A DNA stretch of 64,000 nt from Candidatus Binatus sp. (GTDB lineage: Bacteria > Desulfobacterota > Binatia > Binatales > Binataceae): the NCBI RefSeq assembly GCF_030646925.1, contig NZ_JAUSKL010000067.1, positions 1 through 64,000 of the forward strand, in the 5' to 3' direction. Below, one piece after another: positions 1-64,000 of the stretch. The notes under the pieces are model-generated. The model was not told the origin of the DNA, did no database searches, and was given only the letters and a program-made list of their open reading frames with translations. Made by a program: the position numbers and the translations under genes. How positions within the stretch are numbered: the first letter of the stretch is position 1; each line of letters starts with the position of its first letter.

Positions 1-878
1 TCTTCCAGGTCGATGAGGGCCTTTCGACGCTGCTCGATTTCAAGTACCAGCCGCGTGTGATCGCGAAGGACGGCGAGGCTGGGCGCGGCAAGCAGCAGTA
101 CGGGCATTCGGCGGAAGACGTGATCGTGCGGGTGCCGGCCGGCACGATCGTGTTCGATGACTCGACCGGCGAGACGCTCGCGGACCTCGTGATCCCCGGC
201 GCGACCGCGGTGATCGCCAAGGGCGGCGAGGGCGGGCGCGGCAACATGCATTTCACTTCATCGACGCGGCGCTCACCGCGGATCGCGACGCCTGGCACGC
301 AGGGCGAGCAGCGCTGGATTCGGATGGAGCTCAGACTGGTCGCGGAGGCCGGCCTGGTGGGACTTCCGAACGCGGGAAAATCGACGCTCTTGACGGCGCT
401 CAGCGCGGCGCGGCCGAAAATCGCACCCTACCCGTTCACGACGCTCGCGCCGAATATCGGTCGCGTGTTTATCGACGAGGAAGACGGTTTCACGCTCGCC
501 GATATTCCCGGGCTGATCGAAGGGGCGCATCTCGGGCACGGACTGGGCATCCGATTTTTGCGGCATATCACGCGCACGCGGCTGATAATCTATGTGCTCG
601 ACATCGCGGAAAATCCCGAGGCGGCATTCGACACTGTGCGCGGCGAGATCGCGGCGTTCGATCCGATGCTCGCGGAAAGACCGGCGCTGATCGCTCTCAA
701 CAAAACCGACCTCGTCACGAAAACGGAAGCGACGAAGATCGCGCGCAAGGTTAGAAAGCGCACGCGGCTCGATGTATTTCCGATTTCGGCTGATCGGCGC
801 GACGGTCTTGAACCGTTGATCGCGGCGATCGCCGGCGTGCTCCGTCAGATGGATCAAGCGGCGGCATGTCCCAGCTAA
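1..878 (+). CDS. obg: GTPase Obg (5' end missing)
   Basis: This is an Obg/CgtA GTPase that acts in late 50S ribosomal subunit assembly. The frame is open to the left edge of the window and reads ...DEGLSTLLDFKY before the first in-window GTG, so the N-terminus lies outside. The glycine-rich Obg fold (RGKQQYG, GGEGGRGN) is followed by the G domain with G1 GLPNAGKSTLL, G3 DIPGLIEG and G4 NKTDL. The protein ends soon after the G domain, so the optional C-terminal OCT domain is absent. It overlaps proB by 13 bases, and obg-proB-proA-nadD-rsfS is a common bacterial order. Confidence 0.95.
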   Translation, partial: FQVDEGLSTLLDFKYQPRVIAKDGEAGRGKQQYGHSAEDVIVRVPAGTIVFDDSTGETLADLVIPGATAVIAKGGEGGRGNMHFTSSTRRSPRIATPGTQGEQRWIRMELRLVAEAGLVGLPNAGKSTLLTALSAARPKIAPYPFTTLAPNIGRVFIDEEDGFTLADIPGLIEGAHLGHGLGIRFLRHITRTRLIIYVLDIAENPEAAFDTVRGEIAAFDPMLAERPALIALNKTDLVTKTEATKIARKVRKRTRLDVFPISADRRDGLEPLIAAIAGVLRQMDQAAACPS

Positions 879-2020
879 ATTACAAGGAATCCGCGGTCGG
901 GCGCGCGCGCCGAATCGTAATCAAGGTCGGCAGCGCGGTGCTGTCGGATCAGAGCGGGCTGCGCGCTGACGTGATCGAGCAGTTAGCGGCGCAAGTCGAC
1001 ACCGCGGTGCGCGGCGGCCGCGAAGTTTTGATCGTCACGTCGGGCGCGGTCGCTGCGGGACGCGCGCGGCTCGCGAAGTTGAACCGCACGACGATCGCTG
1101 CGCGGCAAGCCGCCGCCGCGACTGGACAGATCGATCTGATGTCGGCATGGGCGCGGGCATTCGGCGCGCACGGCCGAAGCGTCGCGCAGATTCTGCTCAC
1201 GCATCAGGATCTCGCCGAGAAAAGGCGCCGCACCAATGCCAGCCAGACGATTTCTGAGCTGTTCGAAGCCGGCGTGATTCCGATTGTGAACGAGAACGAC
1301 ACCGTTGCGGTCGATGAGATTCGGCTGGGCGACAATGACGTGTTGTCGTCGCTGGTCGCGAGCCTCGTGCAAGCGCAATTGCTGATCATTCTGAGCGACG
1401 TCGATGGCGTCCTGACCGGCGATCCGCGCGAGCGCTCCGACGCGCGCCTGATTCCCGTGATCAGCGATCCCGATTCCGAGATGCGCGGACTGGTCGCGGA
1501 AAGTGCGGAGAGTGCGGGGCCGCTCGGAGTTGGCGGGATGGCGACCAAGCTCAAGGCGGCGCGGCAGGCGGCGCGGGCCGGAATCGCGGTGATAATCGCG
1601 CGCGGCCGCGGCGACGGCACGATCAACAAGGCGATCGATCCGGCGTCGGAAATCGGCACGCTGATCGTGCCGGCGGGGAGCCGGCTCAAGCGGCGCAAGA
1701 GCTGGATCGCGTTCGCGCTCCGGCCGAGTGGCGCGCTGGGCGTCGATCGCGGCGCGGCGGAGGCGTTGCAGAGCAAGGGGCGGAGCCTGTTGCCGTCGGG
1801 CGTCCGCGAGATTCGCGGCGATTTCGGCGGCGGCGACTGCGTCAGCCTGATCGATCCCGATGGAATCGAGTTCGGGCGGGGGCTGGTTAATTATCCGGCG
1901 GCAGACGTCGTGAAAGTTGCGGGGCGCCGTTCGAGCGAAATTTCGCAACTGCTCGGCTACAAGGTTGCCGATGAGATCATCCATCGCGATAATTTCGTGC
2001 TGATGAAGGAACTCGCGTAA
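866..2020 (+). CDS. proB: Glutamate 5-kinase
   Basis: ProB phosphorylates L-glutamate to gamma-glutamyl phosphate, the first step of proline synthesis, in the cytoplasm. The amino acid kinase domain starts at IVIKVGSAVL, continues through TSGAVAAGR and LSDVDGVLTGDPR, and closes with GVGGMATKLKAA. A C-terminal PUA domain fills the last 100 or so residues, as in the long form of ProB; 384 residues is near the usual length. It starts with ATG inside the end of obg and lies 8 bases before proA, so the two are very likely co-translated. Confidence 0.97.
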   Translation: MSQLNYKESAVGRARRIVIKVGSAVLSDQSGLRADVIEQLAAQVDTAVRGGREVLIVTSGAVAAGRARLAKLNRTTIAARQAAAATGQIDLMSAWARAFGAHGRSVAQILLTHQDLAEKRRRTNASQTISELFEAGVIPIVNENDTVAVDEIRLGDNDVLSSLVASLVQAQLLIILSDVDGVLTGDPRERSDARLIPVISDPDSEMRGLVAESAESAGPLGVGGMATKLKAARQAARAGIAVIIARGRGDGTINKAIDPASEIGTLIVPAGSRLKRRKSWIAFALRPSGALGVDRGAAEALQSKGRSLLPSGVREIRGDFGGGDCVSLIDPDGIEFGRGLVNYPAADVVKVAGRRSSEISQLLGYKVADEIIHRDNFVLMKELA

Positions 2021-2028
2021 CGACGCCG

Positions 2029-3282
2029 ATGCCACTCGAAGCCGACACGATTGCGACGCTGAAGAAGGTGTGGATGAGCGCGCCGCAGATGGCGCTCGCG
2101 AGCACCGAGCAAAAGAACGCGGCGCTGAAAACGCTGGCGGCGGCGATCCGATCGTCGGCGGCGAAAGTCGTCGAGGCAAACAAACGAGATCTGAAACGCG
2201 CGAGCGACGACGGCCGCGGCGGCGCGTTCGTCGAGCGCCTCACGCTGACGCCGGCGCGAATCGAAGCGATGGCCAAAAGCGTCGAGGAGGTCGCGGCGCT
2301 GGCGGACCCGGTCGGCAACGTGATCGAGAAATGGCGGCGACCCAACGGTCTCGAGATCGCCAAGGTCCGCGTGCCGCTCGGCGTGATCGCGATCATTTAC
2401 GAATCGCGCCCCAACGTTACGATCGATGCGGGCGCGCTGGGCTTCAAGGCCGGCAACGCGATCGTCCTGCGCGGCGGCAAGGAGGCGCTCGAGAGCAACG
2501 CGCGCCTCGCCGATTTGATCGGTTCATCGCTGGAGCAGCACGGCTTGAACCTCGATGCGGTGACGCTGATCCGCAATCCGGATCGCGAGGTGATTCAAAT
2601 TTTGAAGCGGCACCCTGAGCTGATCGATCTGATCATTCCGCGCGGGGGAAAAGCGCTGAAGGAAGCGCTCGAAGGATCGGCGGTGCCGTTGCTGCCGCAC
2701 TTCGACGGTCTCTGCCACACCTACGTCGATCGCGGCGCCGATCTGAAAATGGCGGAGGAGATTTGCTTCAACGCCAAATGCAGCCGGCCTTCGGTCTGCA
2801 ACGCGATGGAGAATCTACTGGTTCATTCCGCGGTCGCCGACGCGATCCTGCCGCCGCTCGCGGCGCGGATGAAATCGGCGGGCGTTGAACTTCGCGGCGA
2901 CGAGCGAACGCGCCGAATCGTGCGCGACGCCCGGCCTGCCAGCGACGAGGACTGGGACACCGAGTACCTGGACTTGATCCTGTCGGTGAAGATCGTCGAT
3001 TCGATCGACGAAGCGATTGCGTTTATCGGGCGCCACGGATCGCATCTGGCGGACGCAATCGTCACCGACGACGCGAAGGCCGCGGCGCGCTTTGAACGCG
3101 AGGTCGATTCCGCTACGGTTTACGTTAATGCCTCGACGCGATTTACCGACGGTTTCGAATTCGGCTTCGGCGCCGAGACCGGCATCTCGACCAATCGTCT
3201 GCACGCGCGGGGGCCGATGGGACTTAACGAATTGACGACCTACAAGTACGTGATCCGGGGCTCCGGGCAAGTCCGACTTTGA
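2029..3282 (+). CDS. proA: Gamma-glutamyl phosphate reductase
   Basis: ProA reduces gamma-glutamyl phosphate with NADPH to glutamate-5-semialdehyde, the second step of proline synthesis. The 417-residue protein has the aldehyde dehydrogenase fold, with the catalytic cysteine in RPSVCNAMENLLVH. The C-terminal signature FGFGAETGISTNRLHARGPMG is the one typical of ProA. It directly follows proB. No proC is present in this window. Confidence 0.97.
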   Translation: MPLEADTIATLKKVWMSAPQMALASTEQKNAALKTLAAAIRSSAAKVVEANKRDLKRASDDGRGGAFVERLTLTPARIEAMAKSVEEVAALADPVGNVIEKWRRPNGLEIAKVRVPLGVIAIIYESRPNVTIDAGALGFKAGNAIVLRGGKEALESNARLADLIGSSLEQHGLNLDAVTLIRNPDREVIQILKRHPELIDLIIPRGGKALKEALEGSAVPLLPHFDGLCHTYVDRGADLKMAEEICFNAKCSRPSVCNAMENLLVHSAVADAILPPLAARMKSAGVELRGDERTRRIVRDARPASDEDWDTEYLDLILSVKIVDSIDEAIAFIGRHGSHLADAIVTDDAKAAARFEREVDSATVYVNASTRFTDGFEFGFGAETGISTNRLHARGPMGLNELTTYKYVIRGSGQVRL

Positions 3283-3301
3283 AGCGATCAAACTCAGCAC
3301 G

Positions 3302-3940
3302 ATGCGCGTAGGACTGTTCGGCGGCAGTTTCAATCCGATTCATTTCGGCCATCTGCGGGCGGCCGAGGAAGTTCGCGAAGCGCTCTCTCTCGACTTGGTT
3401 TATTTTGTGCCAGCTGCGTCGCCGCCGCACAAAGTCGAGGGCGAACTTGCGCCGGGCGAGCATCGCTTGCAAATGGTGCGCCTCGCGACGAAGGGCAATC
3501 GCCACTTCATGACTTCGGACGTCGAGATTCGGCGCACGGGACGTTCGTATTCGATCGAAACGATACGCCATTATCTCGCGACGCTGCGCCAGCCGGCGAC
3601 GCTCTTCCTGATGATGGGCGCGGATCAATTCGCGGAGCTCGAGACGTGGAAGGATCCCGACGAGCTGACGCGGCTTTGCAACATCGCGGTTCACACCAGA
3701 TTAATGACGCGGGAGCAGACGCAGCCGCGCGTTTCATTTGCCGCGCTGAAACGGTTTGGCTACACTCAAAAAGAAGATCATTACGTGCATCCGAGCGGGC
3801 AAACGCTGTCATTCGTCGATACCACTTTTTTTCCTATTTCAGCGACCGAAATTCGCCGCAAGCTCCAGCGCCACGAATCGATCAATTACCTGCTGCCGGG
3901 CGACGTGGTGGATTATATCCAGCGCCACGCACTCTACTGA
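3302..3940 (+). CDS. nadD: Nicotinate-nucleotide adenylyltransferase
   Basis: NadD adenylates nicotinate mononucleotide to deamido-NAD in NAD synthesis. The nucleotidyltransferase signature GLFGGSFNPIHFGHLRAAE is at the N-terminus (the GGSF and HxGH elements), and the second signature FFPISATEIRRKL is near the C-terminus. The length of 212 residues is normal for the family. It lies 19 bases after proA and 76 bases before rsfS in the same operon. Confidence 0.95.
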   Translation: MRVGLFGGSFNPIHFGHLRAAEEVREALSLDLVYFVPAASPPHKVEGELAPGEHRLQMVRLATKGNRHFMTSDVEIRRTGRSYSIETIRHYLATLRQPATLFLMMGADQFAELETWKDPDELTRLCNIAVHTRLMTREQTQPRVSFAALKRFGYTQKEDHYVHPSGQTLSFVDTTFFPISATEIRRKLQRHESINYLLPGDVVDYIQRHALY

Positions 3941-4016
3941 GGAGTGAAATTCTGCTGAAGTATCGTCGCCAATACCTGCCGAAGCCGAATCACACAACGC
4001 ACCTGTTCGCTGCGGT

Positions 4017-4415
4017 TTGCAGAATTTGAATTCGATCGAAAAGGCATACGCCGTAGTCGAAGCGGCGCTCGACAAGAAGGCCTACGATCTGGTGGTGCTC
4101 GAAGCGGAGCATCTGAGTTCGATTGCCGATTACTTCGTGGTGGCGACGGGGCGCTCGGACGTGCAGGTGCAGGCGATCGCGCGCGGGATCGAGGAGCGGA
4201 TGTCGAAGGAAGAGCAGCGTCCGCTGGCGATCGAGGGTTTCCAGCATGCGCACTGGATCGTGCTCGACTACGACGACATCGTGGTGCATCTGTTTTACGA
4301 GCCGGCGCGCGAGTTCTATCGGCTCGAAACCAACTGGATTGATTCGCGTGAAGTGAAGCTGCCCGAGCCGTTCCGCACGCAGGCGCGCGAGCTTCGGCTC
4401 CGCGCCAACGCTTAG
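4017..4415 (+). CDS. rsfS: Ribosomal silencing factor RsfS (Iojap)
   Basis: RsfS binds ribosomal protein L14 (uL14) and blocks subunit joining when nutrients are scarce. The Iojap domain is clear: DLVVLEAEHLSSIADYFVVA, then SDVQVQAIARGIEE, HWIVLDYDDIVVHLF and ETNWIDSREV. The start is not certain; TTG at 4017 is the longest reading, and a second in-frame TTG follows at 4026. No ATG gives a full domain. rlmH, which often follows, is absent; the next gene converges on the other strand after 7 bases. Confidence 0.93.
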   Translation: MQNLNSIEKAYAVVEAALDKKAYDLVVLEAEHLSSIADYFVVATGRSDVQVQAIARGIEERMSKEEQRPLAIEGFQHAHWIVLDYDDIVVHLFYEPAREFYRLETNWIDSREVKLPEPFRTQARELRLRANA

Positions 4416-4422
4416 AAAAGAA

Positions 4423-4665
4423 TTACGCGACGCCGCGAATCGCGTGCGCGATCCAGACGAGGATCACCGCGCCGATTGTCGCAACCACGATCGCGCCGAT
4501 CGCGCCGCTCGGTCCCGGCACGTTGAGTTCGGCAAAGATCCAGCCGCCGACCACCCCGCCGACGAGTCCGAGCACCAAATCGCCGATTAGTCCGAAGCCC
4601 CTGCCCCGTATGAGTTTTCCGGCGAGCCATCCGGCGACCAGGCCGATTACAATCGCTCCAAGCAT
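4423..4665 (-). CDS. GlsB/YeaQ/YmgE family small membrane protein
   Basis: This is an 80-residue inner-membrane protein of the transglycosylase-associated (GlsB/YeaQ/YmgE) family. The sequence is almost wholly hydrophobic, with three predicted membrane segments and many glycines (GLVAGWLAGKLIRGRGFG, LVGGVVGGWIFA). Proteins of this family are often induced by envelope or general stress, but their biochemical role is unknown. It stands alone, convergent with rsfS, with a repeat-filled gap upstream. Confidence 0.88.
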   Translation of the reverse strand: MLGAIVIGLVAGWLAGKLIRGRGFGLIGDLVLGLVGGVVGGWIFAELNVPGPSGAIGAIVVATIGAVILVWIAHAIRGVA

Positions 4666-4799
4666 GGTGTCCTCCTAACGAATAGCTTTGGACAGCGCAG
4701 CGCATTTCTTTTCGGGATTCTTTCGACTTCGGCGGCCTCTGCTCTGAATAACAAGTGGCGGCATTGTTCGGGATGCCCGAGCGTAATGTCGGGAGAGAT

Positions 4800-4930
4800 G
4801 CTGTGGCCATCGATCCGGCACCCTCACCCGCCTCTCTATCGTAGAGCGATTCGGCCCTTCGGCCCGAAGTCGGCTTCGCGGCTGGCGCGCTTCGGCGACC
4901 TCTCCCGCAACGAAGCGGGCGAGGTATAGG
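4800..4930. repeat. Dispersed intergenic repeat with CCTCACCCG/CTCTCCCG motif
   Basis: A GC-rich repeat lies in the 579-base gap between 4665 and 5245. It begins with GATCCGGCACCCTCACC, contains nested self-complementary runs, and ends near CTCTCCCGCAACGAAGCGGG. Close relatives are seen at about 20700-20775 (inverted) and 36175-36250. No gene was recognised here. It belongs to a repeat family found only between genes in this window. Confidence 0.7.
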
Positions 4931-5054
4931 ACGGCAGCCTCCGCCTTGTGATGAAATAGTCGTGAAGCCACTCATCCACGAAAAGTTCACAGACTCTCAG
5001 GATGTTGGAAAGGCGGCCTTGCTGGGATGACGGCGCGGGCGAAGCCGTTCCGTG

Positions 5055-5125
5055 TCATCCCGAGCGAGCGAAGCGACGAGGGAACCCGGATCCGGGATTT
5101 CTCACTGCGTTCGAAATGACACGGA
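5055..5125. repeat. Dispersed palindromic repeat (GTCAT...ATGAC type)
   Basis: The unit starts GTGTCATCCCGAGCGAGCG, has a GGATCC-centred core (CCCGGATCCGGG), and closes with GAAATGACAC. The two ends are inverted copies, so the unit can fold into a long hairpin. A better preserved copy lies at 29312-29385. Confidence 0.75.
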
Positions 5126-5244
5126 AAGAGATCACTCATCAAGGAAAATTCACAGACTCTCAGAATGACGAGAGTCGATCGAGTCGTTGTCGGCGACCAG
5201 TTCCTGCACGAAAGATCACGCGGCCATCGCCGGGCATCGGCGCG

Positions 5245-5364
5245 CTACTTTTTTTGTTCCATCGGAGCGCCGCAACACTTGACCGTGCCGGCGCCGCCCT
5301 TGGTGACGATTACCTGGGAGCTGCACTTGCCGCAGATGTAAACCTTGCCGAGCTGATTTGCCAT
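5245..5364 (-). CDS. Desulforedoxin-like protein, 39 residues
   Basis: This tiny protein reads as a stand-alone desulforedoxin domain. It begins MANQLGKVYICGKCSSQV, with a CxxC pair, and has the adjacent cysteine pair in TVKCCGAPMEQKK just before the stop. The four cysteines match the Fe(Cys)4 site of desulforedoxin and of the N-terminal domain of desulfoferrodoxin. A small redox or electron-transfer role is inferred from that fold. It lies 38 bases after the crotonase-like gene on the same strand, preceded by a purine-rich AGGAAAGGA site. A paralogue lies at 10139-10282. Confidence 0.85.
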   Translation of the reverse strand: MANQLGKVYICGKCSSQVIVTKGGAGTVKCCGAPMEQKK

Positions 5365-5402
5365 TTTGATCTCGATCCTTTCCTGAGGTTGATGCCGGAG
5401 GT

Positions 5403-6188
5403 TCAAGCGCCTCTGAATAACGGTTTACGCTTTTCGAGGAAAGCGCGCACGCCCTCGGCGCGGTCGGCTGTCGTTTGTAGCAGGGCGTACAAGTCTTCCT
5501 CAAGCCTGATGCCCTGTTCGAGCGTCATGTCGTAGCCCTTGAGCACCGCGTCCTTGACGAGGCGCGCGGCGAGCGGCGCGCGGCTCAAGATTGCCTGCGC
5601 GACGCGTCCGCTGACCTGGGCGAGGTCGGCGCGATTCTTCGCGAGATAGGCGACCAAGCCGAGCCGCAGCGCCTCGTCGGCTCTGAGAGCCGTTCCGGTG
5701 AGCATCATGCGGAGCGCGCTGGCGGCGCCGATCAATCTCGGCAAGCGCTGCGTCGCGCCGAAATGCGGCATCACTCCATGCTGCATCTGCGCGATCGCGA
5801 AACGCGCGGACGATATCGCGATCCGGATGTCGGCCGCCATCGCGAGTTCCAATCCTTCGTCGAAGGCGTCGCCGTTGATGATCGCGACGGTGGGCTTCGA
5901 GAGCACCGCGAGCGATTCGACGATTCGCGGATCGACGCCATCGTCGAAGCCGACGCAGAAATTCGCGCCCGCGCCGGTGATCGCGAGCATCCGCGAGCTG
6001 TCGTCGTCCTCGACCTGCTCGATCAGGTCGAGCAGGCGGCTTGCCATCGCGGGCGTCAGCGTCGCGCGGGCGCCGCGAAATCGCATCGTGGCGGTGACGC
6101 ATCCGCTGGCATCGGCGACCTCGATCGACGAATCGGCAGTGGCGCCGCGCGAGTCGGGTGAAGTCTTTTTGATGCGTCGAGGCGTCAG
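5403..6188 (-). CDS. Crotonase-fold (enoyl-CoA hydratase/isomerase-like) protein
   Basis: This crotonase-superfamily protein of about 261 residues probably acts on an acyl-CoA thioester. The fold is shown by TGAGANFCVGFD, INGDAFDEGLELAMAADIRI and GATQRLPRLIG. The residue matching rat Glu144 is present (EGLELAM). The Glu164 position is Gln (IAQMQHGVMPHFG), so ordinary hydratase activity is doubtful. The start is uncertain because no ATG, GTG or TTG precedes the fold. A CTG at 6188 overlaps the stop of the upstream ligase as CTGA and keeps the first strand. The next ATG, at 6086, would cut into the domain. Confidence 0.8.
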   Translation of the reverse strand: MTPRRIKKTSPDSRGATADSSIEVADASGCVTATMRFRGARATLTPAMASRLLDLIEQVEDDDSSRMLAITGAGANFCVGFDDGVDPRIVESLAVLSKPTVAIINGDAFDEGLELAMAADIRIAISSARFAIAQMQHGVMPHFGATQRLPRLIGAASALRMMLTGTALRADEALRLGLVAYLAKNRADLAQVSGRVAQAILSRAPLAARLVKDAVLKGYDMTLEQGIRLEEDLYALLQTTADRAEGVRAFLEKRKPLFRGA

Positions 6189-7732
6189 ACGGCTCCGCCG
6201 GGGGCGCGCAGATCCTTGCGCAGAATTTTGCCGAGCGGATTTTTCGGCAACGCTTCGATGAACTCGATCGTTTCGGGACGCTTGAAGCTCGCGAGACGGC
6301 TGCGGCAAAACTCGGCCAGGTCCGCTTCGGTCACCGGCGGCGATTTGTGCGGGACTACGAAGGCCTTGACCGTTTGCCCCCATTCGACCGACGGCACGCC
6401 GATCACGGCGCATTCATCGACCGCCGGATGACTCATCAGTACGGTCTCGATTTCAGCCGGAGCGATATTTTCGCCGCCGCGGATAATCATGTCGTCCTTG
6501 CGGCCGGCAAAAAACACGTAGCCCTCGTCGTCGAGCCAGCCGAGGTCACCGGTGGCGCGCCATCCGTCGGGCAATCGCGCGTCGTCGTCGCGGCCAGCGT
6601 AGCCCTTCATGATGCGCGGGGTGCGGATGATGATCTCGCCGACTTCGCCAGCGGAGAGAAATTTGCCGTCGTCGTCGCGCACCTTGATTTCCACGTCGGG
6701 CAGCGGTTTGCCGATCGAGTTGAGGCGCTTCAACTTCAACTCGATCTCGGCGGCGGTGCCTGCCAATCGATGATCGTCAGGGCCGAGGATCGTGAGCGAC
6801 GAAGTGGTTTCGGTCTGGCCGTAAGCATTCACGAAGCCGACTTTTGGCGGAAAGACTTCAATCGCGCGGCGGATCACCTGCACCGGCATCGGCGCGCCGC
6901 CATAGGCGAGATTCGTGAGGCTCGAAAAATCGGTCGAGGCAAAGCCGGGTTCGTCGATCAATTGCTTCATCATCGTGGGGACGACGAAGGCGTGCGTGAC
7001 GCGTTCGCGCTGGACGATCTCAAGCCATGATTTGGGATCGAACTGGGACATCACGATCAGCTTGCGGCCGGTCCAGATGTTGGTCATGTACGCCGTGGTT
7101 CCCGCGATGTGATAAAACGGCACGCACACCAGCGCGACGCCGCGATCGGTGCCGTCGGCCATCTCGACGTTGGCGGTGACGTAGGCGGCGAAATCGCGGA
7201 AGCGGAGCATCACGCCCTTCGGCAGCGAGGTCGTCCCGCTGGTGTACATCAGGATCGAGATGTCCTCGTCCTCGACTTCGGCTTCGGCGTCGTCGGGCTC
7301 GGCCTTTGCGAGCAGAGGCTCGACATGCCGCATCCCGCTCGCTTCGTTGCCGAGCGCGACGATCTGCGCGACCTTCAGCCGCGGCCTGATTCGGTCGATC
7401 AACTCTGCGTAGCGATCGCCGACCAGCAGCAGCCGCGTGTTGGCGGTGTTGATCATGTACTCGAGTTCGGCGTCCTTGGCGCGGTAGTTGAGCGGCAGGA
7501 AAGTCAGGCCGGCTTTGGCGGCGGCGTAGTAGCATTGGATATACAAATCAGAGTTGGTATCGAGCACCGCGAGCACGTCGCGCGGCTGCAAGCCGAGTTG
7601 CTTGAACACCGCACACAGGCGCGACACGCGATCATTGAGTTCCGCGTACGTCAGCCGCCGATTGCCGAACACCAGAATTTCCTGATCCGGCACGATCGAC
7701 GACGGGATCGTCACGAAGTTAACCGTATTCAC
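6185..7732 (-). CDS. Acyl-CoA synthetase (AMP-forming), class I adenylate-forming enzyme
   Basis: This 515-residue ligase activates a carboxylic acid to its CoA thioester through an acyl-adenylate. It carries the P-loop MYTSGTTSLPKGVM, the adenylate motif NAYGQTETTSSL, the hinge region GWRATGDLGWLDDEGYVFFAGR, and the C-terminal lysine motif PKNPLGKILRKDL. The acid substrate cannot be read from the sequence; similarity to medium/long-chain ligases is general. It sits between two crotonase-fold genes on the same strand and overlaps the downstream one, which suggests a small acyl-CoA processing operon. Confidence 0.93.
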   Translation of the reverse strand: MNTVNFVTIPSSIVPDQEILVFGNRRLTYAELNDRVSRLCAVFKQLGLQPRDVLAVLDTNSDLYIQCYYAAAKAGLTFLPLNYRAKDAELEYMINTANTRLLLVGDRYAELIDRIRPRLKVAQIVALGNEASGMRHVEPLLAKAEPDDAEAEVEDEDISILMYTSGTTSLPKGVMLRFRDFAAYVTANVEMADGTDRGVALVCVPFYHIAGTTAYMTNIWTGRKLIVMSQFDPKSWLEIVQRERVTHAFVVPTMMKQLIDEPGFASTDFSSLTNLAYGGAPMPVQVIRRAIEVFPPKVGFVNAYGQTETTSSLTILGPDDHRLAGTAAEIELKLKRLNSIGKPLPDVEIKVRDDDGKFLSAGEVGEIIIRTPRIMKGYAGRDDDARLPDGWRATGDLGWLDDEGYVFFAGRKDDMIIRGGENIAPAEIETVLMSHPAVDECAVIGVPSVEWGQTVKAFVVPHKSPPVTEADLAEFCRSRLASFKRPETIEFIEALPKNPLGKILRKDLRAPGGAV

Positions 7733-7756
7733 AGAAACGTCCTCCTGGGCGCCGAT

Positions 7757-8527
7757 TCATCTGCGCCGCGCAGCCGGTCGATGCCCGCTACGCGCCGCTC
7801 GATCCGCCACCATCGCCAGTCTCTTCGCCAAGCGCCGTTCGAGGTCGAGGCCGTCCCTCAGCGGCAACTCAAGACCTCCCCACACGGCCAGCTTGAGCAT
7901 CGCCGAATGCGCGCGCGGCAACCGTCCGACCTCGCGCGCGAGTTGCAGCGACGCGCGATCGAGGTGGGCAGCCGGGACCACATCGGCGACCAAACCTACA
8001 AGTAGCGCTTCCTCTGCGTCAATCCAACGCCCGGTGATACACAGATCGAGCGCGCGGCCGAGGCCGAGTCGGCGCGGGGCGGTCTGTGTGCCTGCGACGC
8101 CGGGGATCATGCCGGCGCCGGTCTCGGGCAGGCAGATTTTCGTGTCGTCGGCAGCGATCGCGAAGTCGCAGAGCAGCGCCATCTCGAGGCCGCCGCCGAC
8201 GGTGTAACCGTGAAGGGCGGCAATCGTCGGGATTGGCAGCGCGCGCATCGTGCCCCAGACGTCGCGGCGAAAGCGCACCCATCGCGCGACGATCGGCGAC
8301 GGCGCCATGCCGAATTCCGCGAGGTCGCCGCCGGCCGAGAACGCCGGACCAGCGCCGCGCAGCACCATCGCGCGCACCTCAGAGTCGTCGTGGATCGCGC
8401 CGAGCACGCCGAAGAGTTCGTCGCGCATCGCCATGTTGTAGGCGTTGAATTGCCGCGGACGGTTCAGCGTGACGAGCGCGATTGGCCCGCGCCGATTGTA
8501 CAGAACCGCGCGATCGCTGCTCGCCAT
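7757..8527 (-). CDS. Enoyl-CoA hydratase/isomerase family protein
   Basis: This 256-residue crotonase-family enzyme likely hydrates an enoyl-CoA. The N-terminus is standard (IALVTLNRPRQFNAYN). The oxyanion-hole region reads FSAGGDLAEF, and both catalytic glutamates are present, in YTVGGGLEMALLCDFAIA and CLPETGAGMIPG. The C-terminus is arginine-rich. It lies 24 bases upstream of the CoA ligase and 6 bases downstream of the amidohydrolase, in one minus-strand run. Confidence 0.93.
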   Translation of the reverse strand: MASSDRAVLYNRRGPIALVTLNRPRQFNAYNMAMRDELFGVLGAIHDDSEVRAMVLRGAGPAFSAGGDLAEFGMAPSPIVARWVRFRRDVWGTMRALPIPTIAALHGYTVGGGLEMALLCDFAIAADDTKICLPETGAGMIPGVAGTQTAPRRLGLGRALDLCITGRWIDAEEALLVGLVADVVPAAHLDRASLQLAREVGRLPRAHSAMLKLAVWGGLELPLRDGLDLERRLAKRLAMVADRAARSGHRPAARRR

Positions 8528-8533
8528 CAGGAC

Positions 8534-10093
8534 TTAACCCGAGTGCAGGTCGGCGCTGTCGCTGCTGGCGACGGCCGGGCGTCCGCGTTCATAAACGACT
8601 TTGCCGGCGACGATCGTGATATCGACGCTGATGTTCATCAGATCGGCCGGCGGCAGCGCGAGCGGATCGCGCGGCAGGACAATCAGGTCGGCAAGATAGT
8701 CGGGTTCGATCGCGCCGGTGTCGAGTCCAGCGAGGCGCGCGGCTTCGGTGGTGAAAAGCGCGAACGCGTCGATCGGAGCAAGCGCTTCCGCGACGCCCAT
8801 CTCGGCGCCATCGACGGTCGTGCGCGAGATTGCCGCGGCGATCGCCGCGAAGGGGCGCGCAGGCGTGACTGGCGCGTCGGTCGCGCCGGCCAGCTTGATA
8901 CCGGCGTCTTTCAGGCTCCGCGCGCGATAGAGATACGGAATCAGGCCCGGCTCCTCGGCGTACTTAGGCCCGCGAAAATGGATGAAGCCGGGATTGGTCA
9001 CGACCCACGCGTCGAGCGCCGCGAGCCGATCCACATAGTCAGGCGGGATCATTCCGCCGTGCTCGATGCGCAGATTCGGCATCGCGCGATCGCCGGGAAT
9101 CTGCGGGCGGGCCAGTTCGAGCGCGGCAAGCGTTTCTTCGAGTTCCTCGACTTCGGTGACGTGAAATGCGCAATCGAGGCCGCGCGTGAGCGCGAGGCGC
9201 ACTGGCCGCGACAGGCCGGCGCGATCGTAAGGATAGCCCGGCATGAACTTCACGCCAGCGAGCGCGATTCCCGCCGCGTGCGCGACCTTAGCGCAGTGAT
9301 CGATTGAATCGAGATGCTGCGCGCCGGCCATCACGCCGACGCGCTGCGTGATCGCATTCGCCTGCACGAGCTTGGCGAAGAGTTCGAACTCCGCCGAGCC
9401 GTTGCGCGTGGTCGCGTCGGTGAAAGTGGTCACGCCGGCGGCCGAGAGTTCGCGGCTCATCACGCGCGCGCGCGATTCGAGTTCGGAACGCGTCACGAGC
9501 GGCAGATGCTGCGTCACCCAGGTTTCCATCCCGACCACGAGGCCGGTCAGTTTGCCGGCGCCGTCGCGGAATAGCTGCGCGCCCTCGGGCGGCGCGAAAT
9601 TCGGCGCTTCCAGACCGAGCAGATTGATCGCGCGGGAGTTGAGCCAGGTCGCATGCAACGTCTGATGGCGCAACCGGAGCGGATTTTTCGGCAGTGCCTG
9701 GTCGAGCTCGGCGCGCGTCGGTCCGCGCCGCTCGTACATCAGCGCCTCGTCGCAGCCGAACGCGCGGAGCCAGTTGCCGGGAGGAGTCTTGCCCGCCGCG
9801 ACGCGCAAGTCGGCGAGCAAGTCGCCGACACTGCGGCATCGTTGCACGGAGAGTCCAGTCGCCGCGGCGGCCGCTTCGAGGAAGTGGAGATGCGAATCGA
9901 TAAAGCCGGGAGCGACGGCGCGTCCCGCCAGTTTGATCAAATGAGTGCGCGGGCCGACCATCGATTTGAGGTCGGCGAAATTTCCGAGGGCGAGAATCTG
10001 ACCGCCGGAGATCGCGACCGAATCGCTCTCGGGGTGGCCCACGACCACGCCCTCGTGGAGCATCAGGTCGGCTTTCCCGGCTATCGCAGCCAA
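8534..10093 (-). CDS. Amidohydrolase family protein (YtcJ-like)
   Basis: This metal-dependent hydrolase of 519 residues resembles the YtcJ group. It has the beta-sandwich start (LMLHEGVVVGHPES), the metal motif GRAVAPGFIDSHLHFLEA with HxH, a histidine in LRIEHGGMIPP, and the aspartate region LAGATDAPVTPARPF. The C-terminal strand closes with TIVAGKVVYERGR. Substrate unknown. The reading begins with TTG at 10093; the first in-frame ATG, ten codons on, would remove part of the first strand. It is 45 bases from the second desulforedoxin gene. Confidence 0.92.
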   Translation of the reverse strand: MAAIAGKADLMLHEGVVVGHPESDSVAISGGQILALGNFADLKSMVGPRTHLIKLAGRAVAPGFIDSHLHFLEAAAAATGLSVQRCRSVGDLLADLRVAAGKTPPGNWLRAFGCDEALMYERRGPTRAELDQALPKNPLRLRHQTLHATWLNSRAINLLGLEAPNFAPPEGAQLFRDGAGKLTGLVVGMETWVTQHLPLVTRSELESRARVMSRELSAAGVTTFTDATTRNGSAEFELFAKLVQANAITQRVGVMAGAQHLDSIDHCAKVAHAAGIALAGVKFMPGYPYDRAGLSRPVRLALTRGLDCAFHVTEVEELEETLAALELARPQIPGDRAMPNLRIEHGGMIPPDYVDRLAALDAWVVTNPGFIHFRGPKYAEEPGLIPYLYRARSLKDAGIKLAGATDAPVTPARPFAAIAAAISRTTVDGAEMGVAEALAPIDAFALFTTEAARLAGLDTGAIEPDYLADLIVLPRDPLALPPADLMNISVDITIVAGKVVYERGRPAVASSDSADLHSG

Positions 10094-10138
10094 TGTTCGA
10101 TCAGTCCTCGGCGCGCGACGATCGCGCGGACCGGATCG

Positions 10139-10282
10139 TCAATCCGACGACGGCAGCGGTTTGGCTTCCTTGATTCTCATCTCGGCGTCGCAACAATCGA
10201 GCGCTCCCGTTCCCGCCTTGTTGCAGAGCACTTCGGTGCCGCACTTCTCGCACATGTAACGTTTTCCCAGCGTGTTTGCCAT
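10139..10282 (-). CDS. Desulforedoxin-like protein, 47 residues
   Basis: This is a second stand-alone desulforedoxin domain. It starts MANTLGKRYMCEKCGTEVL, has the CC pair in GALDCCDAEMRIKEA, and carries a short tail ending LPSSD. The CxxC plus CC pattern predicts an Fe(Cys)4 site. A strong GAGGAG site lies 8 bases before the ATG. It is about 50% identical to the protein at 5245-5364 over the shared core, so the two are paralogues. It lies between the YgfZ gene and the amidohydrolase, all on the minus strand. Confidence 0.86.
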   Translation of the reverse strand: MANTLGKRYMCEKCGTEVLCNKAGTGALDCCDAEMRIKEAKPLPSSD

Positions 10283-10399
10283 TCTGACCGCTCCTCACAT
10301 CCAGGCGCGAACGCCTGCTTGAATATCTAAAGTATCGGTTGAACTCGGTTAAATAACGATTCCCGCGCTCGCGAACATTATCTAGCGAAAACATTTCGA

Positions 10400-11416
10400 T
10401 CATGCGAACGGCAAATCACTCACCGTCGCGCCACCGCTGTCCGCGATCGAAACGCGAGTGCCCGGCGTCCATGCGCTATGATGCAAAATCGCGAGCGCAA
10501 TCGCGCCGAACCGCGGCGACCATGCGACGCTGCTCAAGCGGCCGACTTCTTTTCCCTGCAAACTCACGACGGCGCCGCGCTCGGCGATGCTCTCCAATCC
10601 AAGTCCCCGCAGGCGTTTTTTCAAAGCGCCGCGCGCGGTTGCGCGCTCGATTGTCTCCTGCCCGACGTAGCATCCCTTGTTGAACGAGATCGCGCGATTA
10701 AGCCGCGCCTCGAGTGCGATCGTCTTGTCGGTTGTATCGACGCCGATTCGCGCGATTCCGTTTTCGACGCGGATTATTTCAGTGACTGTGGCGTCGATCA
10801 GTCGGACGGCGGGCATTTGATCGATCATGCTCGCGACGATCGATGCGGCGGTGGCGCTTGGCACGATCACGCTGAATGCCGGCGCGCCGTAACGCGGCAT
10901 CCTGCCGACGATCATCTCGATCGTCTCCGATGTCTTGGCGGACGTTTTGCCGTTGTGCGACCAAATCTTCTCGAGCGACAACGCCTCGCCTGCGACGAGC
11001 TGCACGGCCGCGGCTGCCTTCGGACCCTCGACATCGATTATCGAAAGTTCAAGTTCATCTTCAAATTCCACGTCGTCGGCAACCAGCAGACGCTCGAGAT
11101 GCGCGCGGGCGCGACTCCACGCTTCAGCCTCGATATCGAGCAGCAACGCGTCGTCCGTCACCCAGATGAAAAGGTCCGCGATCACGTGCGCATGCTCGGT
11201 GAGAATCAGCGCCGGCAGGATCGCGCCGGGCGCGGCGCCTTTGACGTCCGCACTGCACATCCCATGGAAGAAAGTCACGCGATCGTCACCGATCACCCGC
11301 ACGATTTTTCTCTCGCCGAAAATTCGCACGCCCGCGCCGCCGACAACTGCCGCGTAGTCGGCCTCGAGCCCGCTGGCCGCGCCGTTCGCACTATCTTTCG
11401 ATTCCACGCTGTTCAC
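10400..11416 (-). CDS. ygfZ: Folate-binding protein YgfZ (GcvT-like)
   Basis: YgfZ/IBA57-type proteins bind tetrahydrofolate and help build or repair certain 4Fe-4S enzymes. The diagnostic motif is NKGCYVGQETIERATARGA, with the conserved cysteine. The N-terminal half carries the GcvT-like fold (RVTFFHGMCSADVKG). At 338 residues it has the usual length. It starts divergently from the small membrane-protein gene at 11517. Confidence 0.9.
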   Translation of the reverse strand: MNSVESKDSANGAASGLEADYAAVVGGAGVRIFGERKIVRVIGDDRVTFFHGMCSADVKGAAPGAILPALILTEHAHVIADLFIWVTDDALLLDIEAEAWSRARAHLERLLVADDVEFEDELELSIIDVEGPKAAAAVQLVAGEALSLEKIWSHNGKTSAKTSETIEMIVGRMPRYGAPAFSVIVPSATAASIVASMIDQMPAVRLIDATVTEIIRVENGIARIGVDTTDKTIALEARLNRAISFNKGCYVGQETIERATARGALKKRLRGLGLESIAERGAVVSLQGKEVGRLSSVAWSPRFGAIALAILHHSAWTPGTRVSIADSGGATVSDLPFA

Positions 11417-11516
11417 GATCCTTAGAGCTTATCCGATATGGGAATCGACCGCTATTTAGGCGGTTCTTTTATGCGCGGTCATCTGAATATAATCCGAACC
11501 AACACGGAGGGAAAAA

Positions 11517-11657
11517 ATGATGGGCGCATTCATTCTTGGTCTGATCATCGGCGCCGGCGGCGCTCTGATTTTGCTAATCTACGACGAAGGTGAAGTGTTC
11601 CTTAAACTTTCGCGGCGAATCAAGGCGTCGGTCGAGCGCTATCGCCAATCGTCGTAG
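11517..11657 (+). CDS. Small single-span membrane protein, 46 residues
   Basis: A very strong ribosome site (GGAGGG at 11506-11511) stands 5 bases before ATGATG. The product opens MMGAFILGLIIGAGGALILL, one glycine-zipper-like membrane span, and has a short basic amphipathic tail (SRRIKASVERYRQSS). The layout resembles YtxH-type small proteins, but that is only a resemblance. A short hairpin with a T-run (11448-11468) lies in its leader. Function unknown; it is 15 bases from the next gene and probably co-transcribed with it. Confidence 0.65.
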   Translation: MMGAFILGLIIGAGGALILLIYDEGEVFLKLSRRIKASVERYRQSS

Positions 11658-11672
11658 GACGCGCGAACTCGA

Positions 11673-13166
11673 GTGAGAATCACGGGGGAAAATCTGCGCC
11701 GCGGAGCGCGAATCATTACTGCATTGTCGCGCTGCTGCGCGATTCTCGGGTTACTGCTGCTCGCGACCCCCCCCGTGTCGAGCGCCGACGACATGCAAGC
11801 GACCGCCTCGCAGTTGAGCGACAATGCGTTTCGCCTGCTGAATTCGATCAACACCGGAGCGGGCAAGGCAGGACCGATTCTCGCTCCCGTCGCGAGCTTG
11901 GCGGGCGACGCGCAAACGCTTTCGGCGGCGTTGACGGCCAACGACCGCGACGAGGCGAGCCGCGCGATGACTTCGATCCTGAGCGATCGCGCGCAAATCA
12001 ATTCGCTCACGGCCAGCGGTTCGAACGGTATGAATCTCGCCGAATGGAATGCGCTGAAATCGCAAATCAGCGAGCTTGAAAAAAATATTCCGGCGGCCAA
12101 GGTTGCGCCCGCGTCGGTGACCAGCCGGGCCGCGACGCTGTCATCAATCGCACCGCCGTCGGCCGAGAGGCTTCCCGCAGCGCCGAAGATCCAGATCGCG
12201 TCGCGGGTTTTCAAAGAAGGGGCGGTGCGCGTGAAAGGATTTCTGCAAGGCACCGATCTCAAATCGGCGGGCATCTACGACGGCGAGCAGAAGAGCAGGG
12301 ATATCGACGTCGCGAGTACGCGCGGCGAGCAGCGGGTAAATTTCGATTTTACGATCAGGAGTCCGTCGCCCGCCGAATCGATTCGGGTGTCTGATTCCTA
12401 TGGCCGCGAGGCGCATGCGACGGTCGCGCCGGACGCCTCGATGGCGGCGGCGACGCATGGGCGCGAGGAGTTGATCGAAGTCGAGCCGGGCGCCGGCAGC
12501 GGCGGCAGGACGATCGAGGGACCGATCGCGTCGAGCGGTCCCGCACCGCGCAACAACACCGCGGAGATTCCGCGCCCGGGCGACGCGGATTCGCCGTCGC
12601 GGCGGCGGATGGGCGCCGGTCCTTCGCTCGGCGGACTTACCGACGTGCAGATCAACGTGATCGACGCGGAAGAGGTGATGGGCGCGCCGGGCAACGTCGA
12701 AGTGGTCGGACAGATCGCGGGGCGCGGCGTGAAGCGCGCGGGCGTCTATGTGAACGGACGCCTCGCGAAAGCGATCCCGCTGAGCGCGGGCGGCTTCAGC
12801 GGCTTCGACGTCACCTTCCCGATGCCGCCGCGCAGCGATGCGAAAATCCGCGCGTATGGCAATGGCGCCGATTTCGTCGAGGCGTCGATCGACACGACCG
12901 GCAACAGCGAGGGCGGGTTGAATACGTACAACAACACGCCGATGTACGCGCCGCCCGGATATCCCGCCTATCCCGGCGCACCGTACGGACGCCCGAATCC
13001 GTATGCCTATGGCTCGAATCCCTATGCCTACGGCGCGAATCCGTACGCGCCGAATCCGTACCCCAACGGCTACGGCCCGCCGCCTCCATACGGAGCGCCG
13101 CCGGGATACGGATATCCGCCGCAGCCCGCGCCGAAGACGCCGTGGTGGAGCAAGATTCTGCATTGA
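11673..13166 (+). CDS. Secreted protein with Pro/Tyr/Gly-rich tail, function unknown
   Basis: This 497-residue protein begins with GTG and has a signal peptide (AILGLLLLATPPVSSADD). Two similar beta-type segments appear in the middle (LKSAGIYDGEQ and VKRAGVYVNGRLAKAIPL, each followed by a FDFTI/FDVTF strand), suggesting a duplicated domain. The last 90 residues are a low-complexity tail built on NPYAYG and PPPYGAPPGYG units. An envelope or extracellular location is inferred. No known family was recognised. Confidence 0.75.
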   Translation: MRITGENLRRGARIITALSRCCAILGLLLLATPPVSSADDMQATASQLSDNAFRLLNSINTGAGKAGPILAPVASLAGDAQTLSAALTANDRDEASRAMTSILSDRAQINSLTASGSNGMNLAEWNALKSQISELEKNIPAAKVAPASVTSRAATLSSIAPPSAERLPAAPKIQIASRVFKEGAVRVKGFLQGTDLKSAGIYDGEQKSRDIDVASTRGEQRVNFDFTIRSPSPAESIRVSDSYGREAHATVAPDASMAAATHGREELIEVEPGAGSGGRTIEGPIASSGPAPRNNTAEIPRPGDADSPSRRRMGAGPSLGGLTDVQINVIDAEEVMGAPGNVEVVGQIAGRGVKRAGVYVNGRLAKAIPLSAGGFSGFDVTFPMPPRSDAKIRAYGNGADFVEASIDTTGNSEGGLNTYNNTPMYAPPGYPAYPGAPYGRPNPYAYGSNPYAYGANPYAPNPYPNGYGPPPPYGAPPGYGYPPQPAPKTPWWSKILH

Positions 13167-13257
13167 AGGACTGGCTTGCGCCGCAGCTAACTTGCCGCCC
13201 CCAGCGGCGCTACTGTAGTATGGATTACTTAATTTATGCTTCGAGAGTGCCCCTAAT

Positions 13258-13821
13258 ATGCTTATCCAAGCGACGCAACTGCGCGCCGGAATGATCGTCG
13301 AGTACAACAAGGATCTGTATCGCGTGATGATGATCACGCACATCACGCCGGGCAACTGGCGCGGGATGGTGCAGACCAAGTTGCGCAATATCAAGTCCGG
13401 CTCGCAAACTGAAAATCGGTTCCGCTCGGAAGATCGCGTCGAGCGCGTCATCCTGAATCAGCACAAGATGCAGTTCCTCTATCAGGACGGCGACGATTTT
13501 CATTTCATGAACACCGAGAACTACGAGCAGATCACGATTCCGAAGGAACTGATCGAAGACGTCGTCGGTTTTCTCACGCCGAACCTCGAAGTCGAAGTCG
13601 AGTTCTATGAAACGACGCCGCTCAACGTGACGCTGCCGAAAACCGTCGCGCTGAAAGTCGTGCAGGCGGACCCCGGAATGAAAACCGCGGCGGTGAACAA
13701 TACGCTCAAGGCGGCGACGCTCGAAACCGGGATGGTGATCCAGGTGCCGCATTTCGTGGCCGAAGGCGACACCATCACGATCAACACCGAGACGCACGAG
13801 TATCTGTCGCGCTCGAAGTAA
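13258..13821 (+). CDS. efp: Elongation factor P with PGNWRG loop
   Basis: EF-P relieves ribosomes stalled at proline runs. Domain I starts TQLRAGMIVEYNKDLYRV, and the C-terminal OB domain ends VAEGDTITINTETHEYLSR. The length, 187 residues, is standard. The loop that reaches the peptidyl-transferase centre reads ITPGNWRGMVQTKLRN. The position of the modified lysine (E. coli Lys34) is Asn33, followed by Trp34-Arg35. Neither lysine (EpmA/YmfI-type modification) nor the EarP-type arginine context is present. No modification gene is visible nearby. Confidence 0.96.
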   Translation: MLIQATQLRAGMIVEYNKDLYRVMMITHITPGNWRGMVQTKLRNIKSGSQTENRFRSEDRVERVILNQHKMQFLYQDGDDFHFMNTENYEQITIPKELIEDVVGFLTPNLEVEVEFYETTPLNVTLPKTVALKVVQADPGMKTAAVNNTLKAATLETGMVIQVPHFVAEGDTITINTETHEYLSRSK

Positions 13822-13878
13822 CGGTTCGATCGCGGAACCGCGCGACGATTAGCCAGGCGGCCGGACCCGCGCACAAAA

Positions 13879-15039
13879 ATGAGAAGCGTCGAACGTGCGC
13901 ATCAGATGCGCCGCAGTCCCGCGCGTCCGCGCGATCGCGCCGCGCCGCATCCGCTGCGGTTCGGACCGAATCTATACATCGCGCATACGCAGCCGGGATT
14001 CGAAACGATCGCGGCTGACGAGATCGAATCGCGAATCCGCGGCGCTCGCGAAATCACGCGGCGCGCAGTGCCCGATCGCGCCGGCATGTCGATCTTCTTT
14101 GCGCCCGCGCCGCAACCGATCGCGAGCCTTCGCACCGCGGAGGATATTTTTGCGCTCGCGGGCTATCGCGCCGGACTCGCGCCGGAGACCAGTTCGCTCG
14201 AAAAAATTCGCGGCGCGGCGCGCGACGCTCCCTTCGTCGAGGCCGGCGTGCAGTGGCGCGTCCATTTTTCACCCGGCAGCCGCGCGGGCCGGAGACTCAG
14301 ATTTCGCGTCGTCGCGCGCATGGCGGGTGAGCATGAATTTCGCCGCGTCGATTTTCAGCGCGTGGTCGAGCGCGGAATCCTCGAGCGGCGCGATCACACG
14401 TGGCGTCTCGACGAAGCCGACGCCGACGTCGAGTTCTGGGCGACGATGATCGACACAGAATTTTTCATCACGGTGCGGCTCAGCGACGACCGGATGCGCC
14501 ATCGCGACTACAAAACGGCGCATCGGCCCGCGTCGCTGCGTCCTGCGACGGCCGCCGCGCTCGCATGGCTCTCGTCGCCGCAGGATGACGACGTGGTGCT
14601 CGATCCATTCTGCGGCGCGGGCACGATTCTGATCGAGCGCGCGCATCTGGGGCGCTATTCGATGCTGCTCGGCAGCGACCGCGATCGCGAAGCACTCGCC
14701 GCGGCCGAGGCGAATGTCGGCAATCGCTACCAGCCGATCAAACTCGAAAATTGGGACGCCGCCGCGATACCGCTCGAGGCGGGCAGTGTGGATGCGATCG
14801 TCACCAACCTGCCGTGGGGCATCAGGTACGGCACGCACGGCGAGAATCGCAAGCTGTATCCGCGATGGTTCGCGGAGTTCGGCCGGGTGCTGAAAAGCGG
14901 CGGCCGGATGGTGCTGCTAACCGCCGAATGGCGGCTGATGCGCGATCTCGAGCGTGCTCGAAAAATCGCACCGGAAAAAACGTATCGCGTTTCGATCCTC
15001 GGCACGCCCGCGGCGATCTACGTTTGCAAGAAAATCTGA
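13879..15039 (+). CDS. THUMP-domain RNA methyltransferase (RlmKL/Trm14-like)
   Basis: This 386-residue protein resembles THUMP-type SAM-dependent RNA methyltransferases. The N-terminal third (YIAHTQPGFETIAADEIESR) fits the NFLD/THUMP region. The C-terminal Rossmann domain has motif I VLDPFCGAGTILIERAHL, the acidic loop GSDRDREALAAAEAN and motif IV VTNLPWGIRYG. The NLPW form resembles the NPPY/NLPY motif of guanine-N2 or N6 methyltransferases. The RNA target cannot be assigned. The arginine-rich first 25 residues may mean the true start is one of the later codons. Confidence 0.85.
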   Translation: MRSVERAHQMRRSPARPRDRAAPHPLRFGPNLYIAHTQPGFETIAADEIESRIRGAREITRRAVPDRAGMSIFFAPAPQPIASLRTAEDIFALAGYRAGLAPETSSLEKIRGAARDAPFVEAGVQWRVHFSPGSRAGRRLRFRVVARMAGEHEFRRVDFQRVVERGILERRDHTWRLDEADADVEFWATMIDTEFFITVRLSDDRMRHRDYKTAHRPASLRPATAAALAWLSSPQDDDVVLDPFCGAGTILIERAHLGRYSMLLGSDRDREALAAAEANVGNRYQPIKLENWDAAAIPLEAGSVDAIVTNLPWGIRYGTHGENRKLYPRWFAEFGRVLKSGGRMVLLTAEWRLMRDLERARKIAPEKTYRVSILGTPAAIYVCKKI

Positions 15040-15080
15040 TCCTTCCGCTCGAGCTTCGAATTGCTCGATCAGATTGCTCG

Positions 15081-16100
15081 TCAGATAGTGCGGCCCACCG
15101 CTTCGGCGAGCGGCTTGAGCGCCTTCATCAAATTGGCGAATCGCGCGGGCTTCAATTGTTGCGGACCGTCGGACAGCGCGCTCTCCGGCTTCGGATGCAC
15201 TTCGATCAGCAAGCCGTCCGCGCCCGCCGCGATCGCCGCCAGCGCCATCGGCGCGACCAGCGAGTAAATGCCGGTGCCGTGACTCGGATCGACGACGACC
15301 GGCAGATGCGACCATTCCTTCAGCAGCGGCACCGCGTTCAAATCCAGCGTGTTGCGCGTCGCCGTTTCGAAAGTGCGGATGCCGCGCTCGCACAGGATGA
15401 CGTTCGGGTTGCCCTCGGACAGGATATACTCCGCGGCCATCATGAATTCTTCGAGCTTGGTGGACATCCCGCGCTTGAGCAGAATCGGCTTGTTGGTTCT
15501 GCCGAGCCGCCGCAGCAGCGAGAAATTCTGCGCGTTGCGGGCGCCGACCTGCAGCACGTCGGCATGCTCAACGACCAGATCGATGTCGTGCGGATCCATG
15601 ATCTCGGTAACGACCGGTAATCCGACGCGGCGGCCCGCCTTCTCCAGCAGCACGAGGCCCTCGCCTTCCATGCCCTGGAACGAGTACGGCGAGGTGCGCG
15701 GCTTGAACGCGCCGCCACGGAGCATGTGAGCACCCGCAGCTTTGACCGCGTCGGCGGCGGCTTCGATCTGCGCCTCGCTCTCGATCGCGCACGGACCCGC
15801 GATCACCGCGAGTCGTTTGCCGCCGATCTCGGCGTTGCCAATCCTGATCGTCGAGCCCTCGGGCCTGACCTCGCGCGAGGCGAGCTTGAATGACTTGACG
15901 ACCGGCATCACGCGCTCGACGCCTGCCACCGATTCGAGGTGCGTCAGTTGATGCTTTGCGCCGCGCTCATCGCCGACGCACGCGACGACCGAGCGCTCGA
16001 TGCCGCTGATTACGTGCGCCTTGTAGTCGAGGTCCTCGACCATCCGGACGACGGCCTGGATTTCTTCCTCGGTGGCGTGAGCCTTCATTACGACAATCAA
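15081..16100 (-). CDS. aroF: 3-deoxy-7-phosphoheptulonate synthase (DAHP synthase)
   Basis: This enzyme condenses PEP with erythrose-4-phosphate, the first step of aromatic amino acid synthesis. The N-terminal ferredoxin-like regulatory domain (MIVVMKAHATEEEIQAVVRM) is followed by the catalytic barrel, with IAGPCAIESEAQ, RGGAFKPRTSPYSFQG, LKRGMSTKLEE, CERGIRTFE and DPSHGTGIYSLV. It is the class I-beta type, as in Thermotoga. The start is TTG at 16100, with GAGGGAG nine bases upstream. No other aromatic gene is adjacent. Confidence 0.95.
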   Translation of the reverse strand: MIVVMKAHATEEEIQAVVRMVEDLDYKAHVISGIERSVVACVGDERGAKHQLTHLESVAGVERVMPVVKSFKLASREVRPEGSTIRIGNAEIGGKRLAVIAGPCAIESEAQIEAAADAVKAAGAHMLRGGAFKPRTSPYSFQGMEGEGLVLLEKAGRRVGLPVVTEIMDPHDIDLVVEHADVLQVGARNAQNFSLLRRLGRTNKPILLKRGMSTKLEEFMMAAEYILSEGNPNVILCERGIRTFETATRNTLDLNAVPLLKEWSHLPVVVDPSHGTGIYSLVAPMALAAIAAGADGLLIEVHPKPESALSDGPQQLKPARFANLMKALKPLAEAVGRTI

Positions 16101-16258
16101 AAGTTGAACTCCCTCGGCCCGATTATTCAGCGAATTAGCGCTTGGATGCCGACCTGCGATAGAATGACTCAGGAAAGTCTAGTAATTCTAACGTTACACC
16201 GGTCTGCGATCGACAGGAGTTGAGCACCGCGCGCGGGCGCGACGCGACGGAGACTAAT

Positions 16259-17014
16259 TTGCCAGGCAAACCGCAACGGCCGCTTCGGATTATCCATACG
16301 TCGGACGTGCATCTCGAGACCGATACCTTCGGTTCCGGCGAGCGCGGAGTCCAGTTGCGCGATCGCGTGCGCACTGCGTTCGGCCGCGTGATCGATATCG
16401 CCAATGATCGCAGCGCCGACTTGTTGCTGATTGTCGGCGATCTGTTCGATTCCGCGCGCGTCAGCGAAGAAGGCCTCGCGTTTGCGCTCGGCACGATCGG
16501 GCGCGCGCAGATGCCGGTGGTGATGATCCCCGGCAATCACGACGCGCACGACGAGCGCTCGATTTACGCTGGCTTGGCGCCGAACGCACTGCCTGAGAAT
16601 CTGCATCTGATTCTCGAACCCGAAGGCAAGGTGCTCGATTTCGATCATCTGGCGACTCGCGTATGGGGTCGCGCGCTGGTCGAGCATTCGCCCGACTATC
16701 GGCCGCTGCACGGCGTTCCCGAGCGGGAGGACGGGCTCTGGAATATCGCGCTGGCGCACGGTTTCTTCATGGAAGAAGGCGAGATGGAGCGGTCCTCGCC
16801 GATCACGCCGCAAGATATCGAGCGCAGCCGCTACGATTATATCGCGCTCGGCCACGTGCACATTTTCAACGACGTATCGCAGGGGAACACCCGCGCCTTC
16901 TATTGCGGCACGCCCGCACCGCTTTATTCGAGTGATAATTCCGGCTGGGTGCTATGGGTGAACTGCGTCCCCGGCGAGCCAGTCGCAGTCGAGCGCCTGG
17001 TAGTCGGCGAATAG
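16259..17014 (+). CDS. Metallophosphoesterase, SbcD/Mre11-like
   Basis: This calcineurin-like phosphoesterase of about 251 residues has the dimetal motifs HTSDVHLE, LLIVGDLFDSARV, MIPGNHDAHDE, NIALAHGF and YIALGHVHIF. The order and spacing resemble the nuclease domain of SbcD/Mre11 or YhaO. No SbcC partner follows, so a DNA-end nuclease role is only possible. Two TTG starts are in frame. The one at 16259 is preferred because GGAG lies 6 bases upstream and the fold begins at once (MPGKPQRPLRIIHTSDVHLE). The other, at 16220, has its GGAG too close. Confidence 0.88.
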   Translation: MPGKPQRPLRIIHTSDVHLETDTFGSGERGVQLRDRVRTAFGRVIDIANDRSADLLLIVGDLFDSARVSEEGLAFALGTIGRAQMPVVMIPGNHDAHDERSIYAGLAPNALPENLHLILEPEGKVLDFDHLATRVWGRALVEHSPDYRPLHGVPEREDGLWNIALAHGFFMEEGEMERSSPITPQDIERSRYDYIALGHVHIFNDVSQGNTRAFYCGTPAPLYSSDNSGWVLWVNCVPGEPVAVERLVVGE

Positions 17015-17106
17015 TTTCACCCCGCGCAACTGCTCGCACTGACGATTCGTTCCAGGGTCCGCAACGCGACCCATTTTGAAAGTCGCTTCGCGACTCGCCG
17101 AGACCT

Positions 17107-17523
17107 TCAGCGTCCCGACGCGGCACCGTCGCTTCGCTTGAGTTCAGGATAGATCTCCGAGAGTCGCCGCCACATCAGCTCGAGCGTGTAACTGTCGAAC
17201 GACTCGATAGCGAAGTCGAGCGCGCCCTCGCGAATGAACACTTGCGCATCGTAGGGATGCCGCGACGCATTGACGATCACGATCGAGGTTTCAGGCGATT
17301 CGCGGCGAATCGTCCTGAAGACCGAAACCGTGTCGTAGCCGCCGGTCGATCTAAGACCAACGTCGAGCGTGACTACGTGCGGGCGCGTGGTGCGAAACAG
17401 ATCGATAGCCTGGCGGGCGGTTTCCGTCTCGGCGACGACCTCGCATCCGCCGCATTCGAGATGCTGGCGAATAACGTCCCGGGCGGCTGGCGAGCAGTCT
17501 GCGATCAATACACGTACTGACAT
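17107..17523 (-). CDS. Receiver-domain protein lacking key switch residues
   Basis: This is a single CheY-like receiver domain of 138 residues with no output domain. It opens MSVRVLIADCSPAARDVI, and the phosphoacceptor matches Asp54 in VVTLDVGL. The usual Thr/Ser switch position is Asn85 (IVIVNASRH), and the conserved Lys is Glu107 (DFAIESFD). Phosphorylation-driven switching may therefore be altered or lost. The start at 17523 is chosen because GGAG stands 8 bases upstream; longer readings run into non-coding sequence. No histidine kinase is nearby. Confidence 0.8.
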   Translation of the reverse strand: MSVRVLIADCSPAARDVIRQHLECGGCEVVAETETARQAIDLFRTTRPHVVTLDVGLRSTGGYDTVSVFRTIRRESPETSIVIVNASRHPYDAQVFIREGALDFAIESFDSYTLELMWRRLSEIYPELKRSDGAASGR

Positions 17524-17874
17524 CGATTTTCTCCAATACGCTCGCTCTGCCCCGGTGCCACAAGGTTCAGCGACGCAATTGCTCCGTACGTGAGCAAGGG
17601 TGAGGCCAAGAACGGCAGATGCTGGATTGGGTGCCAATCGTTCGCAGAAGGTACTGGACACCTTTCCAAAAAAGACGATTTGGCTGCCGCGAAAGATGAA
17701 TCCTAACAAAACAGCCTCGCGATGCGGTAGCAGGGGCGCGATTTTGTTGCATCGCCGTGACAGCTAATTGAGTCTGAAGAGAAGGTCCAGCCGCAAAAAA
17801 AAACGACGGGATCCGAAGATCCCGCCGTTCAACTAATCGCATTCGAGCTGCGAGCCGCAGATGCAATCGGATGA
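17524..17874. other. 351-base gap between the receiver gene and groEL
   Basis: The gap holds the groEL terminator at its right end and, by position, the promoter of the receiver gene at its left. I see no further coding region; several open frames here lack ribosome sites and recognisable protein sequence. Confidence 0.6.
17795..17830 (-). terminator. Rho-independent terminator of groES-groEL
   Basis: On the minus strand an inverted repeat of about 10 base pairs (CGGCGGGATC / GATCCCGTCG) closes a TTCG tetraloop and is followed by a run of nine T. It lies 45 bases after the groEL stop, the expected place for the operon's end. Confidence 0.85.
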
Positions 17875-19509
<1,635 letters not shown>

Positions 19510-19574
19510 TTAGCTTCTCCTGGGTTCAAGTTCGTCGAAAAGATCCGTTTGCAACTGCCGGAACAGCGGGTCGC

Positions 19575-19862
19575 CTATTCGAGGATTCCGAGGATGTCGT
19601 CCTCGCGCATAATGATTAGATCTTCGCCCTCGAGCTTGATCTCGCTGCCCGAGTACTTGCCGAACAGGATCTTGTCGCCCACCTTCACTTCGATTGGGAT
19701 GAGCTTGCCCTCGTCGTATTTGCCCTTGCCGACGGCAATCACTTTGCCTTCCTGGGGTTTTTCCTTGGCGGTGTCGGGAATAATGATGCCGCCCTTGGTC
19801 TTCTCTTCTTCCTTGATGCGCTTGATCAAGATGCGATCACCAAGCGGTCTGAATCCTTTCAT
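19575..19862 (-). CDS. groES: Co-chaperonin GroES
   Basis: This is the 10-kDa lid subunit that closes the GroEL cavity; 95 residues. It starts [20 protein letters not shown], has the mobile loop region [21 protein letters not shown], and ends DDILGILE. An ATG with upstream GGAGGC is used. It is the first gene of the groES-groEL operon, and its leader contains the CIRCE operator. Confidence 0.98.
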
Positions 19863-19958
19863 GGGGAACGGGAGCCTCCTTGCCTTGCTAACAGTGAATT
19901 GATTGACCGGATGGAGTCCGGTCCGGACGAAACGTAATCATTCCGTGGGATTTGTCAA

Positions 19959-19985
19959 TTGGCACTCGCACGTCGCGAGTGCTAA
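19959..19985 (-). promoter_or_regulatory. CIRCE operator (HrcA binding site)
   Basis: On the plus strand TTGGCACTC and GAGTGCTAA are separated by 9 bases. The consensus is TTAGCACTC-N9-GAGTGCTAA, so only one base differs. Its place 97 bases upstream of groES predicts HrcA repression of the chaperonin operon, relieved on heat stress. hrcA is not in the window. Confidence 0.92.
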
Positions 19986-19989
19986 CGGC

Positions 19990-20017
19990 ATACTAGCGCC
20001 ATCGCCGGGAAATGCAA
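19990..20017 (-). promoter_or_regulatory. Candidate sigma-70 promoter of groES-groEL
   Basis: On the minus strand TTGCAT and TAGTAT are spaced by 16 bases and placed so that transcription would start in or next to the CIRCE operator, the usual arrangement. A second option, TTGACA just after CIRCE with a weak TACGTT, exists. The choice between them cannot be made from sequence alone. Confidence 0.45.
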
Positions 20018-20064
20018 GCCCTGTGAACAACCCTGTGGAGGAACCTTGCTCATCGCTCGGCTCT

Positions 20065-20225
20065 TTCCGTCATCCCGAGCGAAGGGCTGCCGGAGTCGAG
20101 GGATCTCGATCGAGCATCGCGAAACGTCGACCAGCGTGAGCGAGCCCGACTAGACCTGCTTCGGCATCTCACTCTTGTCACTCAGAGCGCAGCGAAGAAT
20201 CCCGGATCTTTTTGCTGTTAGAAGC
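20065..20225. repeat. Dispersed palindromic repeat, degenerate copy
   Basis: This fills most of the 409-base gap between groES and cyaY to the right of the operator. It starts CGTCATCCCGAGCGAAGGG and includes a second arm, TGTCACTCAGAGCGCAGCG, followed by AAGAATCCCGGATC. The arms match the repeat family seen at 5055, 20665 and 29312, but are rearranged. No gene is seen. Confidence 0.6.
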
Positions 20226-20271
20226 AGGCCAAAACCATCTGTCGCGAAGCGGGTGAGGCATCAGGAGGCCG

Positions 20272-20592
20272 TCAGAATGTGACGGGGTGGGCGATTTGCT
20301 CGGAGATTGCCTCGGCGAGGCGAGGATACAGCTCGTGGGCGTCCTTGTCGTCGAGCCAGGTCGCGCGACTGGCGTCCCACTTGTAGTGGAAGCCGTGCGC
20401 GCCGGCGGCGAGCCACATCTGCTTCATCTGCGATTGGCGGCTCAGCACGAACTTGGCGCCGTCGGCGAACTCGATATTGACGACGCCCTCGGCGGCCGAG
20501 AAATCGACCTCGTCGGGATCGAGATCTTCGAGCCACTTCGCGACCTTGGCAAGGCAGGCGTCGGAGAGTTTCAGAAATTCTGCGTCGTCCAT
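20272..20592 (-). CDS. cyaY: Iron donor protein CyaY (bacterial frataxin)
   Basis: This 106-residue protein matches CyaY, which binds iron and tunes Fe-S cluster assembly by IscS/IscU. Matching stretches are MDDAEFLKLSDACLAKVAKW, an acidic helix with EDLDPDEVDF, GVVNIEFADGAKFVLSRQSQ, MKQMWLAAGAHGFHYKW and a final LAEAISEQIAHPVTF. The acidic ridge that binds iron is kept. No isc genes are in the window. It stands alone between two repeat-filled gaps. Confidence 0.87.
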   Translation of the reverse strand: MDDAEFLKLSDACLAKVAKWLEDLDPDEVDFSAAEGVVNIEFADGAKFVLSRQSQMKQMWLAAGAHGFHYKWDASRATWLDDKDAHELYPRLAEAISEQIAHPVTF

Positions 20593-20664
20593 GATTTAAA
20601 CTTTTCCTAATTGCTGATTTTTGCAGAATCTGATCGCTCTCCACTGTTGTCGCCTGGTCGCCAA

Positions 20665-20830
20665 TGTTTGTCATTCTGAGCGAAGCGAAGAATCCCTTCT
20701 TTGCCTCGCCCGCTTCGTTGCGGGAGAGGCGGCCGAGGCGCTTGCGACGAGGCGGTGAGGGTGCAGACGGCGCAAGCAAAAAGATCCGGGATTCTTCGGC
20801 GTCGCAGCCTTGGCCTCAGAATGACAAAGT
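20665..20830. repeat. Composite repeat with terminal inverted ends
   Basis: The ends are inverted copies: TTTGTCATTCTGAG at the left and CTCAGAATGACAAA at the right. GAAGAATCCC and GGGATTCTTC form the next inner pair. The interior contains an inverted copy of the 4800-type repeat (CGGGAGAGG ... GGTGAGGGTGC). The whole 166-base unit looks like a folded, MITE-like element without coding capacity. It occupies the 323-base gap between cyaY and the DUF507 gene. Confidence 0.75.
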
Positions 20831-20915
20831 GGTCGGCCTCGCCGATCGTGAAACAAAGCAGTCGTCGCTCTGTGCCGAAACAAATTCACAAGCTTTCCGG
20901 ATGACACAAAAATAA

Positions 20916-21197
20916 TCAACGCTGCTGGGGACCTTTCTTGCGCAGTTCTTCGTCGCGATAGCGCTTGAAGAGGATCGTCCATTCGTTCGAGCCTTCGACG
21001 ACGCCGCGCTTGATCGACGATATCTTGCGCCGCACGATCGCGTCGATTTCGTCGCCCTGCTCGCTGAACTGAGCGACCAGTTCGCGCGCCTGGCGGAGCG
21101 CCAGCGGAAAATTCGATATCTCGGCCAATCCTTCGTCGCGGAGTTTTGCGAGCGATTCGCGCGCGAGGAACAGCACTCGTGCTTCGGTAAATTTCAT
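20916..21197 (-). CDS. DUF507 family protein
   Basis: This 93-residue protein is of the DUF507 family, whose function is unknown. It begins MKFTEARVLFLARESLAKLR, is mostly helical and charged, and ends with a conserved-looking EWTILFKRYRDEELRKKG. A second DUF507 protein lies 17 bases upstream on the same strand, so the two are probably co-expressed and may work as a pair. DUF507 is best known from delta-proteobacterial and Aquificae-type genomes. Confidence 0.8.
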   Translation of the reverse strand: MKFTEARVLFLARESLAKLRDEGLAEISNFPLALRQARELVAQFSEQGDEIDAIVRRKISSIKRGVVEGSNEWTILFKRYRDEELRKKGPQQR

Positions 21198-21214
21198 TTC
21201 AATTCAGATCGATC

Positions 21215-21490
21215 TTACAGCGTGAAGTTTTTCTTCTCGGCGAGGCGCTGGCGAATCAGTCCGCGCAGCCGCGTAACGTCGAGGCGGGTGTCGCGGCGCG
21301 CTTCGGCCTCGGCCATCTGGTCGGCCTCTTCGTCGATTTTGGCTTCGGTTTCGAAATTTTCAGACATCAACTCGACCACGCAAGCGACCAGGTCCTTGAG
21401 GTCGGCTTTGGGCTTGACTGCGCCGCGATCGACGAGGCCCTGCACCAGATGATTCGCGAGCGCGTCGATTTGAGCTTCCCGAACCGCCAT
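21215..21490 (-). CDS. DUF507 family protein, second copy
   Basis: This 91-residue helical protein opens MAVREAQIDALANHLVQGLV and ends RLRGLIRQRLAEKKNFTL. It is only distantly similar to its neighbour at 20916 but matches the same family outline, with a C-terminal RxLI..RLA helix. The glutamate-rich middle (EEADQMAEAEARRDTRLD) suggests a coiled or flexible linker. It follows the 21512 gene by 21 bases. Function unknown. Confidence 0.78.
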   Translation of the reverse strand: MAVREAQIDALANHLVQGLVDRGAVKPKADLKDLVACVVELMSENFETEAKIDEEADQMAEAEARRDTRLDVTRLRGLIRQRLAEKKNFTL

Positions 21491-21511
21491 GGGTAGTTCC
21501 TTGCCCGCGCG

Positions 21512-22321
21512 TCAGCGGGGCTTCTTGGCGTTCTCTTTATCCTGCTCTTCCTTGTAAACGGCGTCCATCTTGGGTTCGAGGACTTCGTAAAATTCCTTGA
21601 TATGGCCGATGTTGGCGGCGAGGTCGCCGGGAAACCATCGCAGCATCGAGGTCGAATCGGGGCGCGCGGTCCCCGAGCGCGAGCATACGTCGATATCGCC
21701 GGACGGCAGGATGGTGATTCTGACGTCGTCTTCCCAGCCGAAGATGCGCGTGCGGTAGATGCAATCGAGCGTGTAGTTATGCGGGTCGGCCTTGATGATT
21801 TTCCAGCCGCCGAGCGAATTGACGGTCTCCTGCGACAACTGAAACAGCTTCTGGCGCGAGAGGCCGGGGAAACCGCGGCGAATCAATTCCGGAAAGACGT
21901 CATCCTCTGGCGTCACACCAACGGTCGGAGTTGGCGTCGGTGTGGCGGTCGGGGACTGCTTCGCGGCGGCGATCAACTGGCGCATCTTCGCTTCTTCGGG
22001 CGACATCGGTACGGGCGACGGCGCCGCGGCGGCGTGGAGCACGCCGTTCGGCCCCATCTCGCAAACCACGCTGCCGTGGCCGTCTTTGCTGGCGGCGGCC
22101 GAATTCATCGTGACGAATCGAATCACGCGCTGCCTGGCGCCGGGCTTTTCGAAGGGCGTCTCGTTGTTCATCATGATCGCGATGCCCGCCACGGCGCCGG
22201 CGAGGCCGGCGGCGAAAATCACGAGCCGCAGCAATACGAAGAAGATTCGGCGCAGGAACGGCACGAAGATCAGCACCGCGACGGCGACCAGCGCTGCGAC
22301 GAGAATCGGCAAAGTGAACAT
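21512..22321 (-). CDS. Membrane-anchored protein with DUF1499-like C-terminal domain
   Basis: This 269-residue protein has two N-terminal membrane segments (LVAALVAVAVLIFVPFL and VIFAAGLAGAVAGIAIM) and a Pro/Thr-rich linker (TPTPTPTVG). The C-terminal domain includes GWKIIKADPHNYTLDCIYRT, FGWEDDVRITI and DVCSRSGTARPDSTSM. The order of strands resembles DUF1499 (a charged DDV strand followed by a SRSG...D segment). The function of that family is unknown. It is first in a run with the two DUF507 genes. Confidence 0.7.
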   Translation of the reverse strand: MFTLPILVAALVAVAVLIFVPFLRRIFFVLLRLVIFAAGLAGAVAGIAIMMNNETPFEKPGARQRVIRFVTMNSAAASKDGHGSVVCEMGPNGVLHAAAAPSPVPMSPEEAKMRQLIAAAKQSPTATPTPTPTVGVTPEDDVFPELIRRGFPGLSRQKLFQLSQETVNSLGGWKIIKADPHNYTLDCIYRTRIFGWEDDVRITILPSGDIDVCSRSGTARPDSTSMLRWFPGDLAANIGHIKEFYEVLEPKMDAVYKEEQDKENAKKPR

Positions 22322-22382
22322 GCTCGGATGAATGCCTATCTGTTTTTGGAGGGAGTGCGCAAGCGCGTTTTCATAGCCTGAG

Positions 22383-22423
22383 CCAAAAACAACCGGCGCG
22401 ATCTTTGAGGATCGCGCCGGCCT
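22383..22423 (-). terminator. Rho-independent terminator after the radical SAM gene
   Basis: On the minus strand CCGGCGCGATC and GATCGCGCCGG form an 11-bp stem with a short loop, followed by TTGTTTTTGG. It lies 30 bases past the stop of the radical SAM gene at 22453. Confidence 0.8.
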
Positions 22424-22452
22424 TTACGATTCGATAGTTCTTGTCAGCTCGA

Positions 22453-24339
22453 TCAGGCGGGCGCTGCGGCGAAGCCCTCTTCGCCGTCGCCGCGCAGGAT
22501 CGCGTCGAAGCGCTTGCCGAGATAGAAGCGGCGCGCTTCGTCATCGGTGACGGTGGCGCGGCGCACGTCACGGCGGCGAATCGGCCAGATGCCGCCAACC
22601 ATCGGATGGCGCCCCTGCCGGTAGCTGAAAAAATAATAGGTGAACTGGCGGAGCACCGCGCGACGCGACTCGGCGTCGAGATTACGGCCTGCGCAAACGG
22701 TGAAAATCGTGTGCAGCAAGCGCGGAATCGAGTAGAAACCGAGGAACGCATCGCGATACGCGCCGAGCCAGCTTTCCGTGTCGAGCTTCTCGTGCTTCAG
22801 CGTCACGTGCTGCGAGTCGAGCTGGTTGAAATCCCAATCGATAATCGAGCCTTCCTTGGTGAAACGGACCTGGTCTTCGGTGCCCGGCAGCGGCGTCATG
22901 ATAAAGAACGACACGATATCGAAGCCGATCTTCTTGAGCGTCGCCGCGGCAACGCGTCCGCAATCGGGGCCGTCGAACGGGAAGCCCAGCATGTAGCCCG
23001 CATGCACCGATACGCCGACCTTGTGCCAGTTCTCGACGACGCGCTTGTACTTGTCGATCACGTGGGCGCGCGCCGCTTCGATTTTCCACTTATGCTGGCG
23101 ATCGTCGGTGTTCTGATACTTGGTCGCGAAGTTCAGATTGTCGGGATTGAGCGACTCGATTCCGACGAATGCCTGGTAGCATCCGGCGGCGGCGGCCAGT
23201 TCGGTAAATTTGCGGCTGCGGCGATGCTTGGCGGTCTCGGCCTCGCCCTCGGCGACATTCGCGTAGCATGACGCGTCCACGTCGACCTGCATCATGAAGG
23301 AGAGTTTCGGGTACTCTTTCTTCACGTCGATCAGGCCGGTCAGAATTTCTTCCCATCGCGGCGAGCGGAAGAAGTCGTCATCGACCAGGAACAGCGATTC
23401 GATACCGTGATTGCGGCACGCATCGCGCACCCAACTGACGACCGAATCAGGTTCGCGCGAGCGCATCGTGCGCCCCATCACATTTTTTACGCTGCAGTAC
23501 GAGCAGGTGAAGGGGCATCCGCGCGAGGTATCGAGCGTGGTCATCGATTCGTTAAAAAATCGCGTTAGATATCGATCGTCGAGCACCGGCAGCAGCGAGT
23601 CGGTAATCAGCGGGACGATGATGTCGTCCTGGCCGGTCTTGGCGCGGATACCTTCGGTCACGGTGTAATGCTTCTGCAGGTCGCCGCGGAGAAAATCCTC
23701 GACGATCGCGCCCCAGATATTTTCCGCCTCGCCGACCACCGTGGTGACGCCGCATTCGTTTAGAAATTTGCATGAATCGGGGAACCCGCTGACGTGAAAA
23801 CCACCCATCATGGTGGGCAGTCCCTCGGCGACAAATTGCAACGCGAGATCGCGCCCGCGCGGATACTGATTCGATTGCACGCCGGCCAGCCCCATCAGCA
23901 ACTCGACGCCATCCTCGCGCGCCTTCTCCTTGATTGCCGTGATGGTCTGGGGGCTGACGATGCCGTCACATATCTCATCCCAGATGACGGTCTCGAGGCG
24001 GACATTGCGCTCGCCGGCGCAGCGCTTGTTGAACGCCTCATTCAGGGCGGTCAGGACGGTCAAAGTGTTGTTGGGCTGGACGCCATAGCGGAAATATTGG
24101 ACGTAGCCCTCCTCGTCGTAGCGGGAGGGTTTTATGAAATAAACCCGGATTGTGCGGCAGGGCTCCGGCTTGACCGCCCCGTGGGCGAGCGCGGCTTGGG
24201 TTGCCGTCAATTGCAGCGTGACCGTCGAGCGATTTCCGCCGTAGCGACTCGTCCCGAGCAGCCAGTAGAGTACCGCTGCGCCGAAGACGAGGAATATTCC
24301 AAAAAAAGCAAGCAATACCATCAACAGTTCCTCTTCCAC
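22453..24339 (-). CDS. B12-binding radical SAM protein with N-terminal membrane span
   Basis: This 628-residue protein joins a cobalamin-binding-type domain (GLAGVQSNQYPRGRDLALQF, GGFHVSGFPDS, VVGEAENIWG) to a radical SAM domain. The 4Fe-4S motif is RGCPFTCSYCS (CxxxCxxC), followed by a FLVDDDFFRSP strand. Such enzymes often methylate unreactive carbons or process lipids. Unusually, it begins with a membrane helix (MVLLAFFGIFLVFGAAVLYWLL). The C-terminal 150 residues resemble the region after the core in lipid-modifying members, but the substrate cannot be assigned. It is a single gene with its own terminator. Confidence 0.88.
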   Translation of the reverse strand: MEEELLMVLLAFFGIFLVFGAAVLYWLLGTSRYGGNRSTVTLQLTATQAALAHGAVKPEPCRTIRVYFIKPSRYDEEGYVQYFRYGVQPNNTLTVLTALNEAFNKRCAGERNVRLETVIWDEICDGIVSPQTITAIKEKAREDGVELLMGLAGVQSNQYPRGRDLALQFVAEGLPTMMGGFHVSGFPDSCKFLNECGVTTVVGEAENIWGAIVEDFLRGDLQKHYTVTEGIRAKTGQDDIIVPLITDSLLPVLDDRYLTRFFNESMTTLDTSRGCPFTCSYCSVKNVMGRTMRSREPDSVVSWVRDACRNHGIESLFLVDDDFFRSPRWEEILTGLIDVKKEYPKLSFMMQVDVDASCYANVAEGEAETAKHRRSRKFTELAAAAGCYQAFVGIESLNPDNLNFATKYQNTDDRQHKWKIEAARAHVIDKYKRVVENWHKVGVSVHAGYMLGFPFDGPDCGRVAAATLKKIGFDIVSFFIMTPLPGTEDQVRFTKEGSIIDWDFNQLDSQHVTLKHEKLDTESWLGAYRDAFLGFYSIPRLLHTIFTVCAGRNLDAESRRAVLRQFTYYFFSYRQGRHPMVGGIWPIRRRDVRRATVTDDEARRFYLGKRFDAILRGDGEEGFAAAPA

Positions 24340-24470
24340 CCCACCTTATCTTGTTTCATCGACGATACCTAACCAGTCGGTCAGAGTAAACTATCCCAGA
24401 CCCGACCAGTCAAGATTTCAAGATAAAAGTGGATGCTAAACACTAACCAATTCCGGGCCGGGGATTCGGA

Positions 24471-26846
24471 TCAACGATACATCTCGACCAGGTTGATCAG
24501 CCCCAAATCCCGGTAGCGCTCAACCAGGTAGCCCTTGACCTCCTGCACGGTGGCCATCTGCAGCGTTTCGCGAGCGATGAGCCGCGCAGTTTGATAGTCT
24601 ACCGCGCGAATCACCTTTCGCACCACCGGAATAAAGAGGGGGCTGAGGCTCATTTCGTCAAGGCCCATACCGACTAGCAATAACGTCGCCAACGGGTCGC
24701 TCGCCATCTCGCCGCAGATGCATACCTCCTTGTCGGCGGCGCGAGCGACATTGACGACTTCGGCGATCGCGGAAATCACCGCGGGATGCAGCGCCTCGTA
24801 GAGATGCGCGACGCGCGGATTGTTGCGATCGGCGGCGAGCAGGTACTGAATCAGGTCATTGGTGCCAACCGAGAAGAAATCGACTTCGCGGGCGAGGCGT
24901 GGCGCGAGCCACACCGCCGACGGCACTTCGACCATGATGCCGACTTCGATTTGCGGATTGTGCTCGAGGCCTTCGGCGAACAGCTCGGCTTGCGACTCGG
25001 CGAGCAATTCCTTGGCGCGGCGCAACTCCTCGAGGCTCGAGATCATCGGAAAAAGAATCCGCACGTTGTGGCGCGCGGCCGCGCGCAAGATTGCCCGCAA
25101 TTGAACCTTGAACAGTCCCGACATCTCGAGCGAGATACGAATCGAGCGCCAGCCCAAAAATGGATTCTCTTCGCGCGGCACCCGCATGTAGGGCGGATAC
25201 TTGTCGGCGCCGATATCGAGCGTGCGAATCGTCACCGGACGCTTGCCGACCTGCTCCAGTATCCGGTTGTAGAGCGCGAGTTGCTGCTCCTCGTCGGGAA
25301 AATCCTCGTAAGTGAGAAAGGAAAACTCGGAGCGCAGCAGGCCGATCCCCTCGGCGCCGTAGCGCAGCGCCATATGGACGTCTGGCAGCAGCGCGATATT
25401 CGCGAGCATCATGACGCGATGCCCGTCGCGGGTCGCGGTCGGTTCGTCGCCCTCCTCAATCAGTTCCTTCTTGAAGGCTTCATAGCGCTTCGACAGTCCG
25501 ACGTAGTCACGCTCGATCTCGGCGCTCGGATTGACGTAAACGACGCCCGAGTTGCCGTCGAGCACCAGTTGATCGCCTTCGACGATCGATTCCATTAGAT
25601 GCTCGACGCCGACCACGGTCGGAATCTCAAACGCGCGCGCCAGGATCGCCGCATGCGAAGTGACGCCGCCCGATTGCAGCGCGATGCCAACCAGCTTCTC
25701 GTGCGACACTAGCGTCATCTGCGAGAGCGTCAGCTCCTCCGCGACAATGATCGTCGCCTTGGCAAAAGCGCCCTTCTTGTCTTCCTGCCGGAGATGGCGC
25801 AGCACGCGATGGCCGACGTCGCGAAAATCGGTCGCGCGCTCGCGCAGATAACTGTCGGCGACCGCAAGCATCGAGGCGCTCAGTTCCTCGATCACGCGAA
25901 ACAGCGCGCTCTCGGCGGTGTAGCCGTCGGCGATCGCTTGCCGGATGCGTCCGATGAATTCGTCATCCTCGAGAATCATGCGATGGCCGTCGAAGATCTG
26001 CAGATCGGAGTAGCCCATCATCGGCTCCATCCGGGTCTTCAGCACGCCGAGCTCGTGCCTGGATCGGACGAGCGCATCTTCGAGACGGCGCGCTTCCAAC
26101 TTTGGATCGCGCGAGCGCTGATTGCGTTCGACGGTGCTTAGAAAAGTCCCGACGATATGCGCGTGGCCTTGCGCAAATCCGGGCGAGGCGGAAAGTCCGA
26201 CCAGGCGCGGGCGGCGGATTTTCATCGGCGTCGCGACCCGCGTCTTGCCGCCGACCTTCTCGTAGTCCTTGAGCTGGCGATTCGCCTCGATCATGCGGCG
26301 GCGATATTCGAGCCGTTCCTTTTCCTTGGTCGCAAGCGTCTCGCGCAGTCGAAAGTGCGACAGGATTTGTGCGACCTGGTTGGCCGCGGTGCTGAGCAGG
26401 CGGATCTCACTGCGCGTGAATTTGCGGCGCTCGAGCGTCTGCGTGACCAGCACCCCGAGCGGCTTCTTGCGGCCGTCCTGAATCGGCACGCCGAGAAATG
26501 TGTGGTAGCGCTCCTCGCCGGTCTCGGGAAAATACTTGTAGCGCTCGTGGCTGATCGCGTCGGGTACGTAAACCGGCGCCTGCTTTTCGAGCACCATCCC
26601 GACGAGCCCTTCATCCATGCGCATTGAAACTTTGCCGACCGACTCACGATCGAGCCCGATAGTCGCTCGCAGCGTTACGCGCTCACGCTGCGGATCGAAC
26701 AGATAGAGCGAGCAGACTTCAGCCTCCATGCCATTGGCGATCGTCTCGACGACGCGGTCCAGTGTGTCGCGCAAGTCGTCGGAATGCTCCCCGCTGATGG
26801 CGGAGAGATTTTCGATCAACGCGAGGCGATCCTTGTTGGTACTCAT
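24471..26846 (-). CDS. ptsP: Phosphoenolpyruvate-protein phosphotransferase PtsP (GAF-EI)
   Basis: This is enzyme I of the nitrogen-type phosphotransferase system, moving phosphate from PEP to an HPr-like carrier. An N-terminal GAF domain (residues about 15-165, LIENLSAISGEHSDDLRDTL) senses small ligands. The EI part has the phosphohistidine His398 in GGVTSHAAILARAFEIPTV, the PEP-binding region LRSEFSFLTYEDFPDEEQQ, SVGTNDLIQYLLAADRNN and the catalytic cysteine in CICGEMASDPLATLL. The 791-residue length fits. No HPr or EIIA gene is adjacent, so a regulatory role is likely. Confidence 0.95.
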   Translation of the reverse strand: MSTNKDRLALIENLSAISGEHSDDLRDTLDRVVETIANGMEAEVCSLYLFDPQRERVTLRATIGLDRESVGKVSMRMDEGLVGMVLEKQAPVYVPDAISHERYKYFPETGEERYHTFLGVPIQDGRKKPLGVLVTQTLERRKFTRSEIRLLSTAANQVAQILSHFRLRETLATKEKERLEYRRRMIEANRQLKDYEKVGGKTRVATPMKIRRPRLVGLSASPGFAQGHAHIVGTFLSTVERNQRSRDPKLEARRLEDALVRSRHELGVLKTRMEPMMGYSDLQIFDGHRMILEDDEFIGRIRQAIADGYTAESALFRVIEELSASMLAVADSYLRERATDFRDVGHRVLRHLRQEDKKGAFAKATIIVAEELTLSQMTLVSHEKLVGIALQSGGVTSHAAILARAFEIPTVVGVEHLMESIVEGDQLVLDGNSGVVYVNPSAEIERDYVGLSKRYEAFKKELIEEGDEPTATRDGHRVMMLANIALLPDVHMALRYGAEGIGLLRSEFSFLTYEDFPDEEQQLALYNRILEQVGKRPVTIRTLDIGADKYPPYMRVPREENPFLGWRSIRISLEMSGLFKVQLRAILRAAARHNVRILFPMISSLEELRRAKELLAESQAELFAEGLEHNPQIEVGIMVEVPSAVWLAPRLAREVDFFSVGTNDLIQYLLAADRNNPRVAHLYEALHPAVISAIAEVVNVARAADKEVCICGEMASDPLATLLLVGMGLDEMSLSPLFIPVVRKVIRAVDYQTARLIARETLQMATVQEVKGYLVERYRDLGLINLVEMYR

Positions 26847-27025
26847 CGGTAAAAAACAGCTGCGGCGCGAGCAGTTTATCGCAGTGATTGGCGGGCAGAC
26901 AATGACGCGCGCCGCAAAGCGCGATCAATTCAAGAATATTTCATCGCGTGGAAGTTGAATTTTCCTTTCAATTTGGCTGAGAGACGAAATGAAAGGAAAG
27001 ATGCACGGCGACCTGGGTGACCGTC

Positions 27026-27772
27026 CTATTGCGGGAGCAGATAATCCGGCAGATCGAACCGGGCGAGCGCATTTTTCAGAAGGCCGCGGCCGGCACGGCA
27101 TCGACCCGCCTTGATCGCGTCGATCAAGTCGCGCTCGGTCTTCACCGGCGCGTCGAGCAGCGTCGTGACGCATCCAACGGAGCCCGCCGAATGCGAATCC
27201 GAGCCCGCGACTTCCGCCATCCCGAGATGCCGCGCGACTTGTAGCGCGAAAACATTTTCGTCTTCGCTACATGCGCCGTTCAGCACTTCGATCGCATCGA
27301 CGAGTCCGAAAATTTTGAGCTTCGCCGCACGATCGGGAAAGGTCGGATCGATCGGTTCGTGATCGGGATTGATAAACGAGAAGCGCGGGTCGAGCTTGTA
27401 CCTGAACGGATGATTGGCGACGAGAAAGCCGCCCTCGCCGTCGATTACACGGCGCAATTCCGCGAGCTTGTAAATTCCCCCGATGTAGCGCTCGAGGCCG
27501 AACGCCCCGATATGCCCCATGTCGGTGGTGACTTCCATCCCGCGGAGAAAAATCACGCCCGAGTCCGCCGCCATCTCCGCGATCTCGCGGGAGTCCCACA
27601 TCGTGTCATGCTCGGTAATACACACCGCGCCGATTCCGATCGCGCGGGCGCGCTCGACCAAATCCTTCGGCGCAAGATTCGAGTCCGAGCTGCCGCGATT
27701 GGTGTGCAGATGCAGATCGACGCTGAAGTAGGGCCCCGCGGGATGCGGGTGCCCGCTTCCTGATTCCGGCAT
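27026..27772 (-). CDS. PHP-domain metal-dependent hydrolase
   Basis: This PHP-family protein of 248 residues likely hydrolyses a phosphoester. Metal ligands are visible in FSVDLHLHTNRGSSDS, CITEHDTMWDSREIAE, RGMEVTTDMGHIGAFGLE, FLVANHPFRYKLDPRF, VLNGACSEDENVF and VAGSDSHSAGSVGCV. This matches the stand-alone TrpH/YciV-like group. The N-terminus has short extra sequence (MPESGSGHPHPAGPY), so the true start may be slightly internal. The cyclophilin gene follows downstream. Confidence 0.9.
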   Translation of the reverse strand: MPESGSGHPHPAGPYFSVDLHLHTNRGSSDSNLAPKDLVERARAIGIGAVCITEHDTMWDSREIAEMAADSGVIFLRGMEVTTDMGHIGAFGLERYIGGIYKLAELRRVIDGEGGFLVANHPFRYKLDPRFSFINPDHEPIDPTFPDRAAKLKIFGLVDAIEVLNGACSEDENVFALQVARHLGMAEVAGSDSHSAGSVGCVTTLLDAPVKTERDLIDAIKAGRCRAGRGLLKNALARFDLPDYLLPQ

Positions 27773-27803
27773 AGTGACAGTGTTCGCCGCGCGAGGGTTC
27801 GCG

Positions 27804-28370
27804 CTACTTGGGCGGCTCCTTCGCGAGCGTGATCTTCTTCATGTGATCGCCCTGCTTGATCTGATCGACCACGTCCATGCCCTTGATAACAGCGCCAAAG
27901 ACCGTGTATTGGCCGTCGAGACCCGGCTGCGGCTCGATGCAGATGTAGAACTGGCTGCCGCTCGACTCGCGCTGCGGATTGACGTCGTCGCCCGTCCGCG
28001 CGGTCGCGAGCGAGCCGCGCAAATGATGCTCATTCTTGTCGATCTCGGCGGGCACTTTGTAGCCGGGACCGCCCGTGCCGGTACCGTCGGGATCGCCGCC
28101 CTGGATAACGAACTCGGGGACCACGCGATGCCATTTCAGGCCGTTGTAGAAGCCATCGGTGGTGAGCTTCTCGAAGTTCGCGACCGTCTTGGGCGCAACC
28201 TTCGGATAAAGTTCGACGACGATCGTGCCGCGTTCAGTTTCGATAATTGCGTAGTGCCCTGTGTTTCTCACTGGTTGTCCATCCGCGTTGGAGCCGTTGC
28301 AGGCCGACGCGAAGACGAGGATCGCGACGAACGATGCAAGGCCCGACAATTTGAAATAGCTGCGCTTCAT
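27804..28370 (-). CDS. Cyclophilin-type peptidyl-prolyl isomerase, lipoprotein
   Basis: This is a 188-residue cyclophilin exported as a lipoprotein. The signal peptide ends at the lipobox FASAC, after which cleavage and lipid attachment are expected. The catalytic domain is shown by FYNGLKWHRVVPEFVIQGGD (with the key Arg), GSQFYICIEPQPGLDGQYT and FGAVIKGMDVVDQI. It would assist protein folding in the periplasm. It lies 31 bases from the PHP gene on the same strand. Confidence 0.94.
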   Translation of the reverse strand: MKRSYFKLSGLASFVAILVFASACNGSNADGQPVRNTGHYAIIETERGTIVVELYPKVAPKTVANFEKLTTDGFYNGLKWHRVVPEFVIQGGDPDGTGTGGPGYKVPAEIDKNEHHLRGSLATARTGDDVNPQRESSGSQFYICIEPQPGLDGQYTVFGAVIKGMDVVDQIKQGDHMKKITLAKEPPK

Positions 28371-28471
28371 TGATTCGATTCTCTACCTATCGAGGAGCCG
28401 TATCGCCTGTTTGCGAGCGACCCCTCTGGAGTATTCGAGCCTAGCAGGCTTGGCAAGCGGCGACGCCGCGG

Positions 28472-29254
28472 TCACTTCAGAAACTTTGCGATCGTCGCGG
28501 CGAGCTTCGCTGGCTCCTCGAGCGGCATCATATGCGCGCCGCCCGCGACCAGATCGACCTTCGCGCCGGGAATGCCTTTCTTGAATTCGTCGGCATACAC
28601 CTGTGGCAGCAACTTGTCGTCCTTGCCCCACACGATCAGCGTCGGGGCGGCCACGCGATGCATCCGTTTGGCGAAGCCCTTGTCGGGAATCGGCCACATG
28701 AACTTGCCGGTGCATCCGAGCGCCCACGTGATGCGGATGAAGCCCTCCTGATCCTCTGGGTTCAGGATGATTCGCTTGAGCGCCGGATGATGCTCATCCT
28801 TGTATAGCAGCGCCGGCAATTCGGTTTGCGGCGTCACGATGTAATTTCGAATCGGAGAATCGTCGCGCCAGAGCCCGAGCGGACTCACCAGCACGAGTTT
28901 GCTGACCCGGGTCGGATCGGTCGCCGCGATTTCGCCCGCGATCATGCCGCCGAACGAATGGCCCACGACAGCCGGCGATTTGAGCCCCAACTTGTCGAAC
29001 AGATCATAGTAGTAGAGGACCAGATCCCACATGTCGTCGAGCGCCTTGTAGGCATCCTCGTCGCCGGTGGTGATTCCCGGATGCTCGGGCGCATAGACGG
29101 TAAAGGTCTTGCCCAGTTCGTCGAGCAGTTCGGACTCGATCGGGCCGTAGCCGCCGTGCAGATAGACGAGCGGCGCGCCGCTGCCGATTATTCTGACCTT
29201 GGGATGTACCCGGTCGCCCCACACGCTGAGCTGCTGTTCTTTTGCAGTGGCCAT
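28472..29254 (-). CDS. Alpha/beta hydrolase
   Basis: This 260-residue alpha/beta-fold hydrolase has the nucleophile elbow VVGHSFGGMIAGEIAA and the oxyanion region LVYLHGGYGPIESE. The late acid is in IVWGKDDKLLPQ and the catalytic His is in AGGAHMMPLEEP. Substrate unknown. It shares direction with the luciferase-like gene upstream; the palindromic repeat at 29312 lies between them. Confidence 0.92.
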   Translation of the reverse strand: MATAKEQQLSVWGDRVHPKVRIIGSGAPLVYLHGGYGPIESELLDELGKTFTVYAPEHPGITTGDEDAYKALDDMWDLVLYYYDLFDKLGLKSPAVVGHSFGGMIAGEIAATDPTRVSKLVLVSPLGLWRDDSPIRNYIVTPQTELPALLYKDEHHPALKRIILNPEDQEGFIRITWALGCTGKFMWPIPDKGFAKRMHRVAAPTLIVWGKDDKLLPQVYADEFKKGIPGAKVDLVAGGAHMMPLEEPAKLAATIAKFLK

Positions 29255-29311
29255 TTTCAGTTAGTTCCTTTCCTTGGCTCGGAATTTGTGCGCGACGACG
29301 CTCGTCCATCC

Positions 29312-29385
29312 GTGTCATTCCGAAGCGCAGCGAGGAATCCCGGATCCGGGTTCCCTCGTCGCTGCGCTCGCTCGGGATGACACAA
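29312..29385. repeat. Dispersed palindromic repeat, best preserved copy
   Basis: The unit is one long near-perfect palindrome centred on GGATCC. The left arm starts GTGTCATTCCGAAGCGCAGC and the right arm ends CGCTCGGGATGACAC. It lies between two same-strand genes, so it would form a strong RNA hairpin in either direction and could also act in termination or mRNA processing. Confidence 0.8.
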
Positions 29386-29413
29386 AAACGCTCGAATTCG
29401 AATTATGTCGATC

Positions 29414-30676
29414 TCAGCGCGCCGCGGCCTGCGCGCCGTTGCCATCGAAGCCCTTGCGCTTGCCCTTGAGCGATTCCGGCCACCACTTGTTTTCCCATTC
29501 GCCGTCCCACACGCCACGGAAATGCGGCAGCACTTCCTTGCAGAAGAGATCGATGTTCTTGATCGTCAGATCATGCGGCATCGAGCCGATATGCAGCAGC
29601 ACCATCAGATTGCCGACGCGCAGTTTCTTGACCGCTTCCATCAATTGCTGCCGCACAGTCGCCGGCGAGCCGGCGATCACGAACTGATTCTCGACGAAAT
29701 CCTTGTACTTCCAGTTCGGGATCTTATTGACCAGATCGAACATCTGCGGATTCAGCTTGGTGACGCTGTTGACCAGGCTCTTGTAGTCCTGATTGCCCGC
29801 GACCGGGAAATATTCCGGCAGGATATGCAGGCATTTGTCGTAAAAATATCGGATGTGCTTGTAGTAGTCTTTCTCCGCCTGTTCGTCGGTTTCTGACACC
29901 GCCACCAACTGCAAAAATCCCGCGCGATACGGATTGGGATCGTGATTGCCCTTCGCGACGAAATCCCAGAAACCGTCCATCACGCGCTTGCCGAAGTTGT
30001 TGCCCCAGTAGGACAGGAAGCAGTAGCAGTGATCGTGCTTGGCGGTAAAATCCCAGGTCGAAAGGCTGCCGCTGCCCGGAATCCAGACCGGCGGATGCGG
30101 CTGCTGGATCGGGCGCGGCCACAGATTCACCATCGGCAATTTGAAGTACTTGCCGTTCCACGCGAACGTCTCGCGCGAGGTCCACGCCTTCATGATCAAG
30201 TCGTGCGCCTCGTAATAGCGCTCGCGCTGCTCGATCGGCGAGATTCCGTAGCACAAATTCACGTCCTGCGAGGTCCCGAGCGGCATCCCGGCAACCAACC
30301 GGCCGCCGCTGATGCAATCGATCATGCCGTACTCTTCGGCCACCCGAATCGGCGGATTCGAGGTCGGCAGGGTCGAGCCCATTTGCACGATCGCGACATC
30401 GGTACCGTTGGTCGCGCGCGCGAGAATCGATCCCATCAGGTCGGGATTCGGCATGAATCCGTAGGCGTTCTGATGATGCTCGTTGGTGCAGATCCCGTCG
30501 ATTCCCTGTTTGGCCGCGTGAATCAGTTCATCGAGGGTCCAGTTGTAGTATTGGCCGACTTTGCGCGAATCGGCGAGTTCGCAATACGGCGGATCGACCC
30601 ACACCGAGTGATAGTTCTGCTCGAAGTCCGCAGGCAGATCGCGATACGGCATAAGGTGGAACATCGAGATTTTCAT
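29414..30676 (-). CDS. Luciferase-like (LLM) flavin-dependent oxidoreductase
   Basis: This 420-residue protein belongs to the bacterial luciferase superfamily, whose members use FMN or F420. Typical parts are FHLMPYRDLPADFEQNYHSV, a TNEHHQNAYG segment, GSTLPTSNPPIRVAEEYGM, DCISGGRLVAGMPLGTSQD and PPVWIPGSGSLSTWDF. Cofactor and substrate cannot be fixed from sequence alone. A second, shorter member lies at 53088. The C-terminal tail is basic and low in complexity. Confidence 0.92.
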   Translation of the reverse strand: MKISMFHLMPYRDLPADFEQNYHSVWVDPPYCELADSRKVGQYYNWTLDELIHAAKQGIDGICTNEHHQNAYGFMPNPDLMGSILARATNGTDVAIVQMGSTLPTSNPPIRVAEEYGMIDCISGGRLVAGMPLGTSQDVNLCYGISPIEQRERYYEAHDLIMKAWTSRETFAWNGKYFKLPMVNLWPRPIQQPHPPVWIPGSGSLSTWDFTAKHDHCYCFLSYWGNNFGKRVMDGFWDFVAKGNHDPNPYRAGFLQLVAVSETDEQAEKDYYKHIRYFYDKCLHILPEYFPVAGNQDYKSLVNSVTKLNPQMFDLVNKIPNWKYKDFVENQFVIAGSPATVRQQLMEAVKKLRVGNLMVLLHIGSMPHDLTIKNIDLFCKEVLPHFRGVWDGEWENKWWPESLKGKRKGFDGNGAQAAAR

Positions 30677-31144
30677 CGTTGGCCTCCTGGAACGTCGTGA
30701 ATCGATTCAATAACACGGCGAGCCGCCAACTCCCAACCCTCGGCATACTCGCCGGATAAACTCGTGCGATCGGGATAGACGTCGCGGGCGCGATACTCGG
30801 ACGAGCTGATGCCGGCCCTGAAATGGACGCCCCTTCGATGAGCCGGATGCAGGGAAGAAAGATTTTTCCGAAACCTCCCGCAGGTTTCGGGCTTCCCGTT
30901 TAACGTAAGATGCGGGCTCCGCCCTGTTAGAATAGGAAAAGGGAGATGCTCTGGTAAAGCAAGCGCATCTCTGAATGCCGCGACGCGCTGATTGTTTTCC
31001 GAGCGCCATTTGTCGGCCACGCCGCAGTTTGCTAACTCACTGTTCGTGAATCCCAGCCGCCAGTGTCGCTCTCGCGTTTATTGGCCTAACATCTGGCGAT
31101 GCCAAGTCATACGTCGAACGCCGAATCCAAAGTGAAGTCTTAGA
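30677..31144. other. 468-base gap at the left edge of the low-GC island
   Basis: The gap holds the left two-hairpin repeat (30867-30929, listed separately). Open frames here cross the repeat and show no known protein, no ribosome site and no conserved pattern. Base composition falls from the GC-rich left side towards the island on the right. Confidence 0.5.
30867..30929 (-). repeat. Two-hairpin repeat, copy A (inverted relative to copies B and C)
   Basis: Read on the minus strand it starts AACAGGGCGGAGCCCGCATC, continues AACGGGAAGCCC, and ends with the hairpin CCGAAACCTGC...GAGGTTTCGG. Copies B and C near 33 kb have the same order in the opposite orientation. In each copy the first hairpin keeps its pairing despite base changes (GGGCGGAGCCC here, GCGCGGAGCGC in B). 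Confidence 0.85.
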
Positions 31145-31948
31145 ATGAACGACGATACGCCAGCAGCAGACTCGAAGGGTTGGATGACGAATCCGTGGGT
31201 TGTCGGCTTCAGTCTGATCTTGAACGTGCTTTCCCTAGCGGCGGGCGTGTACTTCTATATCGCGAGCCAAAAATATCGGGAACTTGCATTCTATGTGCAT
31301 CCAAATCGCGCTTCCATAGTCACGCCCCACGTCTCGACCGATATTCACGTCCTTTTTAATGGTCGCGAAATTGAGGGAGGTGTAACGGCCGCTCAGATTT
31401 CCATTTGGAACCGTGGAAGTGAATCGATAAAGCGAGAGGCTATCTTAGATAGTATACGCATTGTTGTGAAGCCGCCCTGCCCCATCTTGAGGGCAAACAT
31501 CCAAAAGGTGAGCAGAAGCGTTGCGGGAATCTCGCTTAGCATGGATCGGTCGAACGAGGGACTGGTGCCAGTCTCCTGGCAAATCCTCGAAAAGGGAGAC
31601 GGCGCTGTTGTCCAGATCATGTATGCCGGAACTGCTGACAGCCAAATCTCTGTCGTGGGCACCATTGAAGGACAGCGAGAAATTTTTGCGCTCCGATTTC
31701 CAGGTCAAATCCGGTCGGCATCGGAGCAAGTTGCCAAAGCTAGCCCAAATCCTTGGTTGTCACTTGTCTTTGGAATCGCTCTTTTGACTAATTTTTGGAT
31801 TATAGGTAGCGGTCTAATGCGAAAGGGTTACCCGAGAGATCGGATACAAGCGACTGTTCTAGCTGCGATGCTTCTCGCTAATACCTCGTTTCTTCTCTAC
31901 CTCGTCTACCCCTACGTGCTCAGGTCGGTCCCACCTTTTGGATACTGA
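31145..31948 (+). CDS. Membrane protein of unknown function, island gene 1
   Basis: This 267-residue protein has one membrane helix near the N-terminus (WVVGFSLILNVLSLAAGVYF). A soluble domain of about 150 residues follows (VSTDIHVLFNGREIEGGVTA, QISIWNRGSESIKREAI), and two membrane helices stand near the C-terminus (LSLVFGIALLTNFWIIGSGL, VLAAMLLANTSFLLYL). The N-out domain looks beta-rich. No known family was recognised with confidence. GC content and codon use are visibly lower than in neighbouring genes, which suggests transfer. Confidence 0.75.
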   Translation: MNDDTPAADSKGWMTNPWVVGFSLILNVLSLAAGVYFYIASQKYRELAFYVHPNRASIVTPHVSTDIHVLFNGREIEGGVTAAQISIWNRGSESIKREAILDSIRIVVKPPCPILRANIQKVSRSVAGISLSMDRSNEGLVPVSWQILEKGDGAVVQIMYAGTADSQISVVGTIEGQREIFALRFPGQIRSASEQVAKASPNPWLSLVFGIALLTNFWIIGSGLMRKGYPRDRIQATVLAAMLLANTSFLLYLVYPYVLRSVPPFGY

Positions 31949-32043
31949 ACTGATGAATCTCCGCCACGCGGCCGCGCCGTGTGTTCACCTTTTCGGCGTC
32001 ACATGTTTTGACGGTCCTCTGCCGCGAGACGACAAGGGCTGGG

Positions 32044-32814
32044 TCAGCGACCGGAACTGGCGACGGTCGCTTCTGGAAGCGGCGTTGGCCTGATTCCGAT
32101 GTAGTGCAGCAACGCGGTTCGCGCGTTATCGCGAACGCGAACGAAGTCTGAGTATTTCGGCGGCGCGTTATCGCGAACACGAACTGCGTCTCCGCCTGTC
32201 TTCTCGGAGGGCAACGAAGTAGTCATGAAGGTGTCGAGAATTACAAACTTTTGCCAAGCAGGTGACTCGCCGAACAGTACGCGGATGTCTCCGGCTATCG
32301 AGAGTTGTCTTTTAGTGAAGTCAGATCCAGGTCGCTGGTTGCTGTAATAGACTTGCTTCTCAAATTCGTCCACGATTTCCATCAATTTCTCGTAGGCTTT
32401 CATGCACAATCCCACGTGCTGCTGTTGCAGCCAAAATTCGTGTTGCCGCTTTGGCAAGTACCAGGTGGAGGCGATGGCACTAATCAACGATCCGATCACG
32501 CCGCTCAATAGGCCGAGCAATATAGCGCTTCCGGTATAGCCGCCGTCGTGAGCCGCAGGAGATGTGTCGCGGCTGCTGGGCGCGCTCGTAGGGGTCTGCG
32601 CAGGCAGCGACTCAGACGTGGCTGTCGCCGCACTGGCAGCCGTCACTTGCCGAGTCGCTTGAATTGAAGGGCGTATCGCGGTGGACGGAGCCGCCGTATT
32701 AGCGGATATGGGCGATCGCGCCGCAAGGGCAAAAAAGAGCAATAGCGCCAACGTCGTCAGAATCCTTATCCGCGAACGGTGCGGCCGCGTAGCGTTAGTC
32801 TGGATCATCCGCAC
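32044..32814 (-). CDS. Membrane-anchored protein of unknown function, island gene 2
   Basis: This 256-residue protein has a signal-like N-terminus (TTLALLLFFALAARSPISA) and an Ala/Thr/Ser-rich linker. A membrane span follows (SAILLGLLSGVIGSLISAIA), then a helical cytoplasmic-type domain (QHEFWLQQQHVGLCMKAYEK). Near the C-terminus a short segment is duplicated: AVRVRDNAP and FVRVRDNAR lie about 14 residues apart, and the repeat is visible in DNA as two near-identical 20-base runs. It converges with island gene 1. Lower GC than the neighbours; no family recognised. Confidence 0.7.
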   Translation of the reverse strand: MRMIQTNATRPHRSRIRILTTLALLLFFALAARSPISANTAAPSTAIRPSIQATRQVTAASAATATSESLPAQTPTSAPSSRDTSPAAHDGGYTGSAILLGLLSGVIGSLISAIASTWYLPKRQHEFWLQQQHVGLCMKAYEKLMEIVDEFEKQVYYSNQRPGSDFTKRQLSIAGDIRVLFGESPAWQKFVILDTFMTTSLPSEKTGGDAVRVRDNAPPKYSDFVRVRDNARTALLHYIGIRPTPLPEATVASSGR

Positions 32815-32958
32815 AGGTGATTTGAAGTGGCCGTTTCCATTCGCTCGGAACAGATTGTATCACGGCGGCGCGGCTGCCGAACGACGCCATAGCTCTGTTT
32901 TCCTGATGGCATCGTCTCGATTTCGAAACTAAACCCGAATCATCAGGTCGGGAATTCC

Positions 32959-33007
32959 TGGTGCCCCCTGCGGGATTCGAACCCACGGCCCAGGATTAGG
33001 AATCCTG
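32959..33007 (-). pseudogene. 3' half of tRNA-Arg(CCU), likely attachment-site remnant
   Basis: On the minus strand the 49 bases hold a full anticodon arm (stem CAGGA/TCCTG, loop TTCCTAA, anticodon CCT). A 4-base variable loop, a full T arm (GTGGG TTCGAAT CCCGC), the 3' acceptor strand AGGGGGC, the discriminator A and an encoded CCA follow. The D arm and 5' acceptor strand are missing; copy B of the two-hairpin repeat begins 4 bases away instead. Such 3' tRNA fragments are typical scars of integrase target sites. Confidence 0.85.
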
Positions 33008-33011
33008 TCTC

Positions 33012-33073
33012 ACAGCGCGGAGCGCGCATCCTCATCCCAACGGGAAGTCCGAAACCTGCATGAGGTTTCGGCC
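33012..33073 (+). repeat. Two-hairpin repeat, copy B
   Basis: It reads ACAGCGCGGAGCGCGCATCC, then AACGGGAAGTCC and GAAACCTGC...GAGGTTTCGG. It is an inverted partner of copy A, about 2.1 kb away, with strong overall match and compensated pairing in the first hairpin. It directly adjoins the tRNA fragment. Confidence 0.85.
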
Positions 33074-33083
33074 TCCGGAGGAA

Positions 33084-33099
33084 TGTTTCACGGGAAACA
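33084..33099. other. parS-like palindrome
   Basis: The 16-mer TGTTTCACGGGAAACA differs at one position from the chromosomal parS consensus TGTTTCACGTGAAACA. Its right half also fits the Noc-box pattern (GGGAAA). It lies outside any gene, between repeat copies B and C. No parA or parB gene is in the window, so function is open. Confidence 0.45.
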
Positions 33100-33110
33100 C
33101 TTTGCCTAAC

Positions 33111-34396
33111 TCATACTTCTAACAGCGCGGAGCGCGCATCTTCATCGCAACCGGAAGCCCCCGCTTTAAAATGGTCCGCCTTCCGCTGAGATTCGGAGCG
33201 GCGGACGATCAGCGCCAGCAGGACGAGGAGCAGCGGCGGCGCGAGCGGAATCCTGAAATCAATTGCGAGCGTGCGCGCGAACATCGGGAGCATCCAGGCA
33301 AACGCCAGAATCGACTTCTCCCAGCGCAGGAATCCGGTGCGACGACCGTCGAGGCTGAGCCACGCGATCGGCAACGCCAGCAGCACGAGGTCGTAGTCCA
33401 TCATGTACGGCGACATCAGCATCACGCCGGTCGCGAGCGCGGCGGCCTGAATCTCGAATCTAGTGGTGCGCCGCCAAATCCAGAGCAACGCGAACACGGC
33501 GGCGCTTGCGACGATCGCTTGCGCCGCATACGCGATGTGCACGCCGGCGCCCCAGAGCCGCATCGCGGCGAACGCGCTCTGCAACTTGCCGAAGCTGCTG
33601 CCGCCCTGCTCGAGCACGACCACGCGAGTAAACGCGATACTGCCGAAGAACGCGCGCCAGGTTGCGGTTCCAAATATCGCGAGCGACATCGCCGCGAAGA
33701 GCATCGTCGTTGCGCCGGAGATCCAGAGCACTCGCCAGCGGCCGGTCGCAATCAGGAACAGCGGAATCAGCACTGCGTACTGCGGCTTGTAAGTCATCAG
33801 GCCGAACAGCACGCCGGCGAGAATCGGCCGCGAATCGATCGCGAGCAGGCCGCCGCGAGCAAAGCGAGCGTGAGGAAACCATTCTGGCCGCTGGTCAGAT
33901 TGACGAACGCGCCCGGGAACGCGAGCGCGAGCCAGAGCGCATCGGCGTCGCGATCACGATCGATCAGCCGCATCGTGGCGGCGTAGAGCGCGAGCGTGAC
34001 GACGGTCCATAGCAGCAGCGACCACGCATAAGGCATCGCGGCGAGCGGCAGAATTATCAGCAAGTAAGTGGGTGGATAGTGAAAACCGGCGTAGCCGACG
34101 CCTCGATACGTCGCGGCGGACTCGACCGCCCAGAGGCGCTGCACATCGTAAACGGCGGCGGGCTGGTCGTGAAGCGCGAGCCACGACGCGGCATAGGGGT
34201 CGATAAAGTCGGCGCCGATCGGATGTCCATGGGGATCGCGCAGGCCGGCGCTGGCAATCAGCCAGGCGATCGCCGCGAGAGTGAAGACGGCGAGAAGAAT
34301 TCGCGGATAGAGGCGCAGCGAGCGGCGGTTGAGCCACGGCGCGTCGCGGAAGAAGGCGAGGATCGAGCTGGGGCTGAGATTATCGGAAGTCGGCAT
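33111..34396 (-). pseudogene. GT87-type (DUF2029) membrane glycosyltransferase, frameshifted
   Basis: Two overlapping frames make up one polytopic protein of the GT87/DUF2029 group, which use polyprenyl-phosphate sugars. The N-terminal part (34396 leftward) carries FHYPPTYLLIILPLAAMPYA and LTSGQNGFLTLALLAA. The C-terminal part carries GLMTYKPQYAVLIPLFLIA and LMSPYMMDYDLVLLALPIAW. The break lies near 33848-33858 in a GCGGCGGCC run; one added G would restore the family-like LLAGGLLAIDSRPILAGVLF. It is either a true one-base loss or an assembly error. The C-terminus is formed by repeat copy C. Confidence 0.8.
33121..33160 (+). repeat. Two-hairpin repeat, copy C (truncated)
   Basis: It reads AACAGCGCGGAGCGCGCATC, then TTCATCGCAACCGGAAGCCC, and stops before the second hairpin. 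It is read through by the 3' end of the broken glycosyltransferase gene, so it supplies that protein's last residues (DEDARSALLEV). Confidence 0.8.
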
Positions 34397-34561
34397 GCGG
34401 CGGCGCGTCGGCGATCGACGGATACAGTTGATGACTCCGTGATGCGCGACGCGATCAGATAGTTGCCTCAGAATGACGCCGGTGGTGTACGGAGGGAATC
34501 ATTGAGGTTTACGCGACGATGGATGAGGGACTAAGGCACTAACACAAATGGCCGCGGTGGC

Positions 34562-34918
34562 TCAGCGGGTGAGCCATTTGGGGTTGTTGATCGACAAGGC
34601 GTCCGAGAGCGATTGGTGGAGGTGATCGCGGAGGCCGGGCAAGTCGAGCGGAACTGCGCCGGTGCGGATTTTCTCGGCCAGTTCGGCGCTGAGCGCCTCG
34701 ACCTCGCCGTCGTGGCCGAGCAATTCGACCAGGCGATCGTGCTCGGCGGCGGCCTGGGTATCGCGGAGTTCGAGCTCGCGCCGCACGATGTTGAGCGCGT
34801 TGGCGGTGACGCGGGTCTTGAAGCGATGGTAGGCGCCAAGGGTGGGCATCAGCTCTTCCTCGAGGTACTTGATCGCAGCCTTAAGGAGGATCGTGGAATC
34901 GGGCATGCTGCGCGGCAT
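34562..34918 (-). CDS. DUF6285 protein (LvaB-like)
   Basis: This 118-residue helical protein matches the DUF6285 outline (LLKAAIKYLEEELMPTLGAY, RFKTRVTANALNIVRRELEL, DALSINNPKWL). In Pseudomonas putida the small partner LvaB works with the kinase LvaA to phosphorylate 4-hydroxyacyl-CoA. Here the protein follows an APH-type kinase gene in the same direction, so it is probably that kinase's partner. Two Met codons (residues 1 and 5) could be the start. Confidence 0.82.
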   Translation of the reverse strand: MPRSMPDSTILLKAAIKYLEEELMPTLGAYHRFKTRVTANALNIVRRELELRDTQAAAEHDRLVELLGHDGEVEALSAELAEKIRTGAVPLDLPGLRDHLHQSLSDALSINNPKWLTR

Positions 34919-34944
34919 AGTCAGTTGTTTCCTGCGATAGGGTA

Positions 34945-35010
34945 GTCAGTCAAATAGTAATTAGATACCCAGTCAAATAGTCACTGAAGTAATCGCTGAA
35001 ATAGTCAGTC
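34945..35010. repeat. AT-rich direct repeats between kinase and DUF6285 genes
   Basis: The 12-mer CAGTCAAATAGT occurs at 34947 and again 23 bases on; related CTGAAATAGTCAGTC follows at about 34996. The stretch is far more AT-rich than its surroundings and overlaps the kinase stop codon. It may be a remnant of slipped-strand expansion; no regulator site was recognised. Confidence 0.5.
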
Positions 35011-36006
35011 GCGGCCTTCGATCAGGTTGTAAAAGTCCCAGAGCGGTTCCTCGATGCGGCGGCCGATGGCGCATCGCTCGACGTTCATTTCTTCGACGCC
35101 GCGGGTGCCGAGCCCGAGGCATCCGACGGCCCACTTGACGCTGCCGAACGCTTCCCAGAAGCGGACCTGCGCGGGATCGACGCGGTGGCCGCTGGCGTGC
35201 TCGTAGGCGGCGAAGAGTTCCTCGCGGGCGCCGAAGCCGCCGACCGGCTTAGGCCCGCCGAAGCGCCAGGTTTTGACGCATACCCAGGCCAGATCCTGCA
35301 TCGGATCGCCGGCTTGTCCAATTTCCCAATCGAGCAGCAGGCGGATGCCCTCTTCGCCGACGATGAAGTTGCCGAGGCGGAAATCGCCGTGGACGGCGGT
35401 GACGCGTGGATTTTTCGGCGCGTTTTCGGCGGCCCATCGGAGGCCCCATTCGAGGGCGGGAAGATGGAGGCCGCGGTACGCGAGGATTTTGCGCTGCGCC
35501 GCGACCAGTTGGCCGGGATCGAAGCGTTTCAGGAAGGGAGCGTCGGCGAGCGGGATGGTGTGAATGGTCGCCAAGATCTCACCGCACTGCTTGGTCATTA
35601 GTTTGCGCGCATTGGCGTAGCGATCGTCGCGGAGGATGCGGCCGGCGAGGGTCTCGCCGTCCACGCGTTCGGTGACGTAGCCGGCGCCGAGGCCGTCGGA
35701 TGGGTCGAGGATCGCGCGGACGCGCGGCGCGGGCACGCCGACCTTGACGGCGGCTTGCATGAAGGCGGCGTCCTCCTCGGCAGTGAGATGCGGTGAGACG
35801 CCGGCGAGCGGGTCGGGCTCGTCGGTGATCGCAATACTGGACATCTGGAGGATGAAGCGTTGGCGGTCGGCGACATCGGCGTCGAAGGACCAGGTAGTTT
35901 TGTTGGCGCCGCCGGTGAGGCGCTGGAGATCGTGGATGGCGCCGGGCGGGCCGATGTGGCGCGCGACGGCGAGTTGGAGTTTGTCGGCGAAGTTATCGGC
36001 GGTCAT
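35005..36006 (-). CDS. APH-family kinase (LvaA/ACAD10-11 kinase-like)
   Basis: This 333-residue protein has the aminoglycoside-phosphotransferase fold. It begins with a nucleotide-binding region (GGANKTTWSFDA) and has the catalytic loop VTAVHGDFRLGNFIVGEEG and the metal motif LLLDWEIGQAGDPMQDLAWV. In context with an acyl-CoA dehydrogenase and DUF6285 it fits the kinase that phosphorylates the 4-hydroxyl of hydroxyacyl-CoA in levulinate-type catabolism. Antibiotic resistance is unlikely. The substrate is inferred from neighbours only. Confidence 0.88.
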   Translation of the reverse strand: MTADNFADKLQLAVARHIGPPGAIHDLQRLTGGANKTTWSFDADVADRQRFILQMSSIAITDEPDPLAGVSPHLTAEEDAAFMQAAVKVGVPAPRVRAILDPSDGLGAGYVTERVDGETLAGRILRDDRYANARKLMTKQCGEILATIHTIPLADAPFLKRFDPGQLVAAQRKILAYRGLHLPALEWGLRWAAENAPKNPRVTAVHGDFRLGNFIVGEEGIRLLLDWEIGQAGDPMQDLAWVCVKTWRFGGPKPVGGFGAREELFAAYEHASGHRVDPAQVRFWEAFGSVKWAVGCLGLGTRGVEEMNVERCAIGRRIEEPLWDFYNLIEGRD

Positions 36007-36084
36007 CGGTTAACTTTGGGGTTGCGAGGGGACCTTGATTCGTCCGGTGCGCGGCTGTCGCAGCGAAATCGCCAGGAATCGGGG

Positions 36085-36325
36085 CGACGCACGCATTGAG
36101 ATCCCTCGACTTCGGCAGCCTCCGCTGGGGATGACGGAGAAGGGGAGACGGATCAAGGCGCGGATGGGCTTGCAAGCGATCCGGCACCCTCACCTGCCTC
36201 GTCGCGTGCCGCGACTTCGGCCTCCTCTCCCGTAAAATAACGGGAGAGGGAGAAGAAGGCGGCGCGCAATGACCGGAGGTCGTCGGCTCGCTGTAACAGG
36301 AGGACGGCGCCTCAGAATGACAGAA
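36085..36325. repeat. Dispersed repeat cluster between kinase and dehydrogenase genes
   Basis: The 321-base gap contains GATCCCTCGACTTCGGCAG, a full CACCCTCACCTGCCTCGTCG arm, CTCTCCCGTAAAATAACGGGAGAG (an inverted pair), and the end arm CTCAGAATGACAGAATTTC. All match pieces of the repeats at 4800 and 20665. No gene is seen. Because it lies inside a probable operon it may affect read-through. Confidence 0.7.
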
Positions 36326-36327
36326 TT

Positions 36328-37608
36328 TCATGCGTCGGCCTGGCCGGCGCGTCCGTCCTTGAAGAAGCCGAACAGGTACTGCGCCACGCGGCGCATCTGG
36401 ATTTCCTCCGAGCCTTCGGTGATGCGATAGCGGCGATGGTGGCGGAAGATGTGCTCGAAGGGCTTGTGGCGCGAATAGCCGATTGCGCCATGGACCTGCA
36501 TCGCGCGGTCGGCGGCGTCGCAGACGAGGCGATTCGCGCGGAAATTGCACATCGCGACTTTGTCGGAGATCTTGAGCGCGACCTCGGGCTTGGACATCTG
36601 ATCGATCTGCCAGGCGGTCTTGTAAAGGAGATTGCGGAGCATCTCAGCTTCGGTGTGGAGCTCGACCAACGGCCACTGGATTGCCTGATTCGACGCGAGC
36701 GGCTTGCCGAAGGGCTTGCGAATCCTGGCGTACTTCACGCTCTCGTTGATGCAGTATTGCGCGGCGCCAAGCGATGACGCGGCCTGGCGAATGCGATTCT
36801 CGTGGACGAAATGCTGCGCGAGCGCGAGGCCGTTTTCAGGATCGCCGAGGGTCGCGTCGGCCGGCACCATCACGTCGGTGAACGAAACGCGCGGATGATC
36901 GGTCGGCATGTTGAAGGTCCAGAGATACTCTTCGATTTTGAAGCCCGCGCTGTTGGTCGGGACGATGAAGCAGGTGATGCCGCGCGGGCTGCCGTCCTTG
37001 CCGCTGGTGCGGGCGAAGACGAAGTCGTGAGTGGCGACGTGGAGGCCGGTGTTCCACATTTTTGCGCCGGTGATGCGCCAGTGGTCGCCGTCGCGCACGC
37101 CGCGGGTTTCCATCCAGGTGGCGTCAGAGCCGTGATTGGGCTCGGTGAGGCCGAACGCGATGCGCATCGAGCCGTCGAGGATTTTAGGGATGATATCCTT
37201 CTTTTGTTTTTCGGTGCCGAAATCGCGGAACATCAGGACCGTCGGCAGGTTGCCGACGATCGAGCTTTCGTTCTGCAGATCGTTGTGGAGGCCGAGGCCC
37301 TTGGCGGCGAGGTATTCGCGGATGATCGCCATCCCGAGGTTGGTGCCATCCTTGCCGCCGTATTCTTTGGGCAGTGCGTAGCGATAATGGCCGGCCTTGT
37401 CGGCGCGACGGCGCATCTCGGCGAGCAGCGCTTCCCATTCGTGGCGCGGCAGGCCGTCGCGCTCGAAATCGGTGCGAGCCCATTCGCGGCGATGATCGAA
37501 AAATCGCTCGTTGTCGTTCTCGGCCTGGAGCGGCTTGATTTCCTTTTCGATGAAGGCGTCGAGTTCTTTGAGGTAGGCGCTGATATCAGCGGGGATATTA
37601 AAGTCCAC
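36328..37608 (-). CDS. Acyl-CoA dehydrogenase (LvaC/ACAD11-like)
   Basis: This FAD-dependent acyl-CoA dehydrogenase has 426 residues. Typical parts are AFGLTEPNHGSDATWMETRG (FAD and substrate binding), ITGAKMWNTG, QVHGAIGYSRHKPFEHIFRH and RYRITEGSEEIQMRRVAQYL. By position next to an APH-type kinase and a DUF6285 gene it resembles LvaC, which removes phosphate and shifts the functional group of a 4-phosphoacyl-CoA. Ordinary beta-oxidation is the alternative. It is the first gene of the minus-strand trio and is divergent from the carboxylase gene. Confidence 0.92.
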   Translation of the reverse strand: MDFNIPADISAYLKELDAFIEKEIKPLQAENDNERFFDHRREWARTDFERDGLPRHEWEALLAEMRRRADKAGHYRYALPKEYGGKDGTNLGMAIIREYLAAKGLGLHNDLQNESSIVGNLPTVLMFRDFGTEKQKKDIIPKILDGSMRIAFGLTEPNHGSDATWMETRGVRDGDHWRITGAKMWNTGLHVATHDFVFARTSGKDGSPRGITCFIVPTNSAGFKIEEYLWTFNMPTDHPRVSFTDVMVPADATLGDPENGLALAQHFVHENRIRQAASSLGAAQYCINESVKYARIRKPFGKPLASNQAIQWPLVELHTEAEMLRNLLYKTAWQIDQMSKPEVALKISDKVAMCNFRANRLVCDAADRAMQVHGAIGYSRHKPFEHIFRHHRRYRITEGSEEIQMRRVAQYLFGFFKDGRAGQADA

Positions 37609-37797
37609 GGGAAATCTCCTTGAGGCGAAACCGTTATTAGCGAGGCCTACCAGAGTGTGGATTGAAACGGCAAGCGGAAAGCAGTCGCGCGCGGAGATGC
37701 GACCCTACCCAATCCGGCGATGACGTGCTTTACATCTAGCAAAGATACGAGGCGCAGTTGCCGCAAGTAATCGAGAATCAGGGGACGAGATCAATTG

Positions 37798-40700
37798 ATG
37801 CTGCCGAGTAGCCTTCTAGTAGCGAACCGGGGTGAGATAGCGATCCGCGTGATGCGCGCGGCGGCGGAGATGGGAATCCGCACGGTCGCGGTGTTTTCGG
37901 AAGACGACGCGCAATCGTTGCATACGCGCAAGGCGGACGAGGCGCGCGGGCTCGGCGGAACGGGCGCGCGGGCGTACCTGGACGCGGAACAGATGATCGC
38001 GGTGGCGAAAGATACGGGCTGCGACGCGCTTCATCCGGGCTACGGATTCCTCAGCGAGAACGCGAATTTCGCGCGGCGCTGCGCCGAGGAAGGGATCACG
38101 TTCGTGGGGCCGCGGGCGGAAATCCTCGAGCTGTTCGGCGACAAGATGCAGGCGCGCGCGCTCGCGGAGCGATGCGGGGTGCCGCTGCTCAGCGGGACGT
38201 CGAGTGCGACGAGCGTCGAGCACGCGGCTGAATTTTTTGCGGCGCTCGGCGAGGGCGGCGCGATGATGATCAAGGCAGTCACGGGCGGCGGCGGGCGCGG
38301 GATGCGCGCGGTGTATCGCGCAGAGGAGATCGAGGAGGCGTACAAACGGTGCCAATCGGAGGCGCGGGCGGCATTCGGCAACAGCGACGTGTACGTCGAG
38401 CAGATGATGCCGCGCGCGCGTCATATCGAAGTGCAGATAATCGGCGATCACGCGGGTGAGGTGAGCCATCTGTGGGAGCGCGAATGCAGTATCCAGCGGC
38501 GCAATCAGAAGGTGGTCGAAATCGCGCCGAGTCCGGGATTGCCGGGAGCGTTGCGCGATCGTCTGACGTCGGCAGCGGTGAAGCTGGCGAAAGAAGTGCG
38601 CTACGACAATCTCGGCACCTTCGAGTTCCTGGTCGATGCGAGCGCGGGCGAAGGCGAGCCGGTGTTCGCGTTTATCGAGGCGAATCCGCGCCTGCAGGTC
38701 GAGCATACGGTGACGGAGGCGGTCACCGGAATCGATCTGGTGAAGGTTCAGTTGCAACTCGCGGCGGGACGATCGCTCGCGGAACTCGGCTTGCTGCAAG
38801 CTGAGATTCCAGCGCCGCGCGGATATGCGATCCAGGCGCGCATCAACATGGAATCGATGGCGGCGGATGGCAGCGCGAAGCCGTCGGGCGGAACGATCAG
38901 CGCATTCGAGACGCCGTCGGGGCCGGGACTGCGGATCGATACGTTTGCGTACTCGGGATACACCACCAATCCGAATTTCGATTCGCTGCTGGGCAAGCTG
39001 ATCGCGCATTCGACGTCGCGGGATTACGGCGAGGCGGTGGCGAAGGCGTATCGGGCGCTCAGCGAGTTCAAGATCGAGGGCGTGGCGACCAATATCGGAT
39101 TTCTGCAGAGCCTGCTGCGGCATCCGGAGTTCGCGGCGAACCGGGTGCATACGCGGTTTATCGAGAGCAACATCGCGGAGCTGGTGGGCGACGCGCAGGG
39201 GAATCATCGGAGGATGTACTTCGAGCAGCCGGCGGCGGCGCGGCCGGCAGGCGGTCGGCGCGCGGGCGCGAAGATCGATTCGAGCGATCCGCTGGCGGTG
39301 CTGACTCACGGCAAATCGAGCGTCGATGAAAGCGCAGTCGCGCGCGAGGTCGAGACGATCGCGCCGGCGCGCAGCTACGAAGGCGCGGCGGAGAACACGG
39401 TCGCGGTCGAGGCGCCGATGCAGGGGACGATCGTGTCGATCGACGTGGCGGAGGGCGACGTCGTGCATCGCGGGCAGCAACTCGCGGTGATGGAAGCGAT
39501 GAAGATGGAGCACGTGATCAACGCGCACGTGAGCGGAATCGTGCGCGGGGTCGCGGTCGCGAAGGGCGATGCGATTTTCGAGGGGCATCCAATCGTGTTT
39601 ATCGAGGAGGCGGATGTCGGCGAGCGGGCGGAGGCGGTGCGCGCGGAGGTCGATCTGGATCGAATCAGGCCGGACTTGCAGGAAGTGATCGAGCGGCACG
39701 CGCTGGGCTTCGACGCGGCGCGTCCGGACGCGGTGGGGCGGCGGCGCAAGACGGGGCAGCGGACGGCGCGCGAGAATATCGAGGATTTGTGCGACCCTGG
39801 CACGTTTATCGAATACGGGCCGGTGGTGATCGCGGCGCAGCGGCGGCGTCGCGCGCTGGACGACTTGATCAAACGCACGCCGGCGGACGGGATGATCGCG
39901 GGGATCGGAAGCGTCAATGGCGACGTGTTCGAGCCGTCGCGCTCGCGGTGCATCCTGATGTCATACGACTACACGGTGCTGGCGGGGACGCAGGGCCAGC
40001 AGAATCATCGGAAGAAGGATCGGATGTTCGAAATCGCGGAGCGGTCGCGATTGCCAATCGTATTTTTCACCGAAGGCGGCGGCGGGCGGCCGGGCGACAC
40101 CGACGGAATCGGCGTCGCGGGGCTGGACTGTATGGCGTTCAATTTTTTCGGCAAATTGAGCGCGCTGGTGCCGCTGATCGGGATCACGTCGGGGCGATGC
40201 TTCGCGGGCAATGCGGCGCTGCTCGGATGCTGCGACGTGGTGATCGCGACGAAAGGATCGAATATCGGGATGGGCGGCCCGGCGATGATCGAAGGCGGCG
40301 GCCTGGGAATCTTCCGGCCCGAGGAAGTGGGGCCGATGGACGTGCAGGTGCCGAACGGGGTGGTGGATATCCCGGTGGCGGACGAGGAGGAAGCGGTGCT
40401 CGTCGCGAAGAAATACATTTCGTATTTCCAGGGCGAAGTGGCGAATTGGGAATGCGCCGACCAGCGATTGCTGCGCGGGATCATTCCGGAGAATCGGCTC
40501 CGCATCTACGACGTGCGCACGGTGATCGAGACGCTCGCCGACAAGGATTCGGTGCTCGAGATACGGCGACACTTCGGGCCGGGGATGGTGACGGCGCTGG
40601 CGCGGATCGAGGGGCGGCCGATCGGGATTATCGCGAACAATCCGGCGCATCTGGCGGGCGCGATCGTGAGCGACGGCGCGGACAAGGCTGCACGATTCAT

Positions 40701-41220
40701 GCAGCTCTGCGACGCGTTCGACATCCCGATGCTCTTTCTGTGCGACACGCCGGGGATCATGGTGGGGCCGGAGGTCGAGAAGACGGCGCTGGTGCGGCAC
40801 GCGGCGCGGATGTTCGTCACGGGATCGAACGTGACGGTGCCGTTCTTCACGATTATTTTGCGCAAGGGTTACGGGCTCGGCGCGCAGGCGATGGCGGGCG
40901 GCAGTTTCAAGGCGCCGATTTTCACGGTGTCGTGGCCGACCGGCGAGTTCGGCGGGATGGGTCTCGAAGGCGCGGTGAAGCTCGGTTATCGCAACGAGTT
41001 GATCGCGGAGCAGGATCCGGCGGCGCGGAAGAAACTGTTCGACGAGATGGTCGAGCGGATGTATCAGCACGGCAAGGCGGTGAACACGGCGTCGCACTTC
41101 GAGATCGACGACGTGATCGATCCGCTCGAATCGCGGAAATGGATCATGGCGGGACTCAGGTCGGCGCCGCCGCCGGAAATTCGCACGGGGAAGAAGCGGC
41201 CGTATATCGATACGTGGTAG
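37798..41220 (+). CDS. Single-chain biotin-dependent acyl-CoA carboxylase (BC-BCCP-CT)
   Basis: This 1140-residue protein fuses all parts of an acyl-CoA carboxylase. Biotin carboxylase spans about 1-450 (VANRGEIAIRVMRAA, AVTGGGGRGMRAVYRAEE, FIEANPRLQVEHTVTE). The biotinyl domain has the carrier Lys569 in MEAMKMEHV. The carboxyltransferase fills the rest (FFTEGGGGRPGDTDG, NIGMGGPAMIEGGG, LCDTPGIMVGPEVEK, TVSWPTGEFGGMGLEGAV). The layout matches the long-chain acyl-CoA carboxylase type known from mycobacteria. ATG at 37798 is preferred to the TTG one codon upstream. Confidence 0.94.
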   Translation: MLPSSLLVANRGEIAIRVMRAAAEMGIRTVAVFSEDDAQSLHTRKADEARGLGGTGARAYLDAEQMIAVAKDTGCDALHPGYGFLSENANFARRCAEEGITFVGPRAEILELFGDKMQARALAERCGVPLLSGTSSATSVEHAAEFFAALGEGGAMMIKAVTGGGGRGMRAVYRAEEIEEAYKRCQSEARAAFGNSDVYVEQMMPRARHIEVQIIGDHAGEVSHLWERECSIQRRNQKVVEIAPSPGLPGALRDRLTSAAVKLAKEVRYDNLGTFEFLVDASAGEGEPVFAFIEANPRLQVEHTVTEAVTGIDLVKVQLQLAAGRSLAELGLLQAEIPAPRGYAIQARINMESMAADGSAKPSGGTISAFETPSGPGLRIDTFAYSGYTTNPNFDSLLGKLIAHSTSRDYGEAVAKAYRALSEFKIEGVATNIGFLQSLLRHPEFAANRVHTRFIESNIAELVGDAQGNHRRMYFEQPAAARPAGGRRAGAKIDSSDPLAVLTHGKSSVDESAVAREVETIAPARSYEGAAENTVAVEAPMQGTIVSIDVAEGDVVHRGQQLAVMEAMKMEHVINAHVSGIVRGVAVAKGDAIFEGHPIVFIEEADVGERAEAVRAEVDLDRIRPDLQEVIERHALGFDAARPDAVGRRRKTGQRTARENIEDLCDPGTFIEYGPVVIAAQRRRRALDDLIKRTPADGMIAGIGSVNGDVFEPSRSRCILMSYDYTVLAGTQGQQNHRKKDRMFEIAERSRLPIVFFTEGGGGRPGDTDGIGVAGLDCMAFNFFGKLSALVPLIGITSGRCFAGNAALLGCCDVVIATKGSNIGMGGPAMIEGGGLGIFRPEEVGPMDVQVPNGVVDIPVADEEEAVLVAKKYISYFQGEVANWECADQRLLRGIIPENRLRIYDVRTVIETLADKDSVLEIRRHFGPGMVTALARIEGRPIGIIANNPAHLAGAIVSDGADKAARFMQLCDAFDIPMLFLCDTPGIMVGPEVEKTALVRHAARMFVTGSNVTVPFFTIILRKGYGLGAQAMAGGSFKAPIFTVSWPTGEFGGMGLEGAVKLGYRNELIAEQDPAARKKLFDEMVERMYQHGKAVNTASHFEIDDVIDPLESRKWIMAGLRSAPPPEIRTGKKRPYIDTW

Positions 41221-41304
41221 ATCGCCGCCTCGCGCCAGATTCCTGTCAGAGCGGGTGTTCAAGAGGTGAAAAGTTATGCGGACTATCACTCCGGTCCATA
41301 CAAT

Positions 41305-41360
41305 TTTACGGGAGAGGTGAAAATCCGGGATTCTTCGCGTACGCAGCGCTCGGCTCAGTA
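41305..41360. repeat. Dispersed repeat fragment
   Basis: ACGGGAGAGGTGAAAATCC and GGGATTCTTCGCGTACGCAG match arms of the 20665-type element. It is a short remnant in the 209-base gap before the fucosidase gene. Confidence 0.55.
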
Positions 41361-41429
41361 TGCACCAAGGCGATCGCGCGCGAGCGATGCTATGGACAGC
41401 CAGCGTGGGGCGGGGAACAATGCGCGGCT

Positions 41430-42674
41430 ATGGCATCATGGTTCGACTGCGCACGATTCGGGATGTTCATCCATTGGGGACCCGCCAGCCAGCACGGATG
41501 GGAACTATCGTGGCCGCTGGTGGGCGGCGTCGGCGCGCTGCCGAATAGCCAGAGCGTCGGCGTCGAGGAGTATCACGCCGCGGCGCGGACCTTTAATCCG
41601 GTAAAGTTCGACGCGCGCGAATTGGCGCGCATCGCGAAGCGCGCCGGGATGCAATACGGCGTGCTCACGGCCAAGCATCACGACGGCTTCGCGATGTTCC
41701 ATACGAAGCAATCCGACTGGTCGATCGAGCACACGCCTTTCAAGCGCGACATCGTGCGCGAATATACCGATGCGTTCCGTGCCGAGGGCCTGAAGGTCGG
41801 GCTCTATTTCTCGCTGCTCGATTGGCATCATCCCGACTATCCCGCGTTCGCCGAGAGCGACAAGCCGTATCGATGGGGCCAATGGCGCCGCTCGACTCCC
41901 GAGCAGTGGAATCGTTTCGTCGAGTTCATGTTCGCGCAGATGCGCGAGTTGCTGACCAACTACGGCAAGATCGATTTGTTGTGGTTCGACGGCGGATGGG
42001 AACGGACGCCCGAGGAATGGAAGGCGCGCGAATTCGTCGCGATGATTCGGGAGTTGCAGCCCGGCGTGATCATCAACGATCGCATTCCGGGGCACGGCGA
42101 CTATCAAACGCCGGAGCAGGCGGTGCCGCCCAAACCGCTCGAGGGTCCGTGGGAGACCTGCCTCACCATCAATAATAGCTGGGGCTACAATCCGTCGGAC
42201 ACGGACCTCAAATCGACTCGCGCGCTGATTCACACGCTCTGCGAAGTCGCGGGCAAGGGCGGAAATCTGCTGCTCAACGTGAGCCCGATGGGCGACGGCG
42301 CGCTGCCGAGCGAGCATCGCGAGCGCCTCGACGCGATCGGCGTTTGGATGAGCCGCAACGGCGAGGCGATAGTCGGCACAACGCCGGGACTCGAGCCGTG
42401 GCAGTTCTACGGACCATCGACGCGGCGCGGCAATCGCGTCTATCTGCACTGCGTGATGCGCCCGTACGAATCGGTATCGGTGCGCGGCGTGAAGATCCGG
42501 CGCGTTGGCGAGGCGCGCGTGCTATCGAGCACGACTCCGCTGAAAGTCCGCAAGCGAATCGGCGCGGCTGACATGCTCTTCAATCAGGATCCCGTCGGCG
42601 AACTGGTGATTCAGATTCCTGAGAATGAGATCGATCCTCTGGCGACGGTGATCGCGCTCGACTTCAAGGAGTGA
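41430..42674 (+). CDS. Alpha-L-fucosidase, GH29
   Basis: This 414-residue glycoside hydrolase of family 29 removes alpha-L-fucose from glycans. It starts MASWFDCARFGMFIHWG, has YGVLTAKHHDGFAMFHTKQS, and carries the nucleophile Asp in IDLLWFDGGWE. The region TINNSWGYNPSD and GNLLLNVSPMGDG follow. There is no signal peptide, so it is cytosolic. The frame stays open far upstream into the carboxylase gene, but the family match starts at the ATG at 41430. Product identity is firm; the start is less so. Confidence 0.93.
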   Translation: MASWFDCARFGMFIHWGPASQHGWELSWPLVGGVGALPNSQSVGVEEYHAAARTFNPVKFDARELARIAKRAGMQYGVLTAKHHDGFAMFHTKQSDWSIEHTPFKRDIVREYTDAFRAEGLKVGLYFSLLDWHHPDYPAFAESDKPYRWGQWRRSTPEQWNRFVEFMFAQMRELLTNYGKIDLLWFDGGWERTPEEWKAREFVAMIRELQPGVIINDRIPGHGDYQTPEQAVPPKPLEGPWETCLTINNSWGYNPSDTDLKSTRALIHTLCEVAGKGGNLLLNVSPMGDGALPSEHRERLDAIGVWMSRNGEAIVGTTPGLEPWQFYGPSTRRGNRVYLHCVMRPYESVSVRGVKIRRVGEARVLSSTTPLKVRKRIGAADMLFNQDPVGELVIQIPENEIDPLATVIALDFKE

Positions 42675-42695
42675 AACGCGGCGATAATTGCAATT

Positions 42696-44174
42696 TCACG
42701 GCGCGATCGAGAACGACCAGGAATACGGCTTGGCGTCGGCGGTGATCGAGACGTTGTACTTGCCGCCTTTCAGGAGCGGGCGGCGCGGGATGACGACGAC
42801 GGCCGCGTAGTTGTTCAGGATGTCGCGGCCGATTTGCTGCACCGCTGTGTCGGGATTCGTGTAGCTCTGCGAATCGAAGCCGCAGGCCTCGAGCGCGACG
42901 CGGCTACCGTCGGCATTTTCCTGCGTCACCGAAAATTCGCCGAGGCGCGCATCCCTGAACTCGCCCATCTGCAGCGTGATCGCGAGCCCGCTCGGTGGCT
43001 CGTAGCCGCTGCAGCTCGAGCGCGGATCGGGCCATTCGTTGCCGAATGATTCCATTTGAATCGTCGAACCGTCGGGTGGAAACGCGAGTGGCCATTTAAT
43101 TGTTACGTTCGGCGGCAGATGCTCGCGCGTGCCATCTTTAAGATTCAAGCCCGCGGCACACGCGCCCGCCTCGCAATACGTGCCGAAGCCGGCGCGCGCG
43201 AGCCGCGGATTGAGCATCGGCATCCGATGGAACGGAATCGCCATCCATCCGTCGATTGTCCAGACGGGCGTTCCGGGCGCCCGCTCCTTCGCCCATCCGG
43301 ACGGATCGGCGGAGCCGCTCGGATCGCTCTCGCGAGCGCCGCCGGGAATGTAATCCGCCTCCATGTCGCTGGCCTGCGCGGCTTCCAGGCCCGCGCTGGT
43401 GAACCACTTGTTGTGGGGATCTTCTTCATGCATCTCCGCGCCGAGGCCGGCGTGCTGGATCGCGTCGGCGTAATTCTTCACGATGTACTTCGCGTGCGCG
43501 CGATCGCCCGCGCTGAGCTTTGGATCCTCGGCGACCGGCGCGAGGTTGAGCATCGCGCGATAGTAATTCAGACGCGCAAGCCACGCCGGCTGATCGGCGA
43601 GCGGGACTGAGGTCGGTTCGGGTTGCGCAACCGCCGTTTCAGGATTCTCGGCAGGCTCGCTCGATGGAGCAATCGGCGGCGTGGGTGAAGTTTTTGACCC
43701 GAGCGATCGCGCCGTCTGCAGGACTTCGTTGCGATAGATCAAGCCTAGAATGCCGGCGGCGAAAACGATCGCGAGCATCGCGACGATGCCCGCGCGGCGA
43801 ATTTTCGAACGCGGAGTTGCGCTCGATGAACCAGAAGCGATCGCAAATGCAAACTTTATCGAACCGAATCTGATTTCGTCGCCGGCGTTCAGCGCGACCG
43901 GGTTCCGGATACGCCGGCCGTTGACAAACGTCCCGTTGGTCGATCCGAGATCCGCGAGATTGAACCGCCCCGCTACGCGCGTGAACTGCGCGTGACGGCG
44001 CGACACGGTCCCGTCGCCGAGCACTATGTCGTTGCTGCGATGACTGCCGACGGAGATTGTCGGCCGGTCGAGCAGGTACTCGCGCGGATTGGCGGCATCG
44101 GTCGAAACCAGCCGGCCCCTGGCAGATACATTGTCGCGAGGAGCGCGCGGCGCCGCGCCATGTTCCGATGCCAT
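42696..44174 (-). CDS. FHA - membrane span - CAP domain protein
   Basis: This 492-residue protein has a cytosolic FHA domain at about 35-110 (RPTISVGSHRSNDIVLGDGT, VSRRHAQF, LADLGSTNGTFVNGRRI). It then has a membrane helix (AGIVAMLAIVFAAGILGLIY), a Pro/Glu-rich linker and an outer CAP/SCP-like domain (WLARLNYYRAMLNLAPVAED, LSAGDRAHAKYIVKNYADAI). FHA domains bind phosphothreonine, so the inside could answer to a Ser/Thr kinase while the outside carries the CAP fold. No kinase is in the window. The last 150 residues after the CAP core are of unknown type. Confidence 0.85.
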   Translation of the reverse strand: MASEHGAAPRAPRDNVSARGRLVSTDAANPREYLLDRPTISVGSHRSNDIVLGDGTVSRRHAQFTRVAGRFNLADLGSTNGTFVNGRRIRNPVALNAGDEIRFGSIKFAFAIASGSSSATPRSKIRRAGIVAMLAIVFAAGILGLIYRNEVLQTARSLGSKTSPTPPIAPSSEPAENPETAVAQPEPTSVPLADQPAWLARLNYYRAMLNLAPVAEDPKLSAGDRAHAKYIVKNYADAIQHAGLGAEMHEEDPHNKWFTSAGLEAAQASDMEADYIPGGARESDPSGSADPSGWAKERAPGTPVWTIDGWMAIPFHRMPMLNPRLARAGFGTYCEAGACAAGLNLKDGTREHLPPNVTIKWPLAFPPDGSTIQMESFGNEWPDPRSSCSGYEPPSGLAITLQMGEFRDARLGEFSVTQENADGSRVALEACGFDSQSYTNPDTAVQQIGRDILNNYAAVVVIPRRPLLKGGKYNVSITADAKPYSWSFSIAP

Positions 44175-44187
44175 CTTGCGTTCGGCG

Positions 44188-45231
44188 TCAGTCGAGATTC
44201 CAGAAGCGTCCGACGTTGTGCGAGGCGCGCTCGATCATCGGCATCACGCCGTCGCCGCCGAGGTGGGTATCGATCGGTTCGTCGGCCTCGCGTCCGAATT
44301 CGTCGATCACGGCGCGTCCCGATTCCGCGATCGCTTCAAGGTCGTAACCGCCCTCGAGCGACGCGGCCATTTTGCCGCCGCAGCATTCAGCCGCAAGCAG
44401 TTTGACCCGCCGCGCCATCGCGGCAAAGCCCGCCTCGGTGACGCGCATCGCGCCGAGCGGATCGCGAAAGTGGCAATCGAAGCCGGCCGACACGAGGATG
44501 AACTCGGGCTTGAATGCGCGCCCGATCGGCATGATCAAACGATCGAACACGCGCAGATATTCGGCGTCGCCCAACTCGGCGAGCATCGGCGCGTTGATGG
44601 TGAACCCGAGCCCGGCGAGTGTGCCGATTTCGTGCAGCGAGCCGGTACCGGGGTAATGCGGAAACTGATGCGCGGAGGCGTAGAGCACCTCGGGCGATTC
44701 GTAAAACATTTCCTGCGTGCCGTTGCCGTGATGCAAATCCCAATCGATGATCATCACGCGCTTCAGGCCGCGCACCTTGATCAGCCATTCGGCGGCGATC
44801 GCGACATTGTTGAAAAAGCAGAAGCCCATCGCGCGATTCGGCAACGCGTGATGCCCCGGCGGACGCACGATCGCGAAGGCATTGTCGGCCGCGCCATCCA
44901 TCACCGCTTCGACCGCGGTCAGCACGCCGCCCGCCGCGAGCAGCGCGGTCTCGTACGACTCGCGCGAAGTATGGGTATCGCGATCGAAGTCGAAGCGGTC
45001 GACCGACGCAGTGCGCTCGACGGCTGCGATGTACTCGGGCCGATGGCATAGGGCGATTTCATCGGGGGTCGCGGCGCGCGGCGTAATAAATTCAAGCTGG
45101 GGACGCTGCAGCGACTCCGCCATGTCGATCATCGCTTCGATCCGCTGGGGACGCTCGGGATGAGCGCGGCCCGCGAAATGTTTGGCGTAGCGGCGGTCCG
45201 TCACGACGGCGGTCTTGAGCATCGTTGACAC
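44188..45231 (-). CDS. Histone deacetylase family protein (acetylpolyamine/acetoin-utilisation type)
   Basis: This 347-residue zinc deacetylase of the HDAC/AcuC/ApaH-like superfamily has the motifs HPERPQRIEAM, AIVRPPGHHALPNRAMGFCF (catalytic His pair), MIIDWDLHHGNGTQEMFYES (zinc Asp and His) and LVSAGFDCHFRDPLGAM (second zinc Asp). The substrate in bacteria may be acetylated proteins, polyamines or other amides and cannot be told here. Two close Met codons (residues 1 and 4) compete as start. It is divergent from tatA/B. Confidence 0.94.
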   Translation of the reverse strand: MSTMLKTAVVTDRRYAKHFAGRAHPERPQRIEAMIDMAESLQRPQLEFITPRAATPDEIALCHRPEYIAAVERTASVDRFDFDRDTHTSRESYETALLAAGGVLTAVEAVMDGAADNAFAIVRPPGHHALPNRAMGFCFFNNVAIAAEWLIKVRGLKRVMIIDWDLHHGNGTQEMFYESPEVLYASAHQFPHYPGTGSLHEIGTLAGLGFTINAPMLAELGDAEYLRVFDRLIMPIGRAFKPEFILVSAGFDCHFRDPLGAMRVTEAGFAAMARRVKLLAAECCGGKMAASLEGGYDLEAIAESGRAVIDEFGREADEPIDTHLGGDGVMPMIERASHNVGRFWNLD

Positions 45232-45303
45232 CTCAAACAGGTATAATGATTATCAGCCATTCGGATGCGGCGCGCAGGCGCTCCGGAAATTAAACTCGGC
45301 TGA

Positions 45304-45573
45304 GTGACGCAAAATCGCAAGTTGCCGAATCCATTTGAAATCATCTTGATCCTGGCAGTGGCGCTGATCGTGCTCGGGCCCGAACGGCTGCCGGAGGTCA
45401 TGCGCGCGGCGGGGAAAATCATGCGCGAGCTGCGCCTTGCGAGTAACACCGTGCTGCGCGAAATGTCCGACGTGCTCGACGATGAGCCGATGCGCAAGGC
45501 GCCGCCGAGCGCGGTGACCCGCTCGATCACGCAAGAATCCACTCCTGAAAGTCGCGCGCCCGAGAAACCATAG
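45304..45573 (+). CDS. TatA/TatB family twin-arginine translocase subunit
   Basis: This 89-residue protein has the Tat layout: a short N-terminus, one membrane helix (FEIILILAVALIVLGPERLP, with the hinge Gly-Pro) and an amphipathic helix (EVMRAAGKIMRELRLAS). The tail after the helix is longer than in minimal TatA and fits TatB better, but the split is uncertain. It starts with GTG at 45304 and precedes tatC by 15 bases, so the two form one operon. Confidence 0.9.
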   Translation: MTQNRKLPNPFEIILILAVALIVLGPERLPEVMRAAGKIMRELRLASNTVLREMSDVLDDEPMRKAPPSAVTRSITQESTPESRAPEKP

Positions 45574-45588
45574 CCAGCATCGCGCATC

Positions 45589-46401
45589 GTGACTAGCGAG
45601 GATATCACACCGCCGGCGCCCACTCCTCTGGCACGCGAAGAGGCGCGGATGTCGCTGATCGAGCACCTGCAGGAGCTGCGGACGCATCTGATTCGCGCAT
45701 TCATCGCGATCGGGATCGGCTTCGCAATCGCATACGCGATCGCCGACCCGCTGTTTCATGCGTTGACGTGGCCGATTCGCGAAGTCTCGGGCGGCAAGGT
45801 GATGCTGATCGGCACCGGCGTGGGCGAGGCGTTCTACACCAAGATCAAGGTGGCGTTGATCGCCGGCTTGTTCATCGCGAGTCCGGCGGTATTTTACGAA
45901 ATCTGGAAGTTCATCGCGCCGGGCCTGTACGAAACCGAACGCAGGATGGCGAAGCCGTTCGTGATTTTCGCGACGCTTTTTTTCGCACTCGGTGGATACT
46001 TCTGCTGGGCGGTGGTTTTCAAAATCGGCTACGCGTTTTTCCTCGGCCAGTACGCGAGTATCGGCGTCACGCCGACGATTCGCATCAGCGAGTACCTGGC
46101 GTTCTCGTCCAAGCTGCTGCTCGCGTTCGCGCTCACCTTCGAGATGCCGATTTTTGCATTTTTCCTCACCAAGCTCGGGCTGGTCGATTACAAAATGATG
46201 ATCGGATACATCCGCTACGCGATTCTTGCGATTTTTATCGTGGCCGCCGCCTTGACGCCGCCGGACATGATCTCGCAATTCTTGCTGGCGATACCGCTGT
46301 TGATTCTCTACGCGCTGAGCATCGGCGTCGCGTGGGCGTTTCGGCTGAAGCCCGAGGAAAAAATCGCTGCCGCAACGCCCGACAATACTGAGACCATCTG
46401 A
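45589..46401 (+). CDS. tatC: Sec-independent translocase TatC
   Basis: TatC is the receptor for twin-arginine signal peptides in the inner membrane. The 270-residue protein has the cytosolic start MSLIEHLQELRTHLIRAFIA and the conserved FYTKIKVALIAGLFIASPAV. It also has FIAPGLYETERRMAKPFVI and six membrane segments ending at LLILYALSIGVAWAF. It starts with GTG at 45589. Together with the upstream TatA/B gene it gives a minimal two-gene Tat system here. Confidence 0.96.
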   Translation: MTSEDITPPAPTPLAREEARMSLIEHLQELRTHLIRAFIAIGIGFAIAYAIADPLFHALTWPIREVSGGKVMLIGTGVGEAFYTKIKVALIAGLFIASPAVFYEIWKFIAPGLYETERRMAKPFVIFATLFFALGGYFCWAVVFKIGYAFFLGQYASIGVTPTIRISEYLAFSSKLLLAFALTFEMPIFAFFLTKLGLVDYKMMIGYIRYAILAIFIVAAALTPPDMISQFLLAIPLLILYALSIGVAWAFRLKPEEKIAAATPDNTETI

Positions 46402-46428
46402 CCAGCCGGAGCATCGAAAGGGGCACTT

Positions 46429-48828
46429 ATGGCGACCATCATAAAAACTCCCGTCGCGAGCGGCGCACCCGGAATCGCGCCGCGGTGGACCCGCAGCGCC
46501 AAGGATGCGATCGGCACCGCATATTCGTCGGTCAGCCGAATCTGGTTCACTGCGTCGGCCGGGGTGCTGAACGAGATTTATTTCCCGACCATCGATCAGC
46601 CGCAGATACGCGATCTGCAATTCCTGATCACCGACGGTGAAACTTTTTTCCACGAGGAGCGCCGCAATTTATCCGCGACCACCGAATATCTGAACGAGCA
46701 CGGACTCGGCATCCGCGTCGTGAGCCATTCGCCGGACGGGCGTTATCACCTGATCAAGGAAATCATCACCGATCCGCACCAGCCGACGCTGTTGATCAAC
46801 ACGAGGATCGAAGGCGATCCCGAGTTGCTGAAAAAACTGCATCTGTACGTGCTGCTCGCGCCGCATCTCGGGGTCGCGGGATGGGGCAACAACGGCAATC
46901 TGACGCGGATAATCGGGCACGAATTTCTGACCGCGCACAAGGAAGGAATCTGGCTCGCGATGGCGGCGACGACGCCGTTCGTCCGCAGTTCGATCGGATA
47001 CGTCGGCAGCACCGACGGCTGGCAGGATCTGAACAGCAACTTCAAGATGGATTTCGAGTTCGCCGCCGCCGAAGAAGGCAATATCGCGATGATGGGCGAG
47101 ATCGATCTGCGGCGCGGCTATTCGTTCACGCTCGGGGTTGCGTTCGGACGCGAACTGAATCGCGCGGTGACCACGCTGCATCAGTCGCTCTGCGAGCCGT
47201 TCGCAGAGCATCGCACGCGCTTCATCGAGCAGTGGAATCGCGCGTGCCTGCATTTTCATCCGCTCGAGCAATGGTCGGGCGACAATGGCGCGCTCTACCA
47301 TCGGAGCCGCGAATTGCTACTCGCGCACGAGGACAAGACATATCCCGGCGCGCTGATCGCGTCGCTCAGCATCCCGTGGGGCGAGGCCAAGGGCGACGAA
47401 GATCTCGGCGGATATCACCTGGTGTGGACGCGCGACATGGTGAACAGCGTGACGGGACTGCTGGCGTCGGGCGATACCGCGACCGCGCTCCGCGCGCTGA
47501 TTTATCTTGCATGCGCGCAGCGGGCCGACGGCGGCTTCCCGCAGAATTTCTGGATCGACGGGCAGCCGTACTGGAACGGTATCCAGCTTGACGAGGTGTC
47601 GTTTCCGATCACGCTCGCGTGGCGCCTGCATGTGCATCACGGGCTCAAGGATTTCGATCCGTATCCGATGGTGCGCGCGGCGGCGTTTTTCCTGATCAAG
47701 AATGGAGTCGCGACACCGCAGGAAAGGTGGGAGGAGAATGCCGGCTACTCGCCCTCGACACTGGCGGCGAATATCACCGCGCTGATCTGCGCGGCGTGCT
47801 TCGCGCGCCAGCGCGGCGATCTCGTGAGCGCGCAATTTTTGGAGGAGTACGCGGACTTCCTCGAGGCAAACGTCGAGCGCTGGACCGTCACTGACGAAGG
47901 ATTCCTGGTGCCGGGCATCAAGCGCCACTACGTGCGAATCAATCCGGTCGATACGAGCAATCCCGACGCCGACGAGAGTCTCGCGGGCAAGCTGACGCCG
48001 ATCCGCAATCGGCCGCCGGGCGAGCGCTACGAATTTCCCGCGGCCGAAATCGTCGATGGCGGTTTTCTCGAACTGGTGCGCTACGGGATTCGAAAGGCTG
48101 GCGATCCGCTGATGGAAGATTCGTTGCGGGTGCTCGACGCGGCGCTCAAGACGGATTTTCCGGCGGGTCCGTGCTGGCGGCGCTACACGCACGACGGTTA
48201 CGGGCAGCAGGATGATGGCGGTCCGTTCATCGGTTCGGGGCGCGGGCGTCCGTGGCCGCTGCTGACTGGAGAGCGCGGACATTACGAACTCGCGGCGGGT
48301 CGCGATCCGATGCCGTATCTGCGCGCGATGGAGCGGTTTGCCAACGCGACGCAATTGCTGCCGGAGCAAATCTGGGATCAACCCGACATTCCGCGGGCGC
48401 TGCTCAAATATGGCGCGCAGACCGGCAGCGCGACGCCGCTGATGTGGGCGCACGCGGAGTACATCAAGCTGCTGCGCTCGACCGCCGACAAGCAGGTGTT
48501 CGATTTGATTCCCGAGGTGGCGGAGCGCTACGCGAATCGGCCGCATCGCCCGAGCAGGCTGCAGGTCTGGAAGACGAATCGCCATGCGCGGAGGGTCGCG
48601 CGCGGCGGTCGTTTGCGCATCCTCGCGGACGAAGGCTTCGTGCTTCATTGGTCGAAAAATGAATGGCGCGACGTCGAGGATACGATCGCGACGCCGACGC
48701 CGTTGGGCTTTTACTACGTCGATATCGATGCGCTCGAAGATGACAAGGCGCCGATTCGGTTCACCTTCAAATGGCGCGATTCCGGCGCATGGGAAGGCCG
48801 TGACTACGCGGTCGCGATCGAGGATTGA
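46429..48828 (+). CDS. Glucoamylase/glucodextranase-type enzyme, GH15
   Basis: This 799-residue protein resembles bacterial GH15 enzymes, which release glucose from alpha-glucans. The N-terminal beta-sandwich (RIWFTASAGVLNEIYFPTID, QIRDLQFLITDG) is followed by an (alpha/alpha)6 barrel. The barrel shows GGYHLVWTRDMVNSVTGLLA, CAQRADGGFPQNFWIDGQPY, the acid region IQLDEVSFPITLAWRLH and PLMWAHAEYIKLLRS. There is no signal peptide, so it acts inside the cell, perhaps on storage glucan. It is 27 bases after tatC. Confidence 0.92.
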   Translation: MATIIKTPVASGAPGIAPRWTRSAKDAIGTAYSSVSRIWFTASAGVLNEIYFPTIDQPQIRDLQFLITDGETFFHEERRNLSATTEYLNEHGLGIRVVSHSPDGRYHLIKEIITDPHQPTLLINTRIEGDPELLKKLHLYVLLAPHLGVAGWGNNGNLTRIIGHEFLTAHKEGIWLAMAATTPFVRSSIGYVGSTDGWQDLNSNFKMDFEFAAAEEGNIAMMGEIDLRRGYSFTLGVAFGRELNRAVTTLHQSLCEPFAEHRTRFIEQWNRACLHFHPLEQWSGDNGALYHRSRELLLAHEDKTYPGALIASLSIPWGEAKGDEDLGGYHLVWTRDMVNSVTGLLASGDTATALRALIYLACAQRADGGFPQNFWIDGQPYWNGIQLDEVSFPITLAWRLHVHHGLKDFDPYPMVRAAAFFLIKNGVATPQERWEENAGYSPSTLAANITALICAACFARQRGDLVSAQFLEEYADFLEANVERWTVTDEGFLVPGIKRHYVRINPVDTSNPDADESLAGKLTPIRNRPPGERYEFPAAEIVDGGFLELVRYGIRKAGDPLMEDSLRVLDAALKTDFPAGPCWRRYTHDGYGQQDDGGPFIGSGRGRPWPLLTGERGHYELAAGRDPMPYLRAMERFANATQLLPEQIWDQPDIPRALLKYGAQTGSATPLMWAHAEYIKLLRSTADKQVFDLIPEVAERYANRPHRPSRLQVWKTNRHARRVARGGRLRILADEGFVLHWSKNEWRDVEDTIATPTPLGFYYVDIDALEDDKAPIRFTFKWRDSGAWEGRDYAVAIED

Positions 48829-48831
48829 GAC

Positions 48832-49059
48832 TCAGTTGAGGCGGCGAATCGAGAAGCGCGCCTCGAGCGAAGCCAGCAACGCGTCCACTTCGCCGCGCGA
48901 TTCGGCGGAAAAATAAATCCGCAGGTGATGCAGCCGCGGATCCTCGGTGCGGAGCGTCGCGAGATTGTCGTACGATTCGAAGATCGATTTGAAGAGCACG
49001 ACCTCGGCGGGCGGAATCGCAATTAGAAACGAATCGATTTTTGGCTGCTCGATGCGCAC
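48832..49059 (-). CDS. DUF4911 family protein
   Basis: This 75-residue protein has the DUF4911 outline (DSFLIAIPPAEVVLFKSIFE, SYDNLATLRTEDPRLHHLRI) and ends FSIRRLN. It is an alpha/beta ferredoxin-like size with unknown function. The family is mostly seen in Desulfobacterota-type genomes. It converges with the GH15 gene and is divergent from the ATPase gene at 49098. Confidence 0.78.
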   Translation of the reverse strand: MRIEQPKIDSFLIAIPPAEVVLFKSIFESYDNLATLRTEDPRLHHLRIYFSAESRGEVDALLASLEARFSIRRLN

Positions 49060-49097
49060 GGTTTACTGCGTCCTGCGCGACCCCTAGATTCTAGCGG

Positions 49098-49976
49098 ATG
49101 GCGCTGCCGCGAATCTCATTCGTAACCGGCAAAGGCGGCACCGGCAAGAGCACGGTCGCGGCGGCGCTGGCGATCGCACTCTCGCGCCATCGGCCGACGA
49201 CGCTCGCGGATTTGGATGGGCGATTGTCCGCGGCTGAACTGCTGGGCGCGCATCCCAACGGATCGACGCCGATCAAAGTGAGCGATTCGCTCGAGGTGAT
49301 CGCGCTGTCGGCGCGCGCCGAACTCGAAGCATTCATCGAGCGAATCGTGCCGGTGCGGATGATCTCGCGCCGGATGCTCAAAAGCCGCACCTTCGGCTAC
49401 GTGACCGCGGCGCTGCCGGGACTCGAGGCGTTTCTGCTGCTCGAAAGATCGAGAATGCTTGCCGGCGACGCCGCGCTGCGTGATCGATACGTCGTAATCG
49501 ACGCGCCCGCGTCGGGCAGCGCGCTCGAACTGCTGTCGGTCGCGTCGGGGGTGAAGAGTATTGCGCCGACGGGAACCTTAAATCGCCTCGCCGATTCGGT
49601 CAGCGTGTTGCTCCGCGACGCGACGCGATTCGGCGCGATCGTCACCGCGTCACCCGAGGAATTGGCGATTCGCGAGGCGCTCGAAACCGCCAAGGCAATT
49701 CAGGACGCCGGCATCGCGGCGATCGCGGCGCTGATGAATCGAGTGCCTGATGCGATGTTCACCACGGCCGAGCTGGCGGCGCTCAGTCCGGCGGGCGGCA
49801 ACGCGCAGCTCGCCGTGATGCGCAAGGCGGCGCGCGAGCGCGGTCTGATCGGCGCACGCAGGCTCGCCAATGCGGGCCTCGAAACGATTCTGCTGCCGAT
49901 GCTGTTCACGCCGGCGATCGGTTTTGCCGAACTGTCGGAAATCGCGGACGTACTCGAAGCGGAGTTGCTCGACTGA
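49098..49976 (+). CDS. ArsA/Get3-like ATPase, first of a pair
   Basis: This 292-residue deviant-Walker ATPase begins at once with ISFVTGKGGTGKSTVAAALA, then TTLADLDGRLSAAELLGA and YVVIDAPASGSALELL. The lysine in GKGGTGKS defines the ArsA/ParA/Get3 group. The IDAPASG motif resembles the DAPATGH switch of ArsA. Its stop overlaps the start of the second ATPase (TGATG at 49974-49978), so the two are likely translated together and may form a heterodimer. No arsenic genes are nearby. Confidence 0.88.
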   Translation: MALPRISFVTGKGGTGKSTVAAALAIALSRHRPTTLADLDGRLSAAELLGAHPNGSTPIKVSDSLEVIALSARAELEAFIERIVPVRMISRRMLKSRTFGYVTAALPGLEAFLLLERSRMLAGDAALRDRYVVIDAPASGSALELLSVASGVKSIAPTGTLNRLADSVSVLLRDATRFGAIVTASPEELAIREALETAKAIQDAGIAAIAALMNRVPDAMFTTAELAALSPAGGNAQLAVMRKAARERGLIGARRLANAGLETILLPMLFTPAIGFAELSEIADVLEAELLD

Positions 49977-51097
49977 TGAATCGAGCGCCCACCGACGCGA
50001 TCTCGCCAACAGATTCGCGCAGCCTCGTCGTATGCCTGGGGCCGGGCGGCGTCGGCAAAACCACGATCAGCGCGGCACTCGCGGTACACGCAGCAATCGC
50101 GGGACGCACCGTTGACGTGATGACCGTCGATCCCGCGCCGCGGCTGCTCGACGCGCTGGGAATCGATCTCGCCTCGACTGAGCCGCGCGAAGTTCCGCTC
50201 GACGGCGTCCGCGGTGCGCGCGCGTCGAGGAACAGTCGCGCGCGGCTGCGCGCGCTCAAGCTCGACCCGAAGCGCACCTTCGACGCGATCATCGCGCGTT
50301 ATGCATCTTCCGATCGAGCGCGCGACCTCATTCTCGAAAATCGGATTTATCGCAATCTGTCGGGTGCGCTCGCGGGCGTCGGCGATTACATGGCGATGGA
50401 GAAACTGCTCGAACTCAGCGACGAGCCCGCGACCGATCTCGTCGTGCTCGACACTCCGCCCGCGGCCGAGGCGATCGACTTCCTCGACGCGCCGCGCCGC
50501 CTGCTCGAACTGCTGAACTCGCGCGCGGTAACGCTGCTGAGCGCGCCGGCGGGAATCATCCGCAGCCAGCTTCGGCTTGCAGACATCGCGGCGCGCGCGG
50601 TGCTCACGGCATTCGATCGCGTGACGGGACTCAAGCTGCTCGCGGACATCCAGGCGTTCGTGCGCAGTTTCGACGGCCTGTACGAGGGCTTTGCGGCGCG
50701 GGCGGCGCGGGCGCAGGAAAAGTTGCGCGCGGCGAACACTGGAATCGTGATGGTCACGACGGCGGAAGCGGGGCGCGTCGCGCAGGCGCGCGATTTTATC
50801 GCGGCGCTCGATCGCGCGGGTCTCAAAGTTTCCGCGATGATCGTCAATCGCGTGATGCCCGATCTGCCCGACGCTTCCGAATTCGCTTCGGCCAAAATTT
50901 CGGCGGCGCTGAAGCGCAAGCTCAGGCAAAATCTCGCCGACTACGCCGCGCTCAAAAAACGCCAGGACATCTCGCTCGAGATGCTGCGCGATGCGCTTCC
51001 ATCGGATACCGCCTTGATGGTCGCGCCGGAACTCGGCCGCGAGCCGCGCACACTTTCGGACCTGGCCGCGATCGGCCGCGGTCTGAAATCGGAATGA
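49976..51097 (+). CDS. ArsA/Get3-like ATPase, second of a pair
   Basis: This 373-residue partner ATPase has the P-loop VVCLGPGGVGKTTISAALAV, VDVMTVDPAPRLLDALGID and the switch DLVVLDTPPAAEAIDFLDAP. The middle contains the helical insert (YRNLSGALAGVGDYMAMEKL) usual in this group. The first lysine of the deviant Walker motif is replaced (GPGGVGKT), which also occurs in paired ArsA-like proteins. Its partner overlaps upstream; a helical protein of unknown role follows on the other strand. Confidence 0.88.
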   Translation: MNRAPTDAISPTDSRSLVVCLGPGGVGKTTISAALAVHAAIAGRTVDVMTVDPAPRLLDALGIDLASTEPREVPLDGVRGARASRNSRARLRALKLDPKRTFDAIIARYASSDRARDLILENRIYRNLSGALAGVGDYMAMEKLLELSDEPATDLVVLDTPPAAEAIDFLDAPRRLLELLNSRAVTLLSAPAGIIRSQLRLADIAARAVLTAFDRVTGLKLLADIQAFVRSFDGLYEGFAARAARAQEKLRAANTGIVMVTTAEAGRVAQARDFIAALDRAGLKVSAMIVNRVMPDLPDASEFASAKISAALKRKLRQNLADYAALKKRQDISLEMLRDALPSDTALMVAPELGREPRTLSDLAAIGRGLKSE

Positions 51098-51099
51098 TT

Positions 51100-51474
51100 T
51101 TACGAGCGGGAAGTTTTCTTCGACTGGGCGCCGCGCCGCGCGATTGGCTTGGGCTCGGTGCGCGGCTCGTCCGCATCCAGCAGCCGATCGAGCTTGATGC
51201 TAAGGTTCAGAATCTGTGAACTCAGGTGATCGAGGCGGGTCTTCAGATCGCGCACGTCGCGCTTGGAGGGGATGTTGACGAAATCGAGCACCTGCTCGAC
51301 GTTGCGATCGAAGCTTTGCTTGTTCGCCATGAAGCGTTCGCCCGCGCGCCCGAGACCCGATCGCATCTTGTCGTTGGTCATGACCTCGTTGAAAAAACTC
51401 GCGAGCCCGTCCTCGCTCATCTGGCGAAGTTTGCTCATCAGGTTGTCGTCGCGCCCGCGTGCCATGATCTGCAA
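51100..51474 (-). CDS. Helical/coiled-coil protein of unknown function
   Basis: This 124-residue protein is mostly helical (LRQMSEDGLASFFNEVMTND, LKTRLDHLSSQILNLSIKLD) and has a basic, disordered tail (PKPIARRGAQSKKTSRS). The C-terminal helix has coiled-coil heptads, as seen in phasin-like or structural proteins; none was recognised. It converges with the second ArsA-like gene after 2 bases. Met codons at residues 1 and 4 compete as start. Confidence 0.68.
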   Translation of the reverse strand: MQIMARGRDDNLMSKLRQMSEDGLASFFNEVMTNDKMRSGLGRAGERFMANKQSFDRNVEQVLDFVNIPSKRDVRDLKTRLDHLSSQILNLSIKLDRLLDADEPRTEPKPIARRGAQSKKTSRS

Positions 51475-51505
51475 CTATATATAGAGTGCAGGCGCGCGCA
51501 AAACG

Positions 51506-51787
51506 TTGACCACTGTCGCATACATCCTCGGCCTCACGTCGGGCTTCGGCCTGATGGGCTACGCCGAATCGCCCGCGAATCTGATCGCGACGTCGATCAT
51601 CGTCGATCTGGCGCTCGCGCCGCTGACTGCGATCGTCGCGATTCGCCGCAACCGATCGATCACGGCGTGGGCGATCGCGGGCTTCGCGCTCGGTGCGTGG
51701 GCGCTCGCGTGCGTGATGATTCTGCCGGCGTATCGCCCTGCTCCGCCGCGTCCGCCGCAGTATCCGCCTACGTCAGATGCTGCTTGA
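51506..51787 (+). CDS. Small membrane protein of unknown function
   Basis: This 93-residue protein has three membrane segments (TVAYILGLTSGFGLMGYA, LIATSIIVDLALAPLTAIVA, AIAGFALGAWALACVMIL) and a proline-rich tail (RPAPPRPPQYPPTSDAA). It starts with TTG at 51506. Its end overlaps the 3' end of the convergent hydrolase gene by 20 bases. Family not recognised. Confidence 0.6.
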   Translation: MTTVAYILGLTSGFGLMGYAESPANLIATSIIVDLALAPLTAIVAIRRNRSITAWAIAGFALGAWALACVMILPAYRPAPPRPPQYPPTSDAA

Positions 51788-52958
51788 TCCACGCCAGCGT
51801 CGGCGCAAACACTTCCGTCTCTGACTTGGCGCCGGCCAAAACGTCGAGATGACCCCATCCGTCGAACTTTTTGTAAGAGGGGTCGGGCGCGCCGGTCGAT
51901 TTCGCCGCAGCTTCGACCATCGTCGGCCACTGGCTTCCGAAGTTGGTGCTCGCAAACGCGATCACCGGAATCTTCGAGGTCTTCAATTGTTCGAGCAGCG
52001 CGGGCGTGAAGGGATTCTCGCCGTCCTGCACCGCGGGCCAATAGCGATCGTACGAAATCAGCAGCTTCGCGAGCACCACCGCGTCGGAGAACCCACCTTG
52101 CGGATTCGCGAGACCGCCGTTGGTGCCGAAAAATCCGCCGGCGCCGTAAACCACGTGCTCGAGATTCTCGCGCGCGGTTTTGTACTTCGGAATCGGCGCC
52201 GCCTGAGCGGGATTGTCGATCACCATCTGCATCAGCACTTTGCGCTTGTCATAGGTGAGATGCGCGCCGCCGATATCGTCGGCAAAGTGATCGGCGGGCG
52301 CCGCGACTTTGCGCATCGGCTTTAGCGGAATGAAACCGTCGAGCGCGATGATTCCCTGCACGCGGTCAGGATGCATCGCGGCGTACAGATACGAAAATTC
52401 GACGCCGCGGCTGAATCCCGCGACGAAAATCTTTTCGCGGCCAGTCTGCTCGCGCACAAATTTTGCGGCCGCGTCGATGTCCGACTCGAACAGATCATTG
52501 GTCCATCCCGCGAGTTCGGAAAGATCCTTCTCGGCCGTCGCGGGCGGAATGAAATGCGTGCGATAGTCCATCGCCCATACGTCCACGCCGTGGCTCGCGA
52601 GATAAAGCTGGAACGAGTAGCGCGGATCTTCGAGCGCGACCTCGCCGTTCATGTTGGTGCCGGGCAGATAGAGCACGACGGCGTCGGGATGCGCCGGCGG
52701 GTTGGGGCCCTTCGCGGTGCGATGCAATCCGATTTTGTCGAAGGGCGATTTGCCGACCGTCGCTTGATACGACCATTCGTAAATTCCCGGCGCGCCCTTG
52801 ATTTCGTGCGCCGCGCCACTCGCGGCAAACGCCGCGGCCTCAGTGGAATCGGCGCGAGCAGTTCCCTGAAAAACGCAGATTGCGAGGATCGCGTAAAGTT
52901 GAATCGCGACTCCGACGCGCAGCATCGCATGAGTCTTGCGGCTTGATCGATTAGTCAT
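51768..52958 (-). CDS. Secreted alpha/beta hydrolase
   Basis: This 396-residue alpha/beta hydrolase has a signal peptide (VAIQLYAILAICVFQGTARA). The nucleophile elbow is KIFVAGFSRGVEFSYLYAAM (GFSRG), an upstream strand reads DAVVLYLPGTNMNGEVA, and the catalytic His region is FDGWGHLDVLAG. The start at 52958 (MTNRSSRKTH) is chosen because AGAGGA lies upstream and longer readings enter non-coding sequence. Substrate unknown; a periplasmic or extracellular esterase is the simplest reading. Confidence 0.85.
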   Translation of the reverse strand: MTNRSSRKTHAMLRVGVAIQLYAILAICVFQGTARADSTEAAAFAASGAAHEIKGAPGIYEWSYQATVGKSPFDKIGLHRTAKGPNPPAHPDAVVLYLPGTNMNGEVALEDPRYSFQLYLASHGVDVWAMDYRTHFIPPATAEKDLSELAGWTNDLFESDIDAAAKFVREQTGREKIFVAGFSRGVEFSYLYAAMHPDRVQGIIALDGFIPLKPMRKVAAPADHFADDIGGAHLTYDKRKVLMQMVIDNPAQAAPIPKYKTARENLEHVVYGAGGFFGTNGGLANPQGGFSDAVVLAKLLISYDRYWPAVQDGENPFTPALLEQLKTSKIPVIAFASTNFGSQWPTMVEAAAKSTGAPDPSYKKFDGWGHLDVLAGAKSETEVFAPTLAWIKQHLT

Positions 52959-53087
52959 GGAGATAATCCTCTCCACGATTTCGCGGCTTCGCACAAGTGG
53001 CCGCGCGAGGCGGTTGACCCTTCGCCGCCGCCATGCGAAACAGGATCGATCGGTTTTCACGCCAACCACGCTGAGGAGCAATTTGAA

Positions 53088-54008
53088 ATGAGCGAGAAAG
53101 TGCAATTCGCGCTGTTTTCTCCACAAGCCGGACAAAGCTGGCATCAGATGGAGGAGCGGGCGCATCGATGCGAAAAGCTCGGCTACCATTCCATCTGGCT
53201 GGTCGATCACATGTGGAGCCCCGGGATGCCCGACCTCGATCATCACGAGTGCCTGACGCTGATGGCGGGACTGGCGGCGAAGACCGAAAAAATTCGCATC
53301 GGCACGCTCGTGATGTGCAATTCGTATCGCAATCCGGCGCTGCTCGCGAAGTCGCTTTGCACGATCGATCACATCAGCAACGGACGGCTCGAGGTCGGCT
53401 ATGGCGCGGGCTGGATGGCCGAAGAGTACAAGGGTTACGGCTACGAATTTCCGCCGATGTCCACGCGGCTCAAGATGTTCGAGGAAGGCTTGCACATCCT
53501 GAAGCTGATGTTCACCGAGAAGAAGGCGACGTTTAAGGGCCGCCATTACACGGTCGATGAAGCCGCGTGCAATCCGAAACCTGTGCAGCAGCCGCATCCG
53601 CCGATCACGATTGGCGGCAGCGGTGAAAAAGTGATGCTGAAACTCGTCGCGCGATTTGCCGATCGATGGAATTGTCCCGCCGGCTACGCGAGCTTCGAGC
53701 ACAAGTTCAACGTGCTCAAACAGCACTGCAAGGACGTCGGGCGCGACGTCAAGACGATCGACATCTCGGAGCAACTGCTCGTTTGCATCGGCCAGAACGA
53801 CGCGGAAGTCGAGGCGAAGTGGAAGATGGCGCAGATGCTGAAGCCGTTCGTGACGACGGGCATCAAGGGCACGCCGAAGCAGCTCATCGAGGAGTTCAAA
53901 AAGCGCATCGCGATGGGAATCACGACGTTTACGATTTTCTTCAGCGACTTCGCGCCGCCGCCGACTATCGAGCTGTTCGCCAAAGAGGTCATGCCTGCGT
54001 TTGCGTAA
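53088..54008 (+). CDS. Luciferase-like (LLM) oxidoreductase, F420-type
   Basis: This 306-residue member of the luciferase-like family has the pattern common in F420-dependent proteins: YHSIWLVDHMWSPGMPDLDH, IRIGTLVMCNSYRNPALLAK, SNGRLEVGYGAGWMAEEYKG and PITIGGSGEKVMLKLVARFA. The ATG at 53088 has GAGGAG upstream. The following lipoprotein gene overlaps its end by 8 bases. Cofactor is inferred from family resemblance. Confidence 0.92.
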   Translation: MSEKVQFALFSPQAGQSWHQMEERAHRCEKLGYHSIWLVDHMWSPGMPDLDHHECLTLMAGLAAKTEKIRIGTLVMCNSYRNPALLAKSLCTIDHISNGRLEVGYGAGWMAEEYKGYGYEFPPMSTRLKMFEEGLHILKLMFTEKKATFKGRHYTVDEAACNPKPVQQPHPPITIGGSGEKVMLKLVARFADRWNCPAGYASFEHKFNVLKQHCKDVGRDVKTIDISEQLLVCIGQNDAEVEAKWKMAQMLKPFVTTGIKGTPKQLIEEFKKRIAMGITTFTIFFSDFAPPPTIELFAKEVMPAFA

Positions 54009-54732
54009 GTCGAATCGATCGATCGCATCGTCCGCCTCGGCGATCGGGGCAGGCGGTGTTTTTTTTCTGGCAATGCTGATCGCGGGATGCTATTCGCCGC
54101 CCGCGTCCTACAGCACGCAACTGGATACGACAGGCGGACTCGGCCCGGGAGATCCGGTGACGCACGCGTCGGCGACGATCGGCCACGTGACGGGAGTCTC
54201 GACGATCGGCGGCGGCGATTCGGAAGTAGCGTTTCAAGTCGACGGCTCGCATACCGACGAGATTCACAATGATTCGATCATGACCCTCAACAGCCTTGGC
54301 GCGCAGCCGTCGCTCGACGTGATGAACGTCGATGCGATGAGTCATGCGGCGCCGCCGGGCGCGCGACTCGACGGTGCGTCCAGCATGAACGAAGCGCAGT
54401 TGTTCATCTCGGCGCGCGGGCCGGGCAGTTACGCGCAGGCGCTGTCGAAAGTCGTCGGTGGGAATACGCCGACGCCGCAGATGATCCAGATGCAGCAGAT
54501 GCTCGGGATGATTTCGCGCCAGACGATCGCAAATGCGATGGCGATTTCGCCGCCGTCGCGCCAAGAAGTCGAGACCGCGAAGCGCGAGGCCGCGGGCGTC
54601 GAGCGGCAACTGATGCGCAACGGCAAAGTCGAGCAGGCGGAACGGCTGCGCACTCAGATCGGCGGCATAATGCCCGGCATGACGGCACCGACGAATCCGC
54701 TTGCGATCCCGCTGACCTCGCCAAATCCCTGA
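54001..54732 (+). CDS. MCE/MlaD-like domain lipoprotein
   Basis: This 243-residue protein has a lipoprotein signal (FFLAMLIAGCYSPP). One MCE/MlaD-like domain follows (TTGGLGPGDPVTHASATIGH, VTGVSTIGGG, SEVAFQVDGSHTDEIHNDSI). A helical tail comes after it (EVETAKREAAGVERQLMRNG). MlaD-type proteins carry lipid between the membranes, usually with an ABC transporter; none is adjacent. It begins with TTG at 54001, overlapping the upstream oxidoreductase gene, so the two are translationally linked. Confidence 0.78.
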   Translation: MRKSNRSIASSASAIGAGGVFFLAMLIAGCYSPPASYSTQLDTTGGLGPGDPVTHASATIGHVTGVSTIGGGDSEVAFQVDGSHTDEIHNDSIMTLNSLGAQPSLDVMNVDAMSHAAPPGARLDGASSMNEAQLFISARGPGSYAQALSKVVGGNTPTPQMIQMQQMLGMISRQTIANAMAISPPSRQEVETAKREAAGVERQLMRNGKVEQAERLRTQIGGIMPGMTAPTNPLAIPLTSPNP

Positions 54733-54745
54733 CAGGTGAATTTCT

Positions 54746-56290
54746 ATGAACGGAGCTGAAAGCCTGATCCGCACCGCGATCGCGGCCGGAGTCGAAGTCT
54801 GTTTCGCGAATCCCGGTACGACCGAGATGCCGCTGGTCGCCGCGCTCGATTCAGTCGAAGGACTGCGCGCAATCCTGGGACTCTTTGAAGGCGTATGCAC
54901 CGGCGCCGCGGACGGATACGGGCGCATGGCCGAAAAGCCGGCGCTGACGCTGCTTCATCTCGGTCCCGGCTTCGCCAACGGAATCGCCAATCTGCACAAC
55001 GCGCGCCGCGCGCGATCGCCAATCGTGAATCTGATCGGCGATCAAGCGACCTGGCACGTCGGCGCGGACGCTCCGCTCACGTCGAATATCGTTTCGCTGG
55101 CGACGCCGGTCTCCGGATGGATTCGCAGCGTGCGCAGCGCGGCTTCGCTCGCAGGCGCGGCTGCCGATGCGATCGCGGTGGCGGGTCACGCGCCGGGACA
55201 GATCGCGACGCTGATCATTCCATCGGATTGCCAGTGGGATCCGGCCGAGTCGGCGGCGGCTCCGATCGAAGCGCCCGCGCCGCCGGCGGTCTCCGAATCG
55301 GCGGTGAAGCAAACTGCCCAGATGATGCGCAAAGCCATGCGCGTCGCGATCCTGCTGGGCGGCACGGCGCTGCGCGAGCGAGGACTCAAGGCCGCGGCTC
55401 GAATCGTCGCCAAGTCAGGATGCAATCTAATCGCCGAGACGTTTCCGTCGCGAGTCGAACGCGGCGTCGGCATGCCTGCCGTCGATCGTCTTCCTTACTT
55501 CCCCGAGCAGGCGCTCGAGACGCTGAAGCCATTCGACCTGATCGTGCTGGCCGGCGCGAAGAAGCCGGTCGCGTTTTTCGGCTATCCGAACCTGCCGAGC
55601 TATCTCGTTCCCGAAGGTGCGTCGCTCGCGAACCTGGCCGAGCCGACCGACGATGTGCCCGCGGCGCTCGAAGCGCTCGCGAGTGAACTCGGCGCGCCGG
55701 TTGCGGTGTCTTTGCCGTCGAAGGCAGCGCGCGCTGAGCGGCCGTCGGGCAAGCTCGACGCGACGGCGGCGGGCGCGGCGATCGCCTGCACGATGCCCGA
55801 GCGTTCGATCGTGATGGACGAAGCCGCGACCACTGGACTGCCGTTCTTCAACGCGTCGGCGAATGCGCCTGCGCATACCTATCTCGCGCTCACTGGCGGC
55901 GCGATCGGACAGGGGCTCCCGTGCGCGACCGGCGCCGCGGTCGCGTGCCCTGATCGTCGGGTTATCGCGTTCCAGGCCGACGGCAGCGGGATGTACACCG
56001 TCCAATCGCTGTGGACGCAGGCGCGCGAATCGCTGAACGTCACCACCGTGCTGTGCAACAACCACAGCTACCGGATTCTGCAGGTCGAGTTGGCGCGCGC
56101 GGGCATCAAGGAGCCCGGTCCCAAGGCGCGCTCGCTCACCGATTTGTCGAATCCCGACATCGATTGGTCGATGATTGCGCGCGGGCTCGGCGTTCCGAGC
56201 GTGCGCGTCGAGACCGCCGAGGCGCTGACGAAAGAACTCGAGCGCTCGTTCGCGACGCCGGGTCCGTATCTGATCGAGATGTTGCTCTAG
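54746..56290 (+). CDS. Thiamine-pyrophosphate-dependent enzyme (acetolactate synthase/decarboxylase family)
   Basis: This 514-residue TPP enzyme is of the AHAS/benzoylformate-decarboxylase family. The PYR domain has [20 protein letters not shown] and the catalytic Glu in [17 protein letters not shown]. The PP domain has the cofactor motif [18 protein letters not shown] with an Ala in place of the first Gly, and [14 protein letters not shown]. True acetolactate synthase would need a small subunit, which is absent. A 2-keto-acid decarboxylase or other carboligase is as likely. Confidence 0.88.
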
Positions 56291-58209
56291 TTTTTCGGCA
56301 GCTTCGATATGGCCGGATCAATCCGGCCGGTTTGTTGAAAACCGATTGGCGCGCCGCCTTGCCTGCTCCATCGATTCGTCGTTTCCATCGCGATCGCGCG
56401 TTCGAAGTCGGCCATCGTCACCGGCCCTTTGCCTTCGCGTGAGAGCGCGATTCGCGCGGCGTTGAGCACCACGTTTTTGATTTCACCGCCGGTGAGATCG
56501 CAAGCCGCGAGTTTCTCAACATCAACGTCGAGCATCGGCAGCTTGTCGGGGATCATCCGCCGCCAGATTTCGCGCCTGATATTCAGGTCCGGCCGCTCGA
56601 ACTCGACCTTCACCGCGATTCGCCGCTCAAGCGCCGGATCGAGCGTGACCTTGCGATTGGTGGAGAGGATGCATACGCCGTCGAAGCGTTCGAGTTCCTG
56701 CAGCAGCACGTTGACCTCGCGCACTTCCCAGTTGCGGTAGGCGGAGTCGCGATTGAAAAACATCGCGTCGGCTTCGTCCCAGAACAGGACCGCCTCGGCT
56801 TCGCGGGCCTCGCGAAAGACGCGCGTGATATTTTTTTCGGTCTCGCCGACGAAGGCGTTCTGAATTTCCGCGTAATCGATCGCCAGAATCGGCTTGCCCA
56901 TCGCATGCGCGATCGCCTCGGCCGACGCCGTTTTGCCGGTGCCCGGCGGCCCCGAGAAGAGCGCGGTGACTCCGCGTCCGTAGGCGATTTTGGCGCCGAG
57001 TCCCCACTCGTCGAGCATCACCCCGACGTTGCGCCCGTTGGCGAGCAGCATCTCGAGCGAGAAGCGCACCTTGTCGCTGTGCGCCAGGTCGGCCATCGCG
57101 ACCACCGCGCTTCTGACGCGGCTGCGAGTCCGTCGCACCCGCTGTTGCCGCTTGATATCGAGCTTCTCGCGCGTTTCCGGCGTGAGCTCAAATTCGCAAC
57201 TGCGCAGCGTGCCTTCGTCTTCGATCACCTGCGAATCGCCGTAGCCGCCGCAAACACGAATCAATCCGTTCTCGCGCATCGTCGATTCGCGCCGCAGCAA
57301 CGCCAGCGATTGGGCGATTCTCGGAATCTGCGGACTGGCGCATCGCGCGAGGCCTTCGCCACAGAACATGTCGTCGCTCGCGTCGAGGTAGCCGAGATCC
57401 TTGCCGATCAGCGCGACCATGATATGCAGTTCGCTCCAGTTGAGTCCTCCTGCTACATGATTGATTTCCCAGTCGGGATGAAATTCCAGCGTGCGCACCA
57501 GACGTTTCGTCAGCCGCTCGATTTTGCGATTGGTCGGCATCACCAGTCCGCTCATCATGTGAAAGTGAAACCCCTGGCCGTCGAGCAATTGCGCGCGATC
57601 GTTCAACTCCGTGAACAGCGGATAGATGCGGGCCAAAAGTTCTTCCTGAGTTTTCACCTCCCATCCCTTGTCGGCCGACGCATCGAGGTTGAGCAGCGGC
57701 GCCAGCAATTCCTGCGATACGGTTATGTTCGATTCGGCGAAATCCTCCTCGTCGTCGAGCGAGATGAGGCCCTCGGCCATCAGCTTCGCGTGTTCCGCAA
57801 AGGCTCGCGCGACAATCAGTCGATCGCTGCCGCTGCGGTTCATCGCTTCCTGGATATTAGCGATCTGCTGGATGCGCGGGATGATGCCGATCGCAGACGC
57901 GACCAGGAAGAGCAGCAATTCCTGTTCGGTGTCGTTAAGCGCGAGCCGGCGGATGGTCTGCACCAGGTAGATTTCCGCGGATGATTTCGCGAGCGCGTCG
58001 CGCATCCGCCGCGCCACGCGCCGCTCGAGGCGTCGCGCCTGTTCGGCTGTGCCGGCGTCTTCGTTGTCGGTAATCCGGCCCCGCAGTCCCGACAAAATCC
58101 GAACCGCGTCGAGGATCGCGCCGTCGTCCTTAAACGGACGGATGCGCCCGGCGGCGAATTTTGCCGCCTCGCCAAATACCTGGTCGTTTTTCGGTTCCCT
58201 GCGTTTCAT
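56287..58209 (-). CDS. AAA+ ATPase with long N-terminal region
   Basis: This 640-residue protein has a C-terminal AAA+ domain: Walker [21 protein letters not shown] (Lys426), Walker [13 protein letters not shown], sensor 1 [11 protein letters not shown] and the arginine finger [12 protein letters not shown]. The first 370 residues are mostly helical and charged, ending in a basic [14 protein letters not shown] stretch. Its domain order resembles AAA+ ATPases linked with contractile injection systems, but no such genes are in the window. The start at 58209 follows AGGGG; a GTG at 58239 is less likely. Confidence 0.88.
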
Positions 58210-58306
58210 CGGAGCACCCCTTTGATCCCCTGCGAACACAGAACAGTACCAGTCCGCCGCGACAACCGTTGTCGCGCGCGAACTGCATCTCGATCGAACT
58301 CTGTTT

Positions 58307-58936
58307 TCAGGAAAGCGCCGCCATCAGGTTTTCGAGCGTCCGCGGCAATTCGCCGATATTCGGAATCAGCCGATGATGCTCGATACGGCGGCCCACGCCG
58401 ACGAAATGCGTGCCCGCTGCTTCGGCCGCCACGCGATCGATCTGGCTGTCGCCGACGTACACTGCGCGACTCGCGCTGACGCCGGCGCGCTCCAGGCACA
58501 GCTCAATGATATCTGGCGCCGGCTTGGGACGCACCTTGTCGCGCGCGCTCGCGACCGCGTCGAAGATACCGCCGAGTCCCAGATGCTCGATCAACGCCGG
58601 TACGGTCGCCGATCGATTCGTCGCCAGCCCGAGCTTGTAGCGGCGTTTCAGTTCGATCATGTAGGGACGCAGTTCGAGATGCGGCCGCAGCAAGCGCAGG
58701 AACGGCGACGAATCCATCGTGCGCGCGAGATCGTGCATCCGCTTCAGCTTGTCGGCGTCGCCGCGCGCGCGGCCCTTGAACACGTCGGTGGCCGCATACG
58801 AAATCGCTGCGATTTCCTCGTCGCGATCCAGCGGCAGTTCACCCATCTGCGCGAAAATCCAGTTGTAGTAAGCGACGTTCGATTCATCCGAATCGAACAG
58901 CACGCCGTCAGCGTCGAATATCACCAGATCGATCAT
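58307..58936 (-). CDS. HAD-superfamily phosphatase (phosphoglycolate phosphatase-like)
   Basis: This 209-residue HAD hydrolase has motif I DLVIFDADGVLFDSDESN (nucleophile Asp and general acid Asp), motif II LATNRSATVP, motif III lysine in KVRPKPAPDII and motif IV VYVGDSQIDRVAAEAAGT. A helical cap follows motif I, as in Gph-like enzymes. Substrate unknown. It lies between the AAA+ and HxlR genes on the same strand. Confidence 0.92.
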   Translation of the reverse strand: MIDLVIFDADGVLFDSDESNVAYYNWIFAQMGELPLDRDEEIAAISYAATDVFKGRARGDADKLKRMHDLARTMDSSPFLRLLRPHLELRPYMIELKRRYKLGLATNRSATVPALIEHLGLGGIFDAVASARDKVRPKPAPDIIELCLERAGVSASRAVYVGDSQIDRVAAEAAGTHFVGVGRRIEHHRLIPNIGELPRTLENLMAALS

Positions 58937-59037
58937 CGAGGTGGAATATTGTGCGCGGCGGCGCGGCGCCAGACCAGATGGCAGCGCACTCGAATCGAAA
59001 AAGGTCGAACGCTTAACAAATAATTAATGTTGAAGGC

Positions 59038-59535
59038 TCAGCCGGGCGCGCGCTTGCGATCGATTCGCGCTTCGCGCCGTGCGCGATGCGCTGTTTTTTG
59101 CGGAACCGCGACGACTTCGCGCGCCGCGAGATGCTCTCCGCACTCCGAACAGACCATCGTGGGAGCCGTGGTCGCGCCGCAGTTGCGATGCACCAGCGTG
59201 AGCGGCGGCCCCGTTTCGTCGCAGAGCCACGTATCGCCCCATCGCATCAGCGCAATCAGCACCGGATAAAGGTCCAAGCCTTTTTCCGTGAGCCGGTACT
59301 CGACGCGTCCCTGCTCGCCGTCGGCGCGCGCGCGCTCGAAGATGCCCTTTTCGACGAGGTCGCGCAGCCGCGAACTGAGGATGTTGCGCGCGATTCCGGT
59401 CCCCTGCTGAAATTCGTCAAAGCGATGCCGGCCCAGGAACGCCTCGCGCAATATCAGCATCGTCCAGCGCTCGCCGACGACCGATAACGTCCGTGCGACC
59501 GAGCATCGCATGTCTTTGACCGCGGCCCATCGCAT
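59038..59535 (-). CDS. HxlR-family transcriptional regulator with zinc-ribbon tail
   Basis: This 165-residue regulator has a winged helix-turn-helix domain of the HxlR type (LSVVGERWTMLILREAFLG, TGIARNILSSRLRDLVEKGI, EYRLTEKGLDLYPVLIALM). The C-terminal extension holds a Cys-rich segment (CGATTAPTMVCSECGEHLAA). The latter looks like a small metal-binding ribbon. HxlR proteins often control nearby redox or detoxification genes; the target is not evident. Confidence 0.9.
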   Translation of the reverse strand: MRWAAVKDMRCSVARTLSVVGERWTMLILREAFLGRHRFDEFQQGTGIARNILSSRLRDLVEKGIFERARADGEQGRVEYRLTEKGLDLYPVLIALMRWGDTWLCDETGPPLTLVHRNCGATTAPTMVCSECGEHLAAREVVAVPQKTAHRARREARIDRKRAPG

Positions 59536-59648
59536 CGCTTTTCTTTCCTAGATGTCCCTCACTTTGAATTGCGCCGCAAATTCCCGGCATTGCCACGCAT
59601 AACCATAGTTGCACTTTGAAACTGTCGTTGCCAGCGGTGGGATCTGGG

Positions 59649-61742
59649 TTAATTGTACTTCTTTGCACTTGAGCCGCGCGATTCGATTCGCGTCACAACT
59701 TTGCCCGGCCGATACGCGGCAAGCGCGGTCTTCATCAGCGCCGCGCTGGTTTCGTTCGACGTTGCTCCGCCGATCGCGATCACCGAATCAGGATGCGCGC
59801 GATATTCGAGCGCGAGTCCGAGCGTGCCGACCGATCCCGCCATCGCAGCCACACCCGCTGGCGCCGCGCCGCCGATCAGATCGCTCGCTGCCTTCGCGTA
59901 ACTCGCGTCGCCGGTGATCAGCTCCAATTTCCTCATCGCAAGCGCAGCGGACGCCTGCACCGACGGCATCGGCATGTCATAAAAAACCTGGCGGCCCCCG
60001 ATCGTCTCGACCACGGGAGCGACCTTGTCGGCGCCTTTTCGATCGACGATCAGATTCAAGATTGGCTCGCGAAAATCCTTCAACACGATGGTGGCGAGCG
60101 CGCGCGCCTCACTCAGATATTTTGCTTCGTCGGAGTACTGATAGGCGTTCGCGAGCGCATTCAGCAGATAAACCTGGTCGCTGGCGAGCCCCGACACTCG
60201 CGCGCGGCCGCCCGACCACACGTGACGAAAGCTGCCGCCGGATTCGCGAAGATGGCTGAGGATAAAATCCAAATCGTCAAGCGCAATCTGCTTGAGATGC
60301 TCGTCGTCGAGCGCGGCCGAGGCGACCAGGTACGCATCACACATCAGCGCGTTCCGATCGGTCATCACGGCCCGATCCACTTGCGGGATTTTGCGCCGCG
60401 CTCGCGCCGCAAGCATCGATGCAGTGATCTGGTCGATCATCGCGCGCGCCTGCCCCTCGGAGATTTTCAGGCGAGCGGCCAGTTGCGCCGCATCGACCGC
60501 GCGCCGCAGCACGATTCGTCCGTCGGGCGCGCGCGCCGGCTTGTGATCCATCCCGAAGAAAATGATCGCAGCGCGCGCCTCCTCGGGCGGCAGCGCGAGG
60601 TTCACTTCGTCGATGGTCCAGGTGTAGTAGCTGCCGTCGTCGCCTTTGAACGAATCGGCGTCCTGATGCGAATAAAATGCATGCGTCTTCGGATCGAGTA
60701 GTTCGCGATTCACGTAGCCGGCGATCGATCGCGCCACCCGCGCGAGTTCCTGGTCGCCGCTCGCTTCGTACGCCTCCGCGTATGCTTCCAGCGCCATCGC
60801 GTTGTCGTAGCCGAGTTTTTCGAAGTGCGGCACCGCCCAATTCTGGTCGGTCGAGTAGCGATGAAACCCGCCGCCCAGTTGATCGAATACTCCGCCCGCC
60901 GCGATCTTGCGCAGCGTGTCGAGCGACATCGCGGTGAACTCCGGATGCCCGTAAAATCCGTGCGCGAGAGCTAGGCGAATCGCCGGGAAATCATAGAAGC
61001 GTGGTCCCGAGCCGGCGCCGAACCCGCCGGTTTTGCGATCGTATGAGCGCTGCAGCCCGGCCAGAATCTCAGCTCGCAGCGCATCCAGGCCTGTCTGCGG
61101 CGGACGATCCGCCACCGGCTGGACTTTCAGTTTTGCCGCGTTCGCCTCCGCCTGGCGTTCGAGCGCGACGCGATCGTGCGCGTACAAATCGGCGATACGG
61201 CGGATCAACGGCAGCATCGACGTATTCTTCCCGCCGCTTCCACCGGGGCCCGCGCCTGGTCGCGGCGGCACGTAGCCCGCGGCGAAAAAGAGCGCGCCGG
61301 TCGAAGTCGTGAAGCAGGTTAGCGGCCATCCGCCCGCTCCCGTGAGATGGCTCGCCGCGCTCTGGTAATAGGCGTCGATATCGGGCCGCTCGTCGGTATC
61401 GACTTTCACCGGCACGAAGTTGCGGTTCAGTATCGCGGCGATTTCGGGGTCCGAGTACGTGGTCTCGTCCATCACGTGGCACCAATGGCACCAGATCGCG
61501 CCGATATCGATCAGCACGGGACGGTTCAGAGAGCGCGCGAGTGCAAACGACGACGCGCTCCACGGCTGCCATCGAATCGGGCTCGCGGCGGCCTGGCGCA
61601 AATACATGCTCGACGCCGATTTGAGCGCTCCTGCCGGCAGCGCCGGCTCTTTCGATCGCGCCAAGTTTTCTGCGCGCGCGAGCGGTGCAAATGCGGCGAT
61701 GCAAACGATCGCGAGTAACGCAAGGACTCTTCGCGTTGACAT
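59649..61742 (-). CDS. DUF255 (YyaL/SSP411-like) thioredoxin-domain protein
   Basis: This 697-residue protein has a signal peptide (VLALLAIVCIAAFAPLARA). A thioredoxin-like domain follows (LIDIGAIWCHWCHVMDETTY, the CHWC motif), then a long (alpha/alpha) barrel region (GGVFDQLGGGFHRYSTDQNW, KTHAFYSHQDADSFKGDDGS). The family's reaction is unknown; its fold resembles N-acyl-glucosamine epimerases and cellobiose epimerases. The internal Met at 61742 is chosen as start because it opens the signal peptide. Confidence 0.9.
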   Translation of the reverse strand: MSTRRVLALLAIVCIAAFAPLARAENLARSKEPALPAGALKSASSMYLRQAAASPIRWQPWSASSFALARSLNRPVLIDIGAIWCHWCHVMDETTYSDPEIAAILNRNFVPVKVDTDERPDIDAYYQSAASHLTGAGGWPLTCFTTSTGALFFAAGYVPPRPGAGPGGSGGKNTSMLPLIRRIADLYAHDRVALERQAEANAAKLKVQPVADRPPQTGLDALRAEILAGLQRSYDRKTGGFGAGSGPRFYDFPAIRLALAHGFYGHPEFTAMSLDTLRKIAAGGVFDQLGGGFHRYSTDQNWAVPHFEKLGYDNAMALEAYAEAYEASGDQELARVARSIAGYVNRELLDPKTHAFYSHQDADSFKGDDGSYYTWTIDEVNLALPPEEARAAIIFFGMDHKPARAPDGRIVLRRAVDAAQLAARLKISEGQARAMIDQITASMLAARARRKIPQVDRAVMTDRNALMCDAYLVASAALDDEHLKQIALDDLDFILSHLRESGGSFRHVWSGGRARVSGLASDQVYLLNALANAYQYSDEAKYLSEARALATIVLKDFREPILNLIVDRKGADKVAPVVETIGGRQVFYDMPMPSVQASAALAMRKLELITGDASYAKAASDLIGGAAPAGVAAMAGSVGTLGLALEYRAHPDSVIAIGGATSNETSAALMKTALAAYRPGKVVTRIESRGSSAKKYN

Positions 61743-61870
61743 GAAACGGACGGCGCGGTACCCAAAAAACACAGCCTTGCGGATGCACTTCGACTGAATT
61801 GATTTTGGTTTCAGGTTCAAACGATGACTTCCACGACTAACGCCGCCGACCGGCGCTGCGCAGTTCCGCG

Positions 61871-62479
61871 ATGAGCGGTAAATCAGCCACCCGCCGACGT
61901 CCGTCGCGTGCGCCGCACGGTCCTGCCAAAGTCATCCGCATCCCAACGCCCAAAGTCGTCAAACGCCGCCGTGCGATCAGGGCTGGTTTCGGCCTTCTCA
62001 TTCTATCACTGATAGGGGCGATTCTCGCGCGGCTTTATTGGACGCGGACCGCGCCGCCGACGCCCGAAAAAGTCTCGGGCCTTTCCGAACAGGAATCCGA
62101 AATTCTGGGCCTGGTGAATGAGGAGCGCGCGCGGGCCGGACAGCAACCGCTGAAATTCTCGCCACGGCTCGCCGTGATCGCGCGCGGCCACAGCTACGAC
62201 ATGGCGATGCGCCATTATCTTGCGCATGAAAGCCCCGAAGGAGTCGCGCCCGCCGATCGAATCGCTGGCGTCGGAATCGGCTACCACGCAGTCGGCGAAA
62301 ACATCTACATGGACGACTATGGCGATCCGAACGCCGTGCCGACGCACGCGATGCGCCGATGGCTCGGCAGTCCGGCGCATCAGGCGAACCTGCTGTCGGG
62401 GAAATTTACCGAAACCGGCGTCGGCATCGCCCACGCGTCGGACGGCAGCACCTACGTCACGCAAGATTTCGTCCGCTGA
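61871..62479 (+). CDS. Membrane-anchored CAP-domain protein
   Basis: This 202-residue protein has a basic N-terminus, one membrane helix (FGLLILSLIGAILARLYW) and an outer CAP/SCP domain. The domain shows EILGLVNEERARAGQQPLKF, RGHSYDMAMRHYLAHESPEG, VGENIYM and WLGSPAHQANLLSGKFTETG. Family roles in bacteria are mostly unknown. A second CAP domain lies in the FHA protein at 42696. It is followed 23 bases on by the methyltransferase gene. Confidence 0.9.
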   Translation: MSGKSATRRRPSRAPHGPAKVIRIPTPKVVKRRRAIRAGFGLLILSLIGAILARLYWTRTAPPTPEKVSGLSEQESEILGLVNEERARAGQQPLKFSPRLAVIARGHSYDMAMRHYLAHESPEGVAPADRIAGVGIGYHAVGENIYMDDYGDPNAVPTHAMRRWLGSPAHQANLLSGKFTETGVGIAHASDGSTYVTQDFVR

Positions 62480-62502
62480 TCGCGACGGCTGCGGGACTCA
62501 CG

Positions 62503-63501
62503 ATGGATTTCTCCCAACTCGCAGCGCTGGCCGGAGGTCACGCCGAAGCGCGCGCGATTCAGACCGCGCTCAAGCTTGGGCTGTTCGAGAGCGTCGCGCA
62601 TGGCCGATGCGACGCTGATGCGCTGGCGGCGTCGCTCAAGGCCGATCGGCGCGCGGTCGGAGTGCTGGCCGACGCGCTCACGGCGCTCGATTTGCTCGCG
62701 AAAACCGGGAAACAATACGACCTCGCCGATATCGCTCGCCGCTTCCTGATCAAATCTTCGGCTGAATATCTTGGCGACCTGATCTTGTTCGACGAGGCGC
62801 TGTTCGAAACGTGGGCGCATCTCGAACAAACCATCCGCACCGGCGCGCCCGCGCGCACGCCGGATATGTTCCAGGTCAAGCCCGATGAGACCGAGCGCTT
62901 CATTCGAGCGATGGACAGCCTCACGCGCGCGCGCGGCGACGCAACCTACGTCGCCGAGCGGCTCGATCTCAGCGAGTTTCCGATCATCGCGGACCTGGGC
63001 GGCGGTCCGGGAACTTACGTCGCGGCGATGCTGCGGCGATGGCCCCATCTGCGCGCCGCGATTTTCGACCTGCCGGCGACGCTCGAGGTCGCGCGCCAAA
63101 TCATCGCCGAGCGCGAGCCCGATCTCGCGCCGCGCATCGATCTCATCCCGCTCAACTACCGCAAGGTCGAGTTGCCGGGCCGCTGTAGCGCCATCTTCAT
63201 GTCGAATATAATTCACAGCGAAGACGAGGCGACCAACGCCGACCTGATGCGCAAATGCTTTCGCGCGCTGAATTCCGGCGGCATCGCAGTCGTCAAAGAT
63301 CACATCATGAATGAGGAATTGACGGAGCCGAAGGCGGGCGCGATTTTCTCGCTCTACCTGCTGCTCACCACGCGCGGCCGCGATTATTCGTTCAGCGAAG
63401 TTTCGGGATGGCTCCGCGGCGCAGGCTTTATCGACATTCGACTGGAGTCGTTGCCGAGTCCGCCGTTCACCTCTTCGATGGTGATCGCGCGCAAACCGTG
63501 A
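62503..63501 (+). CDS. SAM-dependent methyltransferase (O-methyltransferase family 2)
   Basis: This 332-residue protein has the plant-COMT-like layout. A winged-helix dimerisation domain (AIQTALKLGLFESVAHGRCD, ALDLLAKTGKQYDLADIARR) is followed by a Rossmann methyltransferase with PIIADLGGGPGTYVAAMLRR, AAIFDLPATLEVARQII and IFMSNIIHSEDEATNADLMR. Small aromatic or lipid-like hydroxyl groups are usual substrates; the real one is unknown. The ATG at 62503 begins the domain. The next gene starts at its stop (GTGA). Confidence 0.9.
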   Translation: MDFSQLAALAGGHAEARAIQTALKLGLFESVAHGRCDADALAASLKADRRAVGVLADALTALDLLAKTGKQYDLADIARRFLIKSSAEYLGDLILFDEALFETWAHLEQTIRTGAPARTPDMFQVKPDETERFIRAMDSLTRARGDATYVAERLDLSEFPIIADLGGGPGTYVAAMLRRWPHLRAAIFDLPATLEVARQIIAEREPDLAPRIDLIPLNYRKVELPGRCSAIFMSNIIHSEDEATNADLMRKCFRALNSGGIAVVKDHIMNEELTEPKAGAIFSLYLLLTTRGRDYSFSEVSGWLRGAGFIDIRLESLPSPPFTSSMVIARKP

Positions 63502-64000
63502 CTCGTTCGCGCGAATCCGCCGTCGCGCTCGCGGTAATCGCAATCGCAGTCAGCGCGGCGTGCGCCGGATGCGCCGGGTTGTCCCTCATGAGCCTTGCGC
63601 CAACGGTCGCGGTCGGCGCCGCGCAGATGGTCGGCGCGCAAGTCGCGATGAAGCAATCGAAGGGCGGCATCATCGGCACCGCCGACGAGGCCGAGCGATG
63701 CGACGAACTGCTCCGCACCGCGCCCGGCGTCGAGGAAGTGCGCAAAACGCCCGACGGCCTGATCGAATCGCGGCAGTGGAAAATCGTCGAGCACGAGGGC
63801 AATCCAACGTGGATGCTCGTGCGCACCGGCGATTCATCCGGCGACGCATGGCGGCCAAAACCGGGCATCGCGAAACTGAACTTCAAACCGCCCCTCTACC
63901 AGATGCTGCCGGCGAAGGAGCCGCAGATTCTCGCGTACGCGCCCGCCGACGTCACGAATCCGTCCGACAGCGAGCAACTCAATTCGATGACGGCGGCGTT
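63498..64000 (+). CDS. Lipoprotein-like protein of unknown function (3' end missing)
   Basis: The frame begins with GTG overlapping the methyltransferase stop and stays open to the window edge, giving at least 167 residues. It has a signal with a lipobox-like cysteine (ALAVIAIAVSAACAGCAG) and a soluble part (EEVRKTPDGLIESRQWKIVE, WMLVRTGDSSGDAWRPKPGI). No family was recognised. The C-terminus lies outside the window. Confidence 0.7.
   Translation, partial: MTRSRESAVALAVIAIAVSAACAGCAGLSLMSLAPTVAVGAAQMVGAQVAMKQSKGGIIGTADEAERCDELLRTAPGVEEVRKTPDGLIESRQWKIVEHEGNPTWMLVRTGDSSGDAWRPKPGIAKLNFKPPLYQMLPAKEPQILAYAPADVTNPSDSEQLNSMTAA

Follow-up and report, generated by a model that had tools for sequence, protein, structure and literature searches.

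FHA domains are usually taken as phosphothreonine readers. The actinobacterial proteins OdhI and GarA, soluble regulators and the closest solved relatives in sequence and fold of the FHA domain described here, keep the arginine of the phosphate site, whereas our protein has serine in its place. In proteins of the YscD/SctD type, an FHA-like cytosolic domain (Yop-YscD_cpl) also stands ahead of a membrane helix, but the periplasm holds a secretion-ring domain where ours has a CAP and an Ig-like domain. Proteins of the YkwD type, GAPR-1 and PR-1 share with it the CAP fold (Pfam CAP over cut-off), to which it adds an Ig/CopC-like domain and an FHA–transmembrane (TM) part. The nearest precedent is EssC, the type VII secretion ATPase of Bacillota, likewise a membrane protein, whose FHA domains, according to the accessible parts of two reports, lack a phosphothreonine site and have the EssB pseudokinase as partner, a contact that presumably needs no phosphorylation (PMC11217815; PMC9436818). 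Unlike our protein, EssC is an ATPase, has two FHA domains and lacks CAP; in a general Pfam scan, none of the neighbours scanned was identified as a type VII secretion gene.

The protein compared here with these systems (FHA–CAP protein) is encoded in a 64,000-nucleotide stretch of a Candidatus Binatus contig, referred to as the window (Table 1). No FHA–CAP/SCP fusion was found reported in the literature searched, and the architecture is best called a new combination of known parts.

Table 1. Features of the FHA–CAP locus and related genes (window positions unless a locus is given)
Feature	Position	Strand	Basis and remarks
FHA–TM–CAP–Ig-like protein	42696..44174	-	492 aa; ATG at 44174, stop ends at 42696 (stop included)
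FHA domain, residues 28-112	43839..44093	-	Pfam; nearest solved folds OdhI, GarA, EmbR, Z 18-19
Ser44, at the place of the 'GR' phosphate-binding arginine	44043..44045	-	Alignment to OdhI/GarA; Arg in 0/34 main-type relatives
Transmembrane segment, residues 128-146 (model helix 127-155)	43737..43793	-	Hydropathy; AlphaFold2 model
CAP/SCP domain, residues 199-340, with H249, E251, H316, Cys334/Cys339	43155..43580	-	Pfam, model, fold match, conservation
C-terminal Ig/CopC-like beta-sandwich (modelled), residues 359-492, with invariant Cys388/Cys431	42699..43100	-	Model; fold match; cysteine conservation
Histone-deacetylase-family hydrolase gene	44188..45231	-	Directly upstream, 13 bases between frames; Pfam
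Divergent tatA and tatC genes	45304..46401	+	Pfam; synteny
Canonical YkwD-like membrane-anchored CAP protein	61871..62479	+	202 aa; CAP E 1.7e-19
FHA–TM–redoxin fusions in relatives	L014:2858-4147:+; L010:216-1412:-; L087:892-2046:-; L088:630-1820:-		

Domain layout and membrane topology

Pfam with curated cut-offs placed the FHA match at residues 40-104 (E 5.4e-22; 78.4 bits against a cut-off of 20.7) and the CAP match at residues 199-335 (E 4.1e-6; 28.1 bits against 21.1); Yop-YscD_cpl also matched (E 3.9e-16). The frame is not a product of chance: a search of 38 genomes, among them the window's own, matched the protein in 33, in many of these by FHA only, and 19 loci encode all four parts. 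These were aligned as 17 members, L010 and L019 being left out for a stop inside the matched stretch. For the whole protein, AlphaFold2 (17-row alignment; mean pLDDT 76.5, pTM 0.58) gave a confident FHA beta-sandwich and a confident outer part, with a disordered, Pro/Ala-rich linker between membrane helix and CAP domain; the helix itself is of low confidence. Structure comparison of the model with EmbR gave Z 18.8 (rmsd 2.1, 100 residues aligned). Pfam, the model and the 19 loci thus bear out the sequence-only reading insofar as it had joined an FHA domain, a membrane segment and a CAP domain in one frame; it gave no strand and overlooked the C-terminal domain.

The hydrophobic segment has a mean Kyte-Doolittle value of 2.65. 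Of 44 family frames, 39 have more Lys and Arg N-terminal to it, two show the opposite and three are tied. Some of these frames overlap as fragments of a single gene, the hydrophobic peak is weak in five, and one (L016) was scored on a linker stretch in place of the membrane helix. Hydropathy and charge support a predicted topology with the N-terminus inside, the FHA domain cytosolic and the CAP domain outside, the arrangement proposed before, and the model has a helix at this place. Tat export, considered in view of the tatA/tatC neighbours, was dropped, the twin-arginine-like 'RR' before the helix not being conserved in relatives.

The outer part

Modelled alone (residues 190-492; 48-row alignment), the outer part reached a pLDDT of 91.0 and a pTM of 0.89. 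In fold searches, its CAP domain resembled 4ifa (Z 8.3, rmsd 2.6, 109 aligned) and GAPR-1 (Z 8.3 for 5vhg, 8.2 for 1smb). Of 49 computed stretches, the outer-part alignment comprises 48, without L083 and with L003 entered as the window's own stretch; among these, H249 is kept in 45, E251 in all 48 and H316 in 47; Cys388/Cys431 are invariant (48/48), and Cys334/Cys339 are mostly kept (38/48). Because two His and two Glu line the cavity and bind metal in other CAP proteins, as the available portion of one source has it (PMC10189770), the conservation of H249, E251 and H316 suggests by analogy that the cavity may still bind metal. The second cavity Glu was not placed: the MAFFT alignment with the window's second CAP protein is unreliable there, and hhalign was weak (probability 13.6). 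The Glu of the CAP 'GEN' motif presumably has no clear counterpart in this domain.

The C-terminal domain was matched best to PcoC of the CopC/PcoC group (Z 9.8, rmsd 2.0, 90 aligned). The Ig domains of L,D-transpeptidases came just after (Z 8.5), and the claim is therefore limited to the fold, which is, in the model, Ig/CopC-like. A reading as a CopC-type copper-binding domain was dropped, its support being the fold. The CAP–Ig sequence had no match among solved structures at E 0.1.

Distribution in the family and a second type

FHA and CAP occur in one frame in 35 of the 41 genomes of the window's own family, as read from the table with two loci checked (L092, L117). The six others (G008, G010, G058, G063, G064 and G065) include some in which the locus is at a contig end or consists of CAP–Ig alone. 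A profile of the 17 members was searched against 148 genomes of the class; outside the family, matches better than 1e-30 came from G027, G031, G069 and G070, with no FHA in any fetched locus. Among 395 genomes of the phylum, matches outside the family at or below 1e-30 (G031 and three genomes of family f37) all comprised the CAP–Ig part only. A contig search with the single protein added two distant loci, one CAP–Ig (from a Chloroflexi MAG) and one FHA-only. The domain order, which had been proposed as a search target, was thus found throughout most of the family and in none of the 148 class and 395 phylum genomes outside it. Within the genomes searched, which are part of the known bacteria, FHA–TM–CAP–Ig is a conserved, family-specific architecture. 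CAP–Ig proteins devoid of FHA are present within the family and outside it (L076-L086). One distant relative (L125, G167:C1) has a frame of 2434 aa, with CAP–Ig followed by apparently repeated Ig-like stretches.

Eight genomes (G001, G002, G003, G006, G015, G022, G057 and G068) carry a second type of FHA–CAP protein, which the window's genome lacks. All eight proteins have lost Ser58-Arg59 and Asn80 and kept the FHA–TM–CAP–Ig layout; three have Arg at position 44. Their FHA domains group together in a FastTree tree of this one short domain (support values not read). Since this type has the same architecture without these residues, the module is retained without a phosphothreonine site.

In all eight, the FHA–CAP gene adjoins one that encodes a small lipoprotein, in many cases with 'SVGLPG(L/V)P'. 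G008 has this lipoprotein stretch in fusion with a CAP–Ig protein (E 8e-6), and G027, which belongs to another family, has it in fusion with part of a CAP domain (E 2e-6); by the Rosetta-stone argument, this points to a putative partnership of lipoprotein and CAP–Ig in the periplasm. The lipoprotein at L028:8754-9221:+ and its relatives had no Pfam or NCBIfam match. The window's genome has, on a contig other than the window's, a broken remnant of the lipoprotein gene (L120:2067-2545, G000:C53), with no FHA–CAP gene beside it.

Genomic neighbourhood

Only 10 of 20 regions have the deacetylase-family neighbour, and a conserved operon was rejected on this count. Neighbours in the other regions are common to pairs only, for example a DUF882/M15 peptidase (Pfam, one of two copies scanned); across the 20 regions the context is not uniform, and no partner gene was found. 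The window also holds two adjacent genes for ArsA-like ATPases (49098-51097; the first scanned with Pfam), which several relatives also keep close to GH15 and tatC. The second anchored CAP protein, which the sequence-only reading had rightly noted, is covered in its CAP region by the NCBIfam model of DalA, the divisome-associated lipoprotein of Rhodobacterales. DalA differs in being an outer-membrane lipoprotein, by the part of the source available (PMC10470522), and is related to the FHA–CAP protein through the CAP fold only. In six genomes (G000, G003, G012, G053, G054 and G055), some 15-19 kb separate the FHA–CAP gene from a strong CAP match on the same contig.

An FHA domain without the phosphate-gripping arginine

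When the protein is aligned to OdhI, VGSHRSND stands against AGRHPESD, with Ser44 opposite the arginine. Among 34 deduplicated main-type proteins from 33 genomes, position 44 is Ser in 27, Thr in three, Ala in three, Tyr in one and Arg in none. The rest of the signature, Ser58, Arg59, His61, Asn80 and Gly81 (the SRxH and NG motifs), is kept in 34/34. Elsewhere in the window's genome, five further FHA domains (two on contig C7, one on C109, two on C58) all retain GR when inspected by eye; that of L045_6625 reads LVGRWD, the 'S' in the FHA table being a misalignment.

We consider it about an even bet (probability roughly 0.5) that the FHA–CAP protein is a bitopic, N-in protein of the inner membrane, in which the altered FHA domain acts as an anchor that docks or oligomerises independently of phosphate. 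A folded FHA domain devoid of the phosphate-gripping arginine would lie in the cytosol, a single helix would span the membrane, and the Pro/Ala-rich linker would carry the CAP and Ig-like domains into the periplasm, where some component of the envelope would be their target or their attachment point. The analysis shows the gene, its domains, the topology as far as charge bias tells it, and the altered FHA signature with its conservation; that the FHA domain docks, what it docks to and what the outer part does in the envelope are what we infer here. In favour of docking we count the replaced arginine next to GR-keeping FHA domains in the same genome, the second type, the redoxin fusions described below, the charge bias and the EssC precedent. 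Against docking speaks that the main type keeps every other tabulated residue of the phosphothreonine signature, which is unexpected under pure loss of function and would be compatible with a changed ligand or with phosphate being bound weakly; so do the arginine at position 44 in part of the second type, the lack of a partner and the varying neighbourhood.

The FHA–TM stretch is not confined to CAP proteins. In four of the 41 family genomes (G008, G014, G021 and G068), it is joined to a TlpA/ResA-like redoxin (AhpC-TSA, E 8e-23 to 1e-29), with Ser at the arginine place in all four, and in G014 and G021 the fusion gene directly adjoins the FHA–CAP gene. Possibly, and we put this forward tentatively, the family has a transmembrane adaptor of its own: an FHA domain of the GS type, with the arginine replaced and the rest of the pocket kept, would be set on CAP–Ig or on a redoxin and place these envelope enzymes by a phosphate-independent contact.

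The sequence-only reading had the FHA domain read Ser/Thr kinase signals, in inside-out signalling or in a phospho-controlled surface protein. Its membrane-spanning layout stands; its phosphorylation part is weakened by the lost arginine and the lack of a linked kinase. In the form that we weighed, a kinase makes a phosphothreonine partner, FHA binds it via Arg59 and Asn80, and this state is relayed to CAP. The fold is nearest to OdhI, GarA and EmbR, the genome has seven Pkinase matches, and a contact of Arg59 with phosphate or with an acidic peptide is still conceivable. In the structure of DgcB, as given in the accessible part of the report (PMC6733907), R61, K72 and R76 converge on the phosphothreonine, so one lost arginine need not remove every contact, a comparison that is not residue-by-residue. 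On the other side, the conserved arginine is described, in the available part of one source, as critical for phosphothreonine recognition, its substitution abolishing FHA-dependent interactions (PMC11326605), and it is replaced in every main-type protein; the second type has lost most of the site. Loss of the binding residues, named beforehand as evidence against the proposal, is partial: the key arginine is gone, and because the five other residues remain, phosphothreonine reading is not fully refuted. The window's contig is free of Pkinase matches, and a linked Ser/Thr kinase, which had been suggested as a check, was accordingly rejected; the seven matches (one under the family cut-off) are on contigs C7, C21, C58, C88 and C109, and the kinase genes on C7 and C58 are accompanied by GR-keeping FHA domains of their own. 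The phosphothreonine interpretation is thus weak, and phospho-control of this protein unlikely. The locus L045 (G000:C58:80000-88500) combines two FHA domains that keep GR with proteins resembling kinases, a stretch resembling a phosphatase and a frame resembling vWA, these names being assigned by reading; this cluster is the likelier home of phosphothreonine signalling in the window's genome.

That the pocket binds something else, namely a peptide that is acidic or unphosphorylated, with modification of Ser44 as a possible switch, strikes us as rather doubtful. Ser, Thr or Ala at position 44 in 33 of 34 proteins, next to an otherwise intact pocket, resembles a change of specificity and not decay, but this conservation pattern is the sole basis, and the Tyr and the three Ala do not fit a switch at Ser44. 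A passive fold that merely fixes topology and anchors the CAP module would agree with the strongly eroded, still present FHA domains of the second type and with the CAP–Ig proteins devoid of FHA, and is very improbable against the strict conservation of the SRxH and NG residues in the main type across 33 genomes.

A whole family in which the FHA fold and most of its pocket are retained, the key arginine is gone, and outer CAP or redoxin domains are anchored in this way would be a natural test of what FHA domains are capable of without phosphate. Annotating such proteins as readers of kinase signals from the Pfam name alone is unsafe.
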